Shown here piece after piece: positions 1 to 64,000 of a DNA stretch of 64,000 bases (its first letter is position 1; each line of letters opens with the position of its first letter). The position numbers and the translations under genes were made by a program. The DNA is taken from the NCBI GenBank assembly GCA_949283655.1, contig CASDTH010000016.1, positions 52,151 to 116,150 on the forward strand, read 5' to 3'. A model generated the notes under the pieces. The model was given only the letters and a program-made list of their open reading frames with translations. It was not told where the DNA came from and searched no databases. The DNA is from an uncultured bacterium (GTDB taxonomy: Bacteria > Bacillota > Clostridia > Oscillospirales > Acutalibacteraceae).

Positions 1-1
1 C

Positions 2-748
2 CGCAACCGTCCCAGACGCCTGATCCGGCTTGCCGCCATCTGTTCGGTATGTGCGTTGCTGGCCGGCAATCTTGCTTGCCTGTTGATGGATCGGGGGCTT
101 ACCTGTGTCACAGTGGCGGATGTGGGCAATGGAACGGCGATTGTGGTCACCCGCAGCGGCAGGGCCGCAGTGATCGGCTGCGGCGGAGCATACGATGCGG
201 CAACAAAAGTGAGATCGGTTTTACAAGCGGAAAACATCACTGCACTTGACCTGCTCTTTCTGCCGCGCGCGCAGGAGACGGAGGCCTCTGCCGCTGCCCA
301 GCTGTTGGAATCGTTCCCGGCGCAAACGGTGGTTGCGGCAGAAACGGTTGACGCGTTGCCGGACGGTGTGGCAGCGGTTGTATCCCCAGGCGGCCAAGTC
401 CGGCTGTGGGGCGATGTGACGCTCACCTATCTGACGCGGGAGGATGTTTCGTGCGCTCTGCTGGAAATTGGTGCGCAGCGCTTTTTCCTCTCCTTCTATC
501 CGGGCAGCGTGCTTTCCAACCTGCCGCCGGGGTGGGCGGATGCGCCGGTGGCGATCTGCCGTGCGCAGACGCCGGAAGGGCAGCGCGCGGGAGTGACGCT
601 GCTCTCCGGGGAGGGGGAGCGGGCGCTGTCCGTAGCGCATAATCTGGCACAGGGCGGCAGGCTGTCGTTTGCCACTGGCGGTGAGGGTGCTCTGCGGCTA
701 CGCACAGATGGAGAGAATTTTTTAGATATTAAACGATTAAAGGGCTAG
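2..748 (+). CDS. comEC: ComEC/Rec2-type competence protein, C-terminal part (truncated by window edge)
   Basis: The frame is open from the first bases, so only the last 248 codons are visible. ComEC forms the inner-membrane DNA uptake channel; its C-terminal domain has a metallo-beta-lactamase fold. A hydrophobic segment (about residues 9-30 here) leads into 'VADVGNGTAIVV', which matches the 'DVGQGD' opening strand of that domain. The HxHxDH metal motif expected about 45 residues later is absent: the equivalent place reads 'LFLPRAQETEAS'. The nuclease-like domain therefore looks degenerate. holA follows 31 bp later, the usual neighbour of comEC in Firmicutes. A shorter start codon exists at 56 but would cut the membrane segment. 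The family call rests on position and the DVG motif, since the channel part lies outside the window. Confidence 0.7.
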   Translation, partial: RNRPRRLIRLAAICSVCALLAGNLACLLMDRGLTCVTVADVGNGTAIVVTRSGRAAVIGCGGAYDAATKVRSVLQAENITALDLLFLPRAQETEASAAAQLLESFPAQTVVAAETVDALPDGVAAVVSPGGQVRLWGDVTLTYLTREDVSCALLEIGAQRFFLSFYPGSVLSNLPPGWADAPVAICRAQTPEGQRAGVTLLSGEGERALSVAHNLAQGGRLSFATGGEGALRLRTDGENFLDIKRLKG

Positions 749-757
749 CCCTTTTTA
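739..757 (+). terminator. Short hairpin overlapping the comEC stop codon
   Basis: The palindrome AAAGGGCTAGCCCTTT is followed by TTAATT-like sequence and contains the TAG stop of comEC. It may be a weak terminator or attenuator before holA. The loop is tight, so strength is uncertain. Confidence 0.4.
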
Positions 758-779
758 TTCATAAGGCGGGAGGTGCACC

Positions 780-1826
780 ATGGCGGAAATCACGGAAAAA
801 GAGCTGAAAAAGCAGCTGGCCAACGGGATGTTTGCCCCGGTTTATCTACTGTATGGAGAGGAGACGTTCCTCAAGCAGTATTACGCAGGTCAGATTGCGG
901 AAAAGGCGGTTGCGCAGGGCTTTGAAACCTTTAATCTGCATAAGCTGGAGGGGAAGGACACCTCGCTGGATGAGATTGTGGATGCCGCCGAGCAGCTTCC
1001 CATGATGGCGGAGCGCACCTGCGTGCTCGTGCGGGATTTTGATTTAAAGGCCCTCAAGGGTGCGCAGCGGGAAAAGTTGGAGGCTTTTCTGGCGGATCTG
1101 CCGGATACCTGCTCCGTGGTTTTCTGGATGGATACCGTCGAGGTCTCTCCCAGGCAGAGCCGGGATTGGCAGGCGCTAATCAAACTGATCGCAAAAAGCG
1201 GCAGCGCCGTCTGCCTGGGCCGCCGCTCTGCTGCCGACCTTGCACGCCAACTGACGGCCAGCGCGAAAAAGCGTGGTGGTGTGCTTTCACCAGATACAGC
1301 GGCGTATCTGATCTCCTTTTCCGGAAACGACCTAAATCTTTTGCTCAATGAGCTCGATAAGCTCTGTGCCTACGCAAGAGGGCGGGAGATCACGCAATCA
1401 GATATTGAGGCGGTGTGCATCAAAAGCGTGGAGGCCACTGCCTTTGATATGGCAAAAGCGCTGCTGCGTGGGAAGTATGCGGATGCTTACCAGATGCTCG
1501 ATGCCTTATTTGCGCAGAAAACAGAGCCGGTTATGATCGCCGGCGCGCTGATCTCCTCCTATGTGGATATGTACCGGGCAAAGGCGGCGCTCTCCTCCGG
1601 GGAGCGCGTGGAGGCGGTTGCCCAGGCCTTTTCCTACCGGGGCCGTGAGTTTCGCCTGCGGTATGCCGCGCAGGATGCTGCGCATTTAAGCCTTGCGCAG
1701 CTGCGCGATTGCCTGGATGTGCTCAGCCAGGCGGATGAGGCGCTCAAAAGCACGCGTACGGACAAACGCCTGGTGTTGGAGGAGGCCCTGCTGCGCCTGC
1801 AACACGTTACGCAACGAGAAAGCTGA
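780..1826 (+). CDS. holA: DNA polymerase III subunit delta
   Basis: The 348-residue product matches bacterial HolA in length and layout. It is the clamp-loader subunit that opens the beta sliding clamp during replication. The N-terminus 'GMFAPVYLLYGEETFLKQYY' is the typical start of the family, where the delta fold resembles an AAA+ ATPase without a functional nucleotide site. The C-terminal part ('DEALKSTRTDKRLVLEEALL') matches the conserved oligomerisation helix region. The ATG is preceded by GGGAGGTG at a good distance. It follows comEC directly. No anomaly seen. Confidence 0.93.
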   Translation: MAEITEKELKKQLANGMFAPVYLLYGEETFLKQYYAGQIAEKAVAQGFETFNLHKLEGKDTSLDEIVDAAEQLPMMAERTCVLVRDFDLKALKGAQREKLEAFLADLPDTCSVVFWMDTVEVSPRQSRDWQALIKLIAKSGSAVCLGRRSAADLARQLTASAKKRGGVLSPDTAAYLISFSGNDLNLLLNELDKLCAYARGREITQSDIEAVCIKSVEATAFDMAKALLRGKYADAYQMLDALFAQKTEPVMIAGALISSYVDMYRAKAALSSGERVEAVAQAFSYRGREFRLRYAAQDAAHLSLAQLRDCLDVLSQADEALKSTRTDKRLVLEEALLRLQHVTQRES

Positions 1827-1882
1827 TATGGCGGTGCAGCGAAGCGCTATTTACCTGAAAATCAAAAGGATGGCCTTTTCGT

Positions 1883-2494
1883 ATGATACGCATCAGACAG
1901 GCCGTGATCGTGGAGGGAAAGTATGATAAGATCAAGCTCTCCTCCTTGCTGGACACGGTGATTATCCCGACCGATGGCTTCGGTATTTTTAAAAATAAAG
2001 AGAAGATGGCGCTGATTCGCCGGCTGGCTCAGACCAGGGGCATCGTGATCCTCACGGATAGCGATTCTGCCGGCTTCAAAATCCGCTCCTATATTGGCGG
2101 GAGTCTCCCGCAGGAGCAGGTGATCCACGCCTATATCCCGGATATTACCGGCAAGGAGCGGCGCAAAAATGCCCCCTCGCAGGAGGGCAAGCTGGGTGTG
2201 GAGGGGATGTCTGCTCGGGTTTTGATGGAGTGTCTGGAGCGCGCAGGCGTCACCTGTGAGGAAACGGTGGAGCCGGGCCGGAAAATCACGAAAAATGACC
2301 TGTATGAAGATGGCCTGAGCGGCCGGCCAAACAGCCTGATTTTGCGCAAAAAGCTGCTTGCTCAGCTCCAGCTGCCGGAGCGGCTCTCTTCTAACGCGCT
2401 GTTGCAGGTTTTAAATGTGTTTATGACTTATGAAGAATATAAGCAGGCTGTTCATTCCTGTAGGCAGCCGCAGGCCGATCGTAAGGGGCAATGA
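1883..2494 (+). CDS. RNase M5-like TOPRIM protein (DUF4093 type)
   Basis: A 203-residue protein with an N-terminal TOPRIM domain: 'VIVEGKYDK' carries the catalytic glutamate and 'LTDSDSAG' the DxD metal motif. 'GKERRKNAPSQEGKLGVEG' and the C-terminal helical part match RNase M5-like proteins, which mature 5S rRNA precursors in Firmicutes. Classical rnmV sits beside ksgA; here the neighbour is holA, so this may be the related DUF4093 protein and not the true 5S processing enzyme. The gene lies 56 bp after holA and ends before a strong terminator, so it is probably the last gene of the comEC-holA unit. Confidence 0.8.
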   Translation: MIRIRQAVIVEGKYDKIKLSSLLDTVIIPTDGFGIFKNKEKMALIRRLAQTRGIVILTDSDSAGFKIRSYIGGSLPQEQVIHAYIPDITGKERRKNAPSQEGKLGVEGMSARVLMECLERAGVTCEETVEPGRKITKNDLYEDGLSGRPNSLILRKKLLAQLQLPERLSSNALLQVLNVFMTYEEYKQAVHSCRQPQADRKGQ

Positions 2495-2546
2495 GCCGGG
2501 CGCGCATGCGTATAGGAAGCCCTGCTCGAAGCGGAGCCATGACGCC

Positions 2547-2588
2547 ACGGGCCGCCCGGCAACTGCCGGGCGGCCCGTGTGTATTTTT
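2547..2588 (+). terminator. Strong terminator after the TOPRIM gene
   Basis: A perfect 14 bp stem (ACGGGCCGCCCGGC at 2547-2560 pairing with 2565-2578, loop AACT) is followed by GTGTATTTTTAT. It separates the plus-strand unit from the minus-strand small gene. Confidence 0.85.
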
Positions 2589-2599
2589 ATGAGCGGTGG

Positions 2600-2809
2600 T
2601 TATTTGCAGCAGCACTTGCGGCGGTTATCGCAGCAGGTATCGCATCCGCTGTAGCGGCTCATCGTCCGGCTGCGGGCGCAGCATACGCCGTAATAATCCT
2701 GCCAGGCGGCAGAGACGCGCGCGTTCCGGGTGGGCTGCTCATGGCCGCACACACGGCGGCAGCAGGCACGGCTGGCGCCTTGCCGTCCGAATAGGTTGCA
2801 GTTACACAT
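2600..2809 (-). CDS. Small extremely cysteine-rich protein
   Basis: A 69-residue protein with 13 cysteines (positions 2, 4, 16, 17, 21, 43, 44, 56, 59, 60, 66, 67, 68), many as CC or CCC, with many arginines and no signal peptide. The gene looks real because a good ribosome site (AGGAGAG) lies about 8 bases before the ATG and the frame ends just before a terminator hairpin. The composition suggests a cytoplasmic metal-binding or redox peptide (metallothionein-like, zinc or Fe-S). That role is inferred from composition only, and I do not recognise a named family. The next gene upstream on the same strand starts at 3160, so the two may share a transcript. Confidence 0.6.
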   Translation of the reverse strand: MCNCNLFGRQGASRACCRRVCGHEQPTRNARVSAAWQDYYGVCCARSRTMSRYSGCDTCCDNRRKCCCK

Positions 2810-2914
2810 ATCTTTCTCTCTCCTGTCGTTGCATCACAGCCTTTTGGCTATGTGAAAAGGGACGGAATGACATCCCATTTTCATCGTATGCAAGGGGAGG
2901 ACGCTTGGTGCGCG

Positions 2915-3160
2915 TTATCGCTGTGCCTGCGGCCTGCCCTTCTGCTTTTCCTTTTGCAGGTTGTGCTTGGCAGGCTGTGCGCCGCCAGCGAGCGGGATAT
3001 CGTAGATGGCGCTGTAAGAATCAATTTCCGGCTCAGAGACGGGTGCGGAAGGAATCAGGCCTGTGCATTCGGTCATGGAAGAGACGCTCATGGCGTCATC
3101 GAATAAATCCTCCCCGTCCTCTGCGTCGTAAGGCTCCGGCCTTTTTTGGAAGGGATCCAT
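2915..3160 (-). CDS. Small acidic hypothetical protein with an ECTGLIP motif
   Basis: An 81-residue acidic protein starting 'MDPFQKRPEPYDAEDGEDLF'. The segment 'SMTECTGLIPSAPVSEPEID' resembles a motif I associate with small uncharacterised clostridial proteins, but I cannot name the family. The start at 3160 is supported by AGGAGG seven bases upstream; a TTG six bases earlier is possible but sits too close to that site. There is no membrane segment or signal peptide. It lies upstream of and in line with the cysteine-rich gene (105 bp gap). Function unknown. Confidence 0.6.
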   Translation of the reverse strand: MDPFQKRPEPYDAEDGEDLFDDAMSVSSMTECTGLIPSAPVSEPEIDSYSAIYDIPLAGGAQPAKHNLQKEKQKGRPQAQR

Positions 3161-3253
3161 ATGCAAACCTCCTGTTTCAGATTCAAAGGGCCTTGTAGAA
3201 AGCCGCCCTTTCCCGGTTAGTGTTCCATGCAGTGGGGAGGCTATGCGCGCGCC

Positions 3254-3282
3254 TTGATTTTGCGCCAGAGTTGCGGTAGAAT
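3254..3282 (+). promoter_or_regulatory. Sigma-A promoter for the glycosyltransferase-uvrC unit
   Basis: TTGATT (3254-3259), 17 bp spacer, TAGAAT (3277-3282), about 55 bp before the start codon at 3337. Confidence 0.6.
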
Positions 3283-3336
3283 AACTTTACACAGTTCAAA
3301 TTCGTGCCTTTCAAGATTACCTGGAGGATTGCATAT

Positions 3337-4305
3337 ATGAAAAAAACGGTAGATTTGGTCGTGCCCTGCTTCAATGAAAGCGACGTGCTGGAGCTTTTTT
3401 ACAGCGAGGTCAGCAAGATTTTGGATCAGTGCGAGGGTTATAACTTTCACTATATCTTTGTCAACGATGGCAGCCGGGATCAAACGCTCGATATTTTGCG
3501 CCGGTTTGCAGCAGAGGATAGCCGCGTGCGCTATGTATCCTTCTCCCGCAATTTTGGGAAGGAATCTGCCATGCTTGCAGGAATGAAATATTCCACTGCC
3601 GAGTATGTCGGCATTCTGGATGCGGATTTGCAGCATTCGCCGGATTTAATCCCACAGATGCTCGCGGCGCTGGATGAGGGCTACGACATTGCGGCGGCGC
3701 GCCGTGTGGACCGTTCCGGCGAGGGGAAGGTGAAAAGCGCGTTTTCCCGCGCATTTTATAAGGTTATCAACCGTATGTCTGATGTGGATATCGCCGAGGG
3801 CGCACAGGATTTTCGCATCATGCGGCGGCCAGTGGTGGAGGCGATTCTCTCCATGCCGGAATACAACCGCTTTTCCAAAGGGATTTTCAGCTGGGTCGGC
3901 TTCCGGACAAAATGGTTTGCGCATGAAAACAGGGAGCGGGCCGCTGGGCAGAGCAAGTGGTCCTTTTCAAAGCTGTTCCGTTATGCGCTGGATGGGATCA
4001 TCGGCTTTTCCACCGTCCCGCTGAAGGTTTCGCTCTATGTTGGTGTTGCGTCGAGTGGGATAGGTGTGCTCTACGCACTGTATATCCTGATTCGGACGCT
4101 GCTGCGTGGCTCGGATGTGCCGGGCTATCCTTCTATTATCTGCGCGATTTTTTTCTTTGGCGGCCTGATTCTGTGCTCGCTTGGCATCATCGGGGAATAT
4201 CTTGCCCGGATCTATATGGAGGTCAAGCACCGGCCTGCCTTCCTTGTGGCGGAGACGAACATCATCCCGGAGCCTGCTGAAAAAAGTGAACCGGCAAAGG
4301 GGTGA
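3337..4305 (+). CDS. GT2-family polyprenyl-phosphate glycosyltransferase
   Basis: A 322-residue GT2 enzyme of the DPM1/GtrB type, which moves a sugar from a nucleotide donor onto a lipid phosphate at the cytoplasmic membrane. Visible are the opening strand 'VDLVVPCFNESD', the DxD metal motif in 'GILDADLQHSPD', and two C-terminal membrane helices (about residues 230-255 and 265-290). The start at 3337 was chosen because GGAGG lies nine bases upstream; an in-frame GTG at 3304 falls before that site. Its stop overlaps the uvrC start (GTGA), so the two are translationally coupled. The sugar and acceptor cannot be read from sequence. Confidence 0.85.
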   Translation: MKKTVDLVVPCFNESDVLELFYSEVSKILDQCEGYNFHYIFVNDGSRDQTLDILRRFAAEDSRVRYVSFSRNFGKESAMLAGMKYSTAEYVGILDADLQHSPDLIPQMLAALDEGYDIAAARRVDRSGEGKVKSAFSRAFYKVINRMSDVDIAEGAQDFRIMRRPVVEAILSMPEYNRFSKGIFSWVGFRTKWFAHENRERAAGQSKWSFSKLFRYALDGIIGFSTVPLKVSLYVGVASSGIGVLYALYILIRTLLRGSDVPGYPSIICAIFFFGGLILCSLGIIGEYLARIYMEVKHRPAFLVAETNIIPEPAEKSEPAKG

Positions 4306-6146
4306 GCGCGTTGGAGGAGCATTTAAAGCCCCTGCGAGAGAAGGCAATGCGTCTGCCGCTGACGCCGGGCGTCTATCTCATGAAGGATCAAAAGGGGAAA
4401 ATCATTTATATAGGCAAGGCGAAGGCGCTGAAGAATCGCGTCAGCCAGTATTTCGGCTCGCAGGAGCGCCATGCGGTCAAGGTGCGCCGGATGGTGGAGC
4501 ATGTCGCTGATTTTGATTATATTCTGACGGATAGCGAGTTTGAAGCGCTCGTGCTGGAGTGTAGTCTTATTAAGCAGCATATGCCCAAATACAATATTCT
4601 TTTGAAGGATGATAAGGGCTATCATTATATCCGCGTTACCACTGGGGATTGGCCGGTGATCAGCGCTGCAATGCAGAAGCTGGAGGACGGTGCGCAGTAT
4701 ATTGGCCCGTTTACCAGCTCCTTCACCGTAAAACAGTCTGTGGATGAGGCGCTGCGGATTTTTCGCCTGCCTCAATGCGGCAAGGTGTTCCCACGCGATA
4801 TCGGCAAGGGGAGGCCCTGCCTGAATTATTTTATCAAGCAATGCGCCGCGCCCTGTGCTGGCAAGGTGACGCAGCAGGAGTATCGGGAGGCGGTGGAGGA
4901 GGCGCTGGCCTTTCTGCGCGGCGGCAGCGCACAGGCGCTGCGGGAGCTTCAACGACGGATGGAGGAGGCCGCCGAAAATCTGGAGTTTGAAAAGGCCGCC
5001 CGCCTGCGCGACCGCATCAATGCCATCCGCCGGATGCAGGATAAGCAGAAGGTAGTGTCGCTTGCCGTTCAGGAGCAGGATGTGTTTGCCCTTTCCAACG
5101 GTGCGCAGGCCGCCTGCCTGATGGTGTTGCGGTTTTCTGAGGGACGGCTGTATGATAGTGAGCATTTCTTTATTGATAGCGTGGAGGATTTTCCCGCCGC
5201 GCGAGGTGAACTGATTCAGGGGTATTATTCCATGCGGGATCATGTGCCGCCGCGCGTCACAGTGGATGGCGAAGTGGCGGATGAAGCGCTGCTGGCCGGT
5301 TGGCTGAGTGAGAAGGCAGGCAGGCGCGTTCAGATTGCTGTGCCGCAGCGTGGGGAGCAGGCGCAGCTGATGGAGATGTGCCGCTCTAATGCGGCGGAGA
5401 AGCTGGCGGAGCATCTGGGTCGCGGTGGGAAGCAGACCGCTGCGCTGGATGAGTTAGCCCGCCTGCTGGGGTTGGAATCCCCACCGGAATATATCGAAGC
5501 GTATGATATCTCTCACACGGCTGGGAGTGACAATGTGGCCGGAATGGTGGTGTTCCGTGCGGGAGTGCCCTTTAAGCAGGCCTATAAGCGCTTTGCCATC
5601 AAATCCTTTGATGGGCAGGATGACTATGGCTCCATGCGCGAGGTGCTTACACGCCGTTTTACACATTACATGGAGGAAAAGGAGAGCGGCGAGGGCTTTG
5701 GCAGGCTGCCAGATCTGATCTTGCTCGACGGTGGCCAGGGGCAGGTCAACGCCGTACGGCCGGTGCTCCAGCAATTCGGCCTGAAGGTGCCGCTGTTTGG
5801 TATGGTTAAGGATGACCGCCACCGCACCCGCGCCATTGCGGCTGATGGCGGTGAAATCGCGATCAATTCCAAGCGGCAGGCGTTTACGCTGGTCTCCTCC
5901 ATTCAGGAGGAGGTGCACCGCTTTGCGATCGGTTATCACAAGCAAAGGCACCGTAAAAACACGCTGGTCAGCTCTCTGACCCAGATCGAGGGCATTGGGG
6001 AAACGCGCGCACGGGCACTACTTCGCTCCTTCCAGACCATGCATGCGATTCAGGAGGCGACGGTCGAGCAGCTGCTCACTGTGAAGGGGATGACACTGCC
6101 GGCTGCCAAAGCGGTCTATATGCACTTTCATGCGGCGGAATCGTAA
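4302..6146 (+). CDS. uvrC: Excinuclease ABC subunit C
   Basis: The 614-residue product is full-length UvrC, the nuclease that makes both incisions in nucleotide excision repair. Domains in order: the GIY-YIG endonuclease at the N-terminus ('PGVYLMKDQKGKIIYIGKAK'), a central UVR motif that contacts UvrB ('EFEKAARLRDRI'), the RNase H-like 5' endonuclease domain ('YDISHTAGSDNVAGMVVF', 'LILLDGGQGQVNAV'), and a C-terminal helix-hairpin-helix region ('QIEGIGETRARALLRSF'). Translation starts at a GTG inside the stop of the preceding gene. Confidence 0.97.
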   Translation: MSALEEHLKPLREKAMRLPLTPGVYLMKDQKGKIIYIGKAKALKNRVSQYFGSQERHAVKVRRMVEHVADFDYILTDSEFEALVLECSLIKQHMPKYNILLKDDKGYHYIRVTTGDWPVISAAMQKLEDGAQYIGPFTSSFTVKQSVDEALRIFRLPQCGKVFPRDIGKGRPCLNYFIKQCAAPCAGKVTQQEYREAVEEALAFLRGGSAQALRELQRRMEEAAENLEFEKAARLRDRINAIRRMQDKQKVVSLAVQEQDVFALSNGAQAACLMVLRFSEGRLYDSEHFFIDSVEDFPAARGELIQGYYSMRDHVPPRVTVDGEVADEALLAGWLSEKAGRRVQIAVPQRGEQAQLMEMCRSNAAEKLAEHLGRGGKQTAALDELARLLGLESPPEYIEAYDISHTAGSDNVAGMVVFRAGVPFKQAYKRFAIKSFDGQDDYGSMREVLTRRFTHYMEEKESGEGFGRLPDLILLDGGQGQVNAVRPVLQQFGLKVPLFGMVKDDRHRTRAIAADGGEIAINSKRQAFTLVSSIQEEVHRFAIGYHKQRHRKNTLVSSLTQIEGIGETRARALLRSFQTMHAIQEATVEQLLTVKGMTLPAAKAVYMHFHAAES

Positions 6147-6239
6147 CAAAGCATGGCGGGATATAATCCTCTGCTTTCGATCTTTGATTTCTAGAATTTA
6201 GAGCCTGCCGCCTAATTTTGAATTAATTCTCAATCCATC

Positions 6240-6268
6240 TTGACAATTCTTTTAGCAGAATAGATAAT
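6240..6268 (+). promoter_or_regulatory. Near-consensus promoter for rsmD-coaD
   Basis: TTGACA (6240-6245), exactly 17 bp, then GATAAT (6263-6268). Transcription would begin near 6275, about 55 bases before rsmD. Confidence 0.8.
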
Positions 6269-6328
6269 GGATGTGGGAAAATGTGCCGGTGCTTTGCCTC
6301 CGGCGGAAGTAACATGGGGGTTCCCCTT

Positions 6329-6877
6329 ATGAGAGTCATCACAGGTTCGGCCCGGGGCCGCAAATTGAAAACCCTTTCCGGCGAAGATGTGCGGCCGACA
6401 ACCGACCGCGTGAAGGAAGCGTTGTTCAGTATCATCCAGTTTGAGATTGAGGGCAGGCGCGTGCTGGATCTCTTCGCCGGTTCCGGCCAGCTGGGCATTG
6501 AGGCACTCAGCCGCGGGGCCGCAGGTGCGGTGTTTGTAGATGCTGCGCGGGCCTGCGTGCAGGTTGTGCGGGAAAATTTGGAGGCAGCCGGGCTTGCACG
6601 GAGCGCACAGGTTTTTCAAATGGATAGCCTTGCCTTCCTGGCAGGCGGCTGTGGGCCGTTTGACCTTGTTTTTCTGGATCCGCCTTATGGCACAGGGTTG
6701 TTGCAAAAGGCGCTGCCGCTGGCGGCGCGGCGAATGGCGCCGGGTGGCGTGATGATCTGTGAAGCACCCTTGCAGGAGGAGTTGCCGGAGCAGGCGGAGG
6801 CATACCGGCTTATGCGGCGGTATCCATACGGAAAAATTTCCCTTGCCGTGTATCGGGAGAAGGAGGCAAAGGCATGA
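6329..6877 (+). CDS. rsmD: 16S rRNA m2G966 methyltransferase RsmD
   Basis: A 182-residue SAM-dependent methyltransferase that modifies G966 of 16S rRNA. The family opening 'MRVITGSARGRKL' begins at 6329. SAM motif I is 'LDLFAGSGQLGIEALSRGA' and the catalytic motif IV is 'FLDPPYGTG'. Another ATG at 6314 has a possible GGAAG site and would add five residues; I preferred 6329 because family members start there. The stop overlaps the coaD start by four bases, the classical rsmD-coaD pair. Confidence 0.93.
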   Translation: MRVITGSARGRKLKTLSGEDVRPTTDRVKEALFSIIQFEIEGRRVLDLFAGSGQLGIEALSRGAAGAVFVDAARACVQVVRENLEAAGLARSAQVFQMDSLAFLAGGCGPFDLVFLDPPYGTGLLQKALPLAARRMAPGGVMICEAPLQEELPEQAEAYRLMRRYPYGKISLAVYREKEAKA

Positions 6878-7359
6878 GAATTGCAGTTTGCCCGGGCAGC
6901 TTTGATCCGGTGACGCTTGGCCATCTGGATATTATCCGGCGCTCGTCTAAACTGTTCGATAAGGTGATCGTGGTGGTCATGATCAATTATCATAAAAAGG
7001 ATAGCAGCTTTACCGCAGAGGAGCGGGTAGAGCTGCTGCGCCGCTGCACAGGAGATATTTCCAATATCGAAATTGATACGTATAACGGCCTGCTTGCCGA
7101 TTATACGCGCGAAAAGGGCGCCGTGGCCATTGTGAAGGGTTTGCGGGCCGTTTCGGATTTTGAGTATGAATTCCAGCAGGCATTGACGAACAAGCGCCTG
7201 AACCCGGAGGTGGAGACGATCTTCATCACCACCAGTGCGGATAATATGTTTTTAAGCTCCAGCGTGGTTAAGCAGGTGTGTGCGTTTGGCGGTGATGTTT
7301 CTACGTTTGTCCCACCGGAGATCCGGTCGGATATTATTGAGCGGTTAACGAGGGCATAA
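6874..7359 (+). CDS. coaD: Phosphopantetheine adenylyltransferase
   Basis: A 161-residue enzyme that adenylates 4'-phosphopantetheine to dephospho-CoA, the fourth step of CoA synthesis. The nucleotidyltransferase motif 'PGSFDPVTLGHLDII' contains the TxGH signature, and 'SSSVVKQV' is the C-terminal ISSTxVR-like motif. The length is normal. The start codon overlaps the rsmD stop (ATGA), showing coupling. A terminator-like hairpin overlaps its stop codon. Confidence 0.96.
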   Translation: MRIAVCPGSFDPVTLGHLDIIRRSSKLFDKVIVVVMINYHKKDSSFTAEERVELLRRCTGDISNIEIDTYNGLLADYTREKGAVAIVKGLRAVSDFEYEFQQALTNKRLNPEVETIFITTSADNMFLSSSVVKQVCAFGGDVSTFVPPEIRSDIIERLTRA

Positions 7360-7375
7360 GCCCCCGTTTGTTTTC
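7347..7375 (+). terminator. Terminator-like hairpin at the coaD stop
   Basis: AACG-A-GGGC and GCCC-C-CGTT pair around an ATAA loop, followed by TGTTTTC. It overlaps the coaD stop and may partly end the rsmD-coaD transcript. Confidence 0.5.
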
Positions 7376-7402
7376 AGATTTTGGAGGGAAGGGTGTGTAA
7401 GT

Positions 7403-8266
7403 ATGAGTAATGTGAATATCGACGAGTTGTTGAAGCAGATGGATGAGGTGCTCCAAAATGCGACGGCCTCTATGTTCTCCAGCAAGCGGTTTATCGACAT
7501 CCCGGCGATGCAGGAGTTGGTGGATCAGGTGCGGGCAAATCTGCCTGCGGTGATCGAGCAGGCCACGCAGATTGTGCGCGACCGCAGCGTGATCCTCAAG
7601 GATGCAAAGCAGGAGGCGCATGAAACGCAGGAGGCTGCCGAGCGCAATGCGGAGAATGTGCGTGAAACGGCCCGCCGGGAGGCAGAAGCGCTGACGAGCA
7701 AGGCGCGCCTTGAGGCAGATAATCTGGCGGAAAAAACACGCCGGGATGCGAAGGCGATGCTGCAAAAGGCGCAGGATGCGGCAGAGGAAAAGGTTGCCAA
7801 GGCGGAGGAGCAGGCGGCTTATCTGGTGGCGGAGGATCAGATCACCAAAACAGCGACTGCAAAGGCCAATGAGCTGCTCACCAGTGCGCGCGAGCAGTCT
7901 CAGCGTATGACGGAGACGGCACAGGCCAAAGCCAAGGAGCTGACAGAAACCGCGCAGGCCCGGGCGAACGCCATGGTAGAGGATGCGCAGGCCCGCGCGA
8001 AGGATCTGGTTGAAACAGCGCAGGCTAAGGCCAATCTCCTAACAAAGACGGCCAATGAGCAGGCGGAGGAGACCATTTCCCAGGCGCAGAAGTGGTCGCA
8101 CGATATGCGCTCGGGCGCGAGCGATTTTGTTGAGCGCATTATGCGGGAGTCAGACGAGCTGCTCACCCGGCAGGTTAATGAGGTCCGCCGGGCGCGCCAA
8201 AGCCTGCGTGCCTCCGGCAAGCAGGAGGAAACGCCGCAGCAGGAAAAAAAGGAAGCGAAAAAATAA
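7403..8266 (+). CDS. Coiled-coil protein with tandem 11-residue repeats
   Basis: A 287-residue, highly charged, Ala/Glu/Lys-rich protein without signal peptide or membrane segment. Residues 1-65 form a more ordinary N-terminal domain ('SMFSSKRFIDIPAMQELVDQ'). Residues 66-235 are almost pure helix, and residues 169-223 hold five consecutive 11-mers of the form 'LTETAQARANA'. Eleven-residue periodicity is typical of right-handed coiled coils and of LEA-type or apolipoprotein-like helices. In Clostridia a similar coiled-coil protein, often labelled ATPase or V-type ATPase subunit-like, sits beside coaD. A scaffold, membrane-associated or desiccation-type role is possible; none is shown by the sequence. 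Confidence 0.75.
   Translation: MSNVNIDELLKQMDEVLQNATASMFSSKRFIDIPAMQELVDQVRANLPAVIEQATQIVRDRSVILKDAKQEAHETQEAAERNAENVRETARREAEALTSKARLEADNLAEKTRRDAKAMLQKAQDAAEEKVAKAEEQAAYLVAEDQITKTATAKANELLTSAREQSQRMTETAQAKAKELTETAQARANAMVEDAQARAKDLVETAQAKANLLTKTANEQAEETISQAQKWSHDMRSGASDFVERIMRESDELLTRQVNEVRRARQSLRASGKQEETPQQEKKEAKK
7907..8071 (+). repeat. Five tandem 33-bp units encoding 11-mers
   Basis: Residues 169-179, 180-190, 191-201, 202-212 and 213-223 of the coiled-coil protein align as (M/L)-T/V-E-x-A-Q-A-x-A-x-x. The DNA units are about 33 bp each and have diverged at the nucleotide level. Confidence 0.8.
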
Positions 8267-8368
8267 TCTGCTAAAAGCTGCATATTCTAAATCAGAGAAT
8301 CGCTGGTGGGCATAGCAGCATACGAGAGGAACTGTTTCACACCGTATACCGGCGATTCTCAATACATA

Positions 8369-8405
8369 GGCCGCAGCCGCTCAAATGATTTGACGGCCTG
8401 CGGCC
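8369..8405 (+). terminator. Long hairpin between coiled-coil and NUDIX genes
   Basis: GGCCGCAG (8369-8376) pairs with CTGCGGCC (8398-8405), and the interior CCG-TCAAAT / GATTTGA-CGG also pairs. There is no clear T-run, so it may be a processing or attenuation structure. A nearby 9 bp inverted repeat (GAGAATCGC near 8295, GCGATTCTC near 8352) encloses the region upstream. Confidence 0.4.
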
Positions 8406-8434
8406 TGTTCTTTGGCCAAAAAGGAGGGCGGGCA

Positions 8435-8890
8435 GTGGAGCACCGCATTTTTGGCGCGCCGGAGCCAGGCGCGCTTTATCACACCAGGGAGGGTGCTTAT
8501 CTGATTGCGTGCCGGGCGCGGGCGATCGCCCTGATCCAAACCCCGATGGGATATTTTTTGCCCGGCGGCGGATTGGAGTACGGAGAGGCGCATGAAGCTT
8601 GTATCCTGCGGGAATGCATGGAGGAAACCGGCTGGCGGGTGTCTGTGGGCAAGCGGCTCTGCTCTGCGGAGAGCTACACCCGGCACGAGAGAATCGGATA
8701 CTTTCATCCGGTTCAATCCTATTATCTAGGCTCTTTTTTGGAGCAGATCTGTGAGCCCATAGAAACGGATCATCATTTGGTGTGGCGCGCATGCGAAAAG
8801 GCGGCGGACCTGATGCGGATAGGGCAGCAAGGCTGGGCTGTGCGGCAGGCACTCGCACTATATGAAAAGGAGTGGGAGGCTGCGTTATGA
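8435..8890 (+). CDS. NUDIX hydrolase
   Basis: A 151-residue NUDIX-fold pyrophosphohydrolase, cleaving a nucleoside diphosphate linked to another group. The Nudix box GX5EX7REUXEEXGU is complete: 'GGLEYGEAHEACILRECMEE' followed by TGW. The GTG at 8435 was chosen because AAGGAGG sits seven bases upstream; longer in-frame reading runs through the hairpin. The substrate cannot be predicted. The stop overlaps the asparaginase start (ATGA), so the two are coupled. Confidence 0.88.
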   Translation: MEHRIFGAPEPGALYHTREGAYLIACRARAIALIQTPMGYFLPGGGLEYGEAHEACILRECMEETGWRVSVGKRLCSAESYTRHERIGYFHPVQSYYLGSFLEQICEPIETDHHLVWRACEKAADLMRIGQQGWAVRQALALYEKEWEAAL

Positions 8891-9927
8891 GAATATTGGT
8901 CATTTTTACCGGCGGCACGATTGGCAGCACGGTCGATGGCGCAACCGTCCACACAGATCCGGCGGCGGCAAGCCGCCTGTTGGCGCTCTATCGGGAGCAA
9001 TATGGGGCGGATGTCTCCTTTGAGGTGCGCAGGCCATGCAACCTGCTCAGCGAAAACGCCACTCCAGCGCTTTGGGCGCTGCTGGAGCGGGCGATCCGGG
9101 CGGAGAAGCTTTCACGCTATGATGGGGTGATCGTGACCCACGGCTCAGATACGCTGCCCTATACCTGCGCCGCGTTGGCGTTTCTGCTGCGGGATCTACC
9201 GCTGCCGCTGGTGCTGGTGGCGAGCAATTATTCCCTGGGGGATAGCAGGAGCAACGGCCTTGCCAACTTCCGCAGTGCGGTCGAGCTGATCGCCTCCCGT
9301 ACCGTGCGCGGCGCGTTTACCGTTTTTCAGGATGAGTATGGGAAAAACCGTGTCTACCTGGCCGCCCGCCTGCAGGAGGCGGATACGGCGCGTGATCAAT
9401 TTTCCAGCTATGGCAGCATAGATTTCGGGGAAATGAAGGGCGGCAAATTTGTGTGGAACGAGCACCCGCTCAACCCGACGCCTGAAGCGGTTTGCCGGGC
9501 ACAACCGCGTCTTTTTGCTGCGGAGTGGACCTTTCAAGAGTCAGTGCTCGCTCTGCGCCCTTATCCGGGGCTGAATTATCGCTTCCTGCGCCTTGATTCT
9601 TCGCCGCGTGCGCTTCTGCACTATCTTTACCATGCGGCGACCGCCTGCACGCAGGGAGACGTTTATGCCCTGACGGACTTCCTGAGAGCATGCAAAAGCC
9701 GAGGCATGGCCTGCTACCTTGCGCCCTTCAAGGCAGAGGGGGATGTGCTTTATGAGACTAGCCGCGCACTGTTGGAAACGGGTGCAACGCCGCTTTACCG
9801 TATCTCCTTTGAGGCAGCGTATGCCAAGCTCACGATTGCCTATAATCAGGCGGAGCACCGGCCCGAAAGCCTGATGGAGCAATGCATTGCGTGGGAATGT
9901 CTTCCACGCATAGATCTTAGACTTTAG
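8887..9927 (+). CDS. Asparaginase-family amidohydrolase
   Basis: A 346-residue protein of the L-asparaginase/glutaminase fold. The first catalytic threonine motif is 'FTGGTIGS' and the second 'VTHGSDTLPYT'. There is no signal peptide, so it resembles the cytoplasmic type I (AnsA) group, which hydrolyses asparagine to aspartate and ammonia. The C-terminal domain ('DFLRACKSRGMACYLAPFKA') matches the family layout. It is coupled to the NUDIX gene by a 4-base overlap. Specificity for asparagine is inferred from the family. Confidence 0.87.
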   Translation: MRILVIFTGGTIGSTVDGATVHTDPAAASRLLALYREQYGADVSFEVRRPCNLLSENATPALWALLERAIRAEKLSRYDGVIVTHGSDTLPYTCAALAFLLRDLPLPLVLVASNYSLGDSRSNGLANFRSAVELIASRTVRGAFTVFQDEYGKNRVYLAARLQEADTARDQFSSYGSIDFGEMKGGKFVWNEHPLNPTPEAVCRAQPRLFAAEWTFQESVLALRPYPGLNYRFLRLDSSPRALLHYLYHAATACTQGDVYALTDFLRACKSRGMACYLAPFKAEGDVLYETSRALLETGATPLYRISFEAAYAKLTIAYNQAEHRPESLMEQCIAWECLPRIDLRL

Positions 9928-9941
9928 AAAGGAGATATTAG

Positions 9942-9968
9942 ATGCGGGAGCTAGAAGGTTTTCTTTGA
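9942..9968 (+). other. Eight-codon stub ORF with a strong ribosome site
   Basis: AAGGAGAT precedes an ATG at 9942 that reads MRELEGFL and stops at 9968. The dispersed repeat at 9977 begins right after. It could be the remnant of a gene cut by repeat insertion, or a leader peptide. Low confidence. Confidence 0.25.
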
Positions 9969-9976
9969 TTTTTGAA

Positions 9977-10010
9977 CGCGCGTACAGCGAAACCAGTCAG
10001 TCATTCAAAA
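9977..10010 (+). repeat. Dispersed repeat E, copy 1
   Basis: It shares CGCGTACAGCGAAACCAG plus a CAGTCATTCAAAAA-like tail with copies at 48422-48457 (reverse) and 63967-64000. All three lie in intergenic repeat clusters. Confidence 0.7.
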
Positions 10011-10100
10011 ATAAATAAAATCTCATGGCTGCACCAAAAATAAAAATAATAAAATATTTCGCTCGGGCCGCGGGGGCCCATCCTTTTTCTCTCGTGCGGA

Positions 10101-10130
10101 TTTACTGTTGCACTTGCATTGTAAATCCGT
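10101..10130 (+). repeat. Dispersed palindromic repeat D, copy 1
   Basis: GGATTTAC and GTAAATCC flank a TGTTGCACTTGCATT core. The core and inner arms recur identically at 27947-27968. Its role is unknown; it may be the end of a mobile element or a protein-binding palindrome. Confidence 0.65.
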
Positions 10131-10134
10131 AATT

Positions 10135-10170
10135 GAAAAAAGTGGGCGGCGCCGGAACATCCGGCGCCGC
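10135..10170 (-). terminator. Terminator of the AraC-family gene
   Basis: A perfect 11 bp stem (GCGGCGCCGGA at 10146-10156 with 10160-10170, 3-base loop) is followed on the minus strand by CCCACTTTTTT. It lies just beyond the stop at 10187. Confidence 0.85.
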
Positions 10171-10186
10171 TCGTTGCGGTGCAGCC

Positions 10187-11083
10187 CTATTCGAACCGGT
10201 TTTGCCTGCGGTATTCCGCAGGCGCATAGCCCGTATATTTTTTAAAACAGTTGGAGAAGTAGTTTCGATCTGCATAGGAAAGCTGTTGCGTTATTTCTTC
10301 AATGGTAAAGCTGGTGTTGCAGAGATAAAATTTTGCAACATCGATTTTTTTTGCCTCAAAATACCGGTATGGAGTAACGCCATACGCCTGGCGGAACAGC
10401 GCGATCACATGATTTTTGGAGTAGTTGAATTCCGCACAGATATCCTCCAGCGCGAGCTTTCCCTCGATTTGCGCATCGATTGCAGCCCGAATCTGTTCCG
10501 GCAGGGAGGGCTTACGCTGCATAATGCTCTGATTGATGTGGAGAATCATCTCAAACAAAAGAACGGAGAGGGCTTTGACCAGGCGAGGGTAGTCTCTTTT
10601 TAAGGCCTGAACCTGCCGGTCAATTTCATGAAAGTAGGGGAGCAGATTGCAGTTTGGAAAGCAGTAGGTGTTTCGGGGAAGATAGAAGTCGAGCATAGCC
10701 TGCATAAACGGCCCGTCAAAGACGATCCATTTTTTTTGCCACGGGTTTTGAGGGTCCGTGGCGTAGGAATGCACACTGTGCTTGGTCAGTAGTATGGCAC
10801 AGTTCTTTTTTGGGCGGTAGGCTTGCCCGTCGATTTCCAGCGATCCGGAACCCGCCATGATATATTCGATCGCCATAATCCGCGAATGGGGGCGGATCAC
10901 ATGATAATCCGGCCTGCAGCTCGTTTCCCCAATGACCATGACATTGACGGGGAGGCTGGGGTCATAAAAGGGCCACAGTGTGGTCGCCTGATCGCCCGGG
11001 CTATAAGCGGTTTCGCCGATGATGGCATTTTCAGAGTGCGCTTTGTCTTCTGTAGGCTCTGAGAGCGCAGTTGGTTCACACAT
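10187..11083 (-). CDS. AraC-family transcriptional regulator
   Basis: A 298-residue regulator with an N-terminal cupin-like sensing domain (about residues 60-150, 'GSGSLEIDGQAYRPKKNCAI') and a C-terminal double helix-turn-helix (about 195-298, 'LALEDICAEFNYSKNHVIAL' and 'YADRNYFSNCFKKYTGYAPA'). Such proteins usually activate sugar-use genes when an inducer binds. It is transcribed away from a putative glycosidase and a GPH symporter, the likely targets. The ATG at 11083 has GAGGA about six bases upstream. The inducer is unknown. Confidence 0.9.
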   Translation of the reverse strand: MCEPTALSEPTEDKAHSENAIIGETAYSPGDQATTLWPFYDPSLPVNVMVIGETSCRPDYHVIRPHSRIMAIEYIMAGSGSLEIDGQAYRPKKNCAILLTKHSVHSYATDPQNPWQKKWIVFDGPFMQAMLDFYLPRNTYCFPNCNLLPYFHEIDRQVQALKRDYPRLVKALSVLLFEMILHINQSIMQRKPSLPEQIRAAIDAQIEGKLALEDICAEFNYSKNHVIALFRQAYGVTPYRYFEAKKIDVAKFYLCNTSFTIEEITQQLSYADRNYFSNCFKKYTGYAPAEYRRQNRFE

Positions 11084-11146
11084 GGATATTCCTCATACTT
11101 TATGGGATTTTGCATATATTTTTCTCATTGGCTTTGTGATACTGTT

Positions 11147-11175
11147 ACTATAGCATATTCTTTGACGCCTGTAAA
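11147..11175 (-). promoter_or_regulatory. Promoter of the AraC-family gene
   Basis: On the minus strand TTTACA (11175-11170), 17 bp, TATAGT (11152-11147). It leaves a leader of about 57 bases and lies in the divergent region that the regulator itself probably controls. Confidence 0.65.
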
Positions 11176-11252
11176 CGGTTGGAATGCAGAGGAGAAGCGC
11201 CAGCTCCCGCATCGTAATGGGATTTTCGGAAAAAGCAGAGGGGGTTCAATGC

Positions 11253-12785
11253 TTGGAGATTGTCAGCAGCAATCCGTATCTGACGGAATTGATGGCCTGG
11301 GCGCAGCAGAAAGCGGCGGAGTTTGTCATGACAGGAATCCGTTCCGGCCCCATCAATCAAGGCGACGGCGGGAAATGGTATGGCCCTTCCGGGCGATTTT
11401 CCAACCGCAGCCGGGTACGGCGGCGCCCGGACCGGCCGTGGGCAACGCCAAGGGATTATATCCCCTCCTACTGGGCGGGGTATCACGACCGCACCGCCTT
11501 TTATATCCGTGATTTTGTTCATCAGGCGGCGGGCGCCGAATACTTGGGGTATCGGGAAGAGAATTACCATATGCTCAGGTGCTTTGTGGAGGGGGCCTGT
11601 GCGGAAACCGGGTGGTATGCGCCTTGGTCGCTGAATTTTGACGGCACCGTTTACTATATGGACACGCCGAACCACCGCAGGTTTGTGCGGGAGCTCACTG
11701 CGCAGTATGAGCTGGTGGAGGCAATATGCCGGCTCTACTTCCTCTCCGGGGACTGCCGCTATTTGGAGGGCAAAATGACGGACTTTGCAGAGCGGATCCT
11801 CGGCAGCTTTACCGTCCGTCAAGATGGCGTTGTGTTCCCTGCACGAAATGGTGTGCCGGAAGGTCGCGGGAGCATCTGGCGCGGCGGCGCTAGCTATAAC
11901 GAGAGCGGTGTGCGTCTGGCCGAAGCGGGAGACAGCATTGCAGCGCTGTATCAGGCCCTGCGTTCCTATGCCGGGCTGATGGATATGCAGGGCGCCCCGG
12001 CGAAGGCATCCGCATATGCAAAGCGTGCACAGACGCTTAGAGACTATTTCAATGATGAGTGGAGCATTCCGCCCGAAGGCGACGGCTATGTGTTTGGCTT
12101 GGATCGAAAGGGGAAAAAATATTGGCGCTGGTGCAAATCCGCAAAGGGGATTACAGGTGCGGAAACCTGCTTTTTTATGCCGATGAAGCTGTTGACCAAG
12201 CCGGGCAGCCGTAACGACCGCCTTCTGGATGAAATCCACCGGCTGGCCGGAGACCCTGATACATCGATGGAAAATATCGAAAGTTATACCTATCTGCCGC
12301 AGGTCTTTTTCCCCTATCATCAGGCGGAGCGCGCGTGGAGTTGGATGAAGTATATTGGGGACCGGCGCTTCCAGCCGCACGTTCATCAGGGGCAGGGGCT
12401 GAATGAAGCGTATCCGGAGCTTTCCTTTACCATGGTTGCCTGCGCTGTTGAGGGGCTGGCCGGATTTTCTGCCAATGTGCAGAATGGGGAGGTTGCCTCC
12501 TGTCCCTGCCTGCCGCGGGAAGTTTCCGAGCTTGCCATCCGTTCGATGCGCGTGGGGGAGTATCTAATAGACCTTCACGTTTCAGCGCAGGCCATGGCCG
12601 CTCTGGTGAATAATTCTGCGCGGCCTCTGCATTGGCGCTGTGCTTTTGCGGGCCGGTATCCTCACTTTGTGATCGGGGAGAAGCAAGTGGATGCATGTTT
12701 TGAGACAGTGAATGGGGTTGTGCGCTCATTTGTGGAAGTGCTGGTTCCACCGGGGGACGGTGCAAACATACGCGCTGTTATGTAA
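11253..12785 (+). CDS. Putative (alpha/alpha)6-type glycosidase, family not assigned
   Basis: A 510-residue cytoplasmic protein without signal peptide. Many tryptophan/tyrosine-rich stretches typical of carbohydrate enzymes occur ('YIPSYWAGYHDRTAFYIRDF', 'WYAPWSLNFDGTVYYMD', 'RGGASYNESGVRLAEAG'), and its regular helices suggest a helical-barrel glycosidase. I cannot assign a GH family or name catalytic residues. The TTG at 11253 has AGAGGGG eight bases upstream; ATGs at 11217 and 11184 are in frame but lack such a site. It lies between the divergent AraC gene and a GPH symporter 73 bp downstream, consistent with hydrolysis of an imported oligosaccharide. Confidence 0.6.
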   Translation: MEIVSSNPYLTELMAWAQQKAAEFVMTGIRSGPINQGDGGKWYGPSGRFSNRSRVRRRPDRPWATPRDYIPSYWAGYHDRTAFYIRDFVHQAAGAEYLGYREENYHMLRCFVEGACAETGWYAPWSLNFDGTVYYMDTPNHRRFVRELTAQYELVEAICRLYFLSGDCRYLEGKMTDFAERILGSFTVRQDGVVFPARNGVPEGRGSIWRGGASYNESGVRLAEAGDSIAALYQALRSYAGLMDMQGAPAKASAYAKRAQTLRDYFNDEWSIPPEGDGYVFGLDRKGKKYWRWCKSAKGITGAETCFFMPMKLLTKPGSRNDRLLDEIHRLAGDPDTSMENIESYTYLPQVFFPYHQAERAWSWMKYIGDRRFQPHVHQGQGLNEAYPELSFTMVACAVEGLAGFSANVQNGEVASCPCLPREVSELAIRSMRVGEYLIDLHVSAQAMAALVNNSARPLHWRCAFAGRYPHFVIGEKQVDACFETVNGVVRSFVEVLVPPGDGANIRAVM

Positions 12786-12858
12786 AAACAGGGATGAGCC
12801 GGGCGGTGGTCGCCCTGTGGTATATTATGAATCCGTTTATGTTCAGGGGGAGTTTAAA

Positions 12859-14550
12859 ATGCGCCAGACATCAATTGTTCAAAAAGGGGCAGAAGCGCTT
12901 TCTAAATTAAAAACCTATTGGAAAACGCCGCCGGAGGGCTATTTTGTCAATTACCACGAATTCTTAAACCTTGCGCTTGGGAGCGGCTCTCTGTCCTTTT
13001 TGAGCGTCATTATCAGTTGGACGACAATTGCGATCAATATTCCCATGATGATCAGCTATTTTAAGGTATCGACCGGCTTCATCTTTGTAGCGGGGATTGT
13101 CTCCTCACTGCTGGGGTTGATCAGAGCGCCGATTCTTTCCATGCTGATTGATAACTCCAACCGCCCCCGGGGGAAATTCAAACCGTTTTTGCCCTGGAGC
13201 GCGATCCTGACTGTTTTGAGCTTCACGTTTATTCCCTTTATTCCTGAAAATTGGATTGCGCAGAGCTTGTTCAGCTTTGACATTCCCTCCATTCCGGTAT
13301 TTGGCGTAGCGGCCTCCCGCATTGAAGTGACGGTGGGTACCGCTGTGATGTTCCTCCTGATTCAGGTTGGTACTTTTTTCTACACCCTGCTGACACAATG
13401 CCTGGCAGGCATTGAGCAGACAATTTCGCCTGTATCACAGGAACGCGCGAATATCGGCGCCTTTAAAGGGCTGATCTCCAATTTGCCGAGCTCCATTGTA
13501 AACATTATCATTCCTCTGGTCGCCGGCTTGGTGTTCGCGGGGGAAAAGGATCCGATGAATAACATCATGCTTTATCGCTGGGCGTTTCCAATTTGCGGCC
13601 TGGGCGGAATTCTGTTTGTCTTCTTCGCGTATTTCGGTACGGAGGAGCGCACGGTGGTGCACAAGCAGTACGTTGCCAAGGTGAAATTCAGCGAAGGCGC
13701 AAAGCAGCTGCTGACCAATAAATATTTTTGGATTATTACTATTTTTTCTATTGCAAGCGGCGTGCGCGGAAACATCAATATGTATTTATGGATTTGCAAC
13801 TATGCCATTGGTGGGAAAAATGGCGCGTTCGTATTGACGGTGTGCAATATGGTGCTCAACAATGCATTGATCCCCGGCATGCTGTTAGGGCCCCTGCTGA
13901 TTAAAAAGATGGGAAAACGCAACGTGATGATTCTTTCTACCGTCGGGTTTGCAGTGATGGCCTTTCTGCAGCTGCTGACGCTTCACAGCCCTTATCTGAT
14001 GCTGGTGGCGATTTTCTTCCAAAATTTGTTCAATGGACTGAGCTATATCTCCAGTGTTATGGTGCCAGACGTTTTGGACTATCAGCAGTGGAAAACCGGC
14101 AAACGGTTGGAGGGATTCTGGCAAAATTGCAATAATTTTATAGGCACCCTGTTTGGGTTCTTTACGAGCGCACTGATGCCGATCTTTATGTCCTTCGGCG
14201 GGGTAGGCTTTGGGGATAATATTGATGTTGCGCTGAAAGACCCTCAGATTATGCAGGCAACCTTCCGGAGCGTGACGTGGCTTGGGATTATCGCCTCAGT
14301 GGTTTGTGTTGTGCCAGTGCTGTTTTATGACCTGACAGAGAAGAAGCATGCGGATTATATCCGGGCGCTCAAGCTTCGTGCCGCCGCTCAGAATTTTCAG
14401 GATCACACCTTGAGCGAAGCGGATATTCAAAATGTGCGGGAAATCTCTGAATATGCCAGAGCGGAAAACAACGCCCTGCTTCTCAAGGAGCTTGCCAGTC
14501 ACAGCTGCATTACGCTGATTTTGCATAGTGGTGGGTTCTCGCAACAGTGA
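12859..14550 (+). CDS. GPH-family (MFS) sugar:cation symporter
   Basis: A 563-residue membrane protein with about twelve helices. The N-terminal 'NYHEFLNLALGSGSLSFLSV', the loop 'LIDNSNRPRGKFKPFL' (the GPH 'DxxxxRxGxxRP' region) and 'PDVLDYQQWKTGKRLEGFW' are typical of the glycoside-pentoside-hexuronide family. The protein probably imports a di- or oligosaccharide with sodium or protons. The start at 12859 follows GGGGGAG. A roughly 70-residue cytoplasmic tail follows the last helix and resembles the start of the longer tail of the second GPH protein at 17027. It is probably co-transcribed with the glycosidase; a terminator lies 47 bp after it. Confidence 0.87.
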   Translation: MRQTSIVQKGAEALSKLKTYWKTPPEGYFVNYHEFLNLALGSGSLSFLSVIISWTTIAINIPMMISYFKVSTGFIFVAGIVSSLLGLIRAPILSMLIDNSNRPRGKFKPFLPWSAILTVLSFTFIPFIPENWIAQSLFSFDIPSIPVFGVAASRIEVTVGTAVMFLLIQVGTFFYTLLTQCLAGIEQTISPVSQERANIGAFKGLISNLPSSIVNIIIPLVAGLVFAGEKDPMNNIMLYRWAFPICGLGGILFVFFAYFGTEERTVVHKQYVAKVKFSEGAKQLLTNKYFWIITIFSIASGVRGNINMYLWICNYAIGGKNGAFVLTVCNMVLNNALIPGMLLGPLLIKKMGKRNVMILSTVGFAVMAFLQLLTLHSPYLMLVAIFFQNLFNGLSYISSVMVPDVLDYQQWKTGKRLEGFWQNCNNFIGTLFGFFTSALMPIFMSFGGVGFGDNIDVALKDPQIMQATFRSVTWLGIIASVVCVVPVLFYDLTEKKHADYIRALKLRAAAQNFQDHTLSEADIQNVREISEYARAENNALLLKELASHSCITLILHSGGFSQQ

Positions 14551-14596
14551 TGGCGAAGCTAGACATGTCTTTTTCCTTTGATATGACGCATGAAGG

Positions 14597-14640
14597 GACC
14601 GCTGCAAAGCCTGTGGCTTGCAGTGGTCTTTCCGTTTTCA
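14597..14640 (+). terminator. Terminator after the first GPH symporter gene
   Basis: GACCGCTGCAAAGCC (14597-14611) pairs with GGCTTGCAGTGGTC (14615-14628) and is followed by TTTCCGTTTTC. Confidence 0.75.
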
Positions 14641-14667
14641 TAATGATAAATTTTTTTGTGAAAGTGC

Positions 14668-14696
14668 TTGACATTTTGATTCCATTGTATTATTGT
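14668..14696 (+). promoter_or_regulatory. Promoter of the GntR-ABC operon
   Basis: TTGACA (14668-14673), 17 bp, TATTGT (14691-14696). The -10 box lies inside the left arm of the operator at 14685-14722. Confidence 0.7.
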
Positions 14697-14722
14697 ATTA
14701 ATCACTTAGTACAATGATACAA
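14685..14722 (+). promoter_or_regulatory. Probable GntR autoregulatory operator
   Basis: TTGTATTATTGTA (14685-14697) and TACAATGATACAA (14710-14722) form an inverted repeat with 12 of 13 matches and a 12 bp centre. It overlaps the -10 box and ends at the ribosome site of the GntR gene, so binding should block transcription. Confidence 0.75.
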
Positions 14723-14734
14723 GGAGGCAAACAG

Positions 14735-15100
14735 ATGACCTGGATCATCACTGCCGACCGGCCGGTGTATCTACAGCTGATCGAGCAGATGGAGCTTGCG
14801 ATCACAGCCGGGGAGTACCGGGCCGGCGGGAAGCTGCCAAGCGTCCGCGAGCTGGCGGCGGAGGCTTCGGTAAATCCCAACACGATGCAGCGCGCCATGC
14901 AGGAACTAGAGGCACGGGGCCTTGTGAAAACACAGCGAACGGCAGGGCGAACAATTACGGAGGATGAGACCATGATTCAAACGCTGAGAAAGCGAAAAGC
15001 AAAGGAGCAGATCGAGCAGTTTTGGGCGGCCATGCAAAAGCTGGGCTTTACCCGGGATGAAACGCTCTCAATGCTGCAAAATGAGAAGGAGGGAGCATGA
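14735..15100 (+). CDS. GntR-family regulator, YtrA subfamily
   Basis: A 121-residue protein consisting of a winged helix ('PVYLQLIEQMELAITAGEYR', 'LPSVRELAAEASVNPNTMQR') and a short helical tail, with no large effector domain. This layout defines the YtrA group, whose members repress adjacent ABC transporter genes. The start at 14735 follows AAGGAGG by seven bases. A near-perfect palindrome over its own promoter supports autorepression. Its stop overlaps the ATP-binding gene (ATGA), so the unit is GntR, ATPase, permease. Confidence 0.93.
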   Translation: MTWIITADRPVYLQLIEQMELAITAGEYRAGGKLPSVRELAAEASVNPNTMQRAMQELEARGLVKTQRTAGRTITEDETMIQTLRKRKAKEQIEQFWAAMQKLGFTRDETLSMLQNEKEGA

Positions 15101-15798
15101 TGGAGGCTATTTTATCCTGCCAGGGATTAACAAAGCTCTATGGAATGAAACCGGCACTTTCCGACTTTACCTATGATTTTGCGAAGGGGAGGATCGTGGG
15201 CCTGCTTGGCCCCAACGGAAGCGGGAAAACCACACTGCTGAAGCTGGCGGCGGGCCTTCTGACGCCTACGGGGGGCAGCGTGCGTGTTTGCGGCATGGAG
15301 CCGGGTGTGGAGACGAAAAAGCACGTCTCTTTTTTACCGGAGCGCAACTATTTGCCTACGGGAATGCGTGTGCGGGAGACGATTGATTTTTTCAGCGATT
15401 TTTACGCAGATTTTCAGCTTGACAAGGCGGCGGAGATGCTGCGCGATTTAAACATCCGGCCGGAGGATAAAATTAGCGCCATGAGCAAGGGCACAAGGGA
15501 GAAAATGCAGCTTGCTCTCGTGATGAGCCGCAGGGCGGAGCTTTATCTGTTGGATGAACCCATCGGTGGTGTTGATCCGGCTGCGCGCGATTACATTTTG
15601 AATACAATCATTCGCAATTATAACGAGGATGCCACACTGGTTCTTTCCACTCACCTGATTCATGATATTGAAACGGTGTTTGACGATGTGGTGTTGATCG
15701 GAGGCGGGCGGGCGGTGCTGGCCGGGAGTGTCGATTCTATTCGGGAAACGCATGGCAAAAGCATCGATGCGCTGTTCAGGGAGGTATTCAGATGCTAG
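15097..15798 (+). CDS. ABC transporter ATP-binding protein
   Basis: A 233-residue ABC ATPase. Walker A is 'GLLGPNGSGKTTLLKLAAG', the signature is the atypical 'AMSKGTREKMQLALVMS' common in YtrB-type ATPases, and Walker B is 'ELYLLDEPIGGVDPAARD'. It probably powers the permease that follows, which overlaps it by seven bases. YtrA-linked ABC systems often respond to cell-envelope stress or peptide antibiotics; that is family knowledge and not seen here. Confidence 0.92.
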   Translation: MMEAILSCQGLTKLYGMKPALSDFTYDFAKGRIVGLLGPNGSGKTTLLKLAAGLLTPTGGSVRVCGMEPGVETKKHVSFLPERNYLPTGMRVRETIDFFSDFYADFQLDKAAEMLRDLNIRPEDKISAMSKGTREKMQLALVMSRRAELYLLDEPIGGVDPAARDYILNTIIRNYNEDATLVLSTHLIHDIETVFDDVVLIGGGRAVLAGSVDSIRETHGKSIDALFREVFRC

Positions 15799-16619
15799 GG
15801 AAATTGATGAAATATGAACTGAGATTTACGGCCAAAATTTATTTGCCGCTGTTGACCGCAGTGGTTGCCATGCTGGGAGGGTTTCAACTCATCTTTCTAG
15901 TGGTACGCATGCTTTTGAGGGATACGCCGAACCCGCTGGTTTCGATCCTGTTCGGGTTATTTTCTGTGCTGTCCGCCTTTGCGCTGTTTGCCATGCTGGT
16001 GCTGCTGGTGATTGTGCCGGTGCAGCGCTTTTATAAAAATCTGCTGGGCGACGAGGGCTATCTGATGTTTACGCTCCCAGCCACCCCCGCGCAGCAGATC
16101 TGTTCCAAGCTGTTCAGTGGTGTCACCTGGGCCACTGCAGGGGTTGCGGTGTGCGTGCTTGCGGTGCTTCTGTTTTGTTGGAATTTGCCGGATGTAATGG
16201 AATTTTCCTCTGTGGTGGCATCCTTTCAGGCGGAAACCGGCCTCAGTTTTTATCTTGCGCTGTTGCTCTTCAGTATTTTTTTGCTTTTTGTGTTTGTCAA
16301 CACTTGGCTGCATTTTTATCTGTGTATTGCCATCGGCGGGCAGTGGCCACAGAACCGGCTGCTTGCAAGCGCGGCGGCGTATCTGATTTTGAACGCAGTC
16401 CTACAGATTCTCCTTTTTGTTGGCCTTATTGTGGTATCGATTGTATTTCACACGCTGGATGGAGGCTTTTTTCATGGCATACAATCGCTGGCGCAGCAGT
16501 CACCCATGGGATTTTTCTTTGGGATGCTGGGTGTGAACGCCGCTCTCATGGCTGTGCTTGACCTTGTCTATTTCTTTGCTACGCGCTGGCTGCTGAGCAA
16601 ACGGCTCAACCTTGCATAA
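15792..16619 (+). CDS. ABC transporter membrane protein
   Basis: A 275-residue protein with about six membrane helices, starting 'MLGKLMKYELRFTAKIYLPL', typical of the ABC-2 type permeases paired with YtrB-like ATPases. It overlaps the ATPase gene by seven bases and ends the operon. The transported substance is unknown. Confidence 0.85.
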   Translation: MLGKLMKYELRFTAKIYLPLLTAVVAMLGGFQLIFLVVRMLLRDTPNPLVSILFGLFSVLSAFALFAMLVLLVIVPVQRFYKNLLGDEGYLMFTLPATPAQQICSKLFSGVTWATAGVAVCVLAVLLFCWNLPDVMEFSSVVASFQAETGLSFYLALLLFSIFLLFVFVNTWLHFYLCIAIGGQWPQNRLLASAAAYLILNAVLQILLFVGLIVVSIVFHTLDGGFFHGIQSLAQQSPMGFFFGMLGVNAALMAVLDLVYFFATRWLLSKRLNLA

Positions 16620-16939
16620 GTGCAAGCCGTCTTTGCGGTATAAGTGTTGGTGCTGATACAAAAAGGGGCCTGCCCTGTGCGGGAGGCGCTATTTCAATCG
16701 AAGAGATTGCAAGGCGGATCGTGTTTGCGATCCGCCTTAACCTGTCTGTAAAGGAGATTTTTTTCGGGTCAGCTCTTGATTGGACCGGAGAAAAAATGCC
16801 CTGCAAACGGTTCGGGGGTAGAGCATAGAGGTAGACAGAAAGAAAAATTGCTGCTTGTTTTCCATGATTTATTTTTGTTACGGATTGAAGTGCTTTTGCA
16901 AAACAAAAGATGCAATATGAAACATCACTTCGGTGAGGA
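16620..16939. other. Intergenic region without a recognisable gene
   Basis: About 320 bp after the ABC operon holding only a hairpin at 16711-16738. No supported reading frame or recognised RNA was found. Confidence 0.5.
16711..16738 (+). terminator. Hairpin after the GntR-ABC operon
   Basis: AAGGCGGATCG (16711-16721) pairs perfectly with CGATCCGCCTT (16728-16738). There is no T-run, so efficiency is uncertain. Confidence 0.55.
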
Positions 16940-16968
16940 TTGACAAAAAAATCGTAGTGTTATAAATT
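16940..16968 (+). promoter_or_regulatory. Promoter of the second GPH symporter gene
   Basis: TTGACA (16940-16945) is followed by TATAAATT; the -10 reads TATAAA (15 bp spacer) or TAAATT (17 bp, 16963-16968). Confidence 0.65.
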
Positions 16969-16969
16969 A

Positions 16970-16986
16970 TTAAAAGTCGCTTTTAA
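16970..16986 (+). promoter_or_regulatory. Perfect palindrome just after the promoter
   Basis: TTAAAAG-TCG-CTTTTAA is a perfect 7 bp inverted repeat at the expected transcription start, a good position for a repressor site. The regulator is not identifiable. Confidence 0.55.
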
Positions 16987-17026
16987 CAAATTATAAGGGT
17001 AAGGGGGATTTTCAGAGGTGAAGATC

Positions 17027-19213
17027 ATGGACACGGCGCGTAGTGTCGTGAAAGATGTGACGGCCCACTGGAAAAAGCCGGGCAAAGGCAACTTCGTTTC
17101 TTACAAAGAGGTGCTGAATCTCGGCCTTGGCGGCATGGGCCAAAATTTTGTAACGTTTATGACAGGTTATTTGGGCCTGTCTGCGGGCAATACCTTGCTC
17201 GGCTCCACGCTGGGCCTGCGGCCGATGCACCTGCAGTATATGGCGATGGTGCAAACCGTCATGGGCATCTTTTTCTGTATTCTGCGCGGCAAAATTGTGG
17301 ATAACACGCGCACGCGTTACGGTAGGTTTCGCCCTTATATTGCGCTGATGGGTTTCCCTATCGTGCTGCTGACGGCTATTTTTATTTTTCTGCCGTTTGA
17401 AACAATGACCTACACCAGCAAGTTGATTGCCACGTTTGCCTTTGCCATATCGGTGAGCATGGTGCTGCCACTGTTTACCGATACATATGGCGAGCTGCAA
17501 ACGGTTATCACGCCGAATTCCGAGGAGCGCACAAAGGTGCTGGCCATCAATGCCATTATCTTTTCCGCCGCGCCGACGATCACCGGCTTTATTACGCCCT
17601 TGTTGACACAGCTGACCGGCGGATATACCGATATCCGCACCTACCGGTATATCGTCGTCCCGATCGCGGTGCTTGGCGTGGGGATGAACCTGTTTACCGC
17701 GTTTGGGTGCAAGGAGCGCGTTGTCACTTCGCAGTCCTATGTGCAAAAGGTCGGCGTGCTGGAGGGTGTGAAGGAAATTTACCGCAACAAGCATTGGTGG
17801 CTGCGCACCGTTGCGGGCTGGATCGGCTTTCTGGAGGGCGCGTGTGGCGTCATCTTCGGCTGGGTTTATATTTATGGAACACAGGATATGGGAACCTATG
17901 CGGTGCTGAATACAGTTTTGGGTACGGCCTCTGGAATCGCTATGGTGATTACCCCGTTTTTGATGAAGCGGCTCAGCAACCGGACGCTGCTGCTGGTGCA
18001 CAACGGCTTGAACGTGGTTTTTGTGACGCTGATGGCCTTTACGTTCCGCATCCCGATTCTGTTCTTCATCTTCTTGTATCTCAATTCCCTGGTAAACGCC
18101 TTATCTATTGTTTATGGCCAGGCGATGCATTCAGAAGTAAAGGATTACCAGCAGTATATCAGCGGAAAGCGGATGGATTTCATGTTTGGCGTGGCGGGCC
18201 TGATCGGCACGCCGGTCACCATGCTGACGGGATTGGTCATCCCCTATGTTTATGAGTGCATGGGATTGACGACCAACTATGACATCCTTTATGATCCGTA
18301 TGTGCGCAACACCATGTTTTATATCCTCTGCGTGCTGTCGATTGTCGGCGCGGTGATTAACCTGATCCCGTTTGCATTCTACAGCCTGTCGCGGGAGAAG
18401 CATCGCAACATTATCAAGGTGCTGCGCTACCGCGCCCTGTTTGACGATTATGAGGAGGATTGCTTGACCTCGGAGGAAATTGTCCTTGCCATCGATGGTA
18501 TTCGAGAGGGTTATAGAATCGTCAACGCTCCAGATCCTGACATGAAGGCGCTAAAGGCGGCGGTGCAGGAGGCAAAAGCGCTGCCGCACGCCAATTCTGA
18601 AGAGAAGGCGGCACGTAAACAGGCAATCCAGTCGGCCCGCAAAGCAATTTCCGATGGGAAAAAGCTGATTGAGCAAAAGGGCGCAGTGGTGATTCTGATG
18701 GATGAGCTTTCTAAATTCACCAATCCGGAGATGATCTACCGCGTGCACCGCGCTCAGGATATGCTGGCGATTGGTCTGACGCATTTGAGCGGGATGAGCG
18801 ATTCTGTTTTGGAGCAGGCAAAGGCCCTCCCTGCTGGAACGAAGCAGGAGAAGGATACCAGGAAATTTGAGATCAGCCGTGCAAAAGCCATGCTGCGTAT
18901 GGCGCGCCGCATCCGGCGGCATTATCCCGAGGGGATTCAGGAGCCTGATCCGGCAACGCTTAAGGCGGCACTGGATATGCCCTGTAACACAAAGCAGGAG
19001 CGCAAAGCCCGTGCAGCAGCCGTCAAGGCGGCGGAGCGGGAGCTTCAGATATTCCATAAATGTGTGAAGCCCTGGCAGGATGCCGCGAAGCTTGTGCGGG
19101 ATGAGCGTGTGAGCCGGACGATTTACCCGGAAATTGAAAAAATGTACGATCAGGCGCGCGATGAGGTAGAGCAGATGGATGCGGCGCCCGCAGTGGCTGG
19201 AAAGGGGATATAA
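17027..19213 (+). CDS. GPH-family symporter with a C-terminal triple-repeat domain
   Basis: A 728-residue protein. Residues 1-480 form a GPH symporter with about twelve helices ('VDNTRTRYGRFRPYIALMGF', 'EVKDYQQYISGKRMDFMFGV'). The remaining roughly 245 residues are soluble, helical and charged. They contain three related segments beginning near residues 503, 592 and 641, with the common pattern A-x-x-L/M-P-(x)-N/T-(S/K)-x-E-(K/R)-x-x-R-K (for example 'QAKALPAGTKQEKDTRK'). GPH proteins normally end soon after the last helix, so this tail is unusual; a regulatory or partner-binding role is inferred. The ATG at 17027 follows GAGGTG by six bases; a GTG at 17018 is an alternative. A lipoprotein gene follows after three bases. 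Confidence 0.85.
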   Translation: MDTARSVVKDVTAHWKKPGKGNFVSYKEVLNLGLGGMGQNFVTFMTGYLGLSAGNTLLGSTLGLRPMHLQYMAMVQTVMGIFFCILRGKIVDNTRTRYGRFRPYIALMGFPIVLLTAIFIFLPFETMTYTSKLIATFAFAISVSMVLPLFTDTYGELQTVITPNSEERTKVLAINAIIFSAAPTITGFITPLLTQLTGGYTDIRTYRYIVVPIAVLGVGMNLFTAFGCKERVVTSQSYVQKVGVLEGVKEIYRNKHWWLRTVAGWIGFLEGACGVIFGWVYIYGTQDMGTYAVLNTVLGTASGIAMVITPFLMKRLSNRTLLLVHNGLNVVFVTLMAFTFRIPILFFIFLYLNSLVNALSIVYGQAMHSEVKDYQQYISGKRMDFMFGVAGLIGTPVTMLTGLVIPYVYECMGLTTNYDILYDPYVRNTMFYILCVLSIVGAVINLIPFAFYSLSREKHRNIIKVLRYRALFDDYEEDCLTSEEIVLAIDGIREGYRIVNAPDPDMKALKAAVQEAKALPHANSEEKAARKQAIQSARKAISDGKKLIEQKGAVVILMDELSKFTNPEMIYRVHRAQDMLAIGLTHLSGMSDSVLEQAKALPAGTKQEKDTRKFEISRAKAMLRMARRIRRHYPEGIQEPDPATLKAALDMPCNTKQERKARAAAVKAAERELQIFHKCVKPWQDAAKLVRDERVSRTIYPEIEKMYDQARDEVEQMDAAPAVAGKGI

Positions 19214-19216
19214 CGA

Positions 19217-20083
19217 ATGAATAAAGCGATGGGCAGAACCATTTCGCTGGTTTTAGCTGCCGTGCTCCTTATGGCCGGCCTGACGGGTTGTACACAGCAA
19301 ATGGAAAGCGCCGAAATTAGGCAGGCATATGAAACGGCGCTCCAGAACGCTTTCAATGCGGATGTATATTTTTGGAAGGAAACAAAAACGCATGGAAGTG
19401 CGACGGATTCCTGCCAGGTGAATGTTTACGCCGGTCAGGGTGACGATTATCAGGCGCTGCGGGATGAAAACGGCGCTTATACGGAATATAAAATTTCAGT
19501 GAATGAAACGCACAGCCAGCCTGAATCGGCGCTTCAGATTTATTGCGGCCTTTCTTCAAGCGTGAACGAAGGGGAGGAGGCAAAGCATTACCTGCTGACA
19601 CAGGCAACCGGTGAGGGCGGGGCGATCACCACGTTGACCCGGCATCCGATGACTGCGCAGGAATATTATCAGAGTGATGAATTTGCGCCGTACCTGCTCT
19701 CCTCCCGCCTTGCGGAGCTTGCAGAGCTGACGGTTGACGATATGGATTTCAGCATCAGCGGCGCAGTGGCGGAGCAGAAGGTGAATGTGATCAATTTGAT
19801 CTTCGGCGTCAAGGAGGAGTATTTGGCCCGGTATGAACAAAAGTATGGCGAAAAATCGATGTTTGACGGGACGAAAAAGGTCTCCGTTGAAATCGCTTAT
19901 GATCGGATTGCACATGTCATCGTCTATACTGACGAGCAGGTGGAGGATAGCGGCCTCGCCGTCGAGGTGGAGCGCTATAAATTTGAGGTGGTCTATCTTG
20001 GCCCGAAGTTTGATATACCCGCATATAACAGCAAGGTAAAAGATAGCGTGACCGGCAAGGAGCTGGAGCGTACCGAGGTGTGA
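19217..20083 (+). CDS. Lipoprotein of unknown function
   Basis: A 288-residue secreted protein with a type II signal peptide: 'MNKAMGRTISLVLAAVLLMA' then the lipobox LTGC, with the lipidated cysteine near residue 25. The mature part is acidic and shows no family I recognise. It starts three bases after the second GPH symporter and probably shares its transcript. It could help capture the substrate, or be an unrelated surface protein; sequence does not decide. Confidence 0.8.
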   Translation: MNKAMGRTISLVLAAVLLMAGLTGCTQQMESAEIRQAYETALQNAFNADVYFWKETKTHGSATDSCQVNVYAGQGDDYQALRDENGAYTEYKISVNETHSQPESALQIYCGLSSSVNEGEEAKHYLLTQATGEGGAITTLTRHPMTAQEYYQSDEFAPYLLSSRLAELAELTVDDMDFSISGAVAEQKVNVINLIFGVKEEYLARYEQKYGEKSMFDGTKKVSVEIAYDRIAHVIVYTDEQVEDSGLAVEVERYKFEVVYLGPKFDIPAYNSKVKDSVTGKELERTEV

Positions 20084-20098
20084 AAAGAGCGCTGTAAG

Positions 20099-20203
20099 GC
20101 CGCTCGGCCAGGCGCAAAACACCTGAATTCGGATTTTTGCCATTGGATGTTAGCGGCGGGCGCCGGAAAGCGTCTGTTATTGAAAAACTATCAAGCTCCG
20201 GGA
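20099..20203 (+). repeat. Dispersed repeat C, copy 1
   Basis: About 105 bp closely matching 47853-47959. The pair shares GCCGCT...TTAGCGGC/T arms and a central hairpin (GGCGCAAAA with GGATTTTTGCC around GAATTC). It lies between the lipoprotein gene and an IS3 remnant. The other copy also follows the last gene of an operon. Confidence 0.75.
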
Positions 20204-20224
20204 GAGAACCGCCCCATATTGTGC

Positions 20225-20870
20225 GGACAGTACAAAAAGGCCCCCAGGTAGGAAATATAGAGTTTAGGAGGAGAGGCGTCGCGTCAGCGGCGCCTCTCCC
20301 GTTTTGATCTGGATGCGTTCGTGGTTGTAAAAATGGATGTACCGGTCAATCATTTCGTTGGCTTCCGAGAAGGTAGCTGGTTTGTGCCGGTAGATGCATT
20401 CTGTTTTGAGGATGGAGAAGAAATTTTCTGCCATGGCATTGTCATATGGTTTCCCACGTCTTGACATCGAAGGTGTAATGCCGTATTCTTTTGTTAGGTT
20501 AAAGTACGCTTGGAAAGTATACTGAAACCCTTGGTCGCTGTGGAGCTGTAACTCCGCAGCGACTGCCTTTTTCTCACGCTTCATAGCCTGCCGGATCGTA
20601 TCCAGCACCAGATTCACCGTCTGCTGTGTTCCAGTCTTGTAAGCGACAATGCTGTTGTCGTAGAGGTCACGGATCATGGACAGATACAGCACTCCTTGTT
20701 TGGTATGGATGTAAGAGATATCCGTGACCCATTTGCTGTTTGGCTTGTCTGCGTGAAACGCTCTATTGAGCAGATTCTCATACTTGTGGAGCTGCTGGCC
20801 CATCTGTCTCCATTTCCTGGGGCAGTTCAACTTCTATTTTCCTACATCAGGGGGGCTTTGTCTATTGTCC
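20225..20870 (-). mobile_element. Internally deleted IS3-family element
   Basis: Imperfect inverted ends are visible: GGACAGTACAAAAAGGCCCC at 20225 and, on the other strand from 20870, GGACAATAGACAAAGCCCCC, both leading to TAGGA. Only the C-terminal part of the transposase remains and orfA is missing, so the 646 bp element is a deletion derivative of a roughly 1.2-1.5 kb IS. No convincing target duplication flanks it. Confidence 0.75.
20264..20830 (-). pseudogene. IS3-family transposase OrfB, N-terminally truncated
   Basis: The 188-codon frame holds the integrase core with all three acidic residues: D in 'KWVTDISYIH', D in 'LHSDQGFQYTF', and E in 'YDNAMAENFFSILKTE'. The N-terminal helix-turn-helix portion (about 90-100 residues) and the frameshift partner orfA are missing. 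The reading start near 20830 is probably not a natural start. The catalytic core is intact but the protein is unlikely to be functional alone. Confidence 0.85.
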
Positions 20871-21259
20871 TTTTTTACTGGAGCTGTTCAAGGTGAATGC
20901 GCATTTCTCCGCAAAGTAAAGCTTGAATTGCCGGCGGGTTAAAACATAATTTCCGAACCCTGTGTTTTTTTCATACAAAAAGCGGGCGGAAAACAGCAGC
21001 CCGGCCACAATGGCGATGGCAAGGGGCAAAAAAGCGTCATCCAAACCCTCCTGAAAAATGACATATCCGTTGACGGCGCTTAAATATTCGCGTACCGCTT
21101 CGAGATTGATACCAGATACGGAATGCGCCACCTGATCTTTCATTTCAAGAATATATTGAATTTTGAAAGAAGTGCCCTTCAGCCATCCTGCAAATAATGC
21201 CAAATAGCTCAGGAGGCCAAAGGCGATTTTAAAACGTACTTTATATCCTTACGCCACAT
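20871..21259 (-). pseudogene. Broken ABC-2-type membrane permease fragment
   Basis: An ATG at 21259 with GGAGTG upstream begins 'MWRKDIKYVLKS', but the frame stops; a +1 shift near 21230 continues as 'FGLLSYLALFAGWLKGTSFK' and runs to the IS junction. 'GLLFSARFLYEKNTGFGNYV' resembles the cytoplasmic loop after a membrane helix in ABC-2 permeases of the peptide-export type. The gene is therefore both frameshifted and cut at its C-terminus by the IS3 remnant. Confidence 0.6.
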
Positions 21260-21315
21260 AGTTTCACTCCATTGTAAAATGCCCGGTATTTCCTGTGGAA
21301 CGGCCGGGCGTATTT

Positions 21316-21617
21316 CTACTGAACATCGTACATGTATTTCATGGAATCCGTGCCTGATTGAAGGGACGAACCATAGATTTTCACATTATAAGAATAGCCC
21401 TTCTCTGATGAGGCATTTGCCAGTATATATTGCCGTTGTACAGCGTAACCTTATCAGAGGCGGTTGTCCCTTCCCTGTCATACCGTGCAAGACAAGTTTG
21501 CGGCTTTGTCCAGCTTGTAATCGATGTCGCATCAAACTGCACTGTTTTTGAATCGGAAAAAGTGGCAAAGGATACAATTGCAAAGGCGATTACCAGCAGG
21601 ATAGAGGTGACGGCCAC
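21316..21617 (-). pseudogene. Remnant of a small exported protein
   Basis: The frame opens 'VAVTSILLVIAFAIVSFATF', a signal-anchor, and runs through 'LARYDREGTTASDKVTLYNG' before a shift near 21405. The neighbouring frame continues 'ASSEKGYSYNVKIYGSSLQS' and ends at 21316. No ATG with a ribosome site fits the first frame. With the broken permease upstream it looks like the debris of a small export or immunity locus. No family recognised. Confidence 0.4.
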
Positions 21618-21798
21618 ATATAATTTCTTCTTCCTTTTTATTTAAACGAATAAACCTGTTCGTTTTTACTAAAATGGATATTCTTCAGCAAGCCATTCGT
21701 CTTGCCAAGGAGGGAATCACGCGGTCAGTAGCGTTTGGGTACGCCCAGGCGGTGATGTTTCCCTTTATACACGTTATATACGGATGATTACAACTATG

Positions 21799-21833
21799 AA
21801 AAAACCGGCGGCAGGAATGCTCCTGCCGCCGGT
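21799..21833 (-). terminator. Terminator of the GH98-like gene
   Basis: A perfect 13 bp stem (ACCGGCGGCAGGA at 21804-21816 with 21821-21833, 4-base loop) is followed on the minus strand by TTTTTT. Confidence 0.92.
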
Positions 21834-21849
21834 GTGGCTGTTGCTGCGG

Positions 21850-24294
21850 TCAACCGAATATTTTTGTGCCCTGTAAATCGTTTCTGGCCTGCCGCAGGGC
21901 GGCATATTTTTCCTCCAGTGCCTGCTGCTTTGCCGCTTTGTCAAAGCGCTTTTCCCGGTAAATGGCCTTATACTGCAGCTCGTTGCTGCGCCCTGCCACA
22001 TATACCTGATTCGAGAGCGTCTCCCGTAGCAGCGAGTCAAAGCAGAGCCAGAGTTTGTCGACGGCCTCCTGCGTGTAGCCAGTTAGCTCCATGGAGGCAA
22101 TGTCGTTGAGCAGGGCCACATATTCCCCAATGGGGATGAGGCCCCGGTAAGCGTTTTCCAACGCTTCCTGCGCGCGGTCTACCTCCTGTTGAGAGGAGGC
22201 TCCTTCGGAGAGGATCATCCTGGCTTTCGCCAGTGCGTTTTGGAAGGTCAGGTAGGAGTGGTCGATATATAGCGCATTCTCCGCTGGCGTGCAGCTGTTG
22301 ATGGTCTTTTGCAGCGCTGTTGTGTCAACAGAGCCGGCGGCGGAGCCTGTACTTTCGATCGCTTCCCGTTCGCTGAACGTGGGCTCCTGCTGCGCCTGAT
22401 CGAGCAAAATATCCAGCTTGACAACGCCGTTATGCTGGATGGAAACGGTTAGCGTCTGTGTTTCCGGGTCCCACTTTGTGGTGTGCGTAAAGGGGCGCGT
22501 CTGCGCGCCGCCCTCCATATCGCTGCGCAGAATCAGCTTTGGCGCGCCGCCCTGGAATGTGCCGGTGACTGTGATGGTGGTCTCCCGCAGTTTGCTGTCG
22601 TCAACTCCTGCCGGGTTTCCGTTATCCCCCAGTGCCATATAGCCGCCGCAGAGCTCCTCCAATCCCTCCTCCTCCAATTGATTCCGCGTGATGGCTTTTA
22701 ACATTGCCCCTTTATCCGTGCGGTAATTGGAGAGATAAAACGAGAGCCGGTCCTCTTTTTCTGTAATCATTGCCGAGGTGTGTTCCTGCGCGGCGATGGA
22801 GAAAGAGGAGGCATTGCTGTAAATAGGCGTTATTACGGCGGAGGCCTCTAGCTGTGTATTTTCTGCCGGATGGATAAAATACCATTGCGTTCCCGTCCGC
22901 ACGGTGTAGGCGTTGCCCTGCGCCTGCACCGGAAACAGAGCGTCGTAATCACTCTGTGCCTTCTCTTCATCGATCAGGAGGGTCCCATTTTGCGCGAACA
23001 GTTCCCGTTCGTTTGCCCGGAGATTGGCGGGCAGAAGCGGAAGGATACGGTAGCGTCCAGTGGCGGGGTAGAGGGAAGCGTTATTCATGCTCTCATAAAA
23101 ATCCGGATAGTTGGCCATGCCCAGCACTGCCGCAGGCGTTTCCTGAAGGACGTCCTCTCTGGATGGAATTGCAACTTCCCCGCTGAGAATTGCGTCGAAT
23201 AGCGGCGCAATGCCATATTGAAAGCCGGCGACCGTTTTACCGCCGCTTGCAGTGGAAAAGCCTGTTGCCTCCGCCTGGAAGCAGGTCCCCCCGCAGCTCA
23301 TGGCAAGCATCATGGATTGGACATATAAATTTTCGGGGTATGAGAGGCGCTTTTCCTCTGTGCTGTCTACATAGCGGTCATATGCTCCAAAGAGGGAGTC
23401 CTGCCCGCTATTCCCCTGCCAGGCCGCCCAATCCGAAGCAATACCCCAGTTCCCCACAAGGCCGGCCAGCCAAAGCCCCTGCATAACAGAGCAAGTGGAG
23501 GGGGAAATTGGCGCCTGGCGGGCCATCAGGATGATGTTGTCAGCGTTTTCCTGAAAAACGGTATAGAGCGCCTCATTTTCCTCCAGCCATTGCAGCACAA
23601 TGCCGCTATCGTAATTGAGATTGGCTTCATTCCAGATGAAGAAGGCGCCGTATTGGGCGGCGAGCTCAATGCAATCAATGAGATATTGGGCGTGATTGCT
23701 CTCCACCTCTCCGCGCAGGGTCACGCCGTTGTACAGCGCGGAGGCGCTGAGCCCATAAAAATAGGTGTGTTGGGCGAAATGTTCCTCCAGATAAGCGACT
23801 GGGAGCCGCTCCTCCATATGAGAATCGCCGCTGATATTCTGGATCATATAGGGAATTTGATTGTTTTCACATTCACCGGCGGTTTCTTCCAGCCAGGCGA
23901 GCGCCTGATCGCTGCCGGGCAGCAGCGTGTGGCCCGGGCAAAGTAACATCACGGTGTATGGCTTTTGATTCTCTGGGATGGCGTTCCACAGGGTGCGCAG
24001 GGGCTCTTCGCCGTCATAGCTGACGAGATTTAAGGGGCTTTGGCTGTCAATCGTGCGTTTGAGCGGCTGTTTTTCACCGGAGGAAATAGAGGCAAAGCTC
24101 TTGAGAAGCACCTCCCGCTCAGTGGCAGAAAACGCCTTTTCATCCTGCGGGAGCTGATTGGTCAGGGTATAGGCAATGGTGCCGCCAATCGCTGTGACGA
24201 CGATAGCGGCGGAGAGGCAAATAGAGATCACAGCAGCCAACCGTTTTTTTCTCTGCTCAGCGCTGGCGGCCTGCTTTCTGGGATTTTTGCGCAT
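21850..24294 (-). CDS. Exported GH98-like glycoside hydrolase with FIVAR-type tail
   Basis: An 814-residue protein with a positively charged N-terminus and a membrane anchor (about residues 19-44), so it acts at the cell surface. The central region (about 75-480) matches what I know of GH98 catalytic modules from gut Clostridia: 'NLVSYDGEEPLRTLWNAIP', 'NQIPYMIQNISGDSHMEERL', 'GAFFIWNEANLNYDSGIVL', 'MQGLWLAGLVGNWGIASDWA'. GH98 enzymes are endo-beta-galactosidases that release blood-group oligosaccharides. A helical FIVAR-like segment lies near residues 680-720 ('FQNALAKARMILSEGASSQQ'). The ATG at 24294 follows AAAGGAG. Family call by eye; substrate unproven. Confidence 0.68.
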   Translation of the reverse strand: MRKNPRKQAASAEQRKKRLAAVISICLSAAIVVTAIGGTIAYTLTNQLPQDEKAFSATEREVLLKSFASISSGEKQPLKRTIDSQSPLNLVSYDGEEPLRTLWNAIPENQKPYTVMLLCPGHTLLPGSDQALAWLEETAGECENNQIPYMIQNISGDSHMEERLPVAYLEEHFAQHTYFYGLSASALYNGVTLRGEVESNHAQYLIDCIELAAQYGAFFIWNEANLNYDSGIVLQWLEENEALYTVFQENADNIILMARQAPISPSTCSVMQGLWLAGLVGNWGIASDWAAWQGNSGQDSLFGAYDRYVDSTEEKRLSYPENLYVQSMMLAMSCGGTCFQAEATGFSTASGGKTVAGFQYGIAPLFDAILSGEVAIPSREDVLQETPAAVLGMANYPDFYESMNNASLYPATGRYRILPLLPANLRANERELFAQNGTLLIDEEKAQSDYDALFPVQAQGNAYTVRTGTQWYFIHPAENTQLEASAVITPIYSNASSFSIAAQEHTSAMITEKEDRLSFYLSNYRTDKGAMLKAITRNQLEEEGLEELCGGYMALGDNGNPAGVDDSKLRETTITVTGTFQGGAPKLILRSDMEGGAQTRPFTHTTKWDPETQTLTVSIQHNGVVKLDILLDQAQQEPTFSEREAIESTGSAAGSVDTTALQKTINSCTPAENALYIDHSYLTFQNALAKARMILSEGASSQQEVDRAQEALENAYRGLIPIGEYVALLNDIASMELTGYTQEAVDKLWLCFDSLLRETLSNQVYVAGRSNELQYKAIYREKRFDKAAKQQALEEKYAALRQARNDLQGTKIFG

Positions 24295-24337
24295 GGCAAA
24301 CGCTCCTTTTTAAGCGGTGCTTCGTTTCTATATCCTG

Positions 24338-24367
24338 ATGGTACCATTCCCGCATTCGCCTTGTCAA
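24338..24367 (-). promoter_or_regulatory. Promoter of the GH98-like gene
   Basis: On the minus strand TTGACA (24367-24362), 18 bp, TACCAT (24343-24338). It is divergent from the metF promoter 25 bp away. Confidence 0.55.
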
Positions 24368-24391
24368 TGCCTGGGCGGCCGGAATTCTTGC

Positions 24392-24420
24392 TTGTAAAAT
24401 CCCTAAATGCCCGTTATAAT
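24392..24420 (+). promoter_or_regulatory. metF promoter
   Basis: TTGTAA (24392-24397), 17 bp, TATAAT (24415-24420). It leaves a leader of about 125 bases before metF that contains the miniature repeat at 24443-24498. No SAM or cobalamin riboswitch signature was recognised in it. Confidence 0.75.
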
Positions 24421-24442
24421 ATTTTCATATAAGGCTTGGAAA

Positions 24443-24498
24443 GCATCCGTGTACAAGGGAACCTTGCTGCCAGAGCGTGCCCGGACGCACACTGATGC
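24443..24498 (+). repeat. Miniature (56 bp) relative of repeat B in the metF leader
   Basis: The left end GCATCCGTGTACAAGGG matches the end of the 284 bp element at 50639 at 16 of 17 positions. The right end ACACTGATGC is its inverted partner. Inside are two small hairpins (CAAGG-GAA-CCTTG and GCGT-GCCCGG-ACGC). It sits between the metF promoter and ribosome site, so it is transcribed. Confidence 0.5.
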
Positions 24499-24551
24499 AA
24501 AAGAATCGGCCCGGCAGTGTGTGCCGGCGTTGCCGGAAAGGAAGGATTTCT

Positions 24552-25418
24552 ATGTTGATTCGCGATTGTTTGAAGCAAAAGGATGTGACCCTGTCGTTTG
24601 AGGTCTTTCCGCCGAAGGCAGGCATGCCGTTTCAGCCCGTGCAGGAGGCAGTTGCCGCGCTGTCTCAATTTGGCCCGGATTTTATGAGCGTTACATATGG
24701 CGCAGGTGGGGGAACTTCACAGAATACGATCCATATCGCTTCTTTTATTCAAAAAGAATGCTCTACTACAGCGCTCGCACACTTAAGCTGCGTCTCTTCT
24801 TCCCAGGAGGAGGTTTCCCACTTGATTGGCGAGCTGCAGCGGCAGGGCATTCAAAATGTGTTGGCCCTGCGCGGCGATATCCCACAAGGGAAGCAGTTCC
24901 CGCAGGCGGGTTATTATAAATATGCTTATCAGTTGGTGGAAGAGATCAAATCCCGCGGTGATTTCTGTGTGGGAGCGGCCTGCTATCCGGAGGGGCATGT
25001 GGAGTGCCAGAGCAATACGGAGGATCTCGCCCACCTGAAGGCAAAAGTGGACTGTGGCTGTGACTTTTTGGTGACGCAGATGTTTTTTGATAATAACGTA
25101 TTATATAGCTTTCTCTACCGTGCGCTGCGTGTGGGAATCGATGTGCCTGTTATCGCAGGCGTTATGCCAGTGACAAGCGGGCGGCAGATTAAGCGCATTT
25201 GCGCCCTGGCGGGGACGACGCTTACCCCCAAATTCCGTTCCATTCTCGACCGGTTTGGGGACCATCCCGAAGCGCTCAAGCAGGCCGGGATCGCCTATGC
25301 GACCGATCAAATCGTCGACCTGCTAGCCAACGGCGTCAAGGGCATCCACCTTTACACCATGAATAAGCCCGACGTCGCGCAGAAGATTGTGGAGAATCTG
25401 TCCGAACTGTTGGGTTGA
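24552..25418 (+). CDS. metF: 5,10-methylenetetrahydrofolate reductase
   Basis: A 288-residue TIM-barrel flavoenzyme that makes 5-methyl-THF for methionine synthesis. 'LSFEVFPPK' is the family start, 'FMSVTYGAGGG' and 'NVLALRGDIP' are conserved strands, and 'DFLVTQMFFDN' lies near the folate site. The ATG at 24552 has GGAAGG upstream; the earlier ATG at 24477 lies within the leader. metH follows 86 bp later, so the pair supplies and uses methyl-THF. Confidence 0.95.
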   Translation: MLIRDCLKQKDVTLSFEVFPPKAGMPFQPVQEAVAALSQFGPDFMSVTYGAGGGTSQNTIHIASFIQKECSTTALAHLSCVSSSQEEVSHLIGELQRQGIQNVLALRGDIPQGKQFPQAGYYKYAYQLVEEIKSRGDFCVGAACYPEGHVECQSNTEDLAHLKAKVDCGCDFLVTQMFFDNNVLYSFLYRALRVGIDVPVIAGVMPVTSGRQIKRICALAGTTLTPKFRSILDRFGDHPEALKQAGIAYATDQIVDLLANGVKGIHLYTMNKPDVAQKIVENLSELLG

Positions 25419-25504
25419 CAGGTTCTGGCCACAGGCTTCGTTCGCATAGCTCCGCAGGGGTGTTGCCTGCGCGTTTTGATTTATTCAGGAAATGAGGCGT
25501 TTGA

Positions 25505-27889
25505 TTGGATATTCGATCTTTGCTTGGCAAACAAATGCTGTTTTTTGATGGCGGTATGGGCTCGCTTTTGCAGCAGAAAGGGCTGAAAGCCGGCGAGCTG
25601 CCAGAGCTGCGGAATCTGACCGACCCGCAGCTGATTCAGGGAATTCATGCGGCCTATTTGGAAGCTGGAAGCCATATTGTTACAACCAATACCTTCGGTG
25701 CGAACCGTTGGAAGCTGGCGGGCAACGGCCACTCTGTAGAGGAGGTGGTCTCAGCTGCGGTGTCGAACGCGCGCGCTGCAGCCCGGCGCTTTGAAGGGGA
25801 GACGCCGCGCTTTGTCGCGCTGGATATCGGCCCGACGGGCAAGCTGCTCGCCCCGATGGGCGAGCTACCCTTTGAGCAGGCGGTGGAAGCCTTTGCCGAG
25901 GTAGCACGGGCGGGCGAACAGGCGGGGGCGGACCTTGCCATTATTGAAACGATGACGGATACCTATGAGGCTAAGGCCGCCGTACTCGCCGTGAAAGAAA
26001 ACACGCAGCTTCCCATCTTTCTGACCTTCTCCTTTGATGCGCAGGGCAAGCTCCTCACAGGTGGCTCTATTGCGGCGGCTGTTGCGCTGGCGGAGGGCCT
26101 GCGCGTGGATGCGCTGGGCTTTAACTGCGGGCTGGGGCCTGTGCAGATGAAGGAGCTTTTGCCGCAGCTGCTGGAGGCTACATCTACCCCGGTGATTCTC
26201 AATCCGAATGCGGGAATGCCGGCCGTGCGGGAGGGGAAAACCGTCTATGATGTGCCGCCCGCCGCATTCGCACGGGAGATGGAGCAGATGGCCCGTATGG
26301 GTGCCTGCGTGCTGGGCGGCTGCTGCGGCACGACGCCGGAATATATTCGTGAAACAGTGGCGCGCTGCAAAGGGCTGACGCCCGTGCCGGTAGCGCCGAA
26401 GGGGAAGACTGTGGTCTCCTCCTATGCACAGGCCTGCGAGCTGGGCGGGATTCCCGTCATCATCGGGGAGCGCATCAACCCCACGGGAAAAAAGCGCTTT
26501 CAACAGGCACTGCGGGAAAAGGATATGGATTATGTGCTCACGCAGGCGGTGGAGCAGCAGAAAAGCGGCGCGCATCTTCTCGATGTCAACGTCGGCCTGC
26601 CCGGGATTGACGAGCGGGCGGTGATGGGGCAGGCGGTCGAGGCGCTTCAGTGCGTCACGGCCTTGCCGCTTCAGATTGACACCTCTGATCCGGAGGTAAT
26701 GGAGCATGCGCTGCGTATTTACAATGGAAAGGCGATGATCAACTCCGTCAACGGCAAGCAGGAGGTGATGGATCAGGTCTTTCCATTGGCGCGCAAATAC
26801 GGCGGCGTTATCGTCGCGCTGACGTTGGATGAGGCCGGAATTCCCGCCACAGCGCAGGGCCGGCTGCAAATCGCGCGAAGAATTGTAGAGGAAGCGGAGA
26901 AATATGGTATCGAGCGCAAGGATATCGTTGTGGACGCCCTGACCATGACCATCAGCTCGGATGCACAGGCGGCGCACACTACGCTGGAGGCAGTGCGGCT
27001 AATCAAGCGGGAGTTGGGCGTGAAAACGGTGCTTGGTGTGTCCAACGTCTCCTTTGGCCTGCCAAACCGTGAGGTGATCAACGCCGCATTTTATACCATG
27101 GCGCTGCAGGCAGGGCTGGATGCAGGCATCATCAACCCGAATGTGGAGGCGATGCGCGGCGCATACCTGAGCTATTGCGCGCTGTCCGGGCTGGATGCGC
27201 AGTGCGGCGCATATGTCTCCCATTTTGCAGGCGATGGGGAGCAGGCGGCGCAGGGCAAGGCTTTCTCTCTCTATGAGATCCTTCTGCGCGGCCTGAAGGA
27301 TCAGGCCTATGAGAGCACGAGGCAGCTGCTTCAGACCAGGGCCGCAGGCGAAATTATTGATCAGATACTGGTGCCTGCACTCAACGAGGTCGGGCAGGGC
27401 TTTGAGCGGAAAACGGTATTTCTCCCACAGCTGATGAGCAGCGCCGCCGCTGCCACCAATGCCTTTGAGGCGATCAAGGAGCAGCTGACGGCGAGCGGCG
27501 CCGCGCCGGAAAAGCACGGCACGATCCTGTTGGCCACCGTGGAGGGGGATATTCATGATATCGGCAAGAATATTGTCCGCGTTATGCTGGAAAACTATGG
27601 CTTCGAGGTGATCGACTTGGGCAAGAATGTGCCCTGCGAGCGTGTGGTGGAGGAGGCTGACCGGCTTGGATGCCGGTTGATCGGCCTGAGTGCCCTGATG
27701 ACGACAACCGTGCCCGCGATGGAGCGCACGATTCGCCTCATTCGGGAGCGGGGCCTTGCTTGCCGGGTGATGGTGGGCGGCGCGGTGCTCACCCAGGAAT
27801 ATGCGGATGAGATCGGCGCGGATTTTTATGGGAAAGATGCGATGGCCAGCGTCCGGTATGCGCAAAAGGTGTTCGCTTGTGGCGCATAA
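25505..27889 (+). CDS. metH: Cobalamin-dependent methionine synthase, short form
   Basis: A 794-residue enzyme that transfers methyl from methyl-THF via cobalamin to homocysteine. The homocysteine domain (1-290) has the zinc cysteines C208 ('GFNCGLGP') and C273/C274 ('GGCCGTTP'). The pterin domain follows ('IGERINPTGKKRFQQAL'). The cobalamin domain carries 'GDIHDIGKNI' with H684 as lower ligand. The protein stops there: the C-terminal SAM-binding reactivation domain of the ~1200-residue enzymes is absent, and no separate activation protein lies beside it. Translation starts at a TTG. One of the repeat clusters follows downstream. Confidence 0.94.
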   Translation: MDIRSLLGKQMLFFDGGMGSLLQQKGLKAGELPELRNLTDPQLIQGIHAAYLEAGSHIVTTNTFGANRWKLAGNGHSVEEVVSAAVSNARAAARRFEGETPRFVALDIGPTGKLLAPMGELPFEQAVEAFAEVARAGEQAGADLAIIETMTDTYEAKAAVLAVKENTQLPIFLTFSFDAQGKLLTGGSIAAAVALAEGLRVDALGFNCGLGPVQMKELLPQLLEATSTPVILNPNAGMPAVREGKTVYDVPPAAFAREMEQMARMGACVLGGCCGTTPEYIRETVARCKGLTPVPVAPKGKTVVSSYAQACELGGIPVIIGERINPTGKKRFQQALREKDMDYVLTQAVEQQKSGAHLLDVNVGLPGIDERAVMGQAVEALQCVTALPLQIDTSDPEVMEHALRIYNGKAMINSVNGKQEVMDQVFPLARKYGGVIVALTLDEAGIPATAQGRLQIARRIVEEAEKYGIERKDIVVDALTMTISSDAQAAHTTLEAVRLIKRELGVKTVLGVSNVSFGLPNREVINAAFYTMALQAGLDAGIINPNVEAMRGAYLSYCALSGLDAQCGAYVSHFAGDGEQAAQGKAFSLYEILLRGLKDQAYESTRQLLQTRAAGEIIDQILVPALNEVGQGFERKTVFLPQLMSSAAAATNAFEAIKEQLTASGAAPEKHGTILLATVEGDIHDIGKNIVRVMLENYGFEVIDLGKNVPCERVVEEADRLGCRLIGLSALMTTTVPAMERTIRLIRERGLACRVMVGGAVLTQEYADEIGADFYGKDAMASVRYAQKVFACGA

Positions 27890-27946
27890 GCGGCTGGATT
27901 AGGCAATTTGGGAGCGGGAATCGTGCTGCAATTTGTTTTATTTACT

Positions 27947-27968
27947 GTTGCACTTGCATTGTAAATCT
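27947..27968 (+). repeat. Dispersed palindromic repeat D, copy 2
   Basis: It carries the same TTTAC-TGTTGCACTTGCATT-GTAAATC core as 10101-10130, here 33 bp before repeat A. Confidence 0.65.
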
Positions 27969-28001
27969 GCACGGCGGAAAAGGATGCAAAAGGACGTTGA
28001 G

Positions 28002-28214
28002 GAACGGCACTGCGGCGGCGGTTTTTAAATGTGCCACACCACAGCGCGTTCGGCGAACGCTTCCCGAACTCAGCCGCTCACGCGGCTTCAAACAGGCGGG
28101 AAGGTTCGCTTTTTGCCCTTTGGGTCAAAAAGTCCCCTCACGAGCACGCATTGAGTGACAGCAGCTGCCGCCTGGGCCTATTGTTACGTTTGAGGCTCTG
28201 AACAAACTTACAGG
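28002..28214 (+). repeat. Dispersed structured repeat A, copy 1
   Basis: A 213 bp element matching the reverse strand of 63412-63621 almost base for base, except in one internal hairpin. Constant parts include GCGTTCGGCGAACGC and AGCCGC-TCAC-GCGGCT hairpins. The variable hairpin here is CTTTTTG...CAAAAAG (28108-28132); in the other copy it is a G/C stem. A frame runs through it ('TPQRVRRTLPELSRSRGFKQ') but is interrupted by TGA at about 28156 where the other copy has TGG. Confidence 0.8.
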
Positions 28215-28322
28215 CTCCGTTAGAAGCCTCCTGGGGCCTTCGGTCTCACTTTGAGGATGCCTCTACCGGCAGGCTATGCGCATTCCCGACGGGCTCATGG
28301 GGGGCTACATTTCTATGAACTG
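28215..28322. other. Tail region after repeat A
   Basis: The first ~40 bases resemble the tail of repeat C copy 2 (TTACAGGC...GGGGCCTTC), suggesting a shared 3' module. The rest has no supported gene. Confidence 0.45.
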
Positions 28323-28359
28323 AAATATGCAGCTCCCACGTTACGGGAGCTGCATATTT
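28323..28359 (-). terminator. Bidirectional terminator
   Basis: AAATATGCAGCTCCC (28323-28337) pairs perfectly with 28345-28359 around a 7-base loop, with A/T runs at both outer edges. It serves the GH95 gene on the minus strand. Confidence 0.75.
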
Positions 28360-28365
28360 GTTGAT

Positions 28366-28392
28366 TGCGGAAGGGTGTACCACCCTTCCGCA
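28366..28392 (-). terminator. Second hairpin downstream of the GH95 gene
   Basis: A perfect 12 bp stem (TGCGGAAGGGTG at 28366-28377 with 28381-28392, 3-base loop). It has no T-run and is probably part of a tandem termination region. Confidence 0.6.
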
Positions 28393-28407
28393 TATCAGCC
28401 GCTTCGT

Positions 28408-31080
28408 TTATATGCGGAAGGAAACGGTTTTGCTTTCCCCAGCCTCAAACGCAACGCTTTGCGTTTCGCCGGACAGGCCGCAGGCGATCTCAATGGTCTG
28501 TTTTACGTCGGATCGGATCGTGGCCTGCACCGTACCTTTCTGCGTATCCCAGCGCAGGCTGACGATTTCTGCCCGCGTTCTGGCGCGAAGCCCGCATATT
28601 TCGCCTGCCTCAAAGCCGTTTGTGGGCAGGCAGGGCAGCAGCTCGATGACGCCTGGGTCGGAATACACCAGGCTCTCGTTTACAATACCGAGATAACCGA
28701 TTGCAAAATCTGTGCAGTAGCAGCTGGAACGGTCAAAATGATGATTGGTCATGAGCGAAGGGTAATAAATTTTGCTGTTCATGAGCGTTGTGAGCGCCTG
28801 TGTGAGGGCCTCGCGATCCTTTAGCCGGCTGGCGATCAGGCTGCGGTGCACAAGGGCGTGGCTCGCCTCATTTTCGCTCTCCCGGTTTTCAATTGCCTGC
28901 AAACAGGCGGCCTTCAGGGCGGGGGCGTTTTGCGTTTCGTTCATCGGCCAGGCGCAGTAGAGATGGCTCAGGTGCCTGTGTTCGTTATTCTCCTCAAATT
29001 GGCAGCATGCCCACTCCTTGAGCGCGCCCGTTTCGTCGTACAGGTACGGCGGGAGCTTACTTTTCAGCGCTTCCCATTTACTCGTATCCGCATTCGGATC
29101 AACGCGCTTCATCACATTAATCAGCATTTCGAGATTGCTGTTGCAGGCGGAAATATCAATGGCGCAATTGGCCGCAGAAGGGCTTTTGTAATTTTTGGGG
29201 TTGTTTTCTGGTGAGTAGCTTGGCAGGATGCAGTAGGTCTCTCCATCCTCCAGCTGTGTTTTACCTGGCTGGTAATGGATGTTTCCATCCGCGTCCGTAT
29301 AATATTCCGGGCTCATCATCTGCGCCCAGTAATTTGCGCTTTTTGTGAGCAAGGGCAACAGGATCTCCGACTCCAGCATGAGATAGCCCCTTTGCCGGAT
29401 TTGTGCAAGCGCCTCGTCTGTCAAATCCTCAGGGGTAACGGAAAGCACGGATTTTAGCGCATCCAGATCGAATTCATCGCTCAAAGGGATTTGGATATCA
29501 CCGTAGCATTGTAGGGTTTCATAGAGCGGATAGAGTATCCAGGAGGTTCCCGCATTCCAATACCGGAAGGGATAGGGGTAGGCGGTTTCCGTGATTGCCG
29601 CACTGTCGCCGTCCGTATTCACAGGTGCCTGGATTGCATCGGTATAGCCGTGAGTTGCCAGCGCGTTTTCCTCCCAGTCCGGCATTTGCCGAAGCAGGAA
29701 ATAGACATATCCAACCGGCGCCGAGCTGATATTGCCCGTGTTCATGGAGGAAATTTGGAGATTCACATTGGCGTCCATCGTGTATTTGCTGCCCCAGCCC
29801 GTGTTCCATTCCCCTGTCCACATTCCATAAAGGCGGCTGGTGGAATAGCCTGCGCAGCAGAGATAAGCGTACCTGCCGGAATAATATGCCCGCTGTGCAA
29901 GCGCGCTGCTGAGCGTTTCTTTTCCCTTTGCCTGCCGGAGCAGCGCTTCGTTGGATTCGCTGCTGGCGCCGCCGTCAAGCGTCAGGGTAACGGCGTTAAA
30001 CTGAGGCTGGTAGATTTGCAGATGCGCGCTAAGCGCGGATTGGTAATCGAAAGCGCCGTCCTTTGTGTATTTTTCTGCGATTGCCCGGGCCTGCGCCTCC
30101 AGCTCGTCCAAGAGCGCATAGCTTTCGGCGGCTTTAAAATCGTCGTATTTTCCCATGCTGTCTGTCCGGCCGGAAACGGTGATCAGATAGACGCTGTCCG
30201 CACCCGTAATCTGGATTTGCGGGTTATCCGCTGCGGCATATTGCTCATCCCGTACCTTCTTCCCCTCCAGCCTTTCACGGCTTTCGCCATCCGTCAATAC
30301 ATAGGTCAGTGTGGCGTAGCCGCCCTCTCGGAGCTCGCTTTGTTCATAATCCGGGTAGTGGGCGACCATCGCGATGGAATCGCACGCTTCGGAAACCAGC
30401 TTTTTATATTGAAGATCCGTTTCATTTCCGTCGCCGTAATTCGCAAGCACAGAAATGTCATCGATGGAAAGTGTCAGGTTGACCTTGCTGCCCGTGCTGG
30501 ATTGCGTGATTTTAGTGAAGGTAGCGTCATCCGCCTTTGAGGTGAAAACGCTGCGCTCCCAGTCGCCGTTTCGGTCTGTGTAGCGCACGCCGACCTCGGC
30601 TGTTTCATAATCGGTATAGCGCACATAGTCTTTTATGTACGCCTTCTTTTGTGTCAGCCTCAGCTGAGCTCCCGGGTGGTAATAATAAACGTCGTCGTAG
30701 CTTGCGTTGTCTACAATATCTTCGCCCTTGACAATGCTTTGCTTGACGGTTTCGAGCTCGTGAGAGGTGTCAGGGCAGGTGCGGGGGTTTTTATTTGGCA
30801 TGATAAAATGAATATGCTGAAAGATCATGGTGTCGCTATAAGGCGAGCCGCTTGTAATAACGCCCTGGCGCCCGTTGCCGCTTACCATTCCCTCCCTCCA
30901 GGAGGAGGTGCGGTTTTTGCGCCACGAGGAAAGTGTTTTGTATGTGGTGCAGTAGGAAATTTTGTTTTCACTGTCGAAAATTTCGCTGATATCCACAGTG
31001 GACTTGCCGCAGGAGGCAAGCGATGTAGCCATCCAGAGCGCAAGGACGAGGCATACCGGCTTTTTCATTTTTTGAATCAA
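28408..31080 (-). CDS. Lipoprotein GH95 alpha-L-fucosidase
   Basis: An 890-residue surface enzyme with a lipoprotein signal ('MKKPVCLVLALWMATSLASC', lipobox LASC). It matches GH95: an N-terminal beta domain ('GMVSGNGRQGVITSGSPYSD'), the catalytic helical barrel with the paired asparagines in 'YTMDANVNLQ', and the late motif 'EENNEHRHLSHLYCAWP' close to the family's catalytic aspartate region. GH95 enzymes invert alpha-1,2-fucosidic bonds, as in H antigen and mucin. A TTG at 31080 was chosen because GGGAGG lies six bases before it; the ATG at 31068 is 18 bases away. Confidence 0.87.
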   Translation of the reverse strand: MIQKMKKPVCLVLALWMATSLASCGKSTVDISEIFDSENKISYCTTYKTLSSWRKNRTSSWREGMVSGNGRQGVITSGSPYSDTMIFQHIHFIMPNKNPRTCPDTSHELETVKQSIVKGEDIVDNASYDDVYYYHPGAQLRLTQKKAYIKDYVRYTDYETAEVGVRYTDRNGDWERSVFTSKADDATFTKITQSSTGSKVNLTLSIDDISVLANYGDGNETDLQYKKLVSEACDSIAMVAHYPDYEQSELREGGYATLTYVLTDGESRERLEGKKVRDEQYAAADNPQIQITGADSVYLITVSGRTDSMGKYDDFKAAESYALLDELEAQARAIAEKYTKDGAFDYQSALSAHLQIYQPQFNAVTLTLDGGASSESNEALLRQAKGKETLSSALAQRAYYSGRYAYLCCAGYSTSRLYGMWTGEWNTGWGSKYTMDANVNLQISSMNTGNISSAPVGYVYFLLRQMPDWEENALATHGYTDAIQAPVNTDGDSAAITETAYPYPFRYWNAGTSWILYPLYETLQCYGDIQIPLSDEFDLDALKSVLSVTPEDLTDEALAQIRQRGYLMLESEILLPLLTKSANYWAQMMSPEYYTDADGNIHYQPGKTQLEDGETYCILPSYSPENNPKNYKSPSAANCAIDISACNSNLEMLINVMKRVDPNADTSKWEALKSKLPPYLYDETGALKEWACCQFEENNEHRHLSHLYCAWPMNETQNAPALKAACLQAIENRESENEASHALVHRSLIASRLKDREALTQALTTLMNSKIYYPSLMTNHHFDRSSCYCTDFAIGYLGIVNESLVYSDPGVIELLPCLPTNGFEAGEICGLRARTRAEIVSLRWDTQKGTVQATIRSDVKQTIEIACGLSGETQSVAFEAGESKTVSFRI

Positions 31081-31173
31081 TCCAATCCTCCCTTTCGTAA
31101 AGCTGCCAGATCGAAATCCCGCGCCTGGGAAAGGCGCAGTAGGCATATTTTGAGACAGCCTTTTATAGCAAAA

Positions 31174-31202
31174 AGTATATCATAAAGATTCTAGATAAAC
31201 AA
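31174..31202 (-). promoter_or_regulatory. Promoter of the GH95 gene
   Basis: On the minus strand TTGTTT (31202-31197), 17 bp, TATACT (31179-31174). Confidence 0.65.
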
Positions 31203-31271
31203 CGCAGGGCTTTTTGGAAGCCCAAATACAGCGGCGGACATGGCGGCGCCTGGTTTATTTGCCCGTAAGCC

Positions 31272-31300
31272 TTTTCAACCGGCGCATTTTCTGGTATGAT
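31272..31300 (+). promoter_or_regulatory. Promoter of rimO-pgsA
   Basis: TTTTCA (31272-31277), 17 bp, TATGAT (31295-31300), about 85 bp before rimO. Confidence 0.55.
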
Positions 31301-31392
31301 AAGGGCATTGATGCACGGTGGGCGGCAGTCTTGCTGCCGGCTCGCGCTGTGCAAAATAGAATTCATATCATTTTCCGAAAGGACTGAGCGCA

Positions 31393-32718
31393 GTGCCCTG
31401 CAAGGTCGGAATGGTTTCCCTTGGATGCCCCAAAAATCAGGTAGATGCCGAAATGATGCTCGCACGGCTGGAGGATGCGGGTTTTGTGATTGTAGATGAC
31501 CCCTATGATGCAGAGCTTGTCATTGTTAACACCTGCGGCTTTATCGAAGATGCAAAGCGCGAGGCGATTGACAGCATCTTGGAGATGGCGCAGCTGAAGG
31601 AGGACGGGGAGCTCAAGGCGTTGGTCGTCACCGGCTGTCTTGCGCAGCGCTATCAGCAGGAGGTGCTGGAGGAGATACCGGAGATCGACGCGCTTATCGG
31701 CATTGGAGCGAACAGCGATATTGCGAAGGTCTGTGAGGCGGCGCTGGAAGGGGCTGCACAGTCCTCTTTTCCGCCGCGTGAAGCGATGCCGCTGGAGGGG
31801 CGGCGTATCCTCACTACGCCGCCATACTGGGCTTATCTGAAAATAGCGGACGGCTGCTCCAACTGCTGCTCCTACTGCGCAATCCCCGGCATCCGCGGCC
31901 CGTTTCGCAGCCGCAGAATGGAAAGCATCGTGGAGGAGGCGCAAACGCTTGCCTCTTCCGGCGTAAAAGAGCTGATTCTCGTTGCACAGGATACCACGCG
32001 CTACGGGGAGGATCTCTATGGGGCGCTCATGCTGCCGGAGCTGCTCACCCGGCTGTGCGGGGTGGCTGGAATCGAGTGGATTCGCCTGCTGTATTGCTAT
32101 CCGGACCGTATCACGGATGAGCTGCTGGAGACGATCGCACGCGAACCCAAGGTGCTGCATTACCTGGATATTCCGCTGCAGCACTGCGACGCACGCATTT
32201 TGCAGCGGATGAACCGTTCCGGCTCGCGGGAGAGCCTTGCTGCGCTGATTGCAAAAATCCGCGCCCAAATCCCGGATATCGTCCTGCGTACCACCGTGAT
32301 GACAGGCTTCCCCGGCGAGGACGAGGCAGCTTTCACGGAGCTTGCAGAATTTGTAAAGGAGCAGCGCTTTGACCGCCTGGGCTGCTTTGCCTATTCGCAG
32401 GAGGAGGGGACGGCTGCGGCCGCCTTCCCGGACCAGGTGGACGAAGAGGTCAAGCAGCACCGCACCGAGTTGATTTTGCAGGATCAGTATGATATTGTAG
32501 AGGCCAACAACCGCGCGCGTATTGGCAAAACCTTCCGGGCGGTGGTGGAGGATTATGACGCTTATACGGACAGCTATACAGGCCGCACCTGGATGGATGC
32601 GCCTGAAATCGACGGCACGGTGCGCTTTACCTGCGGCTATCCGTTGGAGGATGGCGACTTTGTTGATGTGGAGATTTTTGATGTGTCCGATTACGATCTG
32701 ATCGGTGAGGTCGTTTGA
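31393..32718 (+). CDS. rimO: Ribosomal protein S12 methylthiotransferase RimO
   Basis: A 441-residue radical SAM enzyme that methylthiolates an aspartate of ribosomal protein S12. The N-terminal domain holds cysteines for an auxiliary cluster ('MVSLGCPKNQVDAE', 'NTCGFI', 'VTGCLAQRY'). The radical SAM cluster motif is 'CSNCCSYCAIPGIRGPFRSR'. A C-terminal TRAM domain ends the protein. The opening 'SLGCPKNxVD' separates RimO from MiaB. It starts at GTG with AAAGGA upstream. pgsA follows 23 bp later. Confidence 0.96.
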   Translation: MPCKVGMVSLGCPKNQVDAEMMLARLEDAGFVIVDDPYDAELVIVNTCGFIEDAKREAIDSILEMAQLKEDGELKALVVTGCLAQRYQQEVLEEIPEIDALIGIGANSDIAKVCEAALEGAAQSSFPPREAMPLEGRRILTTPPYWAYLKIADGCSNCCSYCAIPGIRGPFRSRRMESIVEEAQTLASSGVKELILVAQDTTRYGEDLYGALMLPELLTRLCGVAGIEWIRLLYCYPDRITDELLETIAREPKVLHYLDIPLQHCDARILQRMNRSGSRESLAALIAKIRAQIPDIVLRTTVMTGFPGEDEAAFTELAEFVKEQRFDRLGCFAYSQEEGTAAAAFPDQVDEEVKQHRTELILQDQYDIVEANNRARIGKTFRAVVEDYDAYTDSYTGRTWMDAPEIDGTVRFTCGYPLEDGDFVDVEIFDVSDYDLIGEVV

Positions 32719-32741
32719 CATTTGGAGGGAGAACATACTGC

Positions 32742-33308
32742 ATGAATACTCCGAATAAGCTGACCGTTTTGCGCATGCTTTTGGCGCCGGTTTTTCTGGC
32801 CGTTTTTCTGTGGGAGGGGCTTCCCTTTCATTACTGGTGGGCAGTTCTGGTATTTAGCGCGGCAGCGGTGACGGATGCGGTGGATGGCCGCCTGGCCCGC
32901 AAAAACGACCAGATCACGGTGTTTGGCAAGCTGCTGGACCCTGTGGCGGATAAAATGCTCACCACAGCCGCGCTGCTTGGCTTTATGCAAGCCGGCCTGT
33001 GCAATATCTGGATCGTCATGATTGTGCTCACCCGCGAATTTGCTGTGACCAGCGTGCGGCTGATTGCCTCGGCGGAGGGCGTGGTGATTCCGGCAAACAT
33101 CTGGGGCAAGCTCAAAACAGTCAGCCAGATGACGTTCACAATTCTAATCATGGTGCTTGCCGCCGTACAGGAGTTGGGCGCTTTGCCCGCCGCGTTCCCG
33201 TTGACGCTGGTTTCCAATATCCTGCTGTGGATTACAGCGGTGCTGACCGTTATTTCCGGCGTCATTTACCTGATGCGCAGCACGAAGCTTATCACTTTTA
33301 CCAAATAA
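32742..33308 (+). CDS. pgsA: CDP-diacylglycerol-glycerol-3-phosphate 3-phosphatidyltransferase
   Basis: A 188-residue membrane enzyme that makes phosphatidylglycerophosphate. The CDP-alcohol phosphatidyltransferase motif is complete across 'DAVDGRLARKNDQITVFGKL' plus LDPVADK (DG-AR-G-D-D). It has about five membrane helices. The ATG at 32742 follows GGAGGG; an upstream frame start at 32715 lies inside rimO. Confidence 0.94.
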   Translation: MNTPNKLTVLRMLLAPVFLAVFLWEGLPFHYWWAVLVFSAAAVTDAVDGRLARKNDQITVFGKLLDPVADKMLTTAALLGFMQAGLCNIWIVMIVLTREFAVTSVRLIASAEGVVIPANIWGKLKTVSQMTFTILIMVLAAVQELGALPAAFPLTLVSNILLWITAVLTVISGVIYLMRSTKLITFTK

Positions 33309-33368
33309 ACCGATCCCGGCAGATGGGCTTTCTGCAAAAGGAAAGTAGCATTTTTGCGCCGGATGGTA

Positions 33369-33374
33369 TATAAT
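33369..33374 (+). promoter_or_regulatory. -10 element for the cysE T-box transcript
   Basis: TATAAT at 33369-33374 with a weak -35. Transcription would begin near 33381, the start of the T-box leader. Confidence 0.55.
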
Positions 33375-33380
33375 AAGAAT

Positions 33381-33699
33381 AATCTGTTGATCATGAAATG
33401 CGTTGACCGGGAGGAGTAGCCGGGAGAGCGGCAGCAGAGAGAGGGCGCGTTCGCTGCGAGCGCCCTTTGCCGGCGCCTGTTGTGAAATGCACCCGATAGC
33501 ACGCGGGGGGAACGCAGGGAAACGATCCCGGCGCAAGTATCTCCGCGCGGCAGGCGCCGTTACCGTCGGAGGGTTTTCCTCCCGTCCCTTTGGAGGCGGG
33601 GCGGGAGACCTGCTGAGAGAGAAATCGCAGTGGAACCGCGGAGAAATGCTCCGCCTGCGCGAGGCGCCCGTTTGCAGGGCGGCGCAGGCGGTGTTTTTT
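33381..33699 (+). promoter_or_regulatory. T-box riboswitch, cysteine-specific
   Basis: The leader contains the T-box sequence GTGGAACCGCGG (33629-33641), which pairs with the acceptor end of uncharged tRNA, and a Stem I start with an AGTAG bulge ('GGAGGAGTAGCC'). The specifier loop GTGAAATGCACCC reads UGC (33488-33490), a cysteine codon. A terminator follows at 33651-33691. It controls cysE and, by position, cysS: cysteine starvation should allow read-through. This matches the cysteine identity of both downstream genes. Confidence 0.9.
33651..33699 (+). terminator. T-box-controlled terminator
   Basis: CCGCCTGCGC (33651-33660) pairs with GCGCAGGCGG (33682-33691), then TGTTTTTT. Its left arm abuts the T-box sequence, so the antiterminator and terminator are mutually exclusive. 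Confidence 0.9.
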
Positions 33700-33735
33700 A
33701 TATCCGCTTTTTTCATTGCCAGGAGGGGGTTGCAG

Positions 33736-34386
33736 ATGTTTCGTCAGCTCAGAGAGGATATTGCGTGCGTGCGCGAGCGCGACCCTGCGGCGCGCAGCAC
33801 AGTAGAGGTTTTGTTTTTATACCCCGGCCTGAAAGCGATCCGGATGCATCGCCGGGCGAACTGGTGCTACCGCCACCGGCTATTTTTCCTGGCACGGTGG
33901 ATTTCGCAGCGCGCTGCGCGTAAGACGGGGATCGAGATCCACCCTGCCGCGAAGATCGGCCGCCGGTTTTTCATCGACCATGGCACCGGCGTCGTCATCG
34001 GCGAAACGGCGGAGATCGGCGACGATGTGACGCTCTACCAGGGCGTGACGCTCGGCGGCACGGGGAAGGATACCGGCAAACGCCACCCGACCATCGGAAA
34101 CAATGTGATGATCGGCGCTGGTGCGAAGGTGCTCGGCCCGTTTCGCGTGGGGGATAATAGTAACATCGCGGCAGGCGCGGTGGTGCTGGAGGAAATCCCC
34201 CCGGATTCTACGGCGGTGGGTGTGCCTGCGCGTGTGGTCAAGCGCAACGGTGTGCGCGTGGATAACCTCGACCAGGTGCATGTGCCGGATCCCGTGGCGC
34301 AGGAGCTTTGCTGTATGAAGCTGCGCATTGAGCAGCTGGAGCGGGAAAACGCCGCGCTGGAGCAGGAACTGCGGGAAGAGCGGTAG
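33736..34386 (+). CDS. cysE: Serine O-acetyltransferase
   Basis: A 216-residue enzyme that acetylates serine, the first step to cysteine. It has an N-terminal helical domain ('[20 protein letters not shown]') and a left-handed beta-helix of hexapeptide repeats ('[20 protein letters not shown]', '[20 protein letters not shown]') that includes the catalytic His-Gly of 'DHGTG'. The ATG at 33736 has AGGAGGG upstream; the open frame extending back to 33403 is T-box RNA. A C-terminal coiled segment ('[18 protein letters not shown]') is a modest extension. Confidence 0.95.
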
Positions 34387-34423
34387 CGCGCCGGAGGGCG
34401 TTCTGCTTGCCCATGGCCTATGG

Positions 34424-34450
34424 CGCCCCTTTTCCCTGGGAAATGGGGCG
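34424..34450 (+). terminator. Hairpin between cysE and cysS
   Basis: CGCCCC-T-TTTCC and GGAAA-T-GGGGCG pair around a short loop. It has no long T-run, so it probably modulates rather than ends transcription into cysS. Confidence 0.4.
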
Positions 34451-34495
34451 GGGATTTGATAAAATAATCATATTAGCGAAAAGGAGCGATTTTCA

Positions 34496-35902
34496 ATGAA
34501 GGTTTACAACACATTGACCCGGCAAAAGGAAGAGCTCAAGCCTATTATACCGGGCGAGGTCAAGATTTACGCCTGCGGCCCTACGGTCTATAACTATATC
34601 CACATCGGCAACGCCCGTCCGCTGTGTGTGTTCGATGTGCTGCGCCGCTATTTGGAATACCGCGGCTACCAGGTGCGATTTGTGCAGAATTTTACAGATA
34701 TTGACGATAAGATCATTCGCCGTGCCAACGAAGAGGGGCTCACTTTCTCCGAGGTGTCTGAGAAATATATTCAGGAGTTCTGGGTGGATGCGAAGGGGAT
34801 GAATATTCGCGAGGCGACCGTCCACCCCAAGGCGACAGAGAATATTGACGAAATTCTCTCTATTATTTCCACGCTGGTGGAAAAGGGCTATGCCTATGAG
34901 GCACAGGGGGATGTATATTTCAGCCCTGCGAAATTCCCGGAATATGGAAAGCTCTCCCATCAGCCGCTGGAGGAGCTGGAGGCGGGCGCACGCATCAATA
35001 TCGGCGAGGTCAAGCGTGAGCCGATGGATTTCGCGCTCTGGAAGGCCGCGAAGCCCGGCGAGCCGAGCTGGGATTCCCCCTGGGGCAAGGGCCGGCCGGG
35101 CTGGCATATTGAGTGCTCCGCCATGGTGCGCCGGTATCTTGGTGAGACGATTGATATCCACTGCGGCGGGCAGGATCTTATTTTCCCGCATCATGAGAAT
35201 GAAATTGCGCAGAGCGAGTGCTGCAACGGCGTGCCATTTGCGCATTACTGGATGCATAACGGCTTTATCAATGTGGATAACCGCAAAATGTCGAAATCGC
35301 TCGGCAATTTCTTCACCGTGCGCGACGTGGCGAAGGAATATGGCTATGAACCGATTCGTTACCTGATGATTTCCTCGCAGTATCGCAGCCCGATCAATTA
35401 CAGCGTTGAGATCATCGAGCAGTGCCGTGCGGCGCTCACGCGGCTCTATAGCTGCCGCGACAGCCTCGACTTCGCGCTGAAAAATGCGGTAGAAGCCCCC
35501 GGCGCAGAGGACGATGCAGTGATCGCAAAGCTGGAGGAACGCCGCCGCCAGTTTGAAGAGGCGATGGATGACGATCTGAACACCGCAGACGCGCTTGCGG
35601 CCGTCTATGAGCTGGTGCGCGATATCAACACCTATGTGGCGGCGGGTGTGCATTCTCGTAGGCTGTGCGAGCATGCGTCGGAGCTGTTTGATACGCTGTG
35701 CGGGATCTTGGGCCTGGTCTATGGCCGGCCGGAAGAGAAGAGCCTGGATGAGGAGATCGAGGGGCTCATTGAGCAGCGCAATGCGGCACGCAAGGCGAAA
35801 AACTGGGCGGAGGCGGACCGTATCCGCGATGAGCTGAAGGCGCGCGGGATCCTGCTGGAGGATACCCCGCAGGGCGTGAAGTGGAAATATGCTGAGTCCT
35901 AA
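34496..35902 (+). CDS. cysS: Cysteinyl-tRNA synthetase
   Basis: A 468-residue class I synthetase. The HIGH signature is 'YIHIGNARPLCVFDVL', the KMSKS loop is 'RKMSKSLGNFFT', and zinc ligands include the cysteine in 'YACGPTVYNY' and the HHENE region ('FPHHENEIAQSE'). The length is normal. AAAGGAG precedes the ATG. It lies 109 bp after cysE under the same cysteine T-box. Confidence 0.97.
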   Translation: MKVYNTLTRQKEELKPIIPGEVKIYACGPTVYNYIHIGNARPLCVFDVLRRYLEYRGYQVRFVQNFTDIDDKIIRRANEEGLTFSEVSEKYIQEFWVDAKGMNIREATVHPKATENIDEILSIISTLVEKGYAYEAQGDVYFSPAKFPEYGKLSHQPLEELEAGARINIGEVKREPMDFALWKAAKPGEPSWDSPWGKGRPGWHIECSAMVRRYLGETIDIHCGGQDLIFPHHENEIAQSECCNGVPFAHYWMHNGFINVDNRKMSKSLGNFFTVRDVAKEYGYEPIRYLMISSQYRSPINYSVEIIEQCRAALTRLYSCRDSLDFALKNAVEAPGAEDDAVIAKLEERRRQFEEAMDDDLNTADALAAVYELVRDINTYVAAGVHSRRLCEHASELFDTLCGILGLVYGRPEEKSLDEEIEGLIEQRNAARKAKNWAEADRIRDELKARGILLEDTPQGVKWKYAES

Positions 35903-35924
35903 AATAAAAGAATGACAATGCCCG

Positions 35925-35960
35925 AGCCGGGCCCCTGCGATTTTTCGCCGGGCCCGGCTT
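35925..35960 (+). terminator. Terminator after cysS
   Basis: AGCCGGGCCC (35925-35934) pairs with 35950-35959, and an inner GCGA/TCGC stem carries a T-rich loop. Confidence 0.7.
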
Positions 35961-35983
35961 ATGTTGTGTGTAAGGGCACCGGC

Positions 35984-36013
35984 TTGACAATAGCGGGCAT
36001 CTTTTGTTATGAT
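35984..36013 (+). promoter_or_regulatory. Promoter of the PASTA pseudokinase gene
   Basis: TTGACA (35984-35989), 18 bp, TATGAT (36008-36013), followed by a leader of about 245 bases. Confidence 0.7.
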
Positions 36014-36019
36014 AACGCT

Positions 36020-36265
36020 TAGGTAGACGATAACGCAGCCCCGGCAGGCGGCCTGTTTGGCTTATTTCTGAGCCGGCGCTTTGATTTGCCGCAGGGCAGA
36101 GTTGGCGCGTGCTTGTTGTTTGCCTGCTGAAAAACTTTTTTCGCTTTCTGCTGCGGCGTGGTGTGCAGCCCGGCCATATTGGCTTGGGGGCCTTGCGCAG
36201 AAGGCGGTTTTCTTTGTGGGGTGGCTTTGTGCCTCCCGGTTGGGTGTAAAAGAGGAGTGACCTGA
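36020..36265 (+). other. Long leader before the pseudokinase gene
   Basis: About 245 transcribed bases with no recognised riboswitch. A minus-strand frame (36276-36019) crosses it, but I see no ribosome site for it. The leader could fold (many GC-rich short repeats), but no specific structure is supported. Confidence 0.35.
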
Positions 36266-37939
36266 ATGATAAACACGGATCACCTGTGTATGAGCTGCAT
36301 GCGGGAAATTGGAGAGGAAAAAACCTGCCCCTACTGCGGCTTCCATGCTGATTCGCCGCAGCTCGCCCCCTACCTGCCCATGAGAACAGTTGTGGCGGAG
36401 CGTTACCTGGCAGGAAAGGTGCTGGATTATAATGGCGACGGCGCAACCTATATGGGTTGGGATCTGGAGATGAATGCGCCGGTGACTATCCGCGAATTCC
36501 TGCCGGATGCCATTGCGCAGCGCGGGGAGGATTTGACCCTCAAGCCCATGGCGGGGTGTGAGATCACGTACCGGGATTGCTACCAGAGCTTTCTGGAGCT
36601 GTGGCGCAAGCTTGCGCGTATGCGCGGCCTTTCCGCGTTGATCTTGGTGTTTGATATTGTGGAGGATCACGGCACAGCATATGCGGTGGCTGAATATACT
36701 GAGGGGGTCACCCTGCGGGAATATTTGCTGCGCAGTCCGTCCGGCTATCTCTCTTGGGAGCAGGCGAGGATTCTGTTTATGCCGGTGCTCTCTACGCTGG
36801 GCACTTTGCACAGCGCAGGGATTATCCATCGCGGCATTTCACCCACCACGCTGATGGTGGAGAAGAATGGCAAAATGCGGATCACAGGCTTCAGCATCTG
36901 GCAGGCCCGCACGGCCCGTGGCGATCTGACGGCTCAGCTTTTCCCGGGCTATGCGGCGATTGAACAATATGGATTTGAGGGCCAGCAGGGCCCGTGGACG
37001 GATATCTATGCCTTCTCTGCCGTGCTGTACCGCACATTGATCGGCAGCACGCCGTTGGAGGCTACCTCCCGTGTGACGAATGACCGGTTGGTGGTGCCCG
37101 GCAAATTTGCGGAACAACTGCCCGCCTATGTGATCAACGCGCTGATGAACGGAATGCAGATCCTTCCGGAGGATCGGACGCGGACGGTGGAGCAGCTGCG
37201 GGCGGAGCTTTCCGCCGCGCCGGGCGCTTCGAATATCGCTGCCACGACATATGCAGCCAGAGAAAAAGCGGCTTTAGATGCCGGAGAGCAGGAGCCTGCC
37301 ACAGGCCAAAAGAAAAAATCCTCCAGCTCCAAAACAGCGCTGATTGCAGGCACGGTCAGCATCTTGGTTTGCCTGGCAGTGCTGTCTGTGTTGGCGATGA
37401 CCGTGTGGCGTGATGATTTGAGCCTGCTTTTCCAGAGCAGGGAGGAAGCGACGGCTCCCTCTGCAGTAGAGGAGCTTGTGCGGGTGCCGGATTTTTATGG
37501 CATGAATTATGCTACTATTACGGCAAATCCGAACTATACGGATGATTTTGTATTTGTTTCCGAGTATCAGGAGAACGATACGTTGGAAAAGGATGTTGTG
37601 ATCTCGCAGGATATTCCGTATGGCACGGAGGTCCCCAAGGGAACGAAGATCACCCTCACCATCAGCAGCGGCAATGAAGAAATTTTGCTTCAGGATTATA
37701 CAGGCCAGAGCTATGCAACGGTAAAGCTGCGCCTGGAGGAACTGGGCTTTCAGTGCCGCGCGATTTTAGAAGAGAACCGGGAGCCGGAGCGGGCGGGCAA
37801 AATCTCTGCAATGATTACACAGCCGGAAAGATCCTATAAAAAGGGAACAGAAATTTATGTGAGGGTTTGGAGCGAGGTCCAGACGGAAGAGCCCAGCGCT
37901 GTGGTGATCACGGTGGTGCCGGATTCCACGGGAGCGTAA
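36266..37939 (+). CDS. Membrane pseudokinase with zinc ribbon and PASTA domains
   Basis: A 557-residue protein. Order: zinc ribbon (C8, C11, C21, C24), protein kinase fold (about 45-310), membrane helix (about 355-377), two PASTA-like domains (about 398-470 and 470-540) facing outside. Key kinase residues are lost: the ATP-binding lysine is R76 ('VTIRE' for VAIKE), the HRD aspartate is G190 ('HRGISPTTL'), the asparagine is T195, and DFG reads G208-F-S ('ITGFSIW'). The fold is kept ('PGYAAIEQYG', 'TDIYAFSAVLYRTLIGSTP'). It is thus a probable pseudokinase that senses cell-wall fragments or scaffolds partners instead of phosphorylating. A GNAT gene follows. Confidence 0.88.
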   Translation: MINTDHLCMSCMREIGEEKTCPYCGFHADSPQLAPYLPMRTVVAERYLAGKVLDYNGDGATYMGWDLEMNAPVTIREFLPDAIAQRGEDLTLKPMAGCEITYRDCYQSFLELWRKLARMRGLSALILVFDIVEDHGTAYAVAEYTEGVTLREYLLRSPSGYLSWEQARILFMPVLSTLGTLHSAGIIHRGISPTTLMVEKNGKMRITGFSIWQARTARGDLTAQLFPGYAAIEQYGFEGQQGPWTDIYAFSAVLYRTLIGSTPLEATSRVTNDRLVVPGKFAEQLPAYVINALMNGMQILPEDRTRTVEQLRAELSAAPGASNIAATTYAAREKAALDAGEQEPATGQKKKSSSSKTALIAGTVSILVCLAVLSVLAMTVWRDDLSLLFQSREEATAPSAVEELVRVPDFYGMNYATITANPNYTDDFVFVSEYQENDTLEKDVVISQDIPYGTEVPKGTKITLTISSGNEEILLQDYTGQSYATVKLRLEELGFQCRAILEENREPERAGKISAMITQPERSYKKGTEIYVRVWSEVQTEEPSAVVITVVPDSTGA

Positions 37940-37965
37940 ATCTGAGAAAGGATGAGAACTGCCTA

Positions 37966-38406
37966 ATGAAGGTGCGTGCGTTTACACCAGCCGATCAAGA
38001 GGCCTATCTTGCAATGGGTCGGGATTTTTATGCAGGGGAGGGGACGTTGTTTCCCATCACTGACGAGAAACTGATCAATACGTTTCATCGCCTGCTGGCG
38101 GGCGAGCCTGGCCTACGCGGATGCATTTTGGAGCAGGATGGGCAGGTTGTCGGCTATGCGCTGATGGTCTCTTACTGGAGCTGCGAGGCGGGGGGGAAGA
38201 CTGTACAGCTGGAGGAGCTTTATCTTTCTGAGCGGGTGCGAGGGCGGGGCCTCGGCTCGCAATTTATGGAGTGGCTGCTACGGGAATACGAGGGGGAGGC
38301 AAAGCGTTTCCGCCTGGAGGTGTGCCCGCGCAACCAGCGTGTCAAAAAGCTGTATGAACGCTATGGCTTTGTGCCTCTGCCCTATGAGCAGATGGTGAGA
38401 GAATGA
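37966..38406 (+). CDS. GNAT-family N-acetyltransferase
   Basis: A 146-residue acetyltransferase of the GNAT fold. 'VQLEELYLSERVRGRGLGSQ' contains the acetyl-CoA motif (R/Q-x-x-G-x-G/A) and 'LEVCPRNQRVKKLYERYGF' is the conserved C-terminal strand and helix. The ATG at 37966 was chosen because earlier frame positions overlap the pseudokinase gene. It begins 26 bp after that gene and probably shares its transcript. The acceptor is unknown. Confidence 0.88.
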   Translation: MKVRAFTPADQEAYLAMGRDFYAGEGTLFPITDEKLINTFHRLLAGEPGLRGCILEQDGQVVGYALMVSYWSCEAGGKTVQLEELYLSERVRGRGLGSQFMEWLLREYEGEAKRFRLEVCPRNQRVKKLYERYGFVPLPYEQMVRE

Positions 38407-38411
38407 AGCAG

Positions 38412-38456
38412 GCGCCGGAATCCAGCCGGGATATGGCTGGACTCTGGCGTTTTTTG
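38412..38456 (+). terminator. Terminator after the GNAT gene
   Basis: CGCCGGAATCCAGCC (38413-38427) pairs with GGCTGGACTCTGGCG (38435-38449) with one mismatch and one wobble, followed by TTTTTT. Confidence 0.88.
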
Positions 38457-38522
38457 CGTTTTATTTTTCACATCAAAGGCTGGTTAGCTGCCCTATCATA
38501 GAACATACACTTAGGTTTAGTG

Positions 38523-38554
38523 CCCTCCTTTTTTATATGGAAAGGAGGGTTTTT
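38523..38554 (+). terminator. Second terminator before the glycerate kinase gene
   Basis: CCCTCCTTT (38523-38531) pairs with AAAGGAGGG (38541-38549) and is followed by TTTTT. It may end a short leader transcript or back up the previous terminator. Confidence 0.7.
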
Positions 38555-38678
38555 GCCGGAGATAGGTAGCACATCTGTGCGGCCGCGTGGCACGGGAAAA
38601 AGGCTTTTTGCCGGCAGGAATAGCAAGAGTAAAAATGAGGTTTTAGAAGTGCGAGATCAACGGAAGGAGGAGCAATTT

Positions 38679-39839
38679 GTGCCAGATGAGCAAAAAAAGA
38701 AACGGATTTTGATCGCCCCGGATTCCTTTAAGGGAACGATGGATGCCAGAGAGATCTGCCGGATTCTGCGCGAGGCATTTTTGGAGGTGGAGCCGTCACT
38801 GGAGATTTGCTGTCTTCCTATGGCGGATGGCGGCGAGGGGACGGTGGACGCTTTCCTAAACGCTTTCGGCGGAACGCAGGAGCATATCCGTGTGCATGGC
38901 CCACTCTTTGCCTGCCGGGAGGCTACGTTTGCCATCCTGCGAGACGGCACGGCCGTGGTCGAAATGGCACAGGCTGCTGGCCTGACGCTGGTGGCGGAAA
39001 CAAGCAGAAATCCGCTTTATACTTCCACTTACGGGGTAGGGGAGCTGATTCTTACCGCGCTGGATGCCGGCTGCCGGCGTATTCTGATCTGTGTGGGTGG
39101 GAGCGCAACGGTGGATGGCGGGCTTGGTTGCCTGACTGCGCTCGGCATTCGTTTCGTGAACCGGCAGGGGGAAGAGGTACCGCCCATGGGTTGTGGGTTG
39201 GGGCAGGTGGATCACATCCTGACGGATGGGCTGGAGAAACGGCTTCGCGGGATGGAGCTCATTGTACTCTGCGATGTGGATAGCCCGCTGCATGGCGCGG
39301 GGGGAGCGGCACTTGCCTTTGGCCGCCAGAAGGGGGCGGATGACGGGCAAATTCGGGCGCTGGATGCTGCGCTGCGTTCTTTTTCGGAGGTAGTGCGGCG
39401 TGATACGGGCTGTGATCTCAGCACACTTGCCGGGGCCGGAGCGGCAGGCGGCCTGGCTGGAGGGCTTGCCGCGCTGGCGGGGGCGAAACTCTCCAGCGGT
39501 TCAGAATTTTTGCTGCGGGAAATGGGGTTTGACGCGCTTGCCCAACGCGCTGCTCTCGTGGTGACGGGGGAGGGGCAGCTTGATTCACAGAGCGTGCGGG
39601 GCAAGGTGGTTGCCGGTGTTGCCCGCCATGCCGCGCAAACGCCGGTGATTGCGGTTGCCGGCCAGGTAGAGGGCGACCGTGCCTGGCTTGCCGGTGCGTT
39701 GGGACTGGCCGGGGTTTATGAGGCCAATGAGGCGCGAAAGCCCTTTGCCGAGGTGCAAAAAAGTTGCCGGGAGGATTTATACAGGGCGGCACGGCGCGCA
39801 GCGCGGGATTTCCTGCAAGCACAGTCTGGGCAGAGCTAA
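38679..39839 (+). CDS. Glycerate kinase (GlxK/GarK type)
   Basis: A 386-residue kinase of glycerate kinase type 1, which phosphorylates glycerate for entry into glycolysis. 'LIAPDSFKGTMDAREICRIL' is the family opening, 'PMADGGEGTVDAF' and 'ICVGGSATVDGGLGCLTALG' are the conserved glycine-rich motifs, and 'GAGAAGGLAGGLAAL' and 'VVTGEGQLDSQSVRGKV' lie in the second lobe. A GTG at 38679 follows AAGGAGG by eight bases; the frame extends further back without a site. No glyoxylate or tartrate genes lie nearby. Confidence 0.93.
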   Translation: MPDEQKKKRILIAPDSFKGTMDAREICRILREAFLEVEPSLEICCLPMADGGEGTVDAFLNAFGGTQEHIRVHGPLFACREATFAILRDGTAVVEMAQAAGLTLVAETSRNPLYTSTYGVGELILTALDAGCRRILICVGGSATVDGGLGCLTALGIRFVNRQGEEVPPMGCGLGQVDHILTDGLEKRLRGMELIVLCDVDSPLHGAGGAALAFGRQKGADDGQIRALDAALRSFSEVVRRDTGCDLSTLAGAGAAGGLAGGLAALAGAKLSSGSEFLLREMGFDALAQRAALVVTGEGQLDSQSVRGKVVAGVARHAAQTPVIAVAGQVEGDRAWLAGALGLAGVYEANEARKPFAEVQKSCREDLYRAARRAARDFLQAQSGQS

Positions 39840-39918
39840 ACAATTTGCCCGTGGTTGTCCCCCACTGCCTGCACACCTTGGCTGCGTAAGCTTTAAAAAG
39901 AAAACTGCTGCCTAGCTC

Positions 39919-39947
39919 TTGCAATTTCTTCCCGCATGTGCTATACT
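39919..39947 (+). promoter_or_regulatory. Promoter of rpsB-tsf
   Basis: TTGCAA (39919-39924), 17 bp, TATACT (39942-39947), with a leader of about 140 bases that could carry S2 autoregulation. Confidence 0.7.
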
Positions 39948-40094
39948 ACTCCAGCAAAAATGTATTGCTGTGCCTTCATGCGGTAGTACATCCTGCAAAA
40001 CACACGCATAGTGTTTGTTCGGCGGGTGCATTTTCGTTGGAAATGTCGCCGTCCCGAGAGCTGTGCGGAGGTAAAACAAAGGAGGATTTACCCT

Positions 40095-40847
40095 ATGGCA
40101 GTCGTATCTATGAAGCAGCTACTGGAAGCGGGCGTCCACTTCGGGCATCAGACCCGCCGCTGGAACCCCAAAATGGCGAAGTATATCTTCACCGAGCGCA
40201 ACGGCATTTATATCATCGATCTGCAGAAAACCGTGCGCAAGCTGGAGGAGGCCTATGTGTTCGTGCGCGATCTCGCGGCGGACGGGCAGGAGATTCTCTT
40301 CGTCGGCACAAAGAAGCAGGCGCAGGATTCCATCCGTGAGGAGGCTTCCCGCTGTGAAATGCCCTATGTCAACGCTCGTTGGCTGGGCGGTATGCTGACC
40401 AACTTTAAAACGATCCGGCAGCGCATCAAGCGCCTGGAGCAGCTCAAGGCCATGGAAGAGGACGGCACGTTTGAGCTGTTGCCCAAAAAAGAGGTTACGA
40501 AGCTCAAGCTCGAGATCGAAAAGCTCGAGAAGTTTATGGGCGGTATCACGCAGATGAAGCGTCAGCCCGCTGCGATGTTTATCGTCGATCCGCGCAAGGA
40601 GCGCATTGCAGTGGCTGAGGCCAAAAAGCTTGGCATTCCGATCATTGCGATTGTTGACACCAACTGTGACCCGGATGAGATCGATTATGTCATCCCCGGC
40701 AATGACGACGCGATCCGCGCCGTCCGCCTGATCTCTTCCGCGATGGCGGACGCCGTCATGGAGGGCCGTCAGATGAGCGCCGACGCCGCTGAGGAAGCCG
40801 GCGCAGGCGAGGAGGCCGAAGCGGCCGACGAGCAGCCCAGCGCATAA
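40095..40847 (+). CDS. rpsB: 30S ribosomal protein S2
   Basis: A 250-residue S2. '[20 protein letters not shown]' is the family opening and '[18 protein letters not shown]' the conserved end. An acidic Ala/Glu tail follows, common in Firmicutes. The ATG at 40095 follows GGAGG. tsf lies downstream across a terminator-like hairpin. Confidence 0.98.
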
Positions 40848-40890
40848 CGCACAAAAACCAGAATCCATCCCCTACTTGCGGGGAGGGGCC

Positions 40891-40964
40891 GCCCGTGCCA
40901 GGGGCTACTGCTCAAATCCGGTGCGGATTTTCAGTAAGCGCAGCCTGATGGCGCGGGCTTTTTT
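40891..40964 (+). terminator. Attenuator/terminator between rpsB and tsf
   Basis: GCCCGTGCC (40891-40899) pairs with GGCGCGGGC (40950-40958) with one wobble and is followed by TTTTTT; an inner AAATCCG/CGGATTT hairpin lies within. It probably lets part of the transcript continue into tsf. Confidence 0.65.
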
Positions 40965-41000
40965 GAAGCAATTTCATGATGAGATCGGAGGAGTATAAAT

Positions 41001-41930
41001 ATGGCAGCATTTACTGCAAAAGACGTACAGGCTCTGCGCGAGAAGACCGGCGTGGGCATGATGGATTGCAAAAAGGCGCTTGTCGCCGCTGACGGCGATA
41101 TGGAGAAGGCGATCGACTTCCTGCGTGAAAAGGGCCTTGCAGCGGCTACCAAAAAGGCCAGCCGTATTGCGGCAGAGGGCGTTGTGCTCGCCTATAGCGA
41201 TGAGGAGAAAAAGATCGGCGTTGTGGTTGAAGTGAATTCCGAGACGGATTTCGTCGCGAAGAATCAGGAGTTCCAGAGCTTCGTCATGGACATCGCCAAG
41301 ACGATCGCCGCCAACAATCCGGCGGATGTTGACGCTCTGCTCAATGAGAAACTCGCCGGCAGCGACCGCACCGTGCAGGAGAACCTGCAGGATAAAATCC
41401 TTGCCATTGGTGAGAATATGAAGATCCGCCGCTTTGAGCGCGTGGAGGGCGTTGTATCCACCTATGTCCATGGCGGTGGCACGGTTGGCGTTATGGTGCA
41501 TTTTGATGTGGATGACGCGACTGCGGCAAACGAAAAGTTTAAGGCGATGGGCAAGGATGTCGCGATGCAGATTGCTGCGATGAATCCGGCTTATCTGGAT
41601 GAGGCGAGCGTCCCGGCGGATGTGATCGCCCATGAGAAGGAGATCCTCACCGCGCAACTTGCGGAGGATGAGAAGAATAAGAATAAGCCCGCTCAGGTGA
41701 TCGAGAAGATCGTACAGGGCCGCATTGGCAAGTATTTCAAAGAGAATTGCCTGATGGATCAGCAGTTTGTCAAGGATGGCGACCTGAGCGTTAGCAAGTA
41801 TGTGGAAACCGTTGCAAAAGAGATTGGCACTTCTATCCAGGTGTTGGGCTTTACCCGGTTTGCAAAGGGCGAGGGCCTGCAGAAGCGCGAGGATAATTTT
41901 GCGGACGAAGTAGCCGGCATGATGAAATAA
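41001..41930 (+). CDS. tsf: Elongation factor Ts
   Basis: A 309-residue EF-Ts, the nucleotide exchange factor of EF-Tu. The N-terminal UBA-like domain is 'VQALREKTGVGMMDCKKALV', and the core motif 'VEVNSETDFVAKNQEFQ' contains the TDFVA residues that contact EF-Tu. Normal length. GGAGGAG precedes the ATG. Confidence 0.98.
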   Translation: MAAFTAKDVQALREKTGVGMMDCKKALVAADGDMEKAIDFLREKGLAAATKKASRIAAEGVVLAYSDEEKKIGVVVEVNSETDFVAKNQEFQSFVMDIAKTIAANNPADVDALLNEKLAGSDRTVQENLQDKILAIGENMKIRRFERVEGVVSTYVHGGGTVGVMVHFDVDDATAANEKFKAMGKDVAMQIAAMNPAYLDEASVPADVIAHEKEILTAQLAEDEKNKNKPAQVIEKIVQGRIGKYFKENCLMDQQFVKDGDLSVSKYVETVAKEIGTSIQVLGFTRFAKGEGLQKREDNFADEVAGMMK

Positions 41931-41956
41931 TAGGCGCCGTTTGCGCGGCCCTTTCG

Positions 41957-42001
41957 GCAAAGCAGGGCTTATCCGGGTTGCCCGGATAAGCCCTGCTTTG
42001 C
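41957..42001 (+). terminator. Very long terminator after tsf
   Basis: A perfect 21 bp stem (41957-41977 with 41981-42001) with a 3-base loop. It has no long T-run; stem length alone should block elongation. Confidence 0.8.
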
Positions 42002-42232
42002 TTATGGCTGCTTGGGGGAGCAGAGACGGTGCCTGTTTTCCAGCCGATGCGCCGTGCAGTGGGCGCGGTTTCTGCCATGTGGAAAGTTATCGTGAATTTA
42101 TACAAAGTTTTGCTTGTGTGAAAACCACCAAGAATGCAGCCGAATTGTTGTCAATTCTCAATAGAAAAAAGGCAATATATGGGGCTGAACGGAATTTTTT
42201 TAAAAATACCATAACTTTTCTTGCAGAAAAAC
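42002..42232. other. Intergenic region without a gene
   Basis: About 230 AT-richer bases between the tsf terminator and the next promoter. No supported frame or RNA was recognised. Confidence 0.5.
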
Positions 42233-42261
42233 TTGCAATAGCATGGCCGATTGTGTAAAAT
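42233..42261 (+). promoter_or_regulatory. Promoter of the PucR/CdaR-type regulator
   Basis: TTGCAA (42233-42238), 17 bp, TAAAAT (42256-42261), about 75 bp before the start codon. Confidence 0.65.
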
Positions 42262-42334
42262 GTATAAGGAATCCATGGGCATAATGTATAAAAATTTTTC
42301 CGCAAACAGACTAACGAACATGGGGGGCTATTTT

Positions 42335-43420
42335 ATGTCAAACAGACTGTTTCAGAGTGTAATCCACCAGATGAAGGACGCAATAGGCCGCATGGTCGGC
42401 GTGGTGGATGAAACCGGCACCATCATTTCTTGCAGCGAGTTAGGCCGGATCGGCGAGGTGCAGGAAGCCTCCCTTTCCGATATCTTTACCAGCGGGGAGG
42501 CTACGGTGGTTGATGCCTGCACCTATCGCGCCTTCGGTACACACATGCACCCGGAATATGCAGTGTTTGTAGAAGGGGCAGATGAGATCGCCTGCCGCTA
42601 TGTAGATATCATTGCCGTTTCGTTGAGCAGCATCAAGCAGTACTATGACGAAAAGTATGATCGCGGCAACTTTATCAAAAATGTGATTTTGGATAATATC
42701 CTGCCCGGGGATATCTATCTAAAGGCAAGGGAACTGCGCTTTAACAACGATGCGACCCGTGTGGTTTTGCTTATCCGTATTCTTGAGCACAATGATGTTT
42801 CCATCTATGATGTGATTCAGAATCTCTTCCCAGATAAAACCAAGGATTTCGTAATCAATATTAATGAGACCGATATCGCCCTTGTTAAGGAAGTGCGCGC
42901 CAACATTGAGCCCAAGGATCTTGAGAAGCTTGCGCGCTCAATCGCCGATTCTCTGGGAACGGAGTTTTATACGCATGCGCTCGTCGGCATCGGCACAACG
43001 GTCAGCGGCATTAAAGAGTTGGCGCGCTCCTTTAAGGAGGCACAGGTGGCTCTTGAGGTCGGCAAGGTATTTGATACGGAGAAAACCATTGTCAGCTATG
43101 ACAACCTGGGGATTGCCCGCCTGATCTATCAGCTGCCAACTACGCTGTGCGATATGTTCCTTCGCGAGGTGTTTAAGCGCGGTTCCATTGAGAATCTGGA
43201 TCAGGAGACGCTGTTTACCATTCAGCGCTTCTTTGAGAATAACCTCAATGTTTCCGAAACCTCCCGAAAGCTGTTTGTGCACCGTAATACGCTGGTGTAT
43301 CGCTTGGAAAAAATCAAAAAGCTCACAGGCCTTGACCTGCGTGAGTTTGATGATGCAATCGTCTTTAAAGTGGCCCTGATGGTCAAGAAATATCTGGATT
43401 CCAACCCGGTCAAGTATTGA
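42335..43420 (+). CDS. PucR/CdaR-type transcriptional regulator
   Basis: A 361-residue regulator. The C-terminal helix-turn-helix 'VSETSRKLFVHRNTLVYRLE' followed by KIKKLTGLDL is the PucR C-terminal signature. Residues 10-115 resemble a sensing domain ('GVVDETGTIISCSELGRIG') and the middle a GGDEF-like CdaR module. The ATG at 42335 has GGGGGG upstream. It precedes ftsE across a terminator, an arrangement I associate with Clostridia, but a link to division is not shown. Ligand unknown. Confidence 0.87.
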   Translation: MSNRLFQSVIHQMKDAIGRMVGVVDETGTIISCSELGRIGEVQEASLSDIFTSGEATVVDACTYRAFGTHMHPEYAVFVEGADEIACRYVDIIAVSLSSIKQYYDEKYDRGNFIKNVILDNILPGDIYLKARELRFNNDATRVVLLIRILEHNDVSIYDVIQNLFPDKTKDFVININETDIALVKEVRANIEPKDLEKLARSIADSLGTEFYTHALVGIGTTVSGIKELARSFKEAQVALEVGKVFDTEKTIVSYDNLGIARLIYQLPTTLCDMFLREVFKRGSIENLDQETLFTIQRFFENNLNVSETSRKLFVHRNTLVYRLEKIKKLTGLDLREFDDAIVFKVALMVKKYLDSNPVKY

Positions 43421-43433
43421 TTCCGGTAGGCGT

Positions 43434-43470
43434 CAACCCCCGGCGGCGCCGCCGGGGGTTGGTTGTTTCT
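43434..43470 (+). terminator. Terminator after the regulator gene
   Basis: A perfect 28 bp palindrome (43434-43461) is followed by GTTGTTTC. Confidence 0.85.
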
Positions 43471-43634
43471 GTATGAGCCCTGTTTGTGCAGCCGCTAATC
43501 GGGCGGCTGGTTCCTGTGGAGGGGAACGGGCACGGCGCGTGGGGCGCTGTGCGTGAGAGAGGGCCCTGCCCCGCTGTGCGGCAGGGCGTAAGCCTCACTT
43601 CAGGGCCTTCTGTGCGAAGAAAGGAATGTGTGCA

Positions 43635-44357
43635 GTGATTGAGTTCCAAAACGTTTCAAAAACGTACGAAAACGGCACCATGGCACTCAAAGACGTAAGC
43701 CTGCATATTCAAAAAGGCGAGTTTGTATTCATAGTCGGCGCGTCCGGCGCGGGCAAAAGTACCTTCCTCAAGCTGATTATGCATGAAGAAACGCCAACGA
43801 GCGGCACAATCCGCGTTGGTAAGTTTGAATTGGCGGGAATGAAAAAGAAGGAGGTCCCTCTGCTGCGCCGCACCATGGGTGTGGTGTTTCAGGATTTCCG
43901 CCTCATTCCGAAGATGACGGTGTATGATAACGTGGCCTTTGCCATGCGTGTTGTCGGCGCGCGCCCAGCGGAGATCCGGCAGCGTGTGCCTTTTGTCCTG
44001 CGCTTAGTAGGGCTGATGGGCAAAGCATCCTGCTATCCGGAGGAGCTCTCCGGAGGGGAGCAGCAGCGTGTAGCGCTTGCGCGCGCGCTGACGAATAATG
44101 CCAACCTGATCATTGCGGACGAGCCCACGGGCAACATTGACCCGACGATGTCCTACGAGGTGGTCAAGCTGCTGACCTGCCTGAATGAGATGGGCACCAC
44201 GATTGTCATGGTGACGCACGAGCATGAGCTGGTGCGTGCGTTTGACCGCCGGGTAATTACCTTGGGCAATGGCTGCATCGTCGGCGATACGGCGGCGGGG
44301 GAAGAGCCTGTGCAGGTGCCATTGGCCAATGCACAGCAGGCAGGAGGTGCCCTATGA
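43635..44357 (+). CDS. ftsE: Cell division ATP-binding protein FtsE
   Basis: A 240-residue ABC ATPase. Walker A is '[16 protein letters not shown]', signature '[16 protein letters not shown]', Walker B '[13 protein letters not shown]'. With FtsX it forms the FtsEX complex that passes the divisome signal to a peptidoglycan hydrolase. The GTG at 43635 was chosen because family members start '[14 protein letters not shown]' and AAGGA lies ten bases upstream; the ATG at 43626 is too close to that site. A 4-base overlap joins it to ftsX. Confidence 0.96.
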
Positions 44358-45265
44358 GAGCAGAAGGGAGCTTGGCCTATCTGACGAAAGAGGGCTTTCG
44401 TAGCTTGTGGGCCAACCGGATGATGAGCATTGCTTCCATTGCCGTGTTGATGTCGTGCATGATCATCATCGGCTGTGCATCAATGATTTTTATCAATATC
44501 AATGGGATTCTGGGCCATATTGAGGATCAAAACATTGTGATGGCCTTTTTGGATGAAGCCGCAAGCGATGAGCAGGCGGAGCAGGTTGGCGAGGCGATTC
44601 GTGCCCTGCCGAATGTGAAAGCTTGCACGTTTGTCGCAAAGGAGGATGCGTGGGAGCAGCAGCTGGAGAGCCTGGGTGAGGATGCCGTGCTGCTGGAGGG
44701 TATGGTAGAAAATCCACTGCCGGATGCTTACCGGGTGACGGTGGATGACCTCTCCCTTTTTTCACAGACGGTAGAAAGTCTGAAAGCCCTCCCCGGCGTG
44801 CAGTCCTTGCAGGAGAATAGCGAGCTCGCCGGCTCAGTCATGGAGATGCGCCGTTCTGTGACGGCCATCGCCCTGGTAATTATCGGAATGCTGCTGATTG
44901 TGTCGCTGTTTATTGTTTCCAACACGGTGAGGCTGACGATTTTTAACCGCCGTTTGGAAATCAGCATCATGAAGGACGTAGGTGCGACAGACGGGTTTAT
45001 CCGTTGGCCGTTTATGGTGGAGGGGATGGCGATTGGCGTGCTCTCCGGCCTATTTTCCCTGGGAGCTGTCTGGGGGATTTATGCGCTTGCGGTGAAGGCA
45101 TTCGGCGGCTTTTTGGATTTGTTCGGCACAGGGGCGGCGTCGTTTGGCACATATGCCGGATGGATGTTGCTCGGCTTCCTGCTGCTGGGGCTCCTGACAG
45201 GTGTTTTAGGCTGCGTGATATCCATGAACCGGTATTTAAAAAATGGAGGTGGAAGCCTTGGGTAA
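44354..45265 (+). CDS. ftsX: Cell division protein FtsX
   Basis: A 303-residue membrane protein with four helices: one N-terminal (about 20-45), then a large extracellular domain (about 50-170, 'NIVMAFLDEAASDEQAEQVG') and three more helices. The extracellular domain recruits the hydrolase. It overlaps ftsE by ATGA and its end overlaps the start of the hydrolase gene, so all three are coupled. Confidence 0.95.
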   Translation: MRAEGSLAYLTKEGFRSLWANRMMSIASIAVLMSCMIIIGCASMIFININGILGHIEDQNIVMAFLDEAASDEQAEQVGEAIRALPNVKACTFVAKEDAWEQQLESLGEDAVLLEGMVENPLPDAYRVTVDDLSLFSQTVESLKALPGVQSLQENSELAGSVMEMRRSVTAIALVIIGMLLIVSLFIVSNTVRLTIFNRRLEISIMKDVGATDGFIRWPFMVEGMAIGVLSGLFSLGAVWGIYALAVKAFGGFLDLFGTGAASFGTYAGWMLLGFLLLGLLTGVLGCVISMNRYLKNGGGSLG

Positions 45266-46550
45266 GCTGCGTAAATGGCTCCGATCCCTGTTTTGTGTAT
45301 GTATGGCCCTGGGCATGCTTGTTGTGAGCAGCGGGCCCTATGCCAGAGCAGTAAATATCGAGGATTTGCAGGATGAATACGACCGCCTTGACCAGCAAAT
45401 CGAGGCAAACCGGAATAAACTCAACGAGCTTGCCTCCGATATGGAGGATCAGCAGGCTTATATTGACACGCTCAACGATCAAATTGAAACAACTCAGCAG
45501 CAGGCAGAAGTGCTTCAGGAGCGCATCGCGATGCTGAATGCGGATATCAGCAGCCTGAATAACAAGATCGAGGCGTTGGACACCAAGATTCAACAAACCC
45601 AGGCTGAAGCTGAGGAGCAGGAGGGGCAGATTGAGGAGACCTTTGAGCTGCTGAAGGAACGGCTGCGCGCCATGTATATGGCTGGTGGCGGCTCACAGCT
45701 GGAATTTTTGCTGGAGGCAGGCGATTTTGAAACCTTCCTAATACGCACAGAGCTGCTGCGCAGTGTGACCAGGCATGATACGCAGCTGATCGATGCACTC
45801 TCAGAGGAGCTGGAGGTGTTTCAGGGCCTGCTCCAAACGATGGAGGAGGATAAGGCCTCCTTGCAGGAGCAGCAGGAGACGCTGGTTGCCCGTAAAGCGG
45901 ATGTGCAGGCTTCAGCGCAGCAGCTGAGTGAAAAGGAGGATGAGATCAACGCCAATGTCAAGCAGGCGAACTCCTATATTCAGCAGCTGGATCACAACAG
46001 TGACCTGTACCAGGCGCAGATGAGAAAGCTGCAGGCGGATCGGGATGAGGTCGATGCCCAAATTGCCGCCTATATCCGGGAGCATGCTTCCAGCTCAGGC
46101 GGTTCCAGCGATTCGGGCGGCTCTTCTCCGGGTGGGTCAGGCAGCTCCAATCCGTATCTGCTCTGGCCGCTGCCCGGCTTCCACCACATCACCTCTTATT
46201 TTGGGCCGCGTGATCTTGCCGGTTTCACCTATCATTGGGGAATTGATATCAGCGGCAGCGGTGTGTATGGGCATGATATTGTTGCGGCAGAAAGCGGCAC
46301 TGTGCTTTTGGCCCAGACGGATAAATCCTGGGGCAAGTATATCCTTATCGATCATGGCAACGGGATGCTCACGCGCTATGCGCACTGCAGCCGCCTGCTC
46401 GTTTCACAGGGCGACCGGGTAACGCGCGGCGAGACGATCGCCAAGGTGGGCGATACCGGCAATGTGACCGGGCCGCATTTACATTTTGAGGTGTATGAGG
46501 GCGATCAGCGCTATGACCCGCTGAACTACCTGGATCCCGCGGATTATTGA
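45258..46550 (+). CDS. FtsEX-controlled M23 murein hydrolase (EnvC/PcsB-like)
   Basis: A 430-residue exported protein: signal peptide ('FCVCMALGMLVVSSGPYARA'), long coiled coil (about 30-270), a Ser/Gly linker ('SSSGGSSDSGGSSPGGSGSS') and a C-terminal M23 (LytM) domain (about 295-428). The zinc ligands are present in 'HWGIDI' and 'HLHFEVYE', so unlike E. coli EnvC it should be a true endopeptidase. The TTG at 45258 has GGAGGTG six bases upstream and lies inside the end of ftsX. It is the expected partner of FtsEX. Confidence 0.93.
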   Translation: MGKLRKWLRSLFCVCMALGMLVVSSGPYARAVNIEDLQDEYDRLDQQIEANRNKLNELASDMEDQQAYIDTLNDQIETTQQQAEVLQERIAMLNADISSLNNKIEALDTKIQQTQAEAEEQEGQIEETFELLKERLRAMYMAGGGSQLEFLLEAGDFETFLIRTELLRSVTRHDTQLIDALSEELEVFQGLLQTMEEDKASLQEQQETLVARKADVQASAQQLSEKEDEINANVKQANSYIQQLDHNSDLYQAQMRKLQADRDEVDAQIAAYIREHASSSGGSSDSGGSSPGGSGSSNPYLLWPLPGFHHITSYFGPRDLAGFTYHWGIDISGSGVYGHDIVAAESGTVLLAQTDKSWGKYILIDHGNGMLTRYAHCSRLLVSQGDRVTRGETIAKVGDTGNVTGPHLHFEVYEGDQRYDPLNYLDPADY

Positions 46551-46569
46551 CAAGGAAAGGGTTTGGCCG

Positions 46570-47763
46570 ATGAACAAAAAGATATCACTTGGCGTGACAA
46601 TCGCGTTGATTCTGATCGCAGTTACTGCGTCAATTGCGATTACCATGTCGTTCGCAATGAATCAGTATGATGCTCTGATCGAGGGCCTCCCCGAGCGGGA
46701 GGAGATGTATGCGAGGCTGTCTGCTCTGGATGATGAGGTGCGGGAGAAATATTATGGCAGTATTGACAACCAGCAGCTCAATGCAGAGCTCGCCAGCGGC
46801 TATATGCAGGGCTTGGGCGACGAATACAGCTATTATATGACGGCGAGCGAATATATTGCATATGACGGCCGCATCCGCGGAAAAATGTCCGGCATTGGCA
46901 TCAGCACAGTGTTTGATGAAGAGACGGGCGTTCTTTCGATTGTTGAGGTGAATGCGGATTCGCCGGCGCAAAGCGCGGGGCTGCAAAAGGGAGATCAAAT
47001 CACCCAGATCGGTGGGACCGCCGTAACACAGGCGAATTACGAGACACTGCTGCAGGATCTGGAGGGGGATAAGCTCACCACCATCGATGTCACCTATCGC
47101 CGCAGCGGCACAGATCAAACAGTGAAGGTCATGCGGGGCTACAGCGTGAAATCCGTTTACTATGAAATCATCAGTACGATAGGTTATATCCGCATCACCA
47201 GCTTTTATGAAAACACAGCCACGCAGTGCCAGGAGGCGTTGGATGCGCTCGCTAAGGAAAACATCAAGAGCATTGTCATTGATGTGCGCGGTACGTCGGA
47301 GGGGCTGATCCCTTATGCTGTGCAGGTGATTGATCTGTTTGTGCCGATGGCCACCGGCGGGAATCAGGCAATTGCTGTTGCTGTGGATAAAGAAGACGAG
47401 GTAGTGGAAACATTTACCTCTGATGCAGCGGATTATTCCGGCCAGATCTGCGTGCTGATCAATGAGGATACCCAAGGTGCGGCCGAGCTGTTTGCCTGCG
47501 ACCTGCGGGATTTTGACAAGGCCGAGCTAGTTGGTGAGAAGACCAAGGGCAATGGGAAGATGCAGGAGATCCTCCAGCTTTCAGACGGCGGCGCGATTGT
47601 GCTGACAACAGCGAGGATTATCCCATATAAGAGTGAGAGCTTCGATGGGGTCGGTGTTGAGCCGGATGTTACGGTGCAGCTGGCACAGGAGCAGTTTGAG
47701 CTTGTGCCGCACGATCAGGATGCGCAGCTGCAAAAGGCCTTTGAAATTTTGAATGGTGTATGA
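46570..47763 (+). CDS. S41-family (CtpA-like) protein lacking the catalytic Ser-Lys pair
   Basis: A 397-residue protein with an N-terminal membrane anchor (about 5-30), a PDZ domain (about 100-185, 'IVEVNADSPAQSAGLQKGDQ') and an S41 protease fold. The usual nucleophile motif (T/S-A-S-A-S-E) reads 'NEDTQGAAELFA', with G303 in place of the serine. The lysine motif GKG reads 'GEKTKGNGKMQ', with N328 at exactly the +25 position of the lysine. Both catalytic residues are therefore replaced although the framework is conserved. It follows the M23 hydrolase by 20 bp in the FtsEX operon and probably acts as a non-proteolytic binding or regulatory protein. Confidence 0.85.
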   Translation: MNKKISLGVTIALILIAVTASIAITMSFAMNQYDALIEGLPEREEMYARLSALDDEVREKYYGSIDNQQLNAELASGYMQGLGDEYSYYMTASEYIAYDGRIRGKMSGIGISTVFDEETGVLSIVEVNADSPAQSAGLQKGDQITQIGGTAVTQANYETLLQDLEGDKLTTIDVTYRRSGTDQTVKVMRGYSVKSVYYEIISTIGYIRITSFYENTATQCQEALDALAKENIKSIVIDVRGTSEGLIPYAVQVIDLFVPMATGGNQAIAVAVDKEDEVVETFTSDAADYSGQICVLINEDTQGAAELFACDLRDFDKAELVGEKTKGNGKMQEILQLSDGGAIVLTTARIIPYKSESFDGVGVEPDVTVQLAQEQFELVPHDQDAQLQKAFEILNGV

Positions 47764-47852
47764 TGGCGAAATGGCCAGCCATAGGCCTGTGCCTATAGCG
47801 GTGATTTCTATCGCTTTGTGATTATAAAACAAAAACGGCCTCCCAAGCAGGA

Positions 47853-47959
47853 AGCCGCTCAGTCAGGCGAAAAACACTTGAATTCGGATTTTTGCCATTG
47901 AATGTTAGCGGTGGGCGCCGGAAAGCACTGTTATCAAACAACCTTACAGGCCCCGGGAG
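47853..47959 (+). repeat. Dispersed repeat C, copy 2
   Basis: About 107 bp closely matching 20099-20203, with the same GCCGCT / TTAGCGG arms and the GGCGAAAAA / TTTTTGCC hairpin around GAATTC. It follows the last gene of the FtsEX operon. Confidence 0.75.
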
Positions 47960-47977
47960 AAGCTTCCCGGGGCCTTC
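47948..47977 (+). terminator. Terminator-like hairpin at the end of repeat C
   Basis: AGGCCCCGGGA (47948-47958) pairs with TCCCGGGGCCT (47965-47975), then TCC. It is the first strong stop after the S41 gene. Confidence 0.6.
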
Positions 47978-48420
47978 CGTTCTGCACGGGGCAGGGGATT
48001 TTTGTTTTTTCGTCCGCCATCTCATTTCCCCAATCCATCATTCAGCTTCGTAGGGAATGGTCTCGGCCGTTTCGGCCCGACAGCCCCACAAACTTCCGGG
48101 AAGGCTTGCCGGAAGCCTTCCGGGGGTTTCCCTTAACTCAGTGGCAGGAACCTTTCAATAGGCCAGCGGCGACAGGTTCCGTGCATTTCTGGTGGGCTGG
48201 TGAGGGGACTTGCCTAAAATGTTTGCACTGCCGTGAGGTAGCGAGTTCTTTGGGCGTTCGCCGAACACATCAAAGCGATTCTGAAACGTATCAGTGCCGC
48301 CGATGGCCGTAAGAACGGCCCCTTTTGCTTTCTTTGCCGGCCGAGCGGAAAAGGAGGGCTCTGCGGCCTGAGCGGAATAAACATCAATGTTTCATTCGTG
48401 GTGCGGCCAATAGATTTTTG
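47978..48420. other. Intergenic region, possible decayed repeat
   Basis: About 440 bp without a supported gene. Fragments such as GGGCGTTCGCCGAAC near 48253 recall the palindrome of repeat A, and GGCCGTAAGAACGGCC forms a small hairpin. This may be a degenerated member of the repeat families. Confidence 0.4.
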
Positions 48421-48421
48421 A

Positions 48422-48457
48422 ATTTTTGAAGGAGTGTCTGATTTCGCTGTACGCGAC
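48422..48457 (-). repeat. Dispersed repeat E, copy 2 (inverted)
   Basis: On the minus strand it reads GTCGCGTACAGCGAAATCAG followed by a CACTCCTTCAAAAA tail, matching 9977-10010 and 63967-64000. Confidence 0.65.
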
Positions 48458-48543
48458 CGTATTCAAAAAAGAACAAAATCTCCCGGCCGCAGTACCGGTA
48501 AACACACTATGCACACACCTGAATACACCCCCTTTCGACAAGC

Positions 48544-48576
48544 AAAGCAGCTTCCCCAGCAGGAAGCTGCTTTTTG
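48544..48576 (+). terminator. Terminator facing the GH2 gene
   Basis: AAGCAGCTTCC (48545-48555) pairs with GGAAGCTGCTT (48562-48572) and TTTTTG follows on the plus strand. It would stop plus-strand transcripts from reading into the convergent GH2 gene. Confidence 0.75.
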
Positions 48577-48738
48577 TATGCTCTGTACACTGTGAAATGT
48601 GCTGCACGCTGTTGCCTTGGATGAGGCCGAAAGCGCCCATGCCAGGGGTAAACAGTATAGATGGTCAGCCCGATCCGGCAACCAGATTTCCTCTGCTGCT
48701 CATGCGGCAGTATCTTTTGGCTTTTTCATGCTAATGTA

Positions 48739-50502
48739 TTACTTGGACACCAAACTCTGATGCTTCTCCTCCAACGCAGCGGGCGCACTATTGACTGCAC
48801 GGATCCGCTCGTAAATTTCCGGGTTAAATTTGGGCTTTCGCTCATAGGTGTAGAGCCCGTTTTGCTCCTGCTCCACATCATAGAGCTGTGTATAGCACAG
48901 CGCGCAGATATTGGGGTTATCCATCAGTGTACGGGTCAGTCCGGCATACCGCTGGGCAAATTCCTCCTCGCTCTCCGGCGCCTTGCCGTAGCCCCAGCCC
49001 TTTTCCCGGCCGGGCGCCCACCAGGCTCCGCCGTATTCGCTGACGAAATAGGGCTGCCCTTCGTATTGCTGCCGGTCCGGGTAGGTCTCATAGATCGTTT
49101 CGCGCGTTACCGCGCCATAACGGGCGGCAAAGGTGGTTACATCCTGCTCATAATCGTGTACGTCGTAAATATCGGTCCGTGCGTGGTAATTGCCGCTTGT
49201 GTCAATGACAGGGCGTGTTGGATCCGCAGCCTTTGTCGCTAAATAGACTGCCTCCAGCACTCGTTTATCCGCACGGCGGTGATGCTGATCCCAGGTCTCG
49301 TTAAAGGGGCACCAGCCGATGATGCACGGGTGATTAAAATCGCGGGAGAGCACCTCCAGCCATTCTGGTAGGAAATGAATGAGTCCCTCGCTGGTGGTGA
49401 TATCCAGCCCCCAGCTTGCCTGCTCACCCCAGACGAGATAGCCGAGCCGGTCTGCCCAGTAGAGAAATCGCTCCTCAAACACCTTCTGGTGCAGGCGCGC
49501 CCCGTTGAAGCCGAGCGCCATGGAAAGCTCGATATCCTGCTTCAGCGCTTCATCCGTGGGCGCGGTGTATACGCCGTCCGGATAATAGCCCTGATCGAGC
49601 ACCAGCCGCTGAAAGACCGGACGCCCATTGAGCCAGACCGCATGATCTCTCACCTCAACCGTGCGGAAGCCGAAATAGCTCTGCACCGTGTCCAGCACAA
49701 CGTCTTCATCCAGCAACTCATAGGTGATGTCGTAGAGGTTTGGTTGAAGGATATCCCAGCATTTTACGTGTTCAACCTGCATCGTGAGGGCCACCCCACA
49801 GGCGGAAAGAGGGAAGGTTTCCTGCGCGCACAACTGCCCTTCGAATGTGATGGAGGCGCGTAGGGAGAGCTCTCTGGGCAGGCAGTTCACCTGTGGGCAA
49901 AGCGTGACGCTGCCGGTGCGGAAATCCGTGGTCAGGCGGACGCTTTCCAGATAGACCTTCGGCACGAATTCAAGCCACACGCTCTGCCAGATGCCGGTTG
50001 TGCGTGTATAGCTGCATCCGGAGGAGTGGTAGTGGTCACATTGCTTCCCATGCGGCTGGGTGCCGTTGCGCTGGTGGTCAACGGCGTGCACAGTCAACGT
50101 ATTTTCACCCGGATGCACATACTCCGTGATATCAAACAGGAACGAGCTGTAGCCGCCCTTATGGGCGCCGCACGCTTCACCGTTGAGGTATACCGTGCAG
50201 GCATAGTCCACAGCGCCAAAGTGCAGCAGCACATGGCCGGCAAGCTGCTCCTGTGTCAATACAACACTTCTCCGATACCAAACGGATTCCATAAAATCCA
50301 GATGTGCGATGCCCGAAAGCCTCGATTCCGGGCAGAAGGGGACGAGGATTTTGCGCTCAAATGGAGCGTTCGGGCTGCTTTGCCCACGATCACGCCCGCT
50401 TTTGCCATGGTCAATGTGGAATGCCCACTCGCCATTGAGCGTTTGCCAGGCATCGCGGAAAAACTGCGGCCTGGGGTATTCACTGCGCGGAGGATACGTC
50501 AA
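48739..50502 (-). CDS. GH2-family glycoside hydrolase
   Basis: A 587-residue cytoplasmic enzyme with the GH2 layout: a sugar-binding jelly roll ('ESVWYRRSVVLTQEQLAGHV', 'LHFGAVDYACTVYLNGE'), an immunoglobulin-like domain and a TIM barrel with the acid/base in 'WCPFNETWD' and the nucleophile in 'FVSEYGGAWW'. It could be a beta-galactosidase, beta-glucuronidase or beta-mannosidase; the exact sugar is open. The start: GGGAG directly touches an ATG at 50511, so the TTG at 50502, nine bases from that site, is favoured. The promoter -10 overlaps earlier in-frame ATGs and rules them out. No signal peptide is present. Confidence 0.9.
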   Translation of the reverse strand: MTYPPRSEYPRPQFFRDAWQTLNGEWAFHIDHGKSGRDRGQSSPNAPFERKILVPFCPESRLSGIAHLDFMESVWYRRSVVLTQEQLAGHVLLHFGAVDYACTVYLNGEACGAHKGGYSSFLFDITEYVHPGENTLTVHAVDHQRNGTQPHGKQCDHYHSSGCSYTRTTGIWQSVWLEFVPKVYLESVRLTTDFRTGSVTLCPQVNCLPRELSLRASITFEGQLCAQETFPLSACGVALTMQVEHVKCWDILQPNLYDITYELLDEDVVLDTVQSYFGFRTVEVRDHAVWLNGRPVFQRLVLDQGYYPDGVYTAPTDEALKQDIELSMALGFNGARLHQKVFEERFLYWADRLGYLVWGEQASWGLDITTSEGLIHFLPEWLEVLSRDFNHPCIIGWCPFNETWDQHHRRADKRVLEAVYLATKAADPTRPVIDTSGNYHARTDIYDVHDYEQDVTTFAARYGAVTRETIYETYPDRQQYEGQPYFVSEYGGAWWAPGREKGWGYGKAPESEEEFAQRYAGLTRTLMDNPNICALCYTQLYDVEQEQNGLYTYERKPKFNPEIYERIRAVNSAPAALEEKHQSLVSK

Positions 50503-50542
50503 TCGAATCATCTCCCTGATTTGATCTGTTTTACTCAGCCCC

Positions 50543-50571
50543 ATTATAATCACGGCAGAGAGAAAAGGCAA
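50543..50571 (-). promoter_or_regulatory. Promoter of the GH2 gene
   Basis: On the minus strand TTGCCT (50571-50566), 17 bp, TATAAT (50548-50543). Confidence 0.75.
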
Positions 50572-50638
50572 TAGATTTTTTAAATCCGATTTGGTATATG
50601 AAAGCCCGACGAAATCAGAGGAGTCTTTTGGTGGATGA

Positions 50639-50922
50639 TAGCATCAGTGTACAAGGGTACACATCGGTTTTCAGCGCCGTGGCCACGCCCCTGGCTGCGT
50701 TATCCTCCTTGCTTTCCGCCAAGGAAAGCTGCGCCGTCTGCCTTGCCAGGCATCCTGGCCACAGGCTGAAAACTCCGAAGGACCGCTTAGGGCTGCTTCA
50801 GGCGAGGGGATCGCAAGGCCGCAGGGCACGGCCGGGCTCGCCGCCCTGCCGCGCCCGAGAACGCAGCGAGCATCCGTCTGAGCCCGCCTTAGCGGCGATG
50901 TTCCCCTTGTACACTGATGCTA
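50639..50922 (+). mobile_element. MITE-like structured element, repeat B copy 1
   Basis: A 284 bp non-coding element bounded by perfect 19 bp inverted ends (TAGCATCAGTGTACAAGGG at 50639-50657 and its complement at 50904-50922). Its interior is conserved with 63662-63938. It contains long-range pairing (GTTTTCAGC...GTGGCCA with TGGCCAC...GCTGAAAAC), a GCTTTCC/GGAAAGC hairpin and a GCAGGGC/GCCCTGC stem. It lies between the GH2 promoter and the bioY operator. No transposase is encoded. Confidence 0.8.
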
Positions 50923-50971
50923 CCCTGCCTTATGAAAAAGCACATGATTGTGGGAACATGGAAGGCTCCAT

Positions 50972-51005
50972 ATTGTAAACTATATTAAAATATAAGGTTG
51001 ACAAT
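50972..51005 (+). promoter_or_regulatory. BirA operator of bioY
   Basis: ATTGTAAAC (50972-50980) and GTTGACAAT (50997-51005) form the inverted repeat known for biotin repressor sites in Firmicutes (TTGTAAAC/GTTTACAA type, 16 bp centre). The right arm includes the -35 box of bioY. birA itself is encoded next to bioY. Confidence 0.88.
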
Positions 51006-51026
51006 AAAGAGGCATTCCCCTATCAT
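50998..51026 (+). promoter_or_regulatory. bioY promoter
   Basis: TTGACA (50998-51003), 17 bp, TATCAT (51021-51026). Biotin-bound BirA should cover the -35 box. Confidence 0.82.
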
Positions 51027-51062
51027 AGAGAGGACAAGCACTCAATGATGGGAGAAACGTTT

Positions 51063-51617
51063 ATGGAAATGAAAAAAACAAAAATCTATCGTTTAACGCT
51101 GACCGGTGTGATGGCAGCGGTGCTATGTGTGCTGGGGCCGCTCTCTATCCCGATCCCTCTTAGCCCGGTTCCGCTTTCACTGACAAACTTTGCTGTGCTG
51201 CTGACGGCATCTCTGCTGGGCTGGAAGTGGGGCACGGCTAGCTGCGCGGTCTATCTGCTGCTGGGCGTTGTGGGCGTTCCTGTGTTTTCCGGCTTTGCGG
51301 GCGGAGCAGCCAAGCTGCTGGGGCCCACCGGAGGATATCTGGTTGGTTTTTTATTTCTTTCGGTGATTGGCGGCCTCTTCGTTGAAACATTTGAGGGGAA
51401 GCGCTGGCTGGCAGCACTCGGGATGGGGCTTGGCATGCTGGTGAACAACCTGTTTGGCACGGCGTGGCTGGCCTGCCTGATGCAGATAGGGTTTGGCCAG
51501 GCGTTTATGATGGGCGTGGCCCCCTATATCGTGGGTGATCTGATGAAGCTGATCGCCGCGCTGCTGCTGGGCAGCACGCTGCGCCGCCGTCTCAAGGCCA
51601 TGCGGATTTTGCCTTGA
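51063..51617 (+). CDS. bioY: Biotin transporter substrate-binding membrane protein BioY
   Basis: A 184-residue membrane protein, the S component of an ECF-type biotin transporter. Family motifs are 'SIPIPLSPVPLSLTNFAVLL' and 'KLLGPTGGYLVGF', and six helices are predicted. The ATG at 51063 follows GGGAG by eight bases; the ATG at 51045 precedes that site. No ECF ATPase or T component is nearby, so it must use a shared module or work alone. It is repressed through the BirA site and converges with birA across 8 bp. Confidence 0.95.
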   Translation: MEMKKTKIYRLTLTGVMAAVLCVLGPLSIPIPLSPVPLSLTNFAVLLTASLLGWKWGTASCAVYLLLGVVGVPVFSGFAGGAAKLLGPTGGYLVGFLFLSVIGGLFVETFEGKRWLAALGMGLGMLVNNLFGTAWLACLMQIGFGQAFMMGVAPYIVGDLMKLIAALLLGSTLRRRLKAMRILP

Positions 51618-51625
51618 GCGGCTGA

Positions 51626-52612
51626 TTATCCTTCTTCCAACCGGCGGATGGTGATCTCGCCAGAGCTCAGTGTTTCGCGCGCGCCGTTCGCCCGCTCCAC
51701 AATCAGGCCGCCGTTTTGGTCGATATCGATCGCAGTGGCCTCAAACCATTCGTTGTTGCGCAGGCAGCGGATTTTTTCCCCCAGCGTCATGGAGCGGCGG
51801 CGGTATTCCGCAAGAAAGGCCCGCTCCTCCATTGTTTCACACAGGGCGCATAGCTGGTTGATGATTTCAGCGGCCAGCTGGTTTCGCGTGATGGCAGTGG
51901 GGGTATCGGGCAGGAGAAAGCCTGCTTTGGCGCGCAGCTCCTCCGGGAGCAGCGCGGTGCTGCCCCTGAAATTGATGCCGATGCCTACCACGACACTCTC
52001 AATTGCCCCCGTTTCAAAATGAGTGACGGCCTCCGTCAGGATCCCGCAGATTTTTTTATCCTCCAAATACAGATCATTGACCCATTTGATACGCGGCTGT
52101 TTGCTCACAGTCTGCTCGATGGCGCGGCACACGGCAACTGCTGCTGCTGTGGTGATCAGCACTGCATCGGTGGCATCTGCATTTGGATGCAGGATGACGC
52201 TCATATATAGCCCATTCCCGCGTGGTGAAAAAAAGCGCCTGCCCAAACGCCCGCGGCCCGCGCTCTGCTCCTCTGCCAGCACGGCGCTTCCGTGCGCCGC
52301 GCCGTCAAGGGCCATTTTTTTTGCCTCCTGATTTGTGGAACCGGTGCAGGAGAACACCCGGAGCTCACGGGATGGACTCCCCTCTGCCAAAAAGGGCAGC
52401 ATTCCTTCGGCGGATAGAATGTCCGTATCCGTGCACAGGGTATAGCCCCGGTTGGGTACGGCTTCAATGTGATAGCCTGCTTGCTGCAACGCACGCACCG
52501 CTTTCCACACCGCCGCGCGGGAAACGGAGAGCATGCCTGCGAGTTCTTCCCCTGAGAGGGGTGTCCCGCGGTGTTCCTCCAGCTTTTTCAATATAAAATC
52601 CTTTACAGGCAT
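51626..52612 (-). CDS. birA: Biotin protein ligase and biotin repressor
   Basis: A 328-residue bifunctional BirA. Residues 1-65 are a winged helix ('PLSGEELAGMLSVSRAAVWK'). The ligase domain follows with the biotinyl-AMP loop 'EEQSAGRGRLGRRFFSPRGN' and 'IKWVNDLYLEDKKICGIL'. A C-terminal SH3-like domain ends the protein. It both attaches biotin to carboxylases and represses biotin genes. The ATG at 52612 has AAGGGTGG nine bases upstream. Confidence 0.95.
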   Translation of the reverse strand: MPVKDFILKKLEEHRGTPLSGEELAGMLSVSRAAVWKAVRALQQAGYHIEAVPNRGYTLCTDTDILSAEGMLPFLAEGSPSRELRVFSCTGSTNQEAKKMALDGAAHGSAVLAEEQSAGRGRLGRRFFSPRGNGLYMSVILHPNADATDAVLITTAAAVAVCRAIEQTVSKQPRIKWVNDLYLEDKKICGILTEAVTHFETGAIESVVVGIGINFRGSTALLPEELRAKAGFLLPDTPTAITRNQLAAEIINQLCALCETMEERAFLAEYRRRSMTLGEKIRCLRNNEWFEATAIDIDQNGGLIVERANGARETLSSGEITIRRLEEG

Positions 52613-52669
52613 GGCATGAAACCACCCTTTCTCTCGGATGGGCATGGACTGTCCATCCCTTTTTCGCAC

Positions 52670-52699
52670 AGTATAGCGCAGGGAGCTTTTGCTTGTCAA
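52670..52699 (-). promoter_or_regulatory. birA promoter
   Basis: On the minus strand TTGACA (52699-52694), 18 bp, TATACT (52675-52670). Confidence 0.75.
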
Positions 52700-52895
52700 T
52701 TTTGTTTGCACGCTGTGGAGTGGGCCGCGCCGCCTTCTGGCTCAGGCAGGAGAACGCATGTGCTGGTGCGCGGTTATTTTTTCTGTTATCATGGGGAAAG
52801 ATATGGTACAATAGATTTCAAACTTTAGGCTTCGGATTTCAGGCGTGGGAGCAGGCAAGCTCCAGCCACAGGGGCGGTTGCCGGGGAAAGATACC
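52700..52895. other. Intergenic region between birA and the ABC exporter
   Basis: No supported gene. The birA promoter lies at the left edge and the exporter promoter at the right. Confidence 0.5.
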
Positions 52896-52924
52896 TTTAC
52901 GGCTGGGCCTTAAGCTGCTATAGT
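52896..52924 (+). promoter_or_regulatory. Promoter of the ABC exporter pair
   Basis: TTTACG (52896-52901), 17 bp, TATAGT (52919-52924). Confidence 0.6.
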
Positions 52925-52992
52925 ATAAGCAAAATGCATCCTGCTTGAATTTTGCCGTCTGGCGTCTGTAGGCTGCGTTTCGGGGTGACAGA

Positions 52993-54732
52993 ATGCGTAA
53001 ACTGATGCATTATTTGAAGGGCTTTCGCAAGGAGGTGCTCCTTGGCCCACTGTTTAAGCTGACAGAGGCCATTTTTGAATTGATTGTCCCTCTTGTTATG
53101 GCTCGGATCATTGATAACGGCATCCGAGGAAACAACACGGGGTATATTCTGCGGATGGGTGGCGTGCTCGTTTTGCTGGGTGTGACTGGCCTGCTGTGTG
53201 CGCTTGTGTGCCAGTACTTTGCGGCCAGGGCTTCGCAGGGGGTGGGCACAGTGCTGCGAAACGACCTGTTTCGCCATATCAATAGCCTTTCCTATGCGGA
53301 GATTGATCAAATCGGCACGCCATCTCTGCTTACAAGGCTGATAAACGATGTCAATCAATTGCAGCTGGCGGTGGCGATGCTGATCCGGCTGGTGATTCGC
53401 GCGCCGTTTCTGGTGCTCGGCTCTACAGTGATGGCTATGCTGATCGATCTGCGGCTTTCGCTGATTTTTCTGGCGGCCGCGCCTCTGATTGCGGGCGTGA
53501 TTTATCTGATCATGAGCCGCTCTATCCCGTTTTACCGGATTACACAAAAGCTACTGGATCGTGTATCGCTCATCACGCGGGAGAATCTGTCCGGCGCGCG
53601 GGTCATCCGGGCCTTTTCCCGCCAGGGGGCGGAGCAGGAGCGTTTCCGGGAGGCAGCGTCGGATATCGAACGCACGGCGGTCAGGGTCGGCAAAATCTCT
53701 GCTCTGCTCAACCCGGCCACCAGTGTAATCGTCAATTTGGCGATTATCGCCATCATTTGGTTTGGCGGGCTTCAGGTGGATAGCGGGCGGTTGACTCAGG
53801 GTGAAATTACCGCCCTTGTGAGCTATATGACGCAGATCATGCTGGCGTTGATCGTGATTGCGAATCTCGTTGTCATTTTTACAAAGGCGTCGGCCTGCGG
53901 CACGCGCGTCAGTGAGGTGCTGGAGCTTACCCCCAGTGTGACGGATGTAGGAAACGCGGCTGTTTCCGTGCAGGCGGATGCACAGACGCCCAAGGTATCG
54001 TTTGAAAATGTGTCGTTTGCCTATGCGGGTTCGCAGGAGAACGCACTGGAGGGCATCCAGCTGAGCGTCCGGCCGGGGGAGACCATCGGCGTGATTGGCG
54101 GCACTGGCTCCGGCAAATCCACATTTGTCAACCTGATTCCGCGTTTTTATGATGCAACAGCTGGGTGTGTGCGGATTGACGGCGCGGATGTGAAGGCATA
54201 CCCCTTTGCCCAGCTGCGTGGTCGGATTGGCGTGGTGCCGCAGAAGGCGGTTCTGTTTGCTGGTACCCTGCGGGAAAACATGCAGTGGCGCAAAGCGGAT
54301 GCAACGGATGCGGAGATTTATCACGCGCTGGAGATTGCACAGGCCGCCGAATTCGTCAATAAGCTGCCCGAAGGGCTGGATACAATGCTCCAACAGGGTG
54401 GCGGAAATCTCTCCGGCGGGCAGCGGCAGCGGCTGACCATTGCACGCGCACTGGTCGGCTCGCCGCAGATTCTGATTTTGGACGATAGCGCAAGCGCTCT
54501 GGATTTTGCGACCGATGCGGCGTTGCGCCAATCGCTGCGCCGGCAGACCAGGGGTATGACGGTGTTTATGGTTTCCCAGCGGGCGGGCACAGTGCGCGCG
54601 GCGGACCGCATCGTCGTGCTCGACGATGGGAGAATTGCCGGAGTGGGGCCGCACCACGAGCTGTTTGAAACTTGTGCGGTCTATCGGGAGATTTGCCTTT
54701 CCCAGATGAATGCAGAGGAGGCAGCCGGATGA
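52993..54732 (+). CDS. Heterodimeric ABC exporter, subunit with degenerate ATPase site
   Basis: A 579-residue fused exporter half: six membrane helices (about 1-310), then the ATPase. Walker A 'IGGTGSGKSTFVNLI' and signature 'NLSGGQRQRLTIARAL' are intact. The catalytic glutamate is aspartate ('LILDDSASALD') and the switch histidine is glutamine ('VFMVSQRAG'). This is the usual degenerate partner of heterodimeric multidrug-type exporters (BmrC/LmrC class). The second half overlaps by ATGA. Confidence 0.93.
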   Translation: MRKLMHYLKGFRKEVLLGPLFKLTEAIFELIVPLVMARIIDNGIRGNNTGYILRMGGVLVLLGVTGLLCALVCQYFAARASQGVGTVLRNDLFRHINSLSYAEIDQIGTPSLLTRLINDVNQLQLAVAMLIRLVIRAPFLVLGSTVMAMLIDLRLSLIFLAAAPLIAGVIYLIMSRSIPFYRITQKLLDRVSLITRENLSGARVIRAFSRQGAEQERFREAASDIERTAVRVGKISALLNPATSVIVNLAIIAIIWFGGLQVDSGRLTQGEITALVSYMTQIMLALIVIANLVVIFTKASACGTRVSEVLELTPSVTDVGNAAVSVQADAQTPKVSFENVSFAYAGSQENALEGIQLSVRPGETIGVIGGTGSGKSTFVNLIPRFYDATAGCVRIDGADVKAYPFAQLRGRIGVVPQKAVLFAGTLRENMQWRKADATDAEIYHALEIAQAAEFVNKLPEGLDTMLQQGGGNLSGGQRQRLTIARALVGSPQILILDDSASALDFATDAALRQSLRRQTRGMTVFMVSQRAGTVRAADRIVVLDDGRIAGVGPHHELFETCAVYREICLSQMNAEEAAG

Positions 54733-56471
54733 GAAAGCAGATTTTAAAACGGGTGCTGCGCTTTACCAAGCCCTATACCGGGTACCTCGTCCTGGCGATT
54801 GTCAGCGCGCTGATTAGCGTTGGCATGTCGCTGTATGCGCCGGTGCTGACCGGCCGGGGAATTGACTACATCATCGGCCCGGGAAATGTTGATTTTGCCG
54901 GTATTCTCTCTACGCTCCTGCTGCTGGCGGGCACAGTTGCGCTAGGGGCGCTGTTTCAGTGGATGCTGGCGCAATGCACGAATATTCTGGCCTACCGCAC
55001 GGTGCGAGATCTGCGCATCGCCGTGTTTAACAAGCTGGAGCGCGTGCCGCTGCGAATGCTTGATTCCCATGCACATGGGGATTTGATGAACCGTGTCGTG
55101 AATGATATTGATCAAGTGTCCGATGGCCTGCTGCAGGGCTTTACTCAGCTGTTTACTGGTGTTGTCACGATCTTGGGCACGCTGGGCTTTATGTTGTATG
55201 TCAGCCCGGTGATCACTCTGGTTGTGGTGCTGCTGACGCCGCTATCCCTGTTTGTATCCGCCTTTATCGCGAAGCGCTCCTATCAGAAATTTCAGGAGCA
55301 GTCGCAGACAAGAGGCGAGCTCAGTGGCTATGCGGAGGAGCTTGTGGGCGGCCAGAAGGTGGTCAAAGCCTTCGGGTATGAGGCGCGCGCTCAGGCTGGG
55401 TTTGAGCAGATCAATGCAAGGTTGTATGACTGCGGGGTGAAGGCACAGTTCTATTCCTCCCTGACCAACCCGTGTACACGCTTTGTCAATGCGATGGTTT
55501 ATGCGGCGGTCGGCGTTTGCGGCGCGATTGCGGCGCTGCGCGGCAGCCTTACCATTGGGCAGCTCTCTGCCTTTTTGCAATATGCCAACCAATATACAAA
55601 GCCGTTCAATGAGATATCCGGCGTTGTTACCGAGCTGCAGGCGGCCATTGCCTGCGCAGGCCGTGTGTTTGAGGTGCTGGATGCGCAGGATGAGACGATG
55701 GATGCGCCGGATGCCCTGCGCATGGAGCAAAGCCGGGGGCAGGTTAATCTCAATGACGTCTGCTTTTCTTATCACCCGGAGAAACGCTTTATAGAGCACC
55801 TGAATCTTTATGCAAACCCGGGGCAGCGCATCGCGATCGTGGGGCCGACCGGCTGCGGAAAGACGACGGTGATCAATCTGCTGATGCGTTTTTATGATGT
55901 GAATCAGGGCGAAATCCTCGTGGATGGGGTAGATATCCGGGCGATCACACGCGCAAGCCTGCGCAGGCAATTCGGCATGGTGCTGCAGGATACCTGGCTG
56001 TTTGCCGGCACGGTGCGGGATAATATTGCTTACGGCCGGCCGGACGCTTCTCTGGAGCAGGTGATGGAGGCCGCGAAAGCGGCCCATGCGCATAGCTTTA
56101 TCAAGCGCTTGCCGGAGGGGTATGATACCCTCCTCGCAGAGGATGGGGGCAATCTTTCACAGGGGCAGCGGCAGCTGCTGAGCATTGCGCGCGTGATGCT
56201 TACAGACCCGCCGATGCTGATCCTCGATGAGGCGACAAGCAGCATCGATACCCGCACGGAGCTGCGGGTGCAGCGCGCCTTCACCCACATGATGGAGGGC
56301 CGCACCTGCTTTATTGTCGCGCACCGGCTTTCCACCATCCGGGAGGCAGACTGTATTCTCGTCATGCGGGATGGGCAGATTATCGAGCAGGGCACACATG
56401 AGAGCCTGCTGCGCAAAAATGGATTTTATGCGCAGCTTTATCAGAGCCAGTTCGCCCGGGCGGAGGAGTAG
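54729..56471 (+). CDS. Heterodimeric ABC exporter, subunit with canonical ATPase site
   Basis: A 580-residue partner with a complete site: Walker A 'VGPTGCGKTTVINLL', signature 'NLSQGQRQLLSIARVM', Walker B with glutamate 'LILDEATSSID' and histidine 'FIVAHRLSTI'. Six membrane helices precede it. The start at 54729 overlaps the stop of the first subunit. The pair forms an outward transporter for drugs, lipids or peptides; the substrate is unknown. Confidence 0.95.
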   Translation: MRKQILKRVLRFTKPYTGYLVLAIVSALISVGMSLYAPVLTGRGIDYIIGPGNVDFAGILSTLLLLAGTVALGALFQWMLAQCTNILAYRTVRDLRIAVFNKLERVPLRMLDSHAHGDLMNRVVNDIDQVSDGLLQGFTQLFTGVVTILGTLGFMLYVSPVITLVVVLLTPLSLFVSAFIAKRSYQKFQEQSQTRGELSGYAEELVGGQKVVKAFGYEARAQAGFEQINARLYDCGVKAQFYSSLTNPCTRFVNAMVYAAVGVCGAIAALRGSLTIGQLSAFLQYANQYTKPFNEISGVVTELQAAIACAGRVFEVLDAQDETMDAPDALRMEQSRGQVNLNDVCFSYHPEKRFIEHLNLYANPGQRIAIVGPTGCGKTTVINLLMRFYDVNQGEILVDGVDIRAITRASLRRQFGMVLQDTWLFAGTVRDNIAYGRPDASLEQVMEAAKAAHAHSFIKRLPEGYDTLLAEDGGNLSQGQRQLLSIARVMLTDPPMLILDEATSSIDTRTELRVQRAFTHMMEGRTCFIVAHRLSTIREADCILVMRDGQIIEQGTHESLLRKNGFYAQLYQSQFARAEE

Positions 56472-56524
56472 TAGCCGCAAGAGATCCCGTTTGCGCTCAC
56501 TTTGCTTCATCAACGCTTCCAGCC

Positions 56525-56553
56525 TTGACGCCTATTTGGAAAAACGATATAAT
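56525..56553 (+). promoter_or_regulatory. Promoter of the sulfatase-maturase pair
   Basis: TTGACG (56525-56530), 17 bp, TATAAT (56548-56553), about 30 bp before the sulfatase start; AGAGGAG is the ribosome site. Confidence 0.85.
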
Positions 56554-56584
56554 AAAATTCAATTATACATAAGAGGAGAATCAA

Positions 56585-58612
56585 ATGAAAAAGATCACGC
56601 TTGAGAAGGGGAAAAAGGTGTTTCCGCTACTCCTCATGGCGCTGGGGGTTTGCCTCATGCTCGCCATGTGGATTATCCGGCTGAATCTGGTGGCGGTGAT
56701 CTCCGTTGCCTATTGCTGCATTGTAACGGCAGTTATTTTATTGGGCCTCCTTTTCAAGCAGAAGGTCTATGCTCCGATGATTTATGGTTATGCTGCGGCC
56801 TGTATTGGTATTGTGGTTTATTATATCGTCTGGGGGGCGGATGCCGGCTTTGGCGCATTCACCTCTGGTCTGGCGGGCTTCAACTCTGCGGAGCATCCGT
56901 GGCTGACGGGCGAAGGGAATTTTGGCACCAGGCTGCTGGGGAATTTGCTGCTGGCGCTGCCTTGTTCGCTGGCGCTTTGGGGGCTGTATTGTGTTGCGCG
57001 CCGTTCCTTCCGCAAGGAGGCCCTCAAAAAGGCCGTGGTTGCCGTTTTGGGGCTGGCGCTTGCAGGGACGACCATTTTTTACGTGCTCACAATGAATCTG
57101 CGCTCCGTGCCGAACACGCAGAGAATGTGGGAAGGGCAGGACGATTATCTGAAGAATGTGGATAGAACCGCTGACAGCGACAGCCCGAATGTGCTGGTGA
57201 TTCTGATGGATGATCTCGGCTGGGGCGATATTTCGCTTAACGGAGCGATTTATGACACGCCTAATATTGATAGCATCGGAGAAAACGGCCTGAATCTGGA
57301 GAACTTTTACTCCTCCTATTCCGTGTGCTCTCCCGCCCGCTTTGCGGCGATGACTGCCCGCTATCCTTACCGCGGCTTTGCAGATAATGTGGTTTATCCC
57401 ACGGTGGATACGCTTTCTCCCTTTGCTGCTACCAGGATATTCAATTCCGTCGAGATGGGCGGCAATGCGGATGGGATGCTCGGCGATGAAATTACCATGG
57501 CGGAAACCTTTCATGCCGCAGGCTATGCCACAGGCCTGTTTGGCAAGTGGCATTTGGGGGATTATGGCGAGTATCTGCCCACCAATCAGGGGTTTGATTA
57601 TTTCTATGGTAGCCATCATGTCAATGATATGACGCCGTTTTATCATGTGCGTGAGAAGGGCGGCCAATACACGATTGTGCACGGTACCGATGAGTTGAAG
57701 GATCAATCCAACGCGACCAGATGGATTCATGACGAATTATCCGCCTGGATTACCGAGCAGGCGCAGGCCGGCCATCCCTTCCTTGCCTATTACACCACGC
57801 CATGGCCGCATGCGCCGGTATATGCTGGGGATGATTTCGACGGTGTGAGTGGCATGGGCACGTATGTGGACTGTGTGACGGAGTTTGATGATTATTTAGG
57901 CCGCCTGTTCACCACGATGGAGGAGCTCGGCGTGCTGGAGAATACGATCATTGTATTCACCAGCGATAACGGCCCTGCGCTGGAGGGCTCGGTCGGCGAT
58001 CTGCGCGGCGGGAAGTATCTGGCCTATGAGGGCGGCCAGAAGGTACCTTTCCTGATCCGGTGGGATGGCGCTGACGGCGCGCTTGGGCAAACCGGCGCTA
58101 CAAGGAAGCAATCCGCCACATTGGTGGATCTCTACCCGACGCTTGTGGAGCTTTGCGGTATCACAGGTAAAAACAGCACGGTGCAAGCTTATATGCCGGA
58201 GGATCGCATGATCGATGGCATTTCCATGGCCCCATTGCTCAGAGAAGATGCTGTTATCCATACGCAGGAGCATCCGATTCTCCACATGAAGCGGGAGGAT
58301 ATTAAGGCGATCCAGTATACCATCCCGGCGTCGGAGGTGCGCGCTCAATATCCGGAGTATCATTATGATGTATTGACAGAGAACCAATATGTTACGTTTA
58401 AGTATTTTGACCGCATTCAGAATGACAATTCTGCATTTTTCGATAAATACCGCAACAACTGGCTGCATATCTTGACGGACGATGCAGGGGAGAATTATAA
58501 CCGCTCTACCGTATATCCGGAGATTGCGGATACACTCCACCAGAAGCTGGATGAAATCCAGCAGGATTTCAAAGAGAACCGGCGCGGGATATTAGAAACA
58601 CCGGCGGAATAA
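56585..58612 (+). CDS. Membrane-anchored sulfatase, formylglycine type
   Basis: A 675-residue protein with about five N-terminal membrane helices (1-180) and an extracytoplasmic type I sulfatase domain (about 200-660). 'PNVLVILMDDLGWGDISLNG' holds metal-binding aspartates. The active-site C-x-P-x-R is C248-S-P-A-R252 in 'YSVCSPARFAAMTARYPYRG', where the cysteine must become formylglycine. 'GLFGKWHLGDYGEYLP' and 'VFTSDNGP' complete the site. The maturase gene lies 80 bp downstream. The multi-helix N-terminus is more common in LTA-synthase-like enzymes than in sulfatases, but the CxPxR motif decides for sulfatase. The target may be sulfated mucin glycans (inferred). Confidence 0.92.
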   Translation: MKKITLEKGKKVFPLLLMALGVCLMLAMWIIRLNLVAVISVAYCCIVTAVILLGLLFKQKVYAPMIYGYAAACIGIVVYYIVWGADAGFGAFTSGLAGFNSAEHPWLTGEGNFGTRLLGNLLLALPCSLALWGLYCVARRSFRKEALKKAVVAVLGLALAGTTIFYVLTMNLRSVPNTQRMWEGQDDYLKNVDRTADSDSPNVLVILMDDLGWGDISLNGAIYDTPNIDSIGENGLNLENFYSSYSVCSPARFAAMTARYPYRGFADNVVYPTVDTLSPFAATRIFNSVEMGGNADGMLGDEITMAETFHAAGYATGLFGKWHLGDYGEYLPTNQGFDYFYGSHHVNDMTPFYHVREKGGQYTIVHGTDELKDQSNATRWIHDELSAWITEQAQAGHPFLAYYTTPWPHAPVYAGDDFDGVSGMGTYVDCVTEFDDYLGRLFTTMEELGVLENTIIVFTSDNGPALEGSVGDLRGGKYLAYEGGQKVPFLIRWDGADGALGQTGATRKQSATLVDLYPTLVELCGITGKNSTVQAYMPEDRMIDGISMAPLLREDAVIHTQEHPILHMKREDIKAIQYTIPASEVRAQYPEYHYDVLTENQYVTFKYFDRIQNDNSAFFDKYRNNWLHILTDDAGENYNRSTVYPEIADTLHQKLDEIQQDFKENRRGILETPAE

Positions 58613-58692
58613 AACGTGCGATGACCGGCTGTTAGAAAGGCCGTTCGGCGAGCGGGGAATTGCAGCCGGCCTTCAGGAAAGATGGGGTAAAA

Positions 58693-59799
58693 ATGCCGCC
58701 TTTGTCGTTGATGATCAAGCCTGCCTCCTCTCTGTGCAACCTTTCGTGTGAATACTGCTTTTACCGGGATGTTTCCGCCCACCGGGAGCATCTGGGCTTT
58801 GGGGTAATGGCTAGGGAGACAACAGAGCTCCTGATTCGCCGGGCGCTGGATTTTGCCGGCGGGCAGATGGCTGCCTTTGCCTTTCAGGGTGGGGAGCCAA
58901 CGCTTGCAGGCCTTGAGTATTTTGAGCATTTCGTCACTACGGTTGACCGGTTAAATCAGAAGGGGAGCCGGGTATTTTACAGCATCCAGACCAATGGAAT
59001 GCTGCTGGATGAGGCGTGGGCAGGCTTTTTTGCAAAGCATCGTTTTTTAGTCGGGTTAAGTCTGGATGGTGATCGGGAAGGAAATCGCTTTCGGAAAAAG
59101 CCTTCCGGCCAAAACACGTTTTACCGCATTCTGGATGCGGCGGATTTGCTGAAAAAGCACAAGGTGGATTTTAACATCCTCACGGTGCTGACCGGCTACT
59201 GTGCAGAAAATGGAGAGCGGATCTACAAATATTTCCGCTCACAAGGTTTCCGCTATCTTCAATTCATTCCCTGCCTGCGGCCCTTTGGTTCCCAGGAGCA
59301 GAGCGAGCTGTATATGACGGCCGATCAATATGCAGATTTTTTGATCCGGGTGTTTAACCTGTATGTAAAGGATTATGTGCGGGGCAACTATATCAGCATC
59401 CGCCAGTTTGACAATTGGGTACGCTTGTATCTGCGCCAGCCGGTCGAGCAGTGCGGGATGCTGGGGCACTGTTCGCACCAGTTTGTTTCAGAAAGCAACG
59501 GCAATATTTATCCCTGCGATTTTTACTGCACAGATGCATATTGCCTGGGCAATATTGCGGATTTGGATTTGAAAGCTATGGCGCGCTCAGAGCGGGCGCG
59601 TGCGTTTATTCAGGAGAGCATGTCCGTTCCATCCCGCTGCCGCTCCTGTGGCGTTTACCCTCTGTGCCGGGCGGGTGGTTGCAAGCGCACGCAGCTTAGC
59701 GAGGATTATTGCAAAGCCTATAAAACCTTTTTTCAGGCGTGCCTTCCGCTTTTCCGTGTCTTTTTGCGGGAGAAGCCGCCACAGGGCGGGGCTCAGTGA
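58693..59799 (+). CDS. Anaerobic sulfatase-maturating radical SAM enzyme
   Basis: A 368-residue anSME that oxidises the active-site cysteine of a sulfatase to formylglycine without oxygen. The radical SAM cluster motif is C15-x3-C19-x2-C22 ('LCNLSCEYCFYRD'). 'FAFQGGEPTLAGLEYF' is the GGEP motif. Auxiliary Fe-S cysteines lie in 'GNIYPCDFYC' and 'CRSCGVYPLCRAGGC' (SPASM region). Its position directly after a CxPxR sulfatase fixes the likely substrate. The ATG at 58693 follows GGGG; a TTG at 58660 is an alternative. Confidence 0.95.
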   Translation: MPPLSLMIKPASSLCNLSCEYCFYRDVSAHREHLGFGVMARETTELLIRRALDFAGGQMAAFAFQGGEPTLAGLEYFEHFVTTVDRLNQKGSRVFYSIQTNGMLLDEAWAGFFAKHRFLVGLSLDGDREGNRFRKKPSGQNTFYRILDAADLLKKHKVDFNILTVLTGYCAENGERIYKYFRSQGFRYLQFIPCLRPFGSQEQSELYMTADQYADFLIRVFNLYVKDYVRGNYISIRQFDNWVRLYLRQPVEQCGMLGHCSHQFVSESNGNIYPCDFYCTDAYCLGNIADLDLKAMARSERARAFIQESMSVPSRCRSCGVYPLCRAGGCKRTQLSEDYCKAYKTFFQACLPLFRVFLREKPPQGGAQ

Positions 59800-59913
59800 T
59801 CGTATTTCCCGCATTGTTTGGGGAAGAAACAAAGTGGTTGCTCTCCGAATGCGGGCTTTTCAGGTTGTGTAAATCGTTTGTTATAGAATATATTTGTGGT
59901 TGGAGTGAAGAAT

Positions 59914-61164
59914 ATGGCAACATTTAAGCCTTTTGCGGCGGTTCGGCCTCTTCCGGAGTATGCAGACAGGGTGGCGGCCCTGCCCTACGATGTGATGAGC
60001 AGTGCGGAGGCAAGGGAAATGGCAGAGGGGAACCCCTACTCCTTCCTGCATGTCGATAAGGCGGAGATTGATCTCGATCCCTCTATCGATCCTTATGACA
60101 GCCGGGTTTATGAGAAGGCGCGCCAGAATCTTGAAAAGCTGGTCGCGGGCGGCGTATGCATGCAGGATGCAAAGCCGTGCTTTTACATCTATCGCCAGAT
60201 CATGGGGGAGCGTGCGCAGACGGGCCTGGTTGGCTGCGCCTCGATTGACGATTATAAAGCCAACGTGATCAAAAAGCATGAATTCACCCGTGCGGATAAG
60301 GAGGCGGACCGTATCCGCCATGTAGACGCCTGCAATGCGAACACTGGGCCGATTTTTCTCGCCTGCCGCCCGCAGGCAAGGCTCCACGCAATTCTGGAGA
60401 GCTGGAAGGCCTCCTATGCGCCGGTGTATGATTTTGAGCAGGATGGCGTGCAGCAGACTGTGTGGGTGGTGGATGATGGCGCAGTGATTGCGGCGTTGGA
60501 GCAGACGGTGGCAGGGATGGCATCGCTCTATATCGCCGATGGCCACCACCGCGCGGCCTCGGCGGTGCGCGTGGGAGAGCTGCGCCGGGAGGCGAATCCT
60601 GGTTACACAGGGGAGGAGGCGTTCAACTTCTTCCTTGCCGTTCTCTTTTCGAGCGATGATCTGGAGATTATGGATTATAACCGCGTCGTGCGGGATCTTA
60701 ATGGCTACACACCCGAGGAATTTTTGAAAAAGACCGGCGAGCGTTTTGAGGTGACCGCCTATCGCGGGGAGGGAGCGTACCACCCGGAGCAGCGTCATAC
60801 CTTTGGCCTGTATCTCGGTGGGCAGTGGTATTGCCTGGCGGCAAAGGAGGGCACCTTTCCCGAAGGAGATCCTGTGGCCAGCCTGGATGTTTCCATTTTG
60901 CAGGAGAATCTGCTCGGCCCGGTGCTCGGCATCGGCGATCCGCGCACGGATAAGCGCATTGATTTTGTGGGTGGCATCCGTGGGCTGGAGGAGCTGGAGC
61001 GGCGAGCAAACAGCGATATGCAGCTTGCCTTTTCCATGTGCCCGACCACGATGGAGGAGCTTATGGCGATTGCGGATGCAGGTAAGGTGATGCCGCCGAA
61101 ATCCACGTGGTTTGAGCCGAAGCTCTTAAGCGGCCTGTTTATTCATAAATTGGGGGAGCGGTGA
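59914..61164 (+). CDS. DUF1015-family protein
   Basis: A 416-residue protein of the DUF1015 family, recognised from 'KPFAAVRPLPEYADRVAALP', the motif 'YIADGHHRAASAVR' and 'IDFVGGIRGLEELERRANSD'. DUF1015 proteins are cytoplasmic and widespread in Clostridia, often near serine/phosphoglycerate genes; biochemical function is unclear and the DGHHR motif suggests phosphate or metal chemistry. The ATG at 59914 follows GGAGTGAAG. There is no clear operon partner here. Confidence 0.9.
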   Translation: MATFKPFAAVRPLPEYADRVAALPYDVMSSAEAREMAEGNPYSFLHVDKAEIDLDPSIDPYDSRVYEKARQNLEKLVAGGVCMQDAKPCFYIYRQIMGERAQTGLVGCASIDDYKANVIKKHEFTRADKEADRIRHVDACNANTGPIFLACRPQARLHAILESWKASYAPVYDFEQDGVQQTVWVVDDGAVIAALEQTVAGMASLYIADGHHRAASAVRVGELRREANPGYTGEEAFNFFLAVLFSSDDLEIMDYNRVVRDLNGYTPEEFLKKTGERFEVTAYRGEGAYHPEQRHTFGLYLGGQWYCLAAKEGTFPEGDPVASLDVSILQENLLGPVLGIGDPRTDKRIDFVGGIRGLEELERRANSDMQLAFSMCPTTMEELMAIADAGKVMPPKSTWFEPKLLSGLFIHKLGER

Positions 61165-61173
61165 CCGTACAGG

Positions 61174-61203
61174 TTGCATTGCTGTGGCCTTTCTTGTTAT
61201 AAT
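61174..61203 (+). promoter_or_regulatory. Promoter of the lysyl-tRNA synthetase gene
   Basis: TTGCAT (61174-61179), 18 bp, TATAAT (61198-61203). The short leader (about 30 bases) leaves no room for a T-box. Confidence 0.75.
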
Positions 61204-61238
61204 AAAAGCTCGAGTTCACAGATAGGGGAGATAGATCT

Positions 61239-63269
61239 ATGCATTGGTCGGAAGAGATTGCACAGAGAATTATTGCACGCAAGCCCGATAAGGAGGAGTA
61301 TGTCTGCGCCGCAGGGATTAGCCCCTCCGGCTCCATCCATATCGGCAATTTTCGCGATGTGGCGACAAGCTATTTTGTCGTGAAAGCGCTGCGTAAGATG
61401 GGCAAAAAGGCAAAGCTCCTTTTTTCTTGGGATGAGTTCGACCGGTTGCGCAAGGTGCCGGTGAATGTGCAGGTGGTGGCCCCGGAGCTGGAGGAGTGCA
61501 TTGGCATGCCCTATGTCGATGTGAAAAACCCGTTCCCGGATTCGCCCTGTAAAACCTATGCGGAATATTTTGAGCAGGAGTTTGAGCGCTCCATTGGCCG
61601 CTTTGGGATCGAGATGGATTACCGCCACCAGGCGGAGATGTACCGCTCCGGCAAATATGCGCAGCAGGTGCTTCATGCGCTCAAGCATCGCGCCGAAATC
61701 TTTGAGATTTTAGACAACCACCGTACCCAGGAGGCCACGGAGGAGGAGCGTAAAAATTTCTACCCTGTGAGCATCTATTGCCCCATCTGCGGCAAGGATA
61801 CCACGAAGATCACCTCCCTCTCAGAGGATTGCACCGTAGCGCAATACCATTGCGCTTGCGGCCATGAGGGCTCCTTCGATTTCACAAGGGATTTCAACTG
61901 CAAGCTCTCCTGGAAGGTAGATTGGGCCATGCGCTGGCTGTATGAGGGCGTCGATTTCGAACCCGGCGGGAAGGATCATGCCAGCCCCAACGGCAGCTAC
62001 GATACAAGTAAGGAAATTTCCAAAGCCATTTTCGGCTATGAGGCGCCAATTTTTCAGGGCTATGAGTTCATCGGCATCAAGGGTACCACGGGCAAAATGT
62101 CCGGCTCCTCTGGGTTGAATCTCACCCCGGAGACGCTTTTAAAGCTCTATCAGCCGGAGATTATCCTCTGGCTCTATGCCAAAACCGAGCCGCTCAAGGC
62201 CTTTGATTTCTGCTTTGACGATGGTATTCTACGCCAGTATTTTGAGTTTGACCGCATGTACAATGAGGTGAAATCCGGCAAGGCAAATGATCTTACAAAG
62301 GCCATTATGCACCTCACCCAGATCGAGGGGCGCACGGTTGAGACTGTGCCGATGAATCTGCTCGTGCAGCTCGGCTCTGTGGTGGATTTCAAGGTGGAGA
62401 TGCTGGAGCTTGTCTTCCGCAAGCTCGGCACACCCTATACCTACAGCCAGTTTGCCGACCGGCTAGATCGCGCAAAATTCTGGCTGGAGCAGTGCTCGCC
62501 GGAGAGCGTGAACCGGCTGCGCACTACGCGCAATTGGGAGGTTTATCATACGCTGACCGAGCCGCAGCGCGCGGAAATTTCGCGGCTGCACGCCTTTATC
62601 AGCGCCGGCGGCTACACGCTGGATGAGCTCAATGCAAAGCTTTATGCCATTCCAAAGGAGTTTGCGCCCGAGGGGACAGATGAGAAGGCGATGAAGGGCA
62701 TCCAAGGTGCGTTCTTCAAGAATGTGTATCGCCTTTTGATCGATAAGGAGCGTGGCCCGCGGCTGTATCTTTTCCTCTATGCGATCGACCCTGCGCAGTA
62801 TGTTGGCCTGCTGGATTTTTCTACTCCAAAGACACAGGCTGAGCAGGAGGCAGAGGAAACGGCGAAGCAGGCGGCGGAGCAGCCAAAGCCGGAGCGGGAA
62901 GCCGTGGTTTATGGCGAGCCGGATCCAGTTGACCCCGTGAAGGCTGAGATCGTTTACGACGACTTTGCCGCGATGGATATGCGTGTGTGCAAGGTGCTCA
63001 AGTGCCAGGAGATCCGCAAATCGCACAGCTGCTATAAGCTCACGCTTTTTGATGGGATCGATAAGCGCACGATTGTTTCGAGCATCAAGGCGTATTATAC
63101 GCCGGAGGAGCTCACAGGCAAAAAGATCATTGTGCTCGCAAACCTCAAGCCCACTCGCATTACGGGCGTGACAAGCGAGGGTATGTTGCTGGCGGCGACG
63201 AACAACGCCTGTGGATGCAGGGTGATTTTTGTGGACGACGCCATCCCGGAGGGGACGAAAATCCTTTGA
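61239..63269 (+). CDS. lysK: Class I lysyl-tRNA synthetase fused to an EMAP-II-like tRNA-binding domain
   Basis: A 676-residue protein. Residues 1-530 match class I LysRS: HIGH motif 'GSIHIGNF' (31-38), zinc-like cysteines in 'YCPICGKDTTK' and 'YHCACGHEG', and the KMSKS loop as 'TTGKMSGSSG' near residue 283. After a charged linker (about 530-565) comes an OB-fold domain (about 569-676, 'YDDFAAMDMRVCKVLKCQEI', 'IIVLANLKPTRITGVTSEGM') of the Trbp111/EMAP-II type usually found at the end of MetRS. Class I LysRS is archaeal-type and occurs in few bacteria, commonly at about 500-530 residues. The fusion probably raises tRNA affinity (inferred). Confidence 0.93.
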   Translation: MHWSEEIAQRIIARKPDKEEYVCAAGISPSGSIHIGNFRDVATSYFVVKALRKMGKKAKLLFSWDEFDRLRKVPVNVQVVAPELEECIGMPYVDVKNPFPDSPCKTYAEYFEQEFERSIGRFGIEMDYRHQAEMYRSGKYAQQVLHALKHRAEIFEILDNHRTQEATEEERKNFYPVSIYCPICGKDTTKITSLSEDCTVAQYHCACGHEGSFDFTRDFNCKLSWKVDWAMRWLYEGVDFEPGGKDHASPNGSYDTSKEISKAIFGYEAPIFQGYEFIGIKGTTGKMSGSSGLNLTPETLLKLYQPEIILWLYAKTEPLKAFDFCFDDGILRQYFEFDRMYNEVKSGKANDLTKAIMHLTQIEGRTVETVPMNLLVQLGSVVDFKVEMLELVFRKLGTPYTYSQFADRLDRAKFWLEQCSPESVNRLRTTRNWEVYHTLTEPQRAEISRLHAFISAGGYTLDELNAKLYAIPKEFAPEGTDEKAMKGIQGAFFKNVYRLLIDKERGPRLYLFLYAIDPAQYVGLLDFSTPKTQAEQEAEETAKQAAEQPKPEREAVVYGEPDPVDPVKAEIVYDDFAAMDMRVCKVLKCQEIRKSHSCYKLTLFDGIDKRTIVSSIKAYYTPEELTGKKIIVLANLKPTRITGVTSEGMLLAATNNACGCRVIFVDDAIPEGTKIL

Positions 63270-63278
63270 TTGCTGGAA

Positions 63279-63310
63279 GGCCCCGAGAGAAACCTCTCGG
63301 GGCCCTTATT
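63279..63310 (+). terminator. Terminator after lysK
   Basis: A perfect 11 bp stem (GGCCCCGAGAG at 63279-63289 with 63294-63304) is followed by CTTATT. Confidence 0.8.
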
Positions 63311-63313
63311 GAT

Positions 63314-63411
63314 TCAGACATCTGATGTCTGACTTGACCGTTCCCTACATGCACCACCTTTCGGGTTTCTACGGTAGGGTCGGGTCTTGACCCGACCTGG
63401 CGTGAATTTGT
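63314..63411 (-). other. Hairpin-rich tail beside repeat A copy 2
   Basis: Contains two palindromes: CAGACATC-T-GATGTCTG (63315-63331) and GGTCGGGTC-TT-GACCCGACC (63378-63397). In repeat A orientation they follow the conserved core, so they may be a variable 3' module. No gene seen. Confidence 0.45.
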
Positions 63412-63621
63412 CCTGTAAGTAGTTCGGAGCCGCAAACGTAACGATAGGCCCAGGCGGCAGCTGCTGCCACTCAATGCGTGCGCGTGAGGGAATTTGCCCG
63501 CTCTGCGGGCAAACGAACCTTCCCGCCTGTTTGAAGCCGCGTGAGCGGCTGAGTTCGGGAAGCGTTCGCCGAACGCGCTGTGGTGTGGCAAATTTAAATA
63601 CCGCCGCCGCAGTGCCGTTCG
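63412..63621 (-). repeat. Dispersed structured repeat A, copy 2
   Basis: A 210 bp reverse-strand copy of 28002-28214. The internal hairpin is TTTGCCCGC-AGA-GCGGGCAAA here, against an A/T stem in copy 1, while the flanks are almost identical. The frame through it is longer here because TGG replaces the TGA of copy 1; I do not call it a gene. Confidence 0.8.
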
Positions 63622-63661
63622 CGGGGTCAAGGGGTGAAGCCCCTTGGCTGCTTCTCTTTTC

Positions 63662-63938
63662 GCATCGGTGCACAGGGGGCAACAGCGGTTTTCAGCGCCA
63701 TGGCCGCGCCCCTGGCTGCGTTATCCTCCTTGCGTTCCATTAAGGAAAGCTGCGTCGTCTGCCTTGCCAGAATCACGGCCATGGGCTGAAAACTCCATAG
63801 GACCGCTCCGGCAGCTCAAGCGAGGGGATCGCAAGGCCGCAGGGCGCGGCCGGGCTGCCCGCCCTGCCGTGCCCGAGAACGCAGCGAGCGCCCGCCTGAG
63901 CCTGCCGGGCGGCGCTGCTTCCCCCTGTACGCCGATGC
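63662..63938 (+). mobile_element. MITE-like structured element, repeat B copy 2
   Basis: A 277 bp copy of 50639-50922 with inverted ends GCATCGGTGCACAGGGGG (63662-63679) and CCCCCTGTACGCCGATGC (63921-63938), 16 of 18 paired. Interior stems are conserved, with base changes that keep pairing (ATGGCCG/CGGCCAT against GTGGCCA/TGGCCAC in copy 1). Confidence 0.8.
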
Positions 63939-63940
63939 TG

Positions 63941-63963
63941 GTTCTCTTACAGAAGTAAGAGAA
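63941..63963. other. Small hairpin between repeats B and E
   Basis: TTCTCTTAC and GTAAGAGAA form a 9 bp stem. The window ends soon after, so its context is unknown. Confidence 0.4.
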
Positions 63964-63966
63964 GGT

Positions 63967-64000
63967 AGTCGCGTACAGCGAAACCAGGCAGTCATTAAAA
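63967..64000 (+). repeat. Dispersed repeat E, copy 3 (cut by window edge)
   Basis: GTCGCGTACAGCGAAACCAG plus GCAGTCATTAAAA matches 9977-10010 and, reversed, 48422-48457. It may continue beyond the window. Confidence 0.65.

Follow-up and report, generated by a model that had tools for sequence, protein, structure and literature searches.

The window (the whole stretch of 64,000 nt analyzed here) holds two long copies of a repeated element, at positions 50639-50922 and 63662-63938, and reading the sequence again at both places located them exactly there. Copy 1 overlaps only mechanical open reading frames (ORFs), with no recognized gene within it, and the length differences among elements are not multiples of 3. 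Read by eye, the region that follows it (50923-51060) has, about 70 bases downstream of the element, a promoter-like TTGACA that precedes a bioY-like ORF. Copy 2 is embedded in a larger repeat (63440-64000) that recurs with the element elsewhere in the genome carrying the window, hereafter the home genome (loci L008, L009, L010, and L011), and that is partly present, there without the element, in the congener G001 (contig C72); a further short repeat, at 48296-48374, has many G001 matches, several of them at contig ends. Labels beginning with G denote other genomes, and those beginning with L denote loci. The features of the two copies are as follows.

50639-50922, no strand assigned: element copy 1, long type, 284 bp, running from TA to TA
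50639-50657, plus strand: left inverted end of copy 1, 19 nt, 100% complementary to the right end
50904-50922, plus strand: right inverted end of copy 1
50667-50773, minus strand (here the CAAGG strand, the one favored in relatives, the strand being taken from the mismatch and fold-energy results): left hairpin of copy 1 (columns 29-142 in the consensus structure of alignment A1)
50689-50753, CTGCG strand on plus: core of copy 1, covariance model R1, 82.7 bits
50695-50711, plus strand: first 17-nt loop strand, CTGCGTTATCCTCCTTG, conserved in alignment A2
50729-50745, plus strand: second 17-nt loop strand, CTGCGCCGTCTGCCTTG, conserved in alignment A2
50783-50895, plus strand: right hairpin of copy 1, consensus columns 152-265 of A1, the spot where relatives have a second, inverted core
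63662-63938, no strand assigned: element copy 2, long type, within the larger repeat
63710-63774, plus strand: core of copy 2, model R1, 78.4 bits
63854-63890, minus strand: possibly a second core of copy 2 in decayed form (score 10.8 bits, E 0.77, not significant)

Searching the right hairpin of copy 1 with model R1 gave no second-core match, and copy 2 bears TC and TG at the positions of the terminal TA of copy 1. An earlier, sequence-only reading had taken the pair for a MITE-like element with inverted ends and compensatory changes, and its observations held on re-reading: the 19-bp end pair of copy 1 is perfect, the stem sequence GTGGCCA/TGGCCAC of copy 1 is replaced by ATGGCCG/CGGCCAT in the other copy, and between the copies one A-T pair at the ends gives way to G-C. 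Both of its “two full copies” are real, but the family is far larger: BLAST gave 53 matches in the home genome at E<=0.001 (with 40 of 86 first-look candidates scored) and 12 in G001. Of 40 genomes, the home genome included, four gave matches, those of G009 and G011 being confined to the core (query 50-114).

The prediction that the element folds was supported by covariation both within the genus and across genera. The predicted fold of the copy 1 plus strand has an energy of −153.6 kcal/mol, against a shuffled mean of −115.2 (z −7.3), and that of the minus strand −161.9 kcal/mol (z −7.0). RNAalifold, applied to 24 copies from two congeneric species, gave 60 pairs, 16 of them changed on both sides; with the end pairs added there were 74 pairs, 18 with changes on both sides. 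Over these 74 pairs, in a structure derived from the same alignment used to test it, 94.9% of cells were paired (89.4 when shuffled, 39.5-45.1 with slid partners), and 86 cells carried double changes (shuffled mean 28.5, slid 8-21). The number of double-change pairs (18) was equalled or passed in 37 of 500 shuffles and the pair types (69 vs. 68.2 shuffled) showed no excess, so that support within the genus rests on the joint changes in cells; and because a large share of the changes are differences between the two species, inherited by descent, the independent paired-change events are few.

Beyond the genus, what recurs is the core. A pattern search (CGTTATCCTCCTNG...CGTCNTCTGCCTNG, total length allowed 38-64 nt) of a collection of 84,980 species, from which records of the home genome may have been excluded, gave 65 stretches of 47-49 nt in 18 public assemblies; by record titles 17 of the 18 carriers are Clostridia or other Bacillota and one, which may be misbinned, is from the Propionibacteriales (L074, with a core of 49 nt). 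Within the taxonomic family the pattern occurred in six of 200 genomes, and the 30 matches listed there were all 47 or 48 nt. The reversed pattern, run as a control, gave none among the 200 genomes listed, which argues against a chance origin. Phage carriage was also rejected, since the core matched no phage and the exact pattern occurred in no viral contig, as was plasmid carriage: there were four weak plasmid matches (two in Mycolicibacterium and one each in Sinorhizobium and Streptomyces), and the Mycolicibacterium pair, when read, lacked the core hairpin.

In an alignment of 28 representative cores (A2) the outer and inner stems covary, with 87 double-change cells (27.7 on shuffling, no more than 41 with slid partners). 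Double changes occur in 11 of the 13 pairs, and 74 of 500 shuffles reach that count. Both loop strands hardly vary while the stems change, although this near-fixity is partly an artefact of selection because the search pattern contained both strands. Model R1 then matched 43 of the 394 genomes of the order (37 of the 315 good genomes, 31 of 169 genera), where matches near the threshold are partly due to chance and three (L229, L268, and L272) resemble coding sequence. The search of relatives and the covariance model proposed by the earlier reading thus yielded both further copies and covariation. Among 31 short elements, 11 have a second motif, CGAAAAATCCTCG with at most three mismatches, downstream of the core; no shuffled flank has it.

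The core has two-fold symmetry: each loop strand is close to a copy of the other, and both strands read CTGCGT-V-CCTTG. In divergent members CTGCGT and CCTTG are retained on both strands and the center is altered. In 17 of 33 divergent cores, a set that includes related elements and is therefore not fully independent, the two centers are complementary over at least four bases in a row (mean 4.9 and maximum 10 cores in 500 shuffles), and this is so in none of 21 canonical members. Because of these complementary centers in divergent members we read the core as a pair of similar half-loops flanking a short middle helix; in the canonical form the middle would be a fixed unpaired stretch. Six long members (L031, L052, L070, L093, L106, and L207) carry a second core about 110 nt away on the opposite strand (E <= 2.1e-6), and three more (L082, L204, and L213) carry a weakly scored one. 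Two loci with two far-apart cores each (L114 and L049) were considered as autonomous units and rejected: they are separate elements with unlike ends and ordinary-looking genes between.

The elements are small (79-321 bp in the strict sets), dispersed, multi-copy, free of a transposase gene, and bounded by terminal inverted repeats, as MITEs are. The ends come in two kinds. Among 22 home-genome elements, hand-picked from 39 paired stretches by omitting larger-repeat, contig-end, very short, and doubtful copies, 19 begin and 20 finish with TA, and none has a 3-bp repeat beyond. An orthologous empty site in G001 (L066) reads AGGAAG-TA-CAG where the home genome (L006) reads AGGGG-TA(element)TA-CAG, and the single TA of the empty site argues that TA is duplicated on insertion. 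The bioY leader of G001 is also without the window's element, with a left flank that could not be aligned.

Elsewhere the duplication is of 3 bp. Exact TNA repeats flank 33 of 40 elements in G343 (12.0 expected with flanks mixed) and 10 of 14 in G550 (5.15 expected), where the 14 include two mis-ended repeats of elements already counted; empty sites for the G343 elements were sought in G550, and none were found. An end-pattern search of G343 found 43 and 48 ends, against 0 and 1 in the control, and some of its elements (L306, L307, and L312 on contigs C6, C9, and C1; 259-321 bp) contain an insert, GC-rich and about 160 bp long, that lies next to or within the core and has inverted repeats of its own. 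By strict count, which omits two loci at contig edges (L076 and L098) and seven with no ends (L035, L037, L039, L047, L084, L246, and L248), TNA repeats were present in 8/8 elements from Peptococcaceae, 4/5 from RGIG5014, 1/1 from CAMVNL, 3/4 from G011, 1/1 from G025, 2/4 from Papillibacter, 1/2 from G491, and 0/1 from G300. The same count found no 3-bp repeats in G001 (0/9), G009 (0/10), G139, G050, and G505 (0/6 together), L094 (0/1), or L075 and L080 (0/2). The one empty site and the TNA repeats together amount to the target-site duplication seen in MITEs.

End kind and core type do not go together. Canonical cores occur with TA ends (the home genome and G001) and with TNA ends (RGIG5014 and Peptococcaceae), and divergent cores likewise (G009 vs. 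G343). Since like cores carry other ends, many with TNA duplications, core and ends are not tied together, and we read this as ends that, on the sequences compared, may be interchangeable between elements; alternatively, the size of the target may have changed within one enzyme lineage. We take a TA target to belong to IS630-like enzymes and a TNA target to IS1031-like ones. The ends of six elements (L070, L096, L100, L222, L254, and L255) contain, by eye, what we take to be a sequence like the tRNA T arm, GGGTTCGACTCCC or similar.

If the elements folded only as duplex DNA, G.T and A.C mismatches should be equally frequent, and an inequality speaks for folding as a single strand. Reading the CTGCG strand of 33 elements, most of them with a single hairpin, gave 74 A.C and 25 G.T mismatches (p 8.5e-7 if independent), where only pairs at least 25 positions from the core were counted because a conserved mismatch nearer to it inflates the raw A.C excess. 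An A.C excess on the CTGCG strand is G.T on the CAAGG strand; 21 elements favor the latter and four the former, with eight ties, and by groups of like ends the count is 14 vs. 3 (7 ties, p 0.013). The CAAGG strand also gives the more stable predicted RNA in 29 of 31 elements (mean −77.8 vs. −64.6 kcal/mol). A single-stranded form, either RNA or ssDNA, is therefore moderately supported in the relatives by these mismatch counts and predicted folds. The long type of the home genome, over 40 pairs, has 31 G.T and 30 A.C and so no significant strand asymmetry. Its end columns have, on the plus strand, 28 G.T and 16 A.C; by hairpin the direction is as expected and weak (left, A.C 28 and G.T 24; right, G.T 24 and A.C 15), and of 12 long elements eight are more stable as the minus strand and three as the plus strand, with one tied at the precision given. 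Of the “structured RNA” in the earlier reading, a single-strand fold thus stands by way of the relatives' asymmetry, whereas the window's own family lacks significant wobble asymmetry and the strand could be RNA or ssDNA.

The near-equality of G.T and A.C in the long type is what would be expected if the paired changes were a by-product of the correction of one arm against the other during replication of long palindromes, with no selection on the fold; the arms are indeed long and near-perfect. Such correction predicts neither the strand asymmetry of the relatives nor loop strands that stay near-fixed across genera while the stems change, and we consider it very improbable as the source of the covariation.

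The asymmetry could also mean that the element is primarily a structured RNA with a host function, such as the control of nearby transcripts, that is only spread as a repeat in the manner of ERIC or NEMIS. RNAs of known MITEs do act on neighboring transcripts, according to one account (PMC2229807), and one home-genome element would be transcribed, because promoter-like sequence lies directly before it: L006 (1380-1500) starts 5 nt past the −10-like hexamer of TTGACG-17-TACAAT (by eye), and this promoter-like stretch precedes a small ORF. The genomic context does not favor such a role. Flanks of 700 bp were available for 61 of 86 core sites, and 59 sites could be assigned a position relative to neighboring mechanical ORFs (18 of these 59 falling inside one); 20 were co-directional with their neighbors, 12 opposite to both, 16 in divergent and 11 in convergent gaps, with no bias. 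Element strand was likewise unrelated to GC skew (34 vs. 39, after 10 of 83 sites were dropped as weak and three further loci proved too short), so that both host regulation through gene orientation and a replication-strand preference were set aside as accounts of the distribution. By eye, the flanking genes also vary from copy to copy. A host-serving RNA is therefore an unlikely explanation. At L223 (1568-1740) an element lies directly upstream of a stretch resembling a TPP riboswitch.

We looked for the mover in several ways, including the transposase with matching terminal repeats that the earlier reading had proposed to look for, and found no such gene in the carriers searched. No transposon with matching ends was apparent by eye at insertion-sequence distance among the matches listed for the home genome, nor were end pairs at that distance in G009, G139, G050, G505, G069, G142, G343, G550, G058, and six others, some of these assemblies being fragmented; 14 unpaired ends in the home genome, read 420 bases inward by eye, showed no transposase. 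Two transposase families were searched, DDE_3 and Y1_Tnp. An IS630 transposase was rejected as the mover, since DDE_3 is not in the home genome, occurs in 5 of 16 other carriers, and has unlike inverted ends where these were compared. A Y1 (RAYT) enzyme was rejected as well: Y1_Tnp had no match in 10 of 19 carriers, the home genome included, and the nine carriers that have it are no excess over the 6 of 13 seen among genomes lacking an exact match to the core.

This last result bears on whether the family consists of REP/REPIN-type ssDNA elements cut by a RAYT-like Y1 transposase, the two-core long elements being REPIN-like pairs. REP and REPIN sequences are many-copy hairpins, often in inverted pairs, with strand-specific folding, and CGTC REPs have no known transposase, as described in PMC3733652; our elements share the hairpins, the inverted pairing (in six long members), and the strand asymmetry, and their absence of orientation bias would also fit. 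They differ in their size (80-320 bp), their long inverted ends, their target duplications of 2-3 bp, and a Y1 transposase that does not track them, nor is there the GC-skew bias (34 vs. 39). To our knowledge, 2-3 bp target duplications are not expected of Y1 chemistry. We regard the chance of a Y1-cut element as remote.

Other small bacterial repeats come closer. ERIC/IRU, RUP, and Correia/NEMIS are, as tabulated in PMC2229807, small non-coding repeats whose ends are inverted or pair with themselves; they have a terminal TA, duplicate their target, and give long stem-loop transcripts, and RUP is proposed there to be moved in trans by IS630-Spn1. The present family resembles these in being small, dispersed, and non-coding with inverted ends, terminal TA, and target duplication, but differs in a core kept across genera with two kinds of ends and duplications. 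Unlike RUP, the element has no autonomous partner that we could find, and ends common to it and a resident IS630 transposon were not seen; copy 1 had no match in 5,426 Escherichia coli genomes (distant mode) that would bespeak ERIC. The CIR repeats of Caulobacter and Brucella, whose loop motif is GANTC and which are listed without inverted ends in the same source (PMC2229807), are similar in having two hairpin arms with a linker and a conserved loop motif; ours have inverted ends and a symmetric internal-loop core. An Rfam scan of the window and of sets of six and eight loci gave nothing at gathering score, in keeping with the earlier impression of no named family, and the sub-threshold matches were dismissed. 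Four exact core strings had no match in the PMC papers searched, and literature searches (MITEs with Faecalibacterium, with Clostridium and TA, and with Oscillospira) gave no description among the top papers listed, a coverage mostly outside the subscription literature.

Among plant MITEs, Stowaway (TA) and Tourist (TWA) are separate families by target duplication. The same two kinds, TA and 3 bp, occur here, but both carry the same core type. By the searches made, we read the family as a variant of bacterial MITE that has not previously been described.

Taken together, a folded, dispersed repeat whose core is common to elements with unlike ends is well supported. We judge it likely (with a probability of roughly 0.68) that this repeated non-coding hairpin family is a non-autonomous mobile element (a superfamily of bacterial MITEs) that transposases recognizing its ends would move in trans, with a putative function for the CAAGG strand. 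The MITE half of the earlier proposal is sustained by copy number, TA and TNA flanks, the empty site, and the lack of a recognized gene; because no transposase with matching ends was found, mobilization in trans is an inference by analogy with RUP, and on that analogy is likely. Transposases reading the ends would supply the mobility. The CAAGG strand (CAAGG...ACGCAG) would act as a folded single strand, more probably RNA than ssDNA; a dimeric protein, either host or helper, would bind to its two-fold symmetric loops, and this binding would help the element to persist or move, whichever transposase serves it. A bolder version, which we hold only tentatively and think doubtful, is that the core, a single folded nucleic-acid module, is the real replicator across Clostridia and one actinobacterial assembly, swapping ends, riding unrelated TA and TNA transposases, and engaging a conserved dimeric protein through CAAGG-strand RNA or ssDNA.

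Bacterial MITEs are usually viewed as leftovers of a single transposon, defined by their ends. In this family a structured core persists while stems and ends change, and the target duplications are of two kinds. Through its core the family can be searched for by covariance model, and one carrier, Papillibacter cinnamivorans DSM 12816, is in culture, so that the question of RNA or ssDNA is directly testable there. If the reading is true, a non-autonomous element can have its own selected function as a single strand, one that does not depend on its mover.
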